From positions 1 to 25,651 of the IMG/VR virus record IMGVR_UViG_3300003690_000329: a stretch of DNA of 25,651 nucleotides. One strand, written 5' to 3'. Each line of letters opens with the position of its first letter. Positions within the stretch are counted from its first letter, which is position 1. The notes under the pieces were generated by a model. That model did not search any database, was not told the origin of the DNA, and worked only from the letters and a program-made list of their open reading frames with translations. Positions 1 to 25,651 of the stretch are shown here, piece after piece. Origin of the DNA: a virus. The position numbers and the translations under genes were made by a program.

Positions 1-179
1 TTGGTTGCCGTCACCAGGGCGCCGATGCTCGCCTGATGCAGGTTGGTTGCGATGACCAATTTATCCACATCCACGTTCAGATTATTGGTCGCGACGATCA
101 GCGCATCCACATTCACGGTTAGCGTATTGGTTGCTGTCACCAGGGCGCCGATGCTCGCCTGATGCAGGTTGGTCGCGAT
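1..179. repeat. 126-bp-period direct repeat in the fibre shaft
   Basis: A block of about 53 bp at 1-53 recurs at 127-179 with only a few substitutions. The spacing is 126 bp, equal to 42 codons or six heptads, so the repeat keeps both reading frame and coiled-coil phase. The array probably continues to the left of the window. Confidence 0.85.
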
Positions 180-455
180 GATCAGCGCATCCACGTTGGC
201 AGTGAGCGTGTTGGTCGCGACCTGAAGTTGTGCCGTGCCGTTCGTGGCTGCCTCGAGAATCGCGATCAGGTTGGTATAATAGTGCGTGACATTCGTGTCC
301 CCGGCAGATCGGATGAATTTTCCGGTCACCCCATCAAACACTGCCACCTCTCCATCCGCAACCGTGCCCTTAGTCTGAACTGTGGCATTATGCTGCGCGG
401 ATGCTGTACTCGCGAACAGCATCCAGCCGGCCAGGATGGAAAGGTGCCGGGTCAT
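1..455 (-). CDS. Tail fibre / appendage protein, N-terminal part (runs off left edge)
   Basis: The reading frame starts with ATG at 455 and stays open to the left edge, so only the first 151 codons are visible. Residues 1-21 look like a Sec signal peptide (MTRHLSILAGWMLFASTASA, then Q). About residues 31-51 carry a tail-fibre-like segment, DGEVAVFDGVTGKFIRSAG, a pattern I know from phage fibre proteins. The rest is heptad-like repeats rich in ATN, LTVNVDAL and HQASIGAL, consistent with a trimeric coiled-coil shaft. A block repeats with a 126-bp period (copies at 1-53 and 127-179). The start overlaps the stop of the upstream 107-aa gene as ATGA, so translation is probably coupled. A signal peptide on a fibre is odd. 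The C-terminal receptor-binding part is outside the window. Confidence 0.75.
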   Translation of the reverse strand, partial: MTRHLSILAGWMLFASTASAQHNATVQTKGTVADGEVAVFDGVTGKFIRSAGDTNVTHYYTNLIAILEAATNGTAQLQVATNTLTANVDALIIATNLHQASIGALVTATNTLTVNVDALIVATNNLNVDVDKLVIATNLHQASIGALVTAT

Positions 456-775
456 AGCGACAGGGGTTCGCAATGAATGATCGCGGTCCCACTCCCGGTA
501 TGCTCAATGAATTTCGTAGCGGCAAACAGTGGTTTCGCCCAGACACGCTCGGAATTCGCGGTCAGGATTCCACCGTTGCCACCGGTAGCCGGATCGACAC
601 CGTCATGGGTGTACATCACCGATGCCGTCTTGACGCATATTTTAACATGCGTAACCAGGTCCCCGAAAGTTGCGCCTTGAACCACGGTCCCACTGACCGT
701 GAGTTCCTCGGCAACCTCACTAGAACCCGTGGACTTGAGTTGATTCTCAAGGTTAACAACCAATGAATTACTCAT
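452..775 (-). CDS. Small putative virion protein, 107 aa
   Basis: The start is ATG at 775 with a strong AAGGAGA ribosome binding site about 8 nt upstream. The stop overlaps the fibre start as ATGA. No signal peptide or membrane segment is visible. The middle and end (THDGVDPATGGNGGILTA, then FIEHTGSGTAIIHCEPL) are beta-rich and Gly/Thr-rich. They resemble small head or tail accessory proteins found between portal and fibre genes in podovirus-like genomes. I do not recognise a named family. A structural role (decoration or head-tail completion) is inferred from the neighbours and composition. Confidence 0.7.
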   Translation of the reverse strand: MSNSLVVNLENQLKSTGSSEVAEELTVSGTVVQGATFGDLVTHVKICVKTASVMYTHDGVDPATGGNGGILTANSERVWAKPLFAATKFIEHTGSGTAIIHCEPLSL

Positions 776-799
776 CTGTTTATCTCCTTAGTCTCTCGT

Positions 800-1261
800 T
801 CAAAACCCTTTAGTGGGATCCCGCAAGAAATCCCTATTTTCAGCCTCAAACTTGCGCTGGGCGCGTAGATTATCCGCAGGCGTATTAAGAACCCCGCTTT
901 TTTTATGGGCCTGAATTTCAAGAGGAAGCTCCCAGGGATCGGGATGCGGAACAAAAATCCCAGTCCCTTCCCACTCATCCACAGGTTCCTTTTTCTTTGC
1001 GGGGGTAGCCGCCGGGGTGTTGGTAACTATCGGCGCTCCATACGGCTCGGCTTTCTCACCGTTATAGCCTTCGGTCACCGGATCCAGAAAGGGGGTAAAC
1101 CCAGTAGCCTCTTGCCGGCGGCTCGTCTTCCTCCTAAGATGTTCTGCGTAACTACCTCCACCACCCGCATAGCCCGGTCCCGGTGCAGTCGGGTCGCCAC
1201 GTTGACTTTTCTTCCCGTTCTTCCCATTTACCAACTTCTTTCTTCGTACATGTCTAGGCAC
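800..1261 (-). CDS. Hypothetical protein in the structural operon, 153 aa
   Basis: This is read from GTG at 1261 with AAGG a few bases upstream, and it overlaps the end of the 40-aa gene by 8 nt. The N-terminus is very basic (RRKKLVNGKNGKKSQR). A Gly-rich stretch (GPGYAGGGGSYAEHL) and a Pro/Lys-rich middle follow, and the last 40 residues are predicted helical and charged. It is low in hydrophobic residues and probably largely disordered. No family is recognised. It lies between portal and fibre genes and may be a minor virion or assembly protein, but only position supports that. Confidence 0.6.
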   Translation of the reverse strand: MPRHVRRKKLVNGKNGKKSQRGDPTAPGPGYAGGGGSYAEHLRRKTSRRQEATGFTPFLDPVTEGYNGEKAEPYGAPIVTNTPAATPAKKKEPVDEWEGTGIFVPHPDPWELPLEIQAHKKSGVLNTPADNLRAQRKFEAENRDFLRDPTKGF

Positions 1262-1376
1262 ATCGCACCTTCTTTCTTGGTTGTTTATTCTTTCGCTTCT
1301 TCTTCATCGCGGACTTATGTTCCTTCAGCGCCTTGGCCCGCGCCTTACCCGTCTTGCCTATGTAATGTTTCGGCAT
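1254..1376 (-). CDS. Tiny basic protein, 40 aa
   Basis: This short frame opens with ATG at 1376, preceded by AAGGAGAG at a good distance. It encodes 40 residues, nearly half of them Lys or Arg (for example KHKSAMKKKRKNKQPRKK without acidic balance). The start lies 9 nt after the portal stop and the end overlaps the next gene, so it fits the operon spacing. The charge suggests nucleic acid or capsid-interior binding, which is inference. No family is recognised. Confidence 0.6.
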   Translation of the reverse strand: MPKHYIGKTGKARAKALKEHKSAMKKKRKNKQPRKKVRCA

Positions 1377-1385
1377 CGCTCTCCT

Positions 1386-3614
1386 TTATTCGGCTTCCAG
1401 CGGCAATGCTTCGCGACCACCCTGGCGCCCGATATCCGCATTCTCTCCGTACTGCTCGGCCAACTGCTGCAACCTTTCCAGGCGCGACTGAAGAATTGCG
1501 GTACGGTCCTGGGCCAGGCCCTCAAATATCTTCGGGTTCTGCTGCTGGATCGCCTGGTAATGCTCGATGCGCAACTGGTAATTGATGCTACCGTCATCCG
1601 CAAGTTCAGGTTCCTCGCCACCCAGGATGGTTTGATACGCTTTCCGTTCGTCATCGATTTCAGTCTCCCGGGATTTCTCGACATTGCGGATTGCACTCTG
1701 TGCAAGCTCGGGCTGCAGTCTCCAGAACAGGTTGGCAATAACGGGTGACGGGTCGATGGTCTTCTCGCGATCCATCGGCATGAGGACATTCATTATGGTT
1801 TCTCCCACGAGCTTGAGATATTCGGGATCGAAGTCCCTGGGATCGAATGTTAATCGGATATCGTATTGCCCCTGGATCTCGTCTCGAGTCCGCGCCACCG
1901 GGTTGCCCTCGTCGTCCGTAATCCGTACCAGGGTTTCCTCGGGGATGTATTGCTGGATCAACTGCAGCATCTGCATATGAACTTCTTTCAGGTTCGCCAA
2001 CCACCACATCACCTTGAATTCCCGGTGTATATTGACCAGGTCGGCGGACACCTCATCACCCGGGCGGCCGTGGTACTCATCGATCTGCCGGCGAATCTCC
2101 TTCATCATCTCATCCACCTGGGCGGGATATTGCGGGGGAGACAACCACTGGAAATCGCCCTCCCGTTTAGCCTGCAGCTCGGCCAGGGGTTCGATGTATA
2201 AGGCACCCTGATTCTTGCGGCCGCGTGTCACCATCGGTGGAACCGCAGTGAGCTGTGCATTATCCCCGAAACTGTCGGAGTACATCTTGAGAAGATCCTG
2301 GTGCGATCCCGCTAACTCGGCAATGCCCCGGCTGTCCATCAGCCGGCTGTCCAGGACCTCACGCTGGAATGCGTGACAGGGATAATTGCCGTGTGCGTAG
2401 TCGAGCACTCGCGCATCGGTTGCCGCGACCTCGATATCCGCGTGGAATGTCACATAGTAAATCCCGACCACTCCGTCCTCGTTGCTGTCCCTCCAGTAGG
2501 CAGTCACAACCTGATACATTTCGCGGGATGCATCCATGTTCTGATTGACCAGGTTGCCGTTCTTGTCGCGGACTTTTTGCGAGAACGTCACCACCCCGGC
2601 CTGGCCTCTTTCGTCTTCCTTGCCGATTAAATCCTCCACGAATGTATCGGACCATCCGAATTCAATTTGCCTCTGCAGGACTTCGGTTCTGGTCAACCAA
2701 TCGGGTTCAAAATAGACCCTGGTCCGTTGGAATTCTATCGTGCTCGAGGGTATGAAACAGTCCTCGTACAGGCGTTTCGCATTCAGCTCGAGACCGTTGT
2801 ATTTCAGGTATGGCGCCGGGAATCTAGCGGACCCTTCTTCCCGCAATCCCTTGATGACTTTCCGCGCACGTTTCGTTTTAACATACGGGAAGAAATTCTG
2901 GAGGATCTCGATCAATGCATCTTCACCGTATGCATCATCAGCCAGGATCTCGAGGAATTGCTCCGCAGCAACTGATGCCTCTTGCTCCAGGTCTTCCTGG
3001 CTCACATCCTCGGCGCCCCTGGCAAATCCATCCATGACGACCTGCAGGTACAGGTCCATCAATTCCTGGGCCGTCAGGGTTTTCATCTCGAGTTGGGTCT
3101 CCTGTCGCCAGGTCACCCCCATCACTCCCACGGCCGGTGAATCCCCGAAGGTATATTGCGCGAGTTTGATCAGCTCACGCATGTATCGATATCCAAGCTG
3201 CGTATCGCGGACCCAGCGGAACACGGTCTCCATCCGTGAGACTGCGGCCACATCATTTTCCCCAACCCCCACCATGCTGATTCGCGCTCGCATCGATGCC
3301 AGGACAACCAGCATCATGTCCTCGTTAATCAACATGTCGGTGATGCGGTGACGGCCGTCTACCGCGCCCTCGAAGGGCATCACCGGCTCATCGTTATTCT
3401 CGTCGGCATGCTTCCTGCCGTCCGAACTCTGGCCGGCCCAGATGCACAACCGGGTATTCCACGAGTCGATTCGATTGTCCCACAACCCGCTTTCCCCACC
3501 AGCCACGATCTCATCAACTTCACCCTTCAGCCACCCCAGGAGTTTGTCATCGACTGCCTGGTCGCCACCATCTCCCTGCACCCCATCGTCCCGCGTTTTC
3601 TTTAGTTTGGCCAT
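1386..3614 (-). CDS. Phage portal protein
   Basis: This 742-residue protein has the length and pattern of podovirus-type portals, the dodecameric ring at the unique capsid vertex through which DNA is packaged and ejected. The N-terminal part includes WDNRIDSWNTRLCIWAGQ. The middle mixes hydrophobic strands and helices, including the PCHAFQREVLDSRLMDSRG region. It ends with a long helical tail (SRLERLQQLAEQYG) typical of a portal barrel. I chose the ATG at 3614 because it overlaps the upstream TAA as TAATG. An in-frame start 18 codons earlier exists but would run deep into the upstream gene. Adaptor, scaffold and capsid genes precede it in the same operon. Portal usually comes before scaffold and capsid, so its position after them is unusual. 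Confidence 0.88.
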   Translation of the reverse strand: MAKLKKTRDDGVQGDGGDQAVDDKLLGWLKGEVDEIVAGGESGLWDNRIDSWNTRLCIWAGQSSDGRKHADENNDEPVMPFEGAVDGRHRITDMLINEDMMLVVLASMRARISMVGVGENDVAAVSRMETVFRWVRDTQLGYRYMRELIKLAQYTFGDSPAVGVMGVTWRQETQLEMKTLTAQELMDLYLQVVMDGFARGAEDVSQEDLEQEASVAAEQFLEILADDAYGEDALIEILQNFFPYVKTKRARKVIKGLREEGSARFPAPYLKYNGLELNAKRLYEDCFIPSSTIEFQRTRVYFEPDWLTRTEVLQRQIEFGWSDTFVEDLIGKEDERGQAGVVTFSQKVRDKNGNLVNQNMDASREMYQVVTAYWRDSNEDGVVGIYYVTFHADIEVAATDARVLDYAHGNYPCHAFQREVLDSRLMDSRGIAELAGSHQDLLKMYSDSFGDNAQLTAVPPMVTRGRKNQGALYIEPLAELQAKREGDFQWLSPPQYPAQVDEMMKEIRRQIDEYHGRPGDEVSADLVNIHREFKVMWWLANLKEVHMQMLQLIQQYIPEETLVRITDDEGNPVARTRDEIQGQYDIRLTFDPRDFDPEYLKLVGETIMNVLMPMDREKTIDPSPVIANLFWRLQPELAQSAIRNVEKSRETEIDDERKAYQTILGGEEPELADDGSINYQLRIEHYQAIQQQNPKIFEGLAQDRTAILQSRLERLQQLAEQYGENADIGRQGGREALPLEAE

Positions 3615-4531
3615 TAACTGCTTGCGCTTCCTACCACCCTCAAGACGGGTGTGGGTGAGCTGCTCCAAACGACCCTTCGGCGTAATCCCTGGAGGTCAGT
3701 CTTGCGGTCCTGCAGATTCGCCAGTGCCCTGTCCGCGATAGCGTTCTCGCGGCCGGCCACCTCTGCGTCCTCCTGAATCTGGTCGGCATTGGTCGCATGT
3801 TTGATGAACGTGATGAACATATCGGGAAATTGAGTCGGCTCCCAGTAGGCAGTTTGCTGATCCGGTGTCTTGCCGGTGGATGAGGCAATCGCCGTATAGC
3901 TGTCACCAGCCGAGGACAGGTACGCAGTGTCACCGACTGCGTATGCCGTGGTTGCGTCCCAGTCGGTCCAGGAATAGGTCCGCGCCGGCGGCAGGAACTT
4001 GATCCACGGTTTCAGGGGCGCCGTGGTCGTCCTGACGATGATGTTAGATCCCAGGATCCCGATATCCGACAACGGTTGCGTGTCGCGATATATCCTGGGG
4101 TCCCGGTCAAATACGGATCCGGACACATCTATGTAGCCAATCTTCGATTCACCGGACTGCGTGAAACTGATCGACCGCACAAATCCATCACCCACAACGG
4201 ACCAGAACGTGGTCTCGGTATCCGGTTGCTTGTTCGTGTTATCGGCCAGGCTACTCGCAACATAATATGACCCTTCGCCATCTGAGTCCTCGTAGTAAAC
4301 TTCGTCGTTTTCGCTGTAGAGAAGGGTTGCGTCCCAGGACGCACGGTACTGCCGTTGCTCGACCAGCATTAACTCATCCCAGAAATCGTGCGTCCAAGCC
4401 TCGATCATGCGGTCATTCACCAACTCGGCAACGACCGTTTTGTCCCGGGCGCTCAAGTCGGCCGTATCGGGATCATAATTACGCAACCTGACAATCGACT
4501 CAAATACACGCTTTATTGGTATATCAGCCAA
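3614..4531 (-). CDS. Head-tail adaptor-like protein with two CBM5/12-like modules
   Basis: This 305-aa protein starts with ATG at 4531, and its stop overlaps the portal ATG. The N-terminus (IKRVFESIVRLRNYDPDTAD and the following helices) and the helical C-terminus (EDAEVAGRENAIADRAL) resemble phage adaptor proteins that sit under the portal. Inserted are two modules of about 45 residues with the same pattern. One starts WDATLLYSENDEVYYE and ends TTFW. The second starts WDATTAYAVGDTAYLSS and ends QTAYWEP. This W-x(5)-Y-x(3)-D-x-V/A-Y ... K-P/T-P ... W layout is that of carbohydrate-binding module family 5/12. The adaptor assignment rests on position and helix pattern. The module resemblance is clearer. 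The modules could decorate the virion neck and bind glycans. Confidence 0.65.
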   Translation of the reverse strand: MADIPIKRVFESIVRLRNYDPDTADLSARDKTVVAELVNDRMIEAWTHDFWDELMLVEQRQYRASWDATLLYSENDEVYYEDSDGEGSYYVASSLADNTNKQPDTETTFWSVVGDGFVRSISFTQSGESKIGYIDVSGSVFDRDPRIYRDTQPLSDIGILGSNIIVRTTTAPLKPWIKFLPPARTYSWTDWDATTAYAVGDTAYLSSAGDSYTAIASSTGKTPDQQTAYWEPTQFPDMFITFIKHATNADQIQEDAEVAGRENAIADRALANLQDRKTDLQGLRRRVVWSSSPTPVLRVVGSASS

Positions 4532-4928
4532 CTTTCAACTCCGTCTTGGTGCCGTCAGAGTGGAATATCGTGCGTGAGATCACGCGGCCATATCGATTGC
4601 TGAGTTTGCGCACCGTGGGGATGCAACTATCCGGACTGGGATCGGTCCAGGGGCACCGGCGCCGTTGGTCGTCCCAGTACCCGTCCGCATCTTTCGTCAA
4701 CACCTCGGGCCCCTCATTTGTGACGGCCGCCATGACGGCCTTCAAACTGACCTGCATGCGGTGGCGCCCGGTGCGGCCAATGCGGCCGGCAGCCGGCCGC
4801 GACGATGCTTGCTCCTGATCTAGGAGCATTTCCTTGTGCAGTTCAGCCTTGGAATAGCCGGCACGATCCGCGAGCAAACGCTTTGCGCCCTGGATCGCTT
4901 CCCTCGCTTCTCTGTCTGTACAACCCAT
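4524..4928 (-). CDS. Hypothetical structural-operon protein, 134 aa
   Basis: This frame overlaps the adaptor start by 8 nt. I chose ATG at 4928. An upstream TTG at 4967 lies in the loop of a strong hairpin and has no visible ribosome binding site. Neither start has a convincing Shine-Dalgarno sequence. The N-terminal half is helical (DREAREAIQGAKRLLADRAG), the middle is basic (RIGRTGRHR), and the C-terminal half has WDDQRRRCPW and VRKLSNRYGRVISRT. No family is recognised. Position between capsid and adaptor genes would suit a head-completion protein. Confidence 0.55.
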   Translation of the reverse strand: MGCTDREAREAIQGAKRLLADRAGYSKAELHKEMLLDQEQASSRPAAGRIGRTGRHRMQVSLKAVMAAVTNEGPEVLTKDADGYWDDQRRRCPWTDPSPDSCIPTVRKLSNRYGRVISRTIFHSDGTKTELKVG

Positions 4929-4946
4929 TCCAGTCCATAAAGGGGT

Positions 4947-4983
4947 GGGGACTCGGCCGCCCAGCAATAAGCGGCCGGTCCCC
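4947..4983 (-). terminator. Strong hairpin between signal-peptide gene and next gene
   Basis: GGGGACTCGGCCGC and GCGGCCGGTCCCC pair over 13 bp with one bulged base and a 10-nt loop (4961-4970). It lies downstream of the 5011-5613 gene. The following tract on the minus strand is only weakly T-rich (ACCCCTTTAT), so it may be a partial terminator or an RNA processing/stability element that tunes expression after the capsid genes. Confidence 0.55.
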
Positions 4984-5010
4984 GGAGGGAGGGACTATCG
5001 TATAGGAGAC

Positions 5011-5613
5011 CTAGCGCCTCGTAGAGTCCCAGATTTCTATGTAGAACCGCACTTCACCAGCCGTGTTAGACGACAGCATCTCCTCGTTGGAGGGAGTGAA
5101 GATGAAGTCAATCGTGTCGTCGGACGTATACACCTTCGTGCCTTCCGTCTGGCTGATCGTGACGTTCGTGACGGCATTATAATTGGTGCTTCCTGACGAC
5201 AGGTTGATGGTGTTCAACGACAACGTCTGGAATCCAGACCGGCCGTATTTCAGGAACACTTCCGTGCTGTCCGATGCCAACTCGGTCGAGGTCAGGAACA
5301 GATCGGCATCCGTTCCGTCACCCACCACAACCCCTACACTCGTCGTCCACAAGGCACTCGAGCCCGTTTCAAACGCTGTCGGCAACGTCATGGCAACAAC
5401 CCTGAAGCCCTGCTTCGCCAGGATGTTGACCGTGTTCGTTTCGGCTGTGTTGGTCGAGGCAACATTGAAGTCACCGTACTTGAGGGTGTAGACCCAGTTC
5501 GCACTGGTGTCTGCCTTCTCCTGCTCGGTGAGTTGCTTCATCGTCTGGGCCTGGGCAATCGAACCCACCAGAAGTGCAGCCACGAGAATAACTGTTTGTA
5601 TCGCTTTTCGCAT
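5011..5613 (-). CDS. Signal-peptide protein next to the capsid gene, 200 aa
   Basis: I chose ATG at 5613, which has GGAG about 8 nt upstream. The frame stays open further upstream but that part overlaps the capsid gene. Residues 1-22 form a textbook Sec signal: MRKAIQT, then the hydrophobic core VILVAALLVGSIA, then QAQ. The mature part is Thr/Ser/Asn-rich and beta-rich, with WTTSVGVVVGDGTDADLFLT, GFQTLSLNTINLSSGSTNYN and a final FYIEIWDSTRR. This composition resembles a virion decoration or fibre domain. It sits 23 nt after the capsid gene, where a head-decoration protein is often found, yet a signal peptide would export it. The function is unknown and the combination is noteworthy. Confidence 0.7.
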   Translation of the reverse strand: MRKAIQTVILVAALLVGSIAQAQTMKQLTEQEKADTSANWVYTLKYGDFNVASTNTAETNTVNILAKQGFRVVAMTLPTAFETGSSALWTTSVGVVVGDGTDADLFLTSTELASDSTEVFLKYGRSGFQTLSLNTINLSSGSTNYNAVTNVTISQTEGTKVYTSDDTIDFIFTPSNEEMLSSNTAGEVRFYIEIWDSTRR

Positions 5614-5636
5614 TTTCGTTTCTCCGTAGTTCTCGA

Positions 5637-6653
5637 TTAGCTGTTTGATTCGACCATGTTCTGGCCGAGCGGATTCAGGCACTTCAGGATGTAGACCGCA
5701 TCGTGATAGCCCCTGGGGCCACCAGATTTGGGTGGCTCGATGTAACTCGCCGGGCTCTGCAGGAATGAAATCTCCCACATCGAGAGGTCCACGAAGAGTC
5801 CACTACGGGGAGTGTAGTCCGTGTTGCTGCCGTCCGAATTAGAACAACGCAGGAACCAGCTCGGGATCGTGCGGACCATCCCCGAGTCGAACTCGAAGAA
5901 ATCCACAATCCGCATCAACTTCTTTTCAGACTGGTTGATGTTGAAACTCTGCAGGTTCTGATTCGTCGCACTGACGGTCGTGTCACGTTGCGCCCAGGTA
6001 GACATCTGAGTCTTCAGCTTGATCCCCACATACCCGGTCAGGTCTACCGGGGCTTTCTTCTGGGTCGCTGATTCCTCGAGCATCGTCTCCATGTTCGTCG
6101 GCAGAAACGCGGCGAGTGCGCCACTGTAATGCGCGGCGGCAGCCGGCCGGTAACTCTCCGGTACAGGCTTGGTGGACTGAGCGGCCGTCTGCAGCCAGCT
6201 AAAGGCGCCCCGGGACTTGTACGCTACCGTGGGCAGCGACTCGACCGTGGTGTCATCCGTGCTGAGGAGCTGACGCTCGATCTGCTGCGCGAACAGGAGA
6301 CTGTCATCTGCGACCTGCTTTGCGCGCTCGGCCTTGCCCACACCGGCGGCGTAGGTCAGGTTGGCGATCTTGGTGACCATCCAGCCGTCCGACATCATCC
6401 ACATCCCGTAACTCTCGCACGGATCGCGGTTGGTCGCACTGAAGGTGGCCTTGTCGGTTCCGTCCAGCGTGCCACTGAATGCCCTGGTGGGGTACTTCTG
6501 CAAGGGCCAGGTCGAAAGCATCTGCTTCGGTTCCGAGCCACGCGGCAGCAGTCGCGAGAACGGGGTTATTTCAGACTCTGCAATAAATATCGTATCGCCC
6601 AACTCGGCAATCCGTAATGCAGACGGTTTATCACTGTCGTATAATCCAGCCAT
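5637..6653 (-). CDS. Major capsid protein (SU10/DUF5309-like)
   Basis: The 338-aa protein starts at ATG 6653 with AGGA about 9 nt upstream. Its N-terminal and central pattern matches the SU10-type major head protein family as I know it: early residues (IAELGDTIFIAESEITPFSRLLPRG), a strand-rich region with WPLQKYPTRAFSGTLDGTD, and the segment EMLEESATQKK-like METMLEESATQKKAP before VGIKLKTQMS. The C-terminus has VDLSMWEISFLQSPASY and HDAVYILKCLNPLG. It lies directly after the scaffold gene, the usual order for an HK97-fold capsid. Each copy would form the icosahedral shell around the packaged genome. Confidence 0.85.
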   Translation of the reverse strand: MAGLYDSDKPSALRIAELGDTIFIAESEITPFSRLLPRGSEPKQMLSTWPLQKYPTRAFSGTLDGTDKATFSATNRDPCESYGMWMMSDGWMVTKIANLTYAAGVGKAERAKQVADDSLLFAQQIERQLLSTDDTTVESLPTVAYKSRGAFSWLQTAAQSTKPVPESYRPAAAAHYSGALAAFLPTNMETMLEESATQKKAPVDLTGYVGIKLKTQMSTWAQRDTTVSATNQNLQSFNINQSEKKLMRIVDFFEFDSGMVRTIPSWFLRCSNSDGSNTDYTPRSGLFVDLSMWEISFLQSPASYIEPPKSGGPRGYHDAVYILKCLNPLGQNMVESNS

Positions 6654-6671
6654 ACTGGTTAATCCTTTCGG

Positions 6672-7532
6672 TTATATTACATTGGCGAGCTGTTCTGTGA
6701 GTGCCCGTTTAACAGCTCCCTCGTCATCGGAATTATTGGCATCGTGAATTTTCTGCTGGCTGAACTCAGCGGTTGCATTGGGTTTGGCGCTGATGGGTGG
6801 AGATGCGTCCGCGTGGACTTTCGCCGGAACTTTCGGTGCGGCCCTGGGAGATGCGGATTTAGATTTAGCCCGGCCCGGCTTGGCCGATAACTTTCGGCCG
6901 GCGAGTCGGTCATCTTCCGCTCCCTGGGTGGCGCGAGTGCGGATGCTCTCTGCTTCGGCCTCGACTCGGGAATGGTTCCGGCTAACAATGTCATACCGGT
7001 CACGGATATACTCCACCGTGTATTCCTTTCCGTCCGGATCCACATAGGAATCCGTGTCGAAGATGTGGGCATAGAGAAACTTTCTCTGTTCATCCAGGTT
7101 GCTCTCTTTGGTCAGAACATCAAGTTCAGCGGGGGATACATAATCGGGATGGACTCCCAGATTAGTTGCAAGTTGCCTCGACTCACTCGACTCGACTTCA
7201 CCTTGGAGACGGGTGTTCTCAGCTTCCGCATCGCTAACTTTCTGTTCAGCCTCGGCCGCCGCTTCCTCGGCCGCTTTACGCCGGGCCGTGGATTTGGCGA
7301 TTTTCCGGTTTATTTTCTCCTGGACATCGGCTCCCAGACCGTCAACCTCCCCATCGGCAATTTGATCAGGATCTGATTCCTCATCTTCCTCGCCGGGATC
7401 GGCCTCATTATCTGGACCTTCAGCCGCATCCAGCTCGGGATCAGACTCGGCTGCCGGCTCATCGGCCGACTCCGAAGTAGGATCTGGACCTGGATCCGTG
7501 TCCGCATCTAGCACTTCCAACCCCGCAGTCAA
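6672..7532 (-). CDS. Capsid scaffold protein
   Basis: This 286-aa protein is extremely acidic for the first 70 residues (Asp/Glu/Pro/Ala-rich). A coiled coil follows (KSTARRKAAEEAAAEAEQKV and onward), then a basic Ala/Pro/Lys-rich segment (KPGRAKSKSASPRAAPKVPA) and a short helical C-terminus. That order is typical of phage scaffolding proteins, in which the C-terminus contacts the capsid protein. It directly precedes the capsid gene. The start appears to be TTG at 7532, because no in-frame ATG lies upstream before a stop. The ribosome binding site is weak and a GTG a few codons in is an alternative. The bidirectional-looking hairpin upstream suggests its own promoter or read-through control. 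Confidence 0.8.
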   Translation of the reverse strand: MTAGLEVLDADTDPGPDPTSESADEPAAESDPELDAAEGPDNEADPGEEDEESDPDQIADGEVDGLGADVQEKINRKIAKSTARRKAAEEAAAEAEQKVSDAEAENTRLQGEVESSESRQLATNLGVHPDYVSPAELDVLTKESNLDEQRKFLYAHIFDTDSYVDPDGKEYTVEYIRDRYDIVSRNHSRVEAEAESIRTRATQGAEDDRLAGRKLSAKPGRAKSKSASPRAAPKVPAKVHADASPPISAKPNATAEFSQQKIHDANNSDDEGAVKRALTEQLANVI

Positions 7533-7608
7533 ACGACTTTTAACCGCCGAAGTAGCGGCTCAAGGCACTCACATGTCTTGAATCCGGATCGGAATACACC
7601 CAAAGGAA

Positions 7609-7632
7609 AGGGCCGGTCAAATGACCGGCCCT
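7609..7632 (-). terminator. Perfect 11-bp hairpin terminator
   Basis: AGGGCCGGTCA and TGACCGGCCCT are perfectly complementary with a 2-nt spacer (a 4-nt loop once the closing pair opens). On the minus strand the stem is followed by TTTCCTTTGG, a partial U tract. It lies 39 nt after the stop at 7671 and before the scaffold gene, dividing the replication/packaging group from the virion group. Confidence 0.7.
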
Positions 7633-7660
7633 CTTAATGCACCTTAATGCACCTTAATGA
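7633..7660. repeat. Short 10-bp tandem repeat
   Basis: CTTAATGCAC occurs twice in tandem (7633-7642 and 7643-7652), followed by a partial third copy (CTTAATGA). It lies between the hairpin and the end of the 95-aa gene. Its role is unknown. Confidence 0.8.
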
Positions 7661-7670
7661 TGCTAGATTC

Positions 7671-7958
7671 TCACCGGTTCGACACCCGGTTAGCCTGTTC
7701 AACCAGCTTCAGAATCTCATCCTCGTAATCCCGCATGTACTTCATGCCGCCGGCATGGAATGCCCGTTCGTCGGCCGGCATTGCAGGGGTTGAGGCTTGC
7801 TCCCTTGCGCCCTCACCAGTCGCCCGGGCAGTACACAGTATACCGGTCAAGAGGGGGTTGTCCTCCGGAACCATGAAACACTCGAGGAGTTTATCGGAAT
7901 CCTCGATAACGTAATCACCGACCACTCGTTTTCTGTTTTTTGGGTTAAATAGTTTCAT
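7671..7958 (-). CDS. Hypothetical protein, 95 aa
   Basis: The protein starts at ATG 7958 and overlaps the HTH gene by 14 nt. It begins MKLFNPKNRKRVVGDYVIED, has a hydrophobic core around LLTGILCTARATG, and ends with a charged helix (YMRDYEDEILKLVEQANRV). No family is recognised. It is the last gene before the 7609-7632 terminator and follows the terminase, so a packaging or head-assembly accessory role is possible on position only. Confidence 0.65.
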   Translation of the reverse strand: MKLFNPKNRKRVVGDYVIEDSDKLLECFMVPEDNPLLTGILCTARATGEGAREQASTPAMPADERAFHAGGMKYMRDYEDEILKLVEQANRVSNR

Positions 7959-8145
7959 TTTTACCGTTCAATCTGAATGCCTTGATGATCTCCGATCTCC
8001 TGTATTTTCCGCGTTTACGGCCGGGAAACAGATGCCTCTCGATGACACCCGCATTCACGGCCTTGATTAAATCCCGTTGCGTGATCCCGCTATCGGAGTT
8101 CACGATCTCGGCCTGGGCGAGGAATTCCTTACTGGGTAGACTCAT
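7945..8145 (-). CDS. Small helix-turn-helix DNA-binding protein, 66 aa
   Basis: I chose ATG at 8145 because it overlaps the terminase stop as ATGA. The frame is open upstream but only inside the terminase gene. The sequence SGITQRDLIKAVNAGVIERH followed by a basic turn (PGRKRGKYRRSEI) and IIKAF fits a MerR/excisionase-like winged helix: helix, turn, recognition helix, wing, final helix. Lying immediately after TerL, it could be a small-terminase-like DNA-recognition partner or a late regulator. The DNA-binding call is reasonable, but the specific role is unknown. Confidence 0.6.
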   Translation of the reverse strand: MSLPSKEFLAQAEIVNSDSGITQRDLIKAVNAGVIERHLFPGRKRGKYRRSEIIKAFRLNGKNETI

Positions 8146-10259
8146 GTCAATTTCACTATCACCTTCCTTCTTGGTCCCATCACTGCCGGCCGGCGCGGCC
8201 GGCTCTGGACCGAGGAACTGACGGATCGATTTCCCCGGCCGTAATGAAACCCGTGGCGCGGCTCGTAGGCATCCTCCTCGTTGTAATCGCATTCGGCCGT
8301 GAAGAAATATCGCACGTTGTCAATCGGATCCTTACAGGCGCCATCCCGTTCCACGTTCATCCAGTTCTCAAAACTGTATATCGTATTCGGGCAGTTTTCC
8401 CCGATATATAGCTTGGGTTTGTTGAAGAAACTCTGTTTATCAGCCCACTCGAAATCGAGCGCCGAATTGATTCGGGCCACCCCGTCATTGATATGGCTGC
8501 CGGGAGTCAGGTGTACATTCAGGCCCAGCTCGATTAGGTCCTCAAACAGCGTCACAGGCCGGTCATGTTCCACCCTGGGTGCGCTTGCGGCACGACTGTC
8601 CACATAACGGTCCTCGATTATCTCGAGTGCGCCACCATCATCCCAATCCATGATCAGGTCCTCCGAAGGATACAGATTGCCCTGGATCACCGGCAGTTCC
8701 GAGCCCCCATTTTCGTCCACCCATCTCATGTAATCACCCCACCGTTCCAGACGGGCCATCTCGAACATGTAGCGGATCAATCCGAACCCGAAACTCTCCT
8801 GGCCGCCACCCCGCTTACCATCGTTAATTCCCTCCTTCTTGCCGCTCGGGACCGACCAGGGGTCTGGCATACCCTCCCCGGGTATCTCGTCCGTTCCAGG
8901 CCATTCTCGATAGACGTAGGACGCTTCTGGAGTGGCACGGATCCAGGTGAGGAAGAAGTTCCTGTCCGATGCCGGATCGATGAAGCAGTAGTTTGTTCCC
9001 TCCTCCGGAATTGCGGCTGGATCCAGGACATGAACATCCCTGGAGAATTTGGGCAGGATCGTGGATCCGATCCGGTCGGCCTTGCCATACAACCGGATCC
9101 GGATGTTATCCGGACCCGTCAGTCTGGCGGCGCCGATGACATTCTTTGGGTTCCCGTATGGATTGTCACAGGCATGGAAATACACAACCGCACACCGGGG
9201 ATCGACGCATCGTTCGACACGGGGCACCATCTCAAATTTGCGACCTTCGGGGATCGGTGGCTGCCCGGTACCACCCTCGAGCCATGCGATCACATCATCC
9301 GGCCGGCTCTGCGGCACGAGCGAGACACGCTTGTCACGCTCGGCGGCCACTATTTCTTTGTATTCATCTTCACTCAGACCGAGAACCAGGTGCTCCAGTG
9401 GATCCCCACGGTCCTTTGGCAGCATGAATGCGATTGACTTCTTTGTCTGGACACTCGAGTCGCGGAACATCTTGACCGCAGGGGTATATCCCCTTATCGG
9501 CGTGAAGGTAATGATCCCCTTCCCGTTCCGTGTCGTGAGCCGGAAGTGCAGGGTTTCCACCCAGTCGGCCGGGATCAGCTCATCCGGCAGCACCAGGTCT
9601 GGCTCAATCCCCTCCAGGCAAGTGTCCTTGTCCTGCATATAATTCTTGAACTCGCAGAAGGATGATACCGGGTTGATAAAGCTATTGTCGCTGAACCCAG
9701 TTTTTTCTTTATACTTGATGTAGGTCGTGGTGGTGGCCGCTTGCACTTTGTATTCCTGCGGCATGAATTTCCAGAACAGGGGTTGCTGCTCGGCCACACT
9801 CCTCGGGTTCGACATATGCAGCGGGAACACTCGTGAATCATTCACATAACTCAGGACCTGCTGTCCGCGTTTCGCGGAATATTCACTCTTGCTCGCCCGG
9901 TTGGCACCCATGATCAGCAGCATCGAGATCGGCGCCTGGAACCCCAGATGCTCCCGCATCTGAACCTTGAACTCGTTCCACCCTATTCCCAGCCTGGCAT
10001 TCAGATCGTGCGTGAATCCCGCATCACAGCACCATTCATCGAAGTCCAGCAGGGCATCACACACATGCCAGATATGCGGCTCCCACCCGTTTCGGAAGGG
10101 GTCCGCTTTCTCCGCATCAATCACCTGGCGCCGGCGAGCCAGGAGTCGGCCGAGCGCCTCTTCCTGGGTGCTTTTACCCAGGTCGGCCTCGGCCAGGATC
10201 TGATCCAGGGACGGGGGTGGCAGTACCGGGTGCGACTGGATCTTGACCTGGAGCGGCAT
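8142..10259 (-). CDS. terL: Terminase large subunit
   Basis: This 705-aa protein is the ATP-driven motor that packages DNA through the portal and cuts it. The ATPase half shows a variant Walker A at residues 118-125 (GANRASKS, with Ser where Gly is usual before Lys). The Walker B and catalytic Glu are at 221-227 (DLVLPDE), and the coupling motif TFTP is at 251-254. The nuclease half begins near YCFIDPASDRNF, with an acidic residue as expected for an RNase H-like fold. It includes a GLNVHLTPGSHINDG segment that resembles terminase C-terminal regions. The length is somewhat above typical. It starts at ATG 10259, 1 nt after the stop of the 75-aa gene. No obvious TerS lies next to it. Confidence 0.85.
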   Translation of the reverse strand: MPLQVKIQSHPVLPPPSLDQILAEADLGKSTQEEALGRLLARRRQVIDAEKADPFRNGWEPHIWHVCDALLDFDEWCCDAGFTHDLNARLGIGWNEFKVQMREHLGFQAPISMLLIMGANRASKSEYSAKRGQQVLSYVNDSRVFPLHMSNPRSVAEQQPLFWKFMPQEYKVQAATTTTYIKYKEKTGFSDNSFINPVSSFCEFKNYMQDKDTCLEGIEPDLVLPDELIPADWVETLHFRLTTRNGKGIITFTPIRGYTPAVKMFRDSSVQTKKSIAFMLPKDRGDPLEHLVLGLSEDEYKEIVAAERDKRVSLVPQSRPDDVIAWLEGGTGQPPIPEGRKFEMVPRVERCVDPRCAVVYFHACDNPYGNPKNVIGAARLTGPDNIRIRLYGKADRIGSTILPKFSRDVHVLDPAAIPEEGTNYCFIDPASDRNFFLTWIRATPEASYVYREWPGTDEIPGEGMPDPWSVPSGKKEGINDGKRGGGQESFGFGLIRYMFEMARLERWGDYMRWVDENGGSELPVIQGNLYPSEDLIMDWDDGGALEIIEDRYVDSRAASAPRVEHDRPVTLFEDLIELGLNVHLTPGSHINDGVARINSALDFEWADKQSFFNKPKLYIGENCPNTIYSFENWMNVERDGACKDPIDNVRYFFTAECDYNEEDAYEPRHGFHYGRGNRSVSSSVQSRPRRPAVMGPRRKVIVKLT

Positions 10260-10260
10260 G

Positions 10261-10488
10261 CTAGTCTTCCTCTTCTGCCTTCTTCTCTTTGCGCTTGTGC
10301 TTCAAAATCTTCATGCGGTCAATGGCCTGGTCCAGGCTGTCGGCACCGGTCACCGGTTCGTACCCGGTACCTCCCTCGCCGGCCAGGAACTTTCGCCTAT
10401 TGACCTCCATCATCTCGCGGATCTCCAGGACATGCAAATCACCACCGGCCACACATACAACTGCCCAGGTGGTGGATATAGCATTCAT
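10261..10488 (-). CDS. Hypothetical protein, 75 aa
   Basis: It starts with ATG at 10488 immediately after the TAG of the methyltransferase-like gene and ends 1 nt before TerL, so it is probably read by coupled translation. The N-terminal half is mixed (WAVVCVAGGDLHVLEIREM) and the C-terminus is strongly basic then acidic (KHKRKEKKAEEED). No family is recognised. Small proteins just before TerL are sometimes small terminases, but no HTH can be seen here. Confidence 0.6.
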   Translation of the reverse strand: MNAISTTWAVVCVAGGDLHVLEIREMMEVNRRKFLAGEGGTGYEPVTGADSLDQAIDRMKILKHKRKEKKAEEED

Positions 10489-11118
10489 CTATAGGTCGAG
10501 TTCTTGTTGGGTGGCAGCATCACAATCAGGCTTCGTCCATTGTTCCGCGAATGCTTCCGCGATTCCTTGATAGGTCTCGCTTCTTCTCTTCGCACGGGTC
10601 GGAGAAGGGCCGAGTTTGTTCTGCCCACTCGGTGTCTGGTTGTCCCAATATCCGCGAATCGGGAGTGGCAGGACGCTGGTCGGGCGCAGTGGATCCAGCA
10701 TGTGCAGCCATAGGCCGGTGCGCTTTGACTCTGGATGTCCGAACTGCCACGGCTGAATCCATTGCGTTGCTCTCATGGGCAACACACCGACCGGGTTCTC
10801 TAACGCGACCCTGCGCGAATGCCGCAAGCATTCCCACCACAGGTTCATTGTCCACTCAATTGCTTCGATCCGTTCAGCGTGGCGAGACATGCCCTTGCCG
10901 TAATGTGCATTGCCACTCACTGCCAGTGCGGTGCAGGGTGGGTGTGCCACGATCAGGTCCCATTGCCTCGAACGCACGAGATCGAGGCAATCACCCATCA
11001 GGTGGTGCGGCGAGTCGTCGTCGGACGGTTGCAGGTCACAACTCCATGCGTTGTGGCCGCGCCGCCGAAACGCCTCGCGGCTTCGTCCGCTCAACTCGCA
11101 TGCTATGAGTATATTCAC
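10489..11118 (-). CDS. Short cytosine-methyltransferase-like protein
   Basis: The SAM-binding first strand and loop are NILIACELSGRSREAFRRRG, followed by an acidic second strand (WSCDL). A PPC motif in the context AHPPCTAL matches the catalytic Cys motif of C5-cytosine methyltransferases, and LENPVG matches their ENV-type motif. A phage-typical KRTGLWL lies further on. I chose GTG at 11118 (about 209 aa), just before the first strand. An in-frame GTG at 11163 would add 15 residues encoded partly by a GGAC repeat. At this length it lacks a clear target-recognition domain, so it may modify DNA with low specificity, use a partner, or act on something else. It follows dnaB and precedes TerL, fitting protection of phage DNA before packaging. 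Confidence 0.72.
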   Translation of the reverse strand: MNILIACELSGRSREAFRRRGHNAWSCDLQPSDDDSPHHLMGDCLDLVRSRQWDLIVAHPPCTALAVSGNAHYGKGMSRHAERIEAIEWTMNLWWECLRHSRRVALENPVGVLPMRATQWIQPWQFGHPESKRTGLWLHMLDPLRPTSVLPLPIRGYWDNQTPSGQNKLGPSPTRAKRRSETYQGIAEAFAEQWTKPDCDAATQQELDL

Positions 11119-11135
11119 AATGGATCTAATTTCTT

Positions 11136-11155
11136 GTCCGTCCGTCCGTCCGTCC
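11136..11155. repeat. Tetranucleotide repeat (GTCC)5
   Basis: Five uninterrupted copies of GTCC on the plus strand (GGAC on the minus strand) lie between the two possible GTG starts of the methyltransferase-like gene. Perfect tetranucleotide tracts at 5' ends can slip in replication and change the frame or start context. Confidence 0.9.
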
Positions 11156-11201
11156 AGAAACACGCGATATTAAGCAATAAACATGCGGGTTTCCGCTATT
11201 A

Positions 11202-11224
11202 CTCGGACATTTAATTTGTCCGAG
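11202..11224 (-). terminator. 8-bp hairpin downstream of dnaB
   Basis: CTCGGACA and TGTCCGAG pair perfectly around a 7-nt A/T loop (11210-11216). It starts 15 nt beyond the helicase stop. The sequence after it on the minus strand is not T-rich, so it may be a weak terminator, attenuator or mRNA 3' stabiliser. It sits in a 120-nt gap between helicase and methyltransferase-like genes. Confidence 0.5.
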
Positions 11225-11238
11225 CTTACACGAAATAC

Positions 11239-12723
11239 TCACTCGATACTCACTTGCGCCCAGGACTCATCCACCTCCCACTGTGGATCCTTACTGGATG
11301 CTTCTGATCTACTACGATTCGCGTTCTGCAGTGACTTCACCTTGGTTTCCCAATCGCCGAAATCATCCCCTGTAGGCCCGACCGCAAGCTCGTTCTCGAA
11401 CCGGAAATAGTGCGGCCTTAACCACCAGGTCGTGGCTCGCACATCTCCGTTCTTATGCTTCGCCAAAACGATTCTCGTCGGACGCAGTTTCCGCGTGGAG
11501 TCGGGCATCATCTGCTCCATCTGCTCGTTGATTTTCATGTCCTGGAATATCAGCACCACCTTGTGGGCATCCTGCTCGAGCGATCCGGAATCACGCAGGT
11601 CAGACAATTTCGGAGCACGTTCGCTCTTGTCCACTTCGCGTGAGAACTGGGACAGCACCAGGATCGGGATATCGAGTTCAAATGCCAGGGCTTTCAACAT
11701 GCCGCTAATGTAGGTCGTGCGAGCATTCGCTTCCCACTGACTCCGTCCCATGTCGGATGCCTGTACTATCTGGATGTAGTCAACCGTCAACAGGTCGAGC
11801 CCGTGGCGCATGTGATGCATTCTGGCCCACGAGCAGATCATCCGGATGTCCCGCTCCTGGTCCGTGATATACATCGGGTATCCACCTATCTCGCGTGCCG
11901 CATTCTTTACGACATCCATTTTTCCGTACACATTTCCTCCCTTGAGCTTGGGCAAGCTGACCCCGGCCTTGCGGCACACATCCCGTTCCAGGATCTCCTG
12001 CCGGCTCCCGTCGAGCGTAACTCGACCGACATGATACCCGGCCGCCGCGAGGCTCTCCGAGATCTGGCCCTCGAGCGTTGTCTTCCCCGCACTCGGCCGG
12101 CCGGCCAGGATCGTGATACCCGTCTCGAGGCCGCACATTACCTCGTTCAGCTCATCCAGCGGCACCCGCAGACCCAGATCCAGATCGCCGGCCGTGGCTC
12201 GTGTCCACCTCTCCACGGATTTCTCGAGGACCTGGGTATTCGTTTCATCCTCCTTATCGGGCTCCGCGATATCGATGAATCGTTGCGGTATATCCCGCAG
12301 CAACTGCTCCCCGTTCTCCACCTCGTGCGCCTCGCACTCCGTCTTGCGGCAGATATCTATGATGTGACGTTGCACCCACCTCTGGCGCACTATGTCGAGG
12401 TAATGTTCACCATGCGAGGCTGTCGGCGTATCGTCTATCAGCCTGTTCAGGTATCCGATCCCACCCATCTCATCCAGTTGGTTTTTTGATTTCAGGTGTT
12501 CGCTCAGAGTGAGAACGTCAACCGGGCGCCACTTATCGTCATCCTGGAAGGACATCATGGCCTCGAAAATAATGCGGTGCGCCGGCAGATGGAACGCAGT
12601 GGCCGACATCCTGACCTGGTGAATCGCAATCGGCAGCAGCCGGTCGGCTTCCAGCAGAATCGATCCCAGGGCGCCCCTTTCAGCCTCCTCCGAAAAGGGA
12701 ACCTGTCGTATTTCATTCACCAT
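11239..12723 (-). CDS. dnaB: Replicative DNA helicase, DnaB family
   Basis: The 494-aa product has the normal DnaB length and layout. An N-terminal helical domain (SEEAERGALGSILLEADRL) is followed by a linker and a RecA-like ATPase. Walker A is at 207-216 (AGRPSAGKTT), Walker B at 311-316 (LLTVDY), the SQFSRE motif near 358-364, and DLRDSGSLEQDA at 375-386. As a hexamer it unwinds DNA at the replication fork. The usual SLEMS motif reads TLDGS (D238), so the catalytic Glu is replaced by Asp. The gene starts 3 nt after the oxygenase stop and lies downstream of the initiator gene, which presumably loads it. Confidence 0.92.
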   Translation of the reverse strand: MVNEIRQVPFSEEAERGALGSILLEADRLLPIAIHQVRMSATAFHLPAHRIIFEAMMSFQDDDKWRPVDVLTLSEHLKSKNQLDEMGGIGYLNRLIDDTPTASHGEHYLDIVRQRWVQRHIIDICRKTECEAHEVENGEQLLRDIPQRFIDIAEPDKEDETNTQVLEKSVERWTRATAGDLDLGLRVPLDELNEVMCGLETGITILAGRPSAGKTTLEGQISESLAAAGYHVGRVTLDGSRQEILERDVCRKAGVSLPKLKGGNVYGKMDVVKNAAREIGGYPMYITDQERDIRMICSWARMHHMRHGLDLLTVDYIQIVQASDMGRSQWEANARTTYISGMLKALAFELDIPILVLSQFSREVDKSERAPKLSDLRDSGSLEQDAHKVVLIFQDMKINEQMEQMMPDSTRKLRPTRIVLAKHKNGDVRATTWWLRPHYFRFENELAVGPTGDDFGDWETKVKSLQNANRSRSEASSKDPQWEVDESWAQVSIE

Positions 12724-12726
12724 TTG

Positions 12727-13434
12727 TCAGTATCCTCTTCGTCGTGATTTTTCAGTTGGACATCCGGTGATCTGGCATGTCCATTTCGGAACAATGCCGG
12801 CATTGACAGATAAATGATACATCCCGTAATCCCATGTATACATCTCTCCTGCTTTCCAGTTCGACACCACGCTATTGCCTATCTGCACGAAATGACCCCA
12901 GTGCCAGTCTTCGAGGAAAAGCAAATAGCGTCTTATGTTTTTCCGATCTTCTTCTAATAGGTTTCCCTTCTTAAAGTTTGCCTCATATGTATCAAAATGC
13001 CACGGATTCGTCTGTCCTGGGTCTTGCCGGAAACACGCAATTGTCACATGATCAAGTCCAATAAAGGATTTGATTAAATCAAACTCATCCGGCAGACCGT
13101 CCCGCGAATCTGTCCATTGGGTGTATTGACTGTTGTGTTCGTTGTATCCGTGCCTGATGTGGTCCAGCTTCGCGGCCCCGATTGAACCGGGATCCAATTG
13201 TGATGGAATTAAAGTGCCATTCACAAAATCCTCCGGATACAGGTCAACACCAGTTTCGACATCCTTGTCTTCCAGTTTAGATTTTATATCTGCAAAATCC
13301 ATTCCGACTATCCGGAATAGCTGAAGTTTCCCGACATACTGAACATCGGTCGTTGGCTCGGTCGGATCATAGTGCCAGTCTCCGGTAGATTTCTTGTACT
13401 CCAGTAGGCTTTCGTGGTCTTTATTCATATTCAT
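12727..13434 (-). CDS. Putative 2-oxoglutarate/Fe(II)-dependent oxygenase
   Basis: This 235-aa protein shows the iron-binding facial triad pattern: H146-F-D148 in NPWHFDTYEANF, and a distal H207 in MYHLSVNAG. Lys217 in KWTCQITG is a candidate for the 2-oxoglutarate salt bridge. The strands between (RRYLLFLEDWHWGHFVQIG, WKAGEMYTWDYG) fit a double-stranded beta helix, most like aspartyl/asparaginyl or prolyl hydroxylase-type enzymes. The substrate is unknown. Its start overlaps the end of the aminotransferase-like gene by 14 nt, so the two are coupled. Base composition is AT-richer than the flanking replication genes, suggesting later acquisition. A non-catalytic DSBH protein is a less likely alternative. 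Confidence 0.68.
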   Translation of the reverse strand: MNMNKDHESLLEYKKSTGDWHYDPTEPTTDVQYVGKLQLFRIVGMDFADIKSKLEDKDVETGVDLYPEDFVNGTLIPSQLDPGSIGAAKLDHIRHGYNEHNSQYTQWTDSRDGLPDEFDLIKSFIGLDHVTIACFRQDPGQTNPWHFDTYEANFKKGNLLEEDRKNIRRYLLFLEDWHWGHFVQIGNSVVSNWKAGEMYTWDYGMYHLSVNAGIVPKWTCQITGCPTEKSRRRGY

Positions 13435-14329
13435 CCCCCATATCGCTCATCAGTTTTGAAATGCATACCCTTCTCCATTCGGTTCCTCGATTATAACTTC
13501 CGAACTCCTTGTGTGTCTTGTCGGTTATCCCGAATGACACACAGTCGCTGGGTTCTATTTTAAGAGATTTGCATATATCCTCCTGGGACTGCCTGTATTT
13601 GTCGTTGGTGTAATCGGCATCGAATGATTGGCATAACTCGCGACCGACCCCGGGCGATATCTTGGACAACATCCCCATGCCCGTGAACAGATCCACCGGG
13701 TCGTCGTTGTGTGTTCTCTTGCAGCGCATCCCGATCCGCAGTCGCTCGGCGCCGTAAAACCCCTTACTCATGCTGAACGATATTCCCTGGATGCAGTCCC
13801 GGTCCAGGTGGAAGTCCAAACCTCTCGCCATTGAGTAATAGGCGCAGTCGATGAACACCGGGACACACTGCTCGTCACATGAATCCAGAACATCCTGCAT
13901 ATCGGGATGCTCGGCGCCGTAATCGCTGAAGGGCAACGAGATGACCACCGCATCACCACAGCTATATGAACTGCGTCTTCGTATGTCATCATCCTCGATA
14001 TATGACCAGCCGGGATAGTTGTTTCTCCATGAGAGTTCGTGATAGATGAAATCTCCCCTGAAGCACCTCATTCTTCGTTCTCTGTTTTCCGCGTAAAAGA
14101 AGTCGAATGCCTGGGATGTGCCGTGAACAAATCCCAGTTTGTTGAATTTATCCAGGCCGTGAACCGTGTTCAGACGGCTCGTTTGCAACCAGGCATAATA
14201 GGTGTCAAGGAAATCGGATATGATTGTTTTGTTATACAACCAGCCCGAATGAATGTGTCCGCTGATGAAGTCAAAGACCTTCGCATCGGGGATCGGCCTG
14301 GATTTCCTGCCATCAAACACGGATCTCAA
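13421..14329 (-). CDS. Compact PLP-dependent aminotransferase-fold enzyme
   Basis: The 302-aa protein carries the landmarks of a fold-type I PLP enzyme. HGTSQAF (69-75) matches the cofactor phosphate loop. FIDCAYY has D161 for the pyridine nitrogen and Y164. SFSMSKGFYGAERLRIG has K189 in the Schiff-base lysine position and a following Arg-rich S-x-S-K...R-x-G pattern. Near the end WRRVCIS (R287) resembles the substrate carboxylate-binding Arg. It is about 100 residues shorter than typical class I/II aminotransferases, mainly in the small domain, so activity is likely but not certain. Substrates are unknown. It is coupled upstream to the initiator (ATGA overlap) and downstream to the oxygenase. 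The amino or keto acid it makes may feed the oxygenase. Confidence 0.7.
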   Translation of the reverse strand: MRSVFDGRKSRPIPDAKVFDFISGHIHSGWLYNKTIISDFLDTYYAWLQTSRLNTVHGLDKFNKLGFVHGTSQAFDFFYAENRERRMRCFRGDFIYHELSWRNNYPGWSYIEDDDIRRRSSYSCGDAVVISLPFSDYGAEHPDMQDVLDSCDEQCVPVFIDCAYYSMARGLDFHLDRDCIQGISFSMSKGFYGAERLRIGMRCKRTHNDDPVDLFTGMGMLSKISPGVGRELCQSFDADYTNDKYRQSQEDICKSLKIEPSDCVSFGITDKTHKEFGSYNRGTEWRRVCISKLMSDMGDEYE

Positions 14330-15069
14330 TCTCCCTGAAATTGCACCGGCATATAGCCGCCGGTTTCTTTATTATTAGCCTTATTCACCTTCTCATCCTT
14401 GACATCGATCCAGTGGTCCTGGTTTAGAAACGTAGTCGGATGGGGTACGAATTGCCCATATTCCTTGGTCCACGCTTCTTGGATCTTCCACCATCTCAGC
14501 CCGGCAATGACATCCACCACCGACTCATCCAGACGCTTCTTCTTCCAGATCCTGAAGGCAGCCGCTTTTTTTACCTTCCTGTCACCACTCGGCCACTCAT
14601 TCCAAAACAATGCGAATGCTTCTGAATAAACGTACTTGAGTTTTCCAACCGTATTACTTTTATCCTTCCCATTCTTCCCTCTTCCTTCTTGGTTAGGTGC
14701 CCCTCGGGTGCCCTCCGGGTGCCCTTCGGGTGCCCCTGGGGTGCCCTCTAGGGTGCCCTCATCACCTCGGGATATGTCGAAAATGCTTTTATCTATTATC
14801 TTAGCCACGGTTCCCAAGGGTGCCCTCCTGAGTGCCACAATTTCCCACTTTTCCAATTGGTTTTTTGCTGTTCTGTACTCTTTTTTCGTTAAACCCACCG
14901 AGGCGTAGTCCCCGATGAGCGCCTCACCCTGGACCAGGCCGATCTTGTTTGGCGTGTCTGCCGATTTCTGGCAGCGGATCGCGATCTGGGCGAGCAATGC
15001 GAACGCTTTGGGCTTTTGGAGTATCCGCTTTGTGTTGTCACTCTCCATAAACTTCACGAAATACTGCAT
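14326..15069 (-). CDS. Replication initiator / helicase-loader (lambda O-like)
   Basis: The N-terminal domain (YFVKFMESDNTKRILQKPKA, then LIGDYASVGLTKKEYRTAKN) is a winged-helix pattern seen in phage replisome organisers. A Gly/Pro/Glu-rich linker (GTLEGTPGAPEGHPEGTR) joins it to a C-terminal domain. That domain has FALFWNEWPSG, the Trp-rich GLRWWKIQEAWTKEYG and the end motif HPTTFLNQDHWIDV, a combination recurring in phage helicase-loading proteins. I prefer ATG at 15069; a TTG five codons upstream is possible. The linker DNA contains six 11-bp repeats that may be the origin, as in lambda, where the O gene contains ori. It is followed, after the two-gene cassette, by dnaB. Confidence 0.78.
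   Translation of the reverse strand: MQYFVKFMESDNTKRILQKPKAFALLAQIAIRCQKSADTPNKIGLVQGEALIGDYASVGLTKKEYRTAKNQLEKWEIVALRRAPLGTVAKIIDKSIFDISRGDEGTLEGTPGAPEGHPEGTRGAPNQEGRGKNGKDKSNTVGKLKYVYSEAFALFWNEWPSGDRKVKKAAAFRIWKKKRLDESVVDVIAGLRWWKIQEAWTKEYGQFVPHPTTFLNQDHWIDVKDEKVNKANNKETGGYMPVQFQGD
14695..14828. repeat. 11-bp iteron array, candidate phage replication origin
   Basis: Six tandem 11-bp units of consensus GGGTGCCCTC(N) run from 14695 to 14760. A seventh, identical to unit two, is at 14818-14828. The period is not a multiple of three, although the array is inside a gene, so the DNA repeat itself seems to be under selection. Eleven bp is about one helical turn. A/T-rich DNA (14770-14805) lies between the array and the seventh copy, and a polypyrimidine run (14654-14691) lies on the other side. 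Both could serve as unwinding regions. Confidence 0.75.
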
Positions 15070-15131
15070 ATGATGTCCGATCAATCCGATAAATGGCTAC
15101 AGGACGGGTTCTTGCTGTGTTGGATTCGCGA

Positions 15132-15284
15132 TCAGGAACTTTTCTTCTTCGACTTGGCACGTTTCTTTGCGACAACCGTGGTTGAAACCGTTAGCTCGGT
15201 GAGCAGCTTTCCGGAATCGTTTTTAACGGTTGCGATCAGGTCTCCTGCGTCATTTCGACTAAAATGGATGACTTCTTGGGCCAT
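15132..15284 (-). CDS. Small protein with excellent ribosome binding site, 50 aa
   Basis: ATG at 15284 is preceded by a perfect AAGGAGGTGA (15291-15300), the best Shine-Dalgarno in the window. The product begins MAQEVIHFSRNDAGDLIATV, has a short strand-rich part (GKLLTELTVSTTVVAKK) and ends in a basic run (KKRAKSKKKSS). No family is recognised. Strong translation and the small basic tail suggest an abundant DNA- or RNA-binding or regulatory peptide. It directly precedes the replication initiator, after a 172-bp region (15301-15472) in which I see no convincing gene. Confidence 0.75.
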   Translation of the reverse strand: MAQEVIHFSRNDAGDLIATVKNDSGKLLTELTVSTTVVAKKRAKSKKKSS

Positions 15285-15472
15285 ATTCGTTCACCTCCTT
15301 CCGCATATCCCGAAATAGCCTCCCGGCCCCCAGTCATCGCGGCAGTGCATAAACCCAGGTTGTCACGGCGGAGGCATACATGAACTCTTCCGTGGGGATG
15401 CTCTGGTACACATCGCTCGTGGGGGTCGGGAAACTATAAATCAGGAATTATTGTCCGTCCTGTAGCCTTAAA

Positions 15473-16063
15473 TTACCAATGTCCTCGCGATCTGGGTAGG
15501 CGCCGGGTCAATTCCCAGGCATACCCGCTGATATGGCGGCATGGCAACTCCATCCCGGCCACAAAATTCTCATTAGTCCGAACACGAACGTGAACTACGG
15601 ATTCACCCGCAATCACCTCCGCGTAAAACTGGGCCTGGGTCGGCTTCATCGGGGTATCGAAGAATCGGCACAGCACCAGCGTCCTGTTTTTTGCTGCCGG
15701 CCGAACGCACTCCAGCAACTGATCGTGAGGTTGCCATGTAGCGGCCTCGGGATCCGGTTGGTCCAGTAGGGCATGTGCTGCCTCTGATGCTGTCCTGGAG
15801 GGAACCTGAGAGCGTTTAAGCAGACTGGAGAGACTGATGCCCCCGGGCATCGCTTTCTTCTTCGGCAGCTCGATCTTCAGGTGGCCCAGCAGCTCGAGTA
15901 CGCCCGCCTCGGTGTATGCGAGGTGGTTGGACATCAGTGCGTAGTCGGCCATCAGGGTTAGTTCACGTTTCCGGACTGAGCTGATGTGGTCCCTGGCCAG
16001 ACCCAGGACCTCCGAGATCCGCTCTTCACTGTACAGGAACTCTACGGGTTCAGTCATCGTCAA
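15473..16063 (-). CDS. HTH-containing conserved phage protein, 196 aa
   Basis: The N-terminal 50 residues (EERISEVLGLARDHISSVRK and a second helix with LAYTEAGVLELLGHL) fit an HTH DNA-binding domain. A Ser/Pro/Ala-rich linker follows. The C-terminal part (NRTLVLCRFFDTP, VVHVRVRTNENFVAGMELPC, RRLPRSRGHW) looks like a compact domain I associate with conserved phage proteins of unknown role. The start overlaps the end of the membrane protein gene as ATGA. Regulation, replication control or small-terminase-like function are all possible. The sequence alone does not decide. Confidence 0.65.
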   Translation of the reverse strand: MTMTEPVEFLYSEERISEVLGLARDHISSVRKRELTLMADYALMSNHLAYTEAGVLELLGHLKIELPKKKAMPGGISLSSLLKRSQVPSRTASEAAHALLDQPDPEAATWQPHDQLLECVRPAAKNRTLVLCRFFDTPMKPTQAQFYAEVIAGESVVHVRVRTNENFVAGMELPCRHISGYAWELTRRLPRSRGHW

Positions 16064-16305
16064 CGGCCTTTAGCTGGAATTCTGTCCGGAGGTGTTGCAA
16101 ACGTACCTGGCCGCCGGTTTGAGCGTCTTGACCCCCCCCGACCGCGAGACCTTCCAGCGACCCGAATCAACGATCCTCCGAGAGCCAAACGAGGCCCGAG
16201 ACCGGACCCCGAATCGACACTCCTGATCCTGCGGAGACACATCAGGGCCCACATCAACAGGCCCGATCCCAAGCAAATACCGGCAGTGATCAGGTGATTC
16301 GACAT
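16060..16305 (-). CDS. Single-TM small membrane protein, 81 aa
   Basis: The N-terminus has one predicted membrane segment (HLITAGICLGSGLLMWALMC), immediately followed by RRIR, so the C-terminal Arg/Gly-rich tail is probably cytoplasmic. The start overlaps the stop of the 229-aa gene and the stop overlaps the next start. Such tight coupling supports expression. It could be a holin-like or superinfection-exclusion type protein, but it is not next to any lysin gene, so no function is assigned. Confidence 0.55.
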   Translation of the reverse strand: MSNHLITAGICLGSGLLMWALMCLRRIRSVDSGSGLGPRLALGGSLIRVAGRSRGRGGSRRSNRRPGTFATPPDRIPAKGR

Positions 16306-16994
16306 CAGCTACGCACCTCCTGGCCGGCCACTGGATCCGGCTCGTCCTGGGCCCTGGCTGCATCGTCCTCGGTGATCAGCAGCTCGGTCACATCGATTGC
16401 CTTTTGTCCGGATTCCTCGCCGGATAAATCCATCGTCTCGGCATGCGTCCGCAGATCCTCAAGGTACGCGATCAACTCGCTATGTCCTGGGCCGGCATCG
16501 GTGGACTCGACACGCACCGTGGCGCCACCAGTGAGCAGTTCGCTTTTATCTACTAGGATGCCCAGTATGATCGCCAGATCCTTGGGAGCGATACGACTTG
16601 CCTTCCACTCAGCGAGCTCGGCCTCAGTCGGATTCTCGGGCAGCACATTGGACAGCCGGGCCAAGGCATCCGTGATTTCCTCCACGCACAACTGGGCCGC
16701 ACCTCGCATGCTACCACCCAGCCTCTCTTTTAGTGTGCTTATAGCCGGCGCCTCGGCAGTGCGTACTGCCATCACCGTCCCGTGCGCCACCTGCAACCGG
16801 TCCTTGATGTAGCGAACCGAGTGGTTGTGCCCCAACATCATGGCGATCTGAGCGTACTTCACTGGGTCACGCACGGCCAGGCGTTCACCTGTATACTCTC
16901 CAGACTTCTGGATATTCCAGGCCAGTACACCATCATCGATATCCTCATCTGCGATCAGCGGGAGCTGCTGGGCTGTCAGGGCAGTCGAGGTCAT
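16305..16994 (-). CDS. HTH-type phage protein, 229 aa
   Basis: An HTH-like stretch (YAQIAMMLGHNHSVRYIKDR, then LQVAHGTVMAVR) is followed by long helices. One ends SRIAPKDLAIILGILVDKSELLTGGATVRV, a signature I associate with phage DNA-binding proteins of the small-terminase or HTH-regulator type. The C-terminus is acidic. The start overlaps the excisionase-like gene by 4 nt (ATGA). It is far from TerL (about 6 kb), so a TerS assignment would be unusual. Regulator or DNA-binding factor is the safer call. Confidence 0.6.
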   Translation of the reverse strand: MTSTALTAQQLPLIADEDIDDGVLAWNIQKSGEYTGERLAVRDPVKYAQIAMMLGHNHSVRYIKDRLQVAHGTVMAVRTAEAPAISTLKERLGGSMRGAAQLCVEEITDALARLSNVLPENPTEAELAEWKASRIAPKDLAIILGILVDKSELLTGGATVRVESTDAGPGHSELIAYLEDLRTHAETMDLSGEESGQKAIDVTELLITEDDAARAQDEPDPVAGQEVRS

Positions 16995-17206
16995 GTCCCG
17001 ACCTTCATTCGTTCTACATAGCGGTCCACATCGTTCCTCTTCATGCGGACGACTTTGGCCGACAGCTTGTAGGTGGGATAGAGGCCGATGCGTCCGCGAC
17101 TCCGGCGCCCGGAACGCATGAGATTAAAAACAGTGGATCGCGACACACCCAGGTAGCTCGCAACATCCAGCGGTGACATCCAGTCAGACGTAGAGATCGT
17201 CGGCAC
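16991..17206 (-). CDS. xis: Excisionase / AlpA-like DNA-binding protein, about 71 aa
   Basis: DWMSPLDVASYLGVSRSTVF followed by a basic turn and wing (NLMRSGRRSRGRIGLYP) and NDVDRYVERM matches the small MerR-like excisionase fold with its typical Asp-Trp start. I give GTG at 17206 as start because it retains the conserved DW. ATG at 17179 (62 aa) is possible, and neither has a strong ribosome binding site. The frame is open further upstream, but that stretch lies in A/T-rich regulatory DNA. It is divergent to the integrase with 130 bp between, the standard int/xis arrangement. It would bend DNA and direct Int towards excision, and may repress int or its own operon. Confidence 0.72.
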   Translation of the reverse strand: MPTISTSDWMSPLDVASYLGVSRSTVFNLMRSGRRSRGRIGLYPTYKLSAKVVRMKRNDVDRYVERMKVGT

Positions 17207-17270
17207 AGTCCAGATCAGTACAAAGTCTGGTTTGATGCCGCAAGAATAAAAACGAAAAAAAAACACCGAA

Positions 17271-17309
17271 GGGGTTGACAGCATAAGCAGGTTATGTAAT
17301 AAGAACCCC
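17271..17309. promoter_or_regulatory. Candidate int promoter with nested inverted repeats
   Basis: A perfect -35 hexamer TTGACA (17275-17280) is followed after 16 nt by TAATAA (17297-17302) on the plus strand, 35 nt before the int ATG (ribosome binding site GGAGG at 17324-17328). Within the spacer, CATAA-GCAGG-TTATG is an inverted repeat (17282-17296). GGGGTT and AACCCC (17271-17276 and 17304-17309) form an outer pair. Such symmetry over a promoter suits a repressor or Xis binding site. A long T tract on the minus strand lies at 17256-17264. Confidence 0.55.
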
Positions 17310-17336
17310 GAACTAAAAACAACGGAGGCATACAAC

Positions 17337-18566
17337 ATGACGCATACAGAGCAATACAAATTAGTCCCGGTGACGGACTCGCGCAACAAGCGCATCCCTA
17401 ACCTGTTTAAGCGCAACGGGACGTACTACCTGCAAGCCACGATCAACGGCACACGGTATCTACGATCCGTTCCGCACGATACCCAGACCGAGGCTCGGTC
17501 CTGGGTGAAGGCATTCATCAGGACTGCGAAGGAAGCGCGTTCCGATGGTCTACAGGCCCTTGAGGACTCGAAGGCGAAGACGGCATACCCTACGCTAGGG
17601 CGCCTCTTCGACCTCTATATAGATGCCTCGGCAAAACGCCGGGCCACTGAGGATGGGCGGCCACTGGAATCCACCGTGAAGCGCAACATCGCTCAACTGC
17701 GTAATGTCGTCAGTCAGGCCACTGGCCTCGAGAACGGCAAGGTTGCCGAATTCTCGACAGAGAAGCTGACCGACGACCTGGTCGATGTCTACGTTCAGAA
17801 GGTCGTGGAGGAGGCCGGCGATAACCATCTGCTCCAGCAGAAGTACCGCAACACGGCCGCATCGACTCTTCGCCAGGCCAAAAGCGTGTTCGCCAAATGG
17901 GTGGTCCACTACTACTCGAAGGCCGGTGTGAAATTGCCGCCAGGCATCGATTCATTCCTGACGCATGGTCCGGTGATACGCCGCAAAAAGTACCAGTTGC
18001 CGCCGAAAGCACTGATCAACACCACCCTGGCCGAAGCGCAAAAGCTGAAAGAAACGCGCCCGGATCTGTACCTCATCTTCCTGCTCTGCTACCACACTGG
18101 TCTGCGAGCCGGCGAGGCTGCAGCGGCTCGGTGGGAGTGGCTCGAGGATGTGGGAGTGGACGGTAACACCCATCGTTGCATCTCGATTAAGGCGCGGGAG
18201 TATTGGAAGGGCGCAAAAAACCATGTGTCCCACAAACCCCCGCTGACGGATGCGATCTGGGATGAGTTTCAGGCGCTCAAGCCGGCCGAGGCCGGCGACC
18301 TGGACTTCATTCTGCCGCCCGACACACCGACCGGCCGCGCCAACCTGATCGGCCGCACCTTTTCATCCTGGCTCAACTCAATTGGATGGAGCGATTACGG
18401 CAAGTCGGCGCACGAGCTACGCAAACTGGCCGGCTCGATCTGGTACACCAAAGTGGACCTGAAGTGGGCCGCATCCTGGCTCGGAGATAACCTGCAGACG
18501 GTATACGATTACTATGCCGATCTGACCGAGCAGCATGCGCCAGTCGATCTGTCCAAGCTGGACTAA
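17337..18566 (+). CDS. int: Tyrosine site-specific recombinase (phage integrase)
   Basis: This 409-aa protein has the order arm-binding region, SAM-like core-binding domain (about 85-200) and catalytic domain. R257 lies in HTGLRAGEAAAARW, K294 in WKGAKNHVSHK is a candidate catalytic Lys, H359-E-L-R362 is in AHELRKLAGS, and the nucleophile is Y393 in TVYDYYADL. The usual LGH motif reads LGD (D384), replacing the second His/Trp position, a change seen in some phage integrases. It integrates and excises the phage genome at attP/attB with Xis. ATG at 17337 has GGAGG 8 nt upstream. A likely attP lies about 3.6 kb downstream rather than beside it. Confidence 0.9.
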   Translation: MTHTEQYKLVPVTDSRNKRIPNLFKRNGTYYLQATINGTRYLRSVPHDTQTEARSWVKAFIRTAKEARSDGLQALEDSKAKTAYPTLGRLFDLYIDASAKRRATEDGRPLESTVKRNIAQLRNVVSQATGLENGKVAEFSTEKLTDDLVDVYVQKVVEEAGDNHLLQQKYRNTAASTLRQAKSVFAKWVVHYYSKAGVKLPPGIDSFLTHGPVIRRKKYQLPPKALINTTLAEAQKLKETRPDLYLIFLLCYHTGLRAGEAAAARWEWLEDVGVDGNTHRCISIKAREYWKGAKNHVSHKPPLTDAIWDEFQALKPAEAGDLDFILPPDTPTGRANLIGRTFSSWLNSIGWSDYGKSAHELRKLAGSIWYTKVDLKWAASWLGDNLQTVYDYYADLTEQHAPVDLSKLD

Positions 18567-18576
18567 AAGGATAATC

Positions 18577-18603
18577 GGGCGCCGGGATTGTCTCCCGGTG
18601 CCC
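18577..18603 (+). terminator. Hairpin after int
   Basis: GGGCGCCGGGA and TCCCGGTGCCC form an 11-bp stem with one G-U pair and a 5-nt loop. It starts 11 nt after the int stop. No U tract follows, so it may reduce read-through or mark an RNA end rather than act as a classical intrinsic terminator. Confidence 0.55.
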
Positions 18604-18624
18604 CCAACAGAACGGAGAAATGAC

Positions 18625-18828
18625 ATGGACTACAGACTGATCATAATAACGAATGAAAGCGGATCGGAGGAAATCGTAATTTTCCTGGATGTCGAAAATG
18701 AGGTGCCGTTCGTACATGCGGCCGACTTTTGCCGCCCACACCAAACGGTAGAATTCGACGGGAAGATCACGATAGAGGGTGAGCTGCCATCTGGCTTCCC
18801 GCTCAACCACAACTTGGTCAGGGAATAA
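18625..18828 (+). CDS. Hypothetical protein, 67 aa
   Basis: ATG at 18625 follows GGAGA about 7 nt upstream. I rejected a longer upstream frame because it would overlap int. The protein begins MDYRLIIITNESGSEEIVIF and continues with strand-rich acidic sequence, ending LPSGFPLNHNLVRE. It is the first of a plus-strand train of short early-type genes. No family is recognised. Confidence 0.65.
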   Translation: MDYRLIIITNESGSEEIVIFLDVENEVPFVHAADFCRPHQTVEFDGKITIEGELPSGFPLNHNLVRE

Positions 18829-18853
18829 CCCCACAACAACACGGAGAACGAAC

Positions 18854-19093
18854 ATGTCAGCAATCGTAATCATAAATACAAGCCACGATCTGTTTGGAGA
18901 CGATCCAGGCCCGGAGGTTGCGCGGATCCTGCGAGGTTTGGCCGACGAGATCGATAAGGGTGCCGAGACGGCCGATATCTTCCACCCTGACGGCCAGCAG
19001 GTAGGCCGGCTGGAGATCCTTCCGCACAATGACAAGACAGAGGTTGCGGCGGCCACGGACGAGGACCTCTTAGGTTTACCGGGCCACAATTGA
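18854..19093 (+). CDS. Hypothetical acidic protein, 79 aa
   Basis: ATG at 18854 follows an ACGGAGAAC ribosome binding site. The product has a hydrophobic first strand (MSAIVIINTSHDLFGDD), then GPEVARILRGLADEIDKGAE, a helix-rich acidic segment. It is overall strongly acidic, a feature common in small phage antagonists of DNA-binding host proteins, but that is only a suggestion. No family is recognised. Confidence 0.65.
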   Translation: MSAIVIINTSHDLFGDDPGPEVARILRGLADEIDKGAETADIFHPDGQQVGRLEILPHNDKTEVAAATDEDLLGLPGHN

Positions 19094-19209
19094 TCGGCCC
19101 TACAATGGGCCTGAGAGCCCCCAGGATCAACGCGAGGACGACGACCTGCCGGATACACTACCTTGGGGTGGTCGGGCCCTCACGAGGAACCTGAACAGGA
19201 GAACACGAA

Positions 19210-19404
19210 ATGAGTAAATCACTGATCAATAAATCGAACGTCCGCAAATACGCATTGGACTATGCGGCCGTGAATCGGCCGGCAAACCGGTTCACACGGA
19301 TCTCGGAGGATGTGTACCCGCATGTCGAGGCGGCGGTGATCCAAGCCCTGGAGCGCCTGGTCCGATCCCACCCATCGACGGGTCGCACGATCTCGGCTAA
19401 ATGA
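19210..19404 (+). CDS. Histone-fold-like small protein, 64 aa
   Basis: The start at 19210 has AGGAG about 10 nt upstream. The sequence reads helix 1 (SNVRKYALDYAAV), then RFTRISEDVYPHVEAAVIQALERLV as a long central helix, then a turn HPSTGRTISAK. Spacing and key positions (an N-terminal small helix, R-x-S start of the central helix, GRT-x-S/T-A after it) resemble short bacterial histone-fold proteins of 58-65 residues, with the last helix cut short. The resemblance is my own alignment by eye. If correct it would dimerise and bind DNA. A generic conserved small phage protein is the fallback. Confidence 0.6.
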   Translation: MSKSLINKSNVRKYALDYAAVNRPANRFTRISEDVYPHVEAAVIQALERLVRSHPSTGRTISAK

Positions 19405-19450
19405 GCAGGTAAATCGTGAGTATTTCCGTTTGATCAAAAAAGAATGGAGA

Positions 19451-19576
19451 ATGATGTCTGCTGAACAGATAGAAATGCTACAGATTGGATTAGGCAGTAT
19501 CTGCCTGATTATCGCATACCGGATAGGTGTGTGGCTGGAGAACGAGAACGAGAAACAGAAAAACAGGGAGGAATGA
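19451..19576 (+). CDS. Very small membrane protein, 41 aa
   Basis: An ATG at 19451 (or 19454, which has better spacing from GGAGA) opens a 41-codon frame. Residues 10-29 (LQIGLGSICLIIAYRIGVWL) form one hydrophobic helix and the tail is charged (ENENEKQKNREE). The stop is 2 nt before the next start. Small one-helix phage proteins often affect membrane processes such as superinfection exclusion or lysis timing. No function can be assigned. Confidence 0.55.
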   Translation: MMSAEQIEMLQIGLGSICLIIAYRIGVWLENENEKQKNREE

Positions 19577-19578
19577 TA

Positions 19579-19956
19579 ATGCCACATTGGGCTCACCTAT
19601 ATCAGGTCAAAGAATATGCCGAACAGGCCGCCAGAAATACTGAAGAGTGGGGGGATGAGCCCCATGTCTTCGGATCCGCAAATGAACCGGACGACATTAC
19701 ACCACCATTCCCGTTCGACTACCTCGGACCATACACACCCAGTGGCTGGATCGAGATTGCGAACCGGAATATACACTTCGGTCCAGGGCAAGATACTGCG
19801 GACTCAAGCAGGTCAGGAGTCGGCTCGCTGAAGCAGCTCACGGCCCATATTCGCACATTGTGGGCCGAGCATCCGGACTGGGGCTATGGACTGATCCGGA
19901 TTGATCTAGACCTTATTGTGGTCGGTGTGTACCGGCGCAAAGTCAAAGGTGAATAA
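19579..19956 (+). CDS. Hypothetical protein, 125 aa
   Basis: ATG at 19579 is preceded by AGGGAGGA at ideal distance. The sequence has Trp/Pro/Tyr-rich segments (TPPFPFDYLGPYTPSGWIEI) and a C-terminal strand pair (GYGLIRIDLDLIVVGVYRRK). It looks like a compact globular protein with no membrane helix or known motif. It is followed by a short palindromic hairpin (GCCGGC-TG-GCCGGC, 19966-19979). Confidence 0.65.
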   Translation: MPHWAHLYQVKEYAEQAARNTEEWGDEPHVFGSANEPDDITPPFPFDYLGPYTPSGWIEIANRNIHFGPGQDTADSSRSGVGSLKQLTAHIRTLWAEHPDWGYGLIRIDLDLIVVGVYRRKVKGE

Positions 19957-19991
19957 TCACATAACGCCGGCTGGCCGGCAGAAGGGAATCA

Positions 19992-20237
19992 ATGAAGAAG
20001 AGACTAGCTAAGAAAATACTGACCAACCCTGGCAAATATTCATGGTACCAGACCCGAGAGGCCATCACGAAACTCCTGCGCCGCCGCAAGTGGGGTCATC
20101 GCGAGAAGGCCACTGCCCGGGGAATCCTGTACGATCTCGAGGTTGGCAACCTCCAGGATTTAGCGAGCGGGAAAGTGCGTCCAAGAAAATGGTCTGATTC
20201 TTCCTGGTGGAGCGTCTTGCGGGGAAGAAGTAGATGA
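19992..20237 (+). CDS. Hypothetical basic protein, 81 aa
   Basis: The protein is strongly basic (MKKRLAKKILTNPGKYSWYQ and ITKLLRRRKWGHREKATARG), rich in Trp/Arg, and ends WWSVLRGRSR. The stop overlaps the next start as ATGA. The composition suggests nucleic acid binding. No family is recognised. Confidence 0.6.
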   Translation: MKKRLAKKILTNPGKYSWYQTREAITKLLRRRKWGHREKATARGILYDLEVGNLQDLASGKVRPRKWSDSSWWSVLRGRSR

Positions 20238-20449
20238 TCAATAATCGATTCTGCGTTGGAGTCATTCATAAAGACGACCTCTACGCTCACACGATAGGCC
20301 GAATGATGGAGCGTCAACACGCCGAGACCGATAACGAAGTCGAGGTGGCCGTTAAAGAAATCAAGGAACGTCACGGGGGAAGCGGTCATACCCTCCGGGT
20401 GCATGACTACCTGCTATTCGGTGGCGGCATCCGTGACGAGGTGCTTTGA
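20234..20449 (+). CDS. Hypothetical protein, 71 aa
   Basis: It starts ATG at 20234 inside the end of the basic gene (ATGA). It has a strand-helix pattern (CVGVIHKDDLYAHTIGRM, then EVAVKEIKERHGG) and ends with LLFGGGIRDEVL. Its TGA overlaps the next ATG (TGATG). No recognisable domain is present. Confidence 0.55.
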   Translation: MINNRFCVGVIHKDDLYAHTIGRMMERQHAETDNEVEVAVKEIKERHGGSGHTLRVHDYLLFGGGIRDEVL

Positions 20450-20691
20450 TGATGGGCAATGACAAGGTTGTATGCCCGTACTGCGGCGAGAAAATAGGAT
20501 ACAAAGTGATGGCAAAACAGCTCGGCCAAATTACCGGGCGGCTCGGCGGCCAGGCATCGAAGCGCACGATCACACCCGAACAACAGGCCAAGATGCAAGC
20601 TGCCAGAAAGTGGCGAGCCGAGAATCGGGAGATAATCGAGGAGCGCCAGAGAGAGCACTGGCGCAAGGCAAAGGAGAGAGGAATCATATGA
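20449..20691 (+). CDS. Cys-motif protein with a copy of the KWRAENRE repeat, 80 aa
   Basis: Near the N-terminus VVCPYCGEKIGY has one CxxC pair, half of a zinc ribbon. The middle has GQITGRLGGQASKRTITPEQ. The C-terminal 25 residues (ARKWRAENREIIEERQREHW) contain the same 15-residue motif repeated eight times in the gene at 20893. ATG at 20449 or 20452 may be used. Sharing a module with the downstream repeat gene suggests duplication or a common partner. Confidence 0.6.
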   Translation: MMGNDKVVCPYCGEKIGYKVMAKQLGQITGRLGGQASKRTITPEQQAKMQAARKWRAENREIIEERQREHWRKAKERGII

Positions 20692-20900
20692 CTGAATTCA
20701 GTGAAATTAAACCCGATGGATCAGTGAAGCATATCAGGTCGCTCAAGCAGTCAAGCATGCTCAAGTGCCCCCACTGCATCATGGTTCCGGAGCATTACCG
20801 CACCGACGAGAGTTGTCGATGTGACGACCCAGAGCACACAGAGATGTCGGAGTGGGGATATGCCTGGGATGGTAGCCGCTGGATTTCTGACGATGACTGA
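20688..20900 (+). CDS. Cys/His-rich small protein, 70 aa
   Basis: ATG at 20688 (AGGAGAGAGG upstream) overlaps the previous stop as ATGA. The pattern CPHC, then ESCRCDDPEH could bind a zinc ion, and the C-terminus is aromatic and acidic (WGYAWDGSRWISDDD). It is probably a small zinc-binding protein of unknown role. Confidence 0.6.
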   Translation: MTEFSEIKPDGSVKHIRSLKQSSMLKCPHCIMVPEHYRTDESCRCDDPEHTEMSEWGYAWDGSRWISDDD

Positions 20901-21534
20901 GACTCCCGGTGAAGCAAAGAAGAGGAGGCGGAAGGCAGCGAATAGAAAGTACCGAGCCAAGAATCGGGAGAAAAGCCTGGAGTACGAGAGAAAGTACCGA
21001 GCCGAGAATCGGGAGGCTGATGGCGGATTTAAAGAGCGGGAGAGACAGAGAAAGTACCGAGCCGAGAATCGGGAGAAATTGCTGGATTCGAAACGCAAGC
21101 ACTACGCCGCGAATCGGGAGGAAGTGCTGGAGAAACAGAGAAAGTACCGAGCCGAGAATCGGGAGAAAGTGCGGGCTCGCGTCCGCAAGTGGCGAGCCGC
21201 GAATCCGGAGAAAACGCGGGCGGGCGAGCGCAGGTACCGCGCCGGGCATCGGGAGAAATTGCGGGAGGTTGCGCGCAAGTACCGCGCCGCGCATCCGGAG
21301 GTTGCAGAAAGGAAAAAATTAAAGTGGATGGCAGACCGGCGAGATGTGACTGATTCCTATATTCGCATATTAATTTCGAACAATGCTGACCATCGGTTCC
21401 CCGCGTCAGCAATTCCGGATGAGTTGATACAATTAAAAAGAGCGCATGTGCTGCTCCAGCGTAAGTTAGATCCCAAGGGTCAGTTTCGTGAGCAAAACAG
21501 CAACACAAAACAAAACAACAAGGAGAGAGAGTAA
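20893..21534 (+). CDS. 15-residue-repeat phage protein, 213 aa
   Basis: I chose ATG at 20893, which overlaps the upstream stop. The centre has eight units of pattern RKYRAENREK-x5 (one unit has five extra residues), highly basic and helical. Such KxRxxNxEK arrays occur in accessory phage proteins. The C-terminal domain (DVTDSYIRILISNNADHRFP, then IPDELIQLKRAHVLLQRKL) resembles the tail found on other phage repeat proteins. The repeats may form a long basic helix that binds nucleic acid. Because the DNA repeat period is a multiple of three, other frames are open here too and should not be mistaken for genes. Confidence 0.7.
   Translation: MTETPGEAKKRRRKAANRKYRAKNREKSLEYERKYRAENREADGGFKERERQRKYRAENREKLLDSKRKHYAANREEVLEKQRKYRAENREKVRARVRKWRAANPEKTRAGERRYRAGHREKLREVARKYRAAHPEVAERKKLKWMADRRDVTDSYIRILISNNADHRFPASAIPDELIQLKRAHVLLQRKLDPKGQFREQNSNTKQNNKERE
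20944..21303. repeat. DNA repeats encoding the 15-residue units
   Basis: The block AGAAAGTACCGAGCCGAGAA and close variants recurs about every 45 bp (one interval is 60 bp). Some copies are identical over more than 20 bp, suggesting recent unequal recombination or slippage. Confidence 0.9.
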
Positions 21535-21791
21535 TGCCGAACGAAAGAGTAAAATCCCTAAGCGAACTGCGAGACAAGGTTTTGGACAGCCTCGTCAAAG
21601 TCGAAACGGACACGCGATACTGTGCACAGGCGCACGAGATTGGAAACCTGGCCGGCAAGGTGGTCCAGATGTGCGTTCTGCATCTGAAGAGGTCAGAAAT
21701 GAACAAGGAGAAGTCGGACGGGACCTGGGACGAATTCATTAGTGGCAACTCGGGCCAGAAGGCACTGCCACCAGCGAAGAAGGGATCGTAA
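21534..21791 (+). CDS. Hypothetical protein, 85 aa
   Basis: The start follows a strong AAGGAGAGAG motif. The protein is helical (SLSELRDKVLDSLVKVETDT, then EIGNLAGKVVQMCVLHLKRS) and ends in a flexible tail (ALPPAKKGS). Similar small helical proteins occur in the accessory regions of phages. Its stop overlaps the next start as TAATG. Confidence 0.6.
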   Translation: MPNERVKSLSELRDKVLDSLVKVETDTRYCAQAHEIGNLAGKVVQMCVLHLKRSEMNKEKSDGTWDEFISGNSGQKALPPAKKGS

Positions 21792-22045
21792 TGACAATAC
21801 CTAATATCACCACCCTGGAACTCGCGAGCCTGGAGGAGTGTCAGTCCCCTGCAGCCTGGAGGGCGGCAGCCGACAAGATCAAGGTCGCCCGAGGTGGGGA
21901 GTATCCACCAGACTGGTGGTCGAGGGTGAAGGAGAGTGGGCTGATGGACCGGGTGGTAGCCAGGTGGGACGGAGACTCGAACCTTAAAACCCAGGTACTA
22001 TTCCCGCAAGCATTATACGGGAGAGGGCATGACATATGGCGATGA
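21791..22045 (+). CDS. Hypothetical protein, 84 aa
   Basis: It is read by TAATG coupling from the previous gene. It has a helical centre (SLEECQSPAAWRAAADKIKV) and a Trp/Gly-rich end (YPPDWWSRVKESG). No family is recognised. It is the last plus-strand gene before the convergent intergenic region and candidate attP. Confidence 0.6.
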   Translation: MTIPNITTLELASLEECQSPAAWRAAADKIKVARGGEYPPDWWSRVKESGLMDRVVARWDGDSNLKTQVLFPQALYGRGHDIWR

Positions 22046-22286
22046 ATTTGATGTATGATTTGATGTAACCCAGTGTGATACGAGCTGTACTCATCTGTAC
22101 TCATCTGGATCTATTATCGGGGTATCTGTTGATTAAACGTGGGGAATCGTTGGAAAACCTAACGGAACGTCTGATTTGTAATCACGGCCCTACTGACTCT
22201 TAATCAGACTGTAGGTCAATGATTACGCAGTAAAAGCGGGGTGGCCCGAATAGCTGATGTGCAGTTTGATGTGTGATGTGATGCAG
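22046..22286. other. Candidate attP with lysine-tRNA-like core
   Basis: The 248-bp gap between convergent genes has no convincing ORF or complete tRNA. The core at 22193-22207, CTGACTCTTAATCAG, is a 4-bp inverted repeat around CTCTTAA. That matches the anticodon stem-loop of a tRNA-Lys(CUU), and the 7-nt spacing suits a tyrosine-recombinase crossover. Outer arms CCTAC/GTAGG (22189-22215) and GTAATCA/TGATTAC (22178-22226) enclose it. TTTGATGT occurs at 22047-22054, 22059-22066 and 22265-22272, like arm sites on both sides. A 10-bp tandem (CTGTACTCAT, 22085-22104) is also present. Confidence 0.5.
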
Positions 22287-22293
22287 AGATGCA

Positions 22294-25200
22294 TCAGAGG
22301 GCGCCGGCCGGTATTCGGGGTCGGTTCGTGCTTTCCCTGTTGGCCGCCTCGAGCGCCTTGCGAATAACAGAGGGGACACGTTCGTCCTGCCGCTCGGCCT
22401 CCTGGTGGAATCTCTCCAGAAAGTCCTTGCTCCGCGTTTGTTTGCCAATCACCACTTCCTTCAGGAACTGCAGCTTCCCCTTCTTAAACCCAGCATCCCA
22501 CATCTCCGATAATTTCTGTGCCTTCTGCCCTGGAGTAAACCTCTCGTATTTATATTGATTATAATCGTTGAAATACTCGCGCCGGGCATCTCCGATCAAC
22601 TCTTGGAGTCGTTCGTATTCCTTGGGCTCAAGCGGAACCTTGGTGCCTTCGAGGACCTGGGCGCGGGACGGTATAGTCGGGATAGCCTCAGCCCGATGCC
22701 CGCTTTCCTCGTACACCTTTCCGATCTCCTGCCAGAGCGGATCATCCTTGATCCACCCAGGCTTGTCGGCTCTGAAGAGATGATACATCCAGGGTGAAAT
22801 GCCATCGGGAGTCCGCTCAATTTTTTGGCCCAGCCCATCCCGCTTGAACGGGAATGCGGCATGCCAATCGATGAATACGTTCTTCTCGCGGAACGCATTC
22901 TTGATCGCATGCCACTCCTCGTTCGACTTCATGTCCGGAATGAAAACCTGCCGGGATCTGTTAATCTCGGCCAGGACCCCGGGCATCGCAATAGCGCCTA
23001 TCACCCTGAAATAGTCCTTGCTCACCATCTCGTAGTCGCCGGTTATCATCGCTTCGAGGACATTGTAGCCCCCTTTGAGCATGGTCATATCCATCATCGT
23101 GCTCCCCAATTCCGGAAGCATCTCGACCACAGAGTTCATCTCAGATTCAAGAACCGACCTATCCCTGGCTCCGATCAGACCTGCATCGATATCCTTTTGC
23201 TCCTGACGCGCACTGTTGGCCTTGATCACTGCCGCAATGCCCAGGACACCGAATAAAAATGCGTTGCGCCAGACATCACCTTCCTCGATCAATTCGCCGG
23301 TCGCATCGTACTTTGCTGTCCTGGGTGTGGGATCACCACCGGTCATAGCCCGCCACAGGCCAGAGGTATTGATCGAGGTCGGGCGCCCATTCGCATAATC
23401 CAGGGATCTCAGTTTATCGTCGTCGTCTGGGGTGCCGGTTGCAAGCCCCATTTCAACGAGAGTTGCAGCTATCCCGTTGATAAACATCCCGAACACGGCA
23501 GTCGATAGCATGGTCATCCCCTTGCGATATTCATCGGCCTGTAGCCGGCGATGATTCTCGGTCGCATACCGGTTCGATGTATCACGAGCGGCCTTGGCAT
23601 ATTTGCTGGCCTGGGACATATGGTAGAACGCCCTCGCGCCGGCCAGGGGTGGGTACAATACAGTCAGGGCATGTGATGCGACATTCACGGGAGTGGTCTT
23701 GAACGGTACAAATGGAGAGACGAACAGCGCATCAATCCAATCCCCAACCACCGTCTTGCGGGGAGCATTGAAGAGACCCATGACCCCTTGCAAAACCAAG
23801 CCCTGCTTTTGATAGACAGCCTCGAGCGACCGGTCAAGGGCGATGCGCCGGGTGGCCGGATCCGGATTCCGCATAAACACTTTGCGCTCGTTTCCCTTGA
23901 GTTTCCGAAGACTGGCCTCCTGGCCCACCACATCCTGATAGACAGAGTCTCTGAACGGATGGTCGCCCAGGCCCAGCAATCGGAACTGGGTTTCCGCCGG
24001 GATCGCAATGGTTGCTTCTACCATCAGCTTGAACCAGTCGTCCATGGACACCCGGCCGCTCGGCAGTGTCGGCACCAAGCCCTTGCGCTTTGATTTCTTC
24101 CTGAATATATCAGCCCCAGACGAGAGCAGCTTGACGAATGCCCTTAACGGATGAAATCCACGCACCATAAGCTCACCGTGAATCCCCGTACCCGGCTCGG
24201 CGCCGGTCACCAGTTCCCGGCCACCTCGTTTCAGGCCCTTACTCGCGCCCTCTAGCCGGTCACTTGGAGTCTTGAACGCAATAGATCGTGGGCGCCGGGC
24301 TATCAGGGCGATCAACGCATCGGCCATGACGGCTGCGTTGTGAGCCATATCATCCACGAACATTCGGATCGTGTTGGATGAAATATTGATCCCGTGCGAG
24401 CGGAACACGATCAGGTTGCCCTGCTGCAGTTGCCGTATCATGTCAGGCATCGACCTGGGGGGCAGTGCGTCTGCCACTCCAAAACTAAATGCCCTGAGAG
24501 CCTTATCAGCTTCATGCTGGGCTATATCGAAGGCTACAATATCCTCGTCCGACAAGGTCTTGGCCATCCTGTCCTCGGCCACCTCGAGCGCCTTGCGGGC
24601 CGCCACATCTGCATCGGCCAGGGCTTGGATCTTCTCACGGGACGCTTCAGACAGCACCTTGCCGCGTGACTCCACACTCTTGGCTATCACGGCAACGATT
24701 GTTGCGGGATTCTTGGCCCGGCTCTCCGCAAACTGACGGACCAATTGCGCGGCTTGCATGCCGAGCGCATCCATCTCGTCCATGACCGCACTGAAGTCCT
24801 CCTTCAAAAGGGCAACTTCTTCAGGGGCGGTAGCGGGATCATCAATTCGGGTGCGGATCCGGTCCAGCAGCTCGAGTCCGTCGAGCACGGCAAAATTATC
24901 CTCCGACTCTATGACCAGGCCGGTGACTGCATCACGAGTCCTGGCGCGTAAGCCGGCCAGCAACCCCTCGTCGGACATGGTCTCTTGGATTTCCCGGCGC
25001 TCACGGTACGTTTGCGGCCGGTAATATGCACCAGGCCGGCCCTGGAGATCTTCGCGTTCTGCGCGGTTGATGCCCACCGGATTGGGCTGATCAGGATCAA
25101 CCGGTTCGCCGGCCGCACGTTGCGTGAACCGGTGCCTCTCGAGCTGGGCTCGGGCATTCTCGGCTCGGGCCTTGGCTCGGGTGGCGGGAGCTAGGGGCTC

Positions 25201-25651
25201 TGCGGTGGCCGCATCTGGTCGGCCAGGAACTCCTTCGCCTCCTTCGATGGCGCCGAGGGCGGCCCTTTCCTTGGAAGCGTCCCCGCCCAGTACTGGCGTT
25301 TCTTCTTGAACATTGCGTCCAACAGCGCCGGGTTGGTCGGCCGCTTCGGCCCTAATTTGGGCGCGGCCGGATCTAACACGGTTGCGCCTTCCCAGTTCTT
25401 CCTCCACTCTTGCCGTTCCTGTTCCGTATATCTGCGCTGTTTTGCCATATTCTGCCCTTTCGTAAACAATTGTACTAACCCATCTATGAAATGCAACCCC
25501 TACATTACCATGTCCCCGTATCTGTTCAACTGCCCTTTCTGCGTTTTCTGACCACTGCTGCGATCTATCACGGAAGTCCTCAATGTCCCCTAAATCCAAA
25601 TCGGAATCATAATCAGGAATATACTGAAAACGTAGGCCCAGGACCTTCCCC
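22294..25651 (-). CDS. C-terminal part of a giant polyvalent / internal virion protein (runs off right edge)
   Basis: The frame is open from the right edge to its stop at 22294, about 1118 codons, and the true start lies outside. The first 200 visible residues are Ala/Glu/Arg-rich and disordered. Coiled coil follows, then a segment starting SMDDWFKLMVEATIAIPAET and continuing to PFVPFKTTPVNVASHALTVL. That pattern is typical of the C-terminal region of large phage polyvalent proteins delivered with DNA. Two hydrophobic stretches (about 23462-23520 and 23226-23270) could be membrane segments. The end is helical and charged (FLKEVVIGKQTRSKDFLERF). It is probably a virion protein ejected into the cell. 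No enzyme motif is seen in this part. Confidence 0.72.
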   Translation of the reverse strand, partial: GKVLGLRFQYIPDYDSDLDLGDIEDFRDRSQQWSENAERAVEQIRGHGNVGVAFHRWVSTIVYERAEYGKTAQIYGTGTARVEEELGRRNRVRSGRAQIRAEAADQPGAVGRNVQEETPVLGGDASKERAALGAIEGGEGVPGRPDAATAEPLAPATRAKARAENARAQLERHRFTQRAAGEPVDPDQPNPVGINRAEREDLQGRPGAYYRPQTYRERREIQETMSDEGLLAGLRARTRDAVTGLVIESEDNFAVLDGLELLDRIRTRIDDPATAPEEVALLKEDFSAVMDEMDALGMQAAQLVRQFAESRAKNPATIVAVIAKSVESRGKVLSEASREKIQALADADVAARKALEVAEDRMAKTLSDEDIVAFDIAQHEADKALRAFSFGVADALPPRSMPDMIRQLQQGNLIVFRSHGINISSNTIRMFVDDMAHNAAVMADALIALIARRPRSIAFKTPSDRLEGASKGLKRGGRELVTGAEPGTGIHGELMVRGFHPLRAFVKLLSSGADIFRKKSKRKGLVPTLPSGRVSMDDWFKLMVEATIAIPAETQFRLLGLGDHPFRDSVYQDVVGQEASLRKLKGNERKVFMRNPDPATRRIALDRSLEAVYQKQGLVLQGVMGLFNAPRKTVVGDWIDALFVSPFVPFKTTPVNVASHALTVLYPPLAGARAFYHMSQASKYAKAARDTSNRYATENHRRLQADEYRKGMTMLSTAVFGMFINGIAATLVEMGLATGTPDDDDKLRSLDYANGRPTSINTSGLWRAMTGGDPTPRTAKYDATGELIEEGDVWRNAFLFGVLGIAAVIKANSARQEQKDIDAGLIGARDRSVLESEMNSVVEMLPELGSTMMDMTMLKGGYNVLEAMITGDYEMVSKDYFRVIGAIAMPGVLAEINRSRQVFIPDMKSNEEWHAIKNAFREKNVFIDWHAAFPFKRDGLGQKIERTPDGISPWMYHLFRADKPGWIKDDPLWQEIGKVYEESGHRAEAIPTIPSRAQVLEGTKVPLEPKEYERLQELIGDARREYFNDYNQYKYERFTPGQKAQKLSEMWDAGFKKGKLQFLKEVVIGKQTRSKDFLERFHQEAERQDERVPSVIRKALEAANRESTNRPRIPAGAL
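25191..25448 (-). CDS. Possible overprinted small gene inside the giant ORF, 85 aa
   Basis: A second minus-strand frame opens at ATG 25448, with AAAGGG upstream, and runs 85 codons to TAG. Its product (MAKQRRYTEQERQEWRKNWE, then KRPTNPALLDAMFKKKRQYW) is protein-like, with three Trp and GC-rich third positions. The giant frame in the same stretch is low-complexity. Either this is a real overlapping gene or a chance open frame. I cannot decide. Confidence 0.35.
   Translation of the reverse strand: MAKQRRYTEQERQEWRKNWEGATVLDPAAPKLGPKRPTNPALLDAMFKKKRQYWAGTLPRKGPPSAPSKEAKEFLADQMRPPQSP

Follow-up and report, generated by a model that had tools for sequence, protein, structure and literature searches.

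Which role could be played in a phage by two overlapping genes, one for an aminotransferase-like enzyme (AT) and one for an oxygenase-like protein (OX), that lie between the genes of its replication initiator and its replicative helicase? The DNA analyzed here (the window) is the 25,651-base virus record IMGVR_UViG_3300003690_000329, positions 1 to 25,651. AT (302 aa) is encoded at 13421..14329 and OX (235 aa) at 12727..13434, both on the minus strand, and according to the ORF coordinates the end of AT overlaps the start of OX by 14 nt (13421..13434, minus strand), overlaps of this kind recurring in most relatives. The coordinates and the overlap agree with the initial annotation, as do the positions of K189, D161, HGTSQAF, H146, D148 and H207. 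The replication initiator (14326..15084, minus strand; phrog_270, E 2.6e-18) is directly upstream of AT, and the DnaB-like replicative helicase (11239..12723, minus strand; PF03796, E 7e-50; phrog_19, E 4e-63) directly downstream of OX after a 3-nt gap; since both flank AT and OX on the same strand, the pair sits inside the replication operon. The link between the initiator and AT had been described as ATGA, however, the junction reads TTGA: the TTG start codon of AT sits inside the initiator stop and is preceded by a Shine-Dalgarno-like AGGGAG, and the ATG start of OX is preceded by a similar GGGGG. Downstream of the helicase a DNA methyltransferase family protein is encoded (10489-11163; phrog_757, E 2e-53), and an integrase is found at 17337-18566. 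Two large ORFs, 1386-3668 (760 aa) and 22294-25599 (1101 aa), have no PHROG match, and the phage is far from known phages. No relative of the window helicase was confirmed in IMG/VR, hence there is no closely related phage with which the operon could be compared.

The GC content is 45.3% in OX (100-bp windows down to 37%), 49.6% in AT, 50.5% in the initiator, 57.0% in the helicase and 55.3% in the whole window. The low GC of OX relative to the helicase, from which a later capture had been proposed, is real, but the drop is milder than first described and also broader, as it takes in the initiator. Later capture is judged probable.

AT is predicted to be a compact fold-type I PLP enzyme. The Foldseek matches shown for its AF2 model (pLDDT 93.1, with 30 aligned relatives as input) are fold-type I PLP enzymes, including HisC, CobD, ACC synthase and MppP (E 1e-9 to 1e-11, TM about 0.5-0.68). 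A search of the PDB with the single AT sequence gave no useful match, and the AT profile reaches HisC weakly (E 0.03). With PF00155 AT scores 19.5 bits, just under the gathering cut-off of 19.7, and because of this it is classified here as class I/II-like only, a proven aminotransferase not being claimed. K189, the putative internal-aldimine lysine of an SxSK motif, and D161, the Asp that would pair with PLP N1, are each conserved in 123 of the 125 aligned relatives (the remaining two being gapped), S188 in 119, Y164, three residues on from D161, in 113, and R287, a C-terminal Arg probably equivalent to Arg386 of AspAT and thus a candidate for binding the substrate alpha-carboxylate, in 118; R198 is listed with K189, D161, Y164 and R287 among the active-site residues. 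Structure prediction, Foldseek and the intact K189 and D161 agree in supporting the initial annotation of AT as a fold-type I enzyme. In aspartate aminotransferase the NPTG motif contains an Asn, N194, that contacts PLP O3'; in the alignment to HisC its position is occupied by S135 in AT, and by Ser, Ala or Cys in 120/125 ATs. The replacement of this Asn is characteristic of the AT family, therefore ordinary transamination is not assured.

OX is modeled as a double-stranded beta-helix (AF2, pLDDT 81.0, with a poor N-terminus), its best PDB fold matches being AspH (6yyy, E 2e-6 by Foldseek) with TM-scores of only 0.4-0.5. Among viral models, uncharacterized Caudovirales proteins and viral Asp/Asn hydroxylases match it best. 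The OX of the window matches no Pfam, PHROG or NCBIfam family (there is one insignificant Pfam line), while a member of its family at L019:4525-5109 scores 22.3 bits with PF05118, the cut-off being 22.6. As the window OX does not match PF05118, we classify it as AspH-like, and not as a member of that family. By sequence, the single OX has no useful match in the PDB, and the OX profile reaches AtsK weakly (E 0.005). The HxD...H iron triad is complete, with H146 and D148 in 28/28 relatives and H207 in 27/28, and R169, kept in 25/28, is a candidate for the basic 2-oxoglutarate (2OG)-binding residue. The predicted fold and the intact triad are in line with the earlier proposal of an HxD...H oxygenase.

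In the first relatives found (L001 and L002) OX lies directly behind AT, and alignment searches led to 50 viral loci and two MAG contigs. The AT relatives are 54-69% and the OX relatives 48-63% identical to those of the window, and they are adjacent and overlapping in other viral contigs. HMM analysis showed that OX adjoins AT in both gene orders; 84 adjacent pairs were obtained, 40 after removal of redundancy at 90% AT identity, and in most of them the two genes overlap by 8-62 nt. Across these 40 pairs the AT and OX distances are correlated with a Mantel r of 0.92, which none of 5000 permutations reached (best 0.25). AT and OX are, with near certainty as judged from these sequence comparisons, co-inherited; shared ancestry of whole cassettes is enough to explain the correlation, and our claim goes no further than co-inheritance. 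The search for homologs as neighbors, proposed with the initial annotation as a way to refute it, did not do so, the pairing being strongly conserved. The window has the order AT>OX; the order is not the same in all clades. Tandem copies with no OX next to them are found in a related AT subfamily: T4-like viruses (L030-L056, e.g. L037:6890-9415) carry a cassette of AT, a gene of about 155 aa with a weak LCI-fold match, and a second AT, next to an SbcC/gp46-like gene and one that looks GIY-YIG-like, and their ATs group together. In isolated phages AT was matched only weakly, in Pelagibacter phage Mosig, and OX only weakly, in Synechococcus phage S-SCSM2R, where the OX relative (L005:5845-7295) overlaps an annotated inosamine amidinotransferase gene inside a glycosyltransferase cluster. 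In eight pair loci AT/OX have as a neighbor a member of a family of roughly 400 aa (L012:4855-6117 and relatives) that neither Pfam nor PHROG matches convincingly.

A third gene, AMI, is conserved in many of these cassettes. Its product is an arginine:X amidinotransferase that matches the inosamine-phosphate amidinotransferase StrB1 (1bwd) at E 6e-84, and also AGAT, SxtG and HsvA. An IMG/VR search with AMI alone gave at least 466 contigs; among the best 80 viral loci, which were kept, AT is present in 77 and OX in 69, the order being OX>AT>AMI in all but a few, and after clustering at 90% AMI identity AT is present in 17 and OX in 15 of 18. A carbamoyltransferase (PF16861/PF02543) is encoded in one OX-AT-AMI cluster, at L115:3104-4897. 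No AMI was found among the ORFs of the window. In a tree of 43 AT sequences six AT>OX members, the window included, are on one side of a branch with a support of 100/99, neighboring the OX>AT and OX>AT>AMI lineages; the tandem-AT viruses form a separate group, and most Bdellovibrionota copies stand apart. On the contigs of the window clade (L007-L011, fragments of 44-101 kb) AMI was likewise not found. Because AMI partners occur with separate AT groups of the tree, the two-gene form AT>OX may be a reduction of the three-gene form.

The relatives of the window clade lie among SDR/epimerase-like and glycosyltransferase-like genes, a DegT-like aminotransferase and TPP-type enzymes, names which were read from the sequences and not from a family search, and a B12-radical SAM protein is also nearby. 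Other relatives are in clusters of T4-like viruses and Bdellovibrionota that are rich in radical-SAM genes, and those with the OX-AT-AMI triad are accompanied by twitch radical-SAM proteins. Neither AMI nor this glycan and radical-SAM setting figured in the initial annotation, which was based on the window only. In cells, an AT match at E <= 0.001 was obtained in 22 of 291 Bdellovibrionota genomes, about 15 of them strong; this survey is the only broad cellular test, as the AT patterns used in the genome-collection search were strict and under-count cellular copies. The copies fetched (L159-L170) often adjoin twitch radical-SAM-like proteins, and in L161 oxygenases of the Asp_Arg_Hydrox family (PF05118) and an amidinotransferase are near AT. 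PADLOC assigned no defense family to AT, OX or AMI; its viperin-like matches concern only a radical-SAM neighbor and are probably at the level of the superfamily.

We tentatively favor, with a confidence slightly short of even, that AT and OX are inherited together as a biosynthetic module whose product, a hydroxylated non-canonical amino compound, serves to tailor a surface glycan or a small molecule. OX would hydroxylate an amino-acid-like substrate by AspH-type C-H hydroxylation, and AT would act on the same compound, either as a transaminase or, in the manner of VioD following VioC, by alpha/beta chemistry once the amino acid has been hydroxylated. The StrB1-like arginine:amine amidinotransferase of most relatives would next move an amidino group from arginine to the amine so formed. 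Judging from the neighboring genes, glycosyltransferases or radical-SAM enzymes of the cluster would probably link the product to a glycan or small molecule. In this phage early expression of the two-gene form from the replication operon would let the pair tailor a host-surface or phage-linked glycan; alternatively, it may serve to make a small product from host precursors. Among the scanned proteins of the 25.7-kb window neither AMI nor the product of a glycosyltransferase or sugar gene was recognized, so that partners encoded elsewhere, by the phage or by the host, would be required to make such a product, which counts against the module. The NPTG Asn missing from nearly all ATs, the clade-dependent gene order and the tandem ATs lacking an adjacent OX are also counted against it. 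A wider proposal, which we consider somewhat more doubtful, is that OX-AT, with or without AMI, is the core of a widespread undescribed viral pathway for a hydroxylated, often guanidinylated amino building block, with a tie to twitch radical-SAM arrays in the T4-like viruses, and that this phage carries the minimal two-gene form.

The alternative that survives best, though unlikely, is that AT, OX and AMI act along with twitch/SPASM radical-SAM enzymes in a RiPP-like pathway, their substrates being side chains of a virion protein or a ribosomal peptide. Twitch radical-SAM proteins over the NF033640 cut-off were found on 18 of 24 related contigs tested, with up to 10 on one 76-kb contig, and peptide maturation is the role of many radical-SAM/SPASM enzymes (PMC11002830), which we count in favor of this alternative. 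Protein residues can be substrates of AspH-type oxygenases, and in L019 a tail-fiber-like gene is near the pair. However, no radical-SAM protein over the cut-off was found on the window-clade contigs L007-L011, no conserved precursor peptide was noticed in an unsystematic look, and the putative alpha-carboxylate-binding Arg (R287) of the ATs fits free amino acids better. The contigs of L121 (76 kb), L016 and L105 are examples rich in twitch-domain radical-SAM proteins, and a twitch radical-SAM gene near the OX-AT-AMI triad has one in-frame TGA in the contigs of L097, L099 and L105, and TAA in others; the TGA may reflect a pseudogene, an error or recoding.

It is somewhat less probable still that the pair is captured cargo, which worked in a donor cluster and is of little use in this phage. 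The GC of AT and OX is below that of the helicase, partner genes were not found on the record, and the nearest relatives sit in unrelated clusters. Against this, neither ORF is interrupted and every catalytic residue is in place, the tight overlaps of the two genes with each other and with the initiator suggest maintained co-expression, and a well-supported clade has kept the two-gene form.

The synthesis of a nucleotide- or DNA-modification precursor, suggested in the initial annotation and conceivable as a link to 7-deazaguanine chemistry, is improbable and disfavored by the gene context. A strong QueE match (E<1e-49) occurs on 12 of 20 related contigs tested, the pair is part of a replication operon and a DNA methyltransferase-family protein is also encoded in the window; however, strong QueE matches are missing from L007, L008 and L011 of the window clade and from L074, L107 and L115, which carry the gene triad (all fragments), and glycan and radical-SAM neighbors are commoner. 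DNA modification via 7-deazaguanine is disfavored by these absences. Least probable by our estimate is a generic auxiliary metabolic gene pair that balances 2OG and glutamate of the host, an earlier suggestion for which no result speaks: such oxygenases usually take 2OG as co-substrate and transaminases commonly use it to accept the amino group, but balancing leaves the conserved AMI, the glycan/radical-SAM clusters and the AT-OX co-inheritance unexplained.

As far as found, the AT-OX cassette is a real, conserved and apparently undescribed viral biosynthetic cassette of known enzyme kinds, of which the window holds the two-gene form. No account of the AT-OX pair or of the OX-AT-AMI triad was found among open-access papers, absence from which is not proof, and to this extent the initial statement that no phage system with this pair has been described holds. 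Many radical-SAM genes have been reported in T4-like marine virus genomes (PMC5332604), 2OG-Fe and radical-SAM genes are abundant in marine viruses (PMC7150976), and single viral amidinotransferases are entered in virome surveys under glycine amidinotransferase, K00613 (PMC8226683). In contrast to such single-gene annotation, a conserved cassette points to a dedicated biosynthetic pathway carried by viruses as a unit, and many aquatic viruses have AT and OX as direct neighbors. The small two-gene form makes the chemistry directly testable, and once the product is identified, one would learn what is built or decorated by these viruses in the course of infection.

Among known enzymes, the histidinol-phosphate aminotransferase/CobD family resembles AT in fold and in the positions of the Lys, Asp, Tyr and Arg residues, whereas the viral AT has Ser, Ala or Cys in place of the NPTG Asn and is only about 302 aa long. 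MppP, the PLP-dependent arginine oxidase of mannopeptimycin, is among the structural matches of AT, however, identity is only 12-13%, TM-scores are moderate (about 0.6) and the partner genes are different. The aspartyl/asparaginyl beta-hydroxylase family (PF05118) provides the best PDB fold matches of OX and is also matched by the oxygenases of the bacterial cluster L161, but the window OX has no Pfam match and has the full HxD...H triad. With streptidine (streptomycin) biosynthesis, in which an aminotransferase acts along with StrB1, the homolog of AMI in the three-gene form, the expected logic of amination followed by amidination is shared; streptidine aminotransferases are of the DegT type, whereas the viral AT is class I/II-like, an oxygenase is added and the window lacks AMI. 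VioC/VioD, which form capreomycidine in viomycin biosynthesis, are a known case of a class I/II-like PLP enzyme acting after a hydroxylase, and GntC, a PLP enzyme related to VioD, is annotated as a type I/II aminotransferase (PMC10367076). For paired enzymes of this kind acting on free amino acids, VioC/VioD are the closest precedent. Together with the arginine-cyclizing OrfR and GntC, they share with the viral pair the logic of passing a hydroxylated amino acid to a class I/II-like PLP enzyme, as well as guanidine chemistry; they are, however, enzymes of natural-product pathways of cells, OX of the virus resembles AspH, and the likeness drawn here is one of pathway logic.
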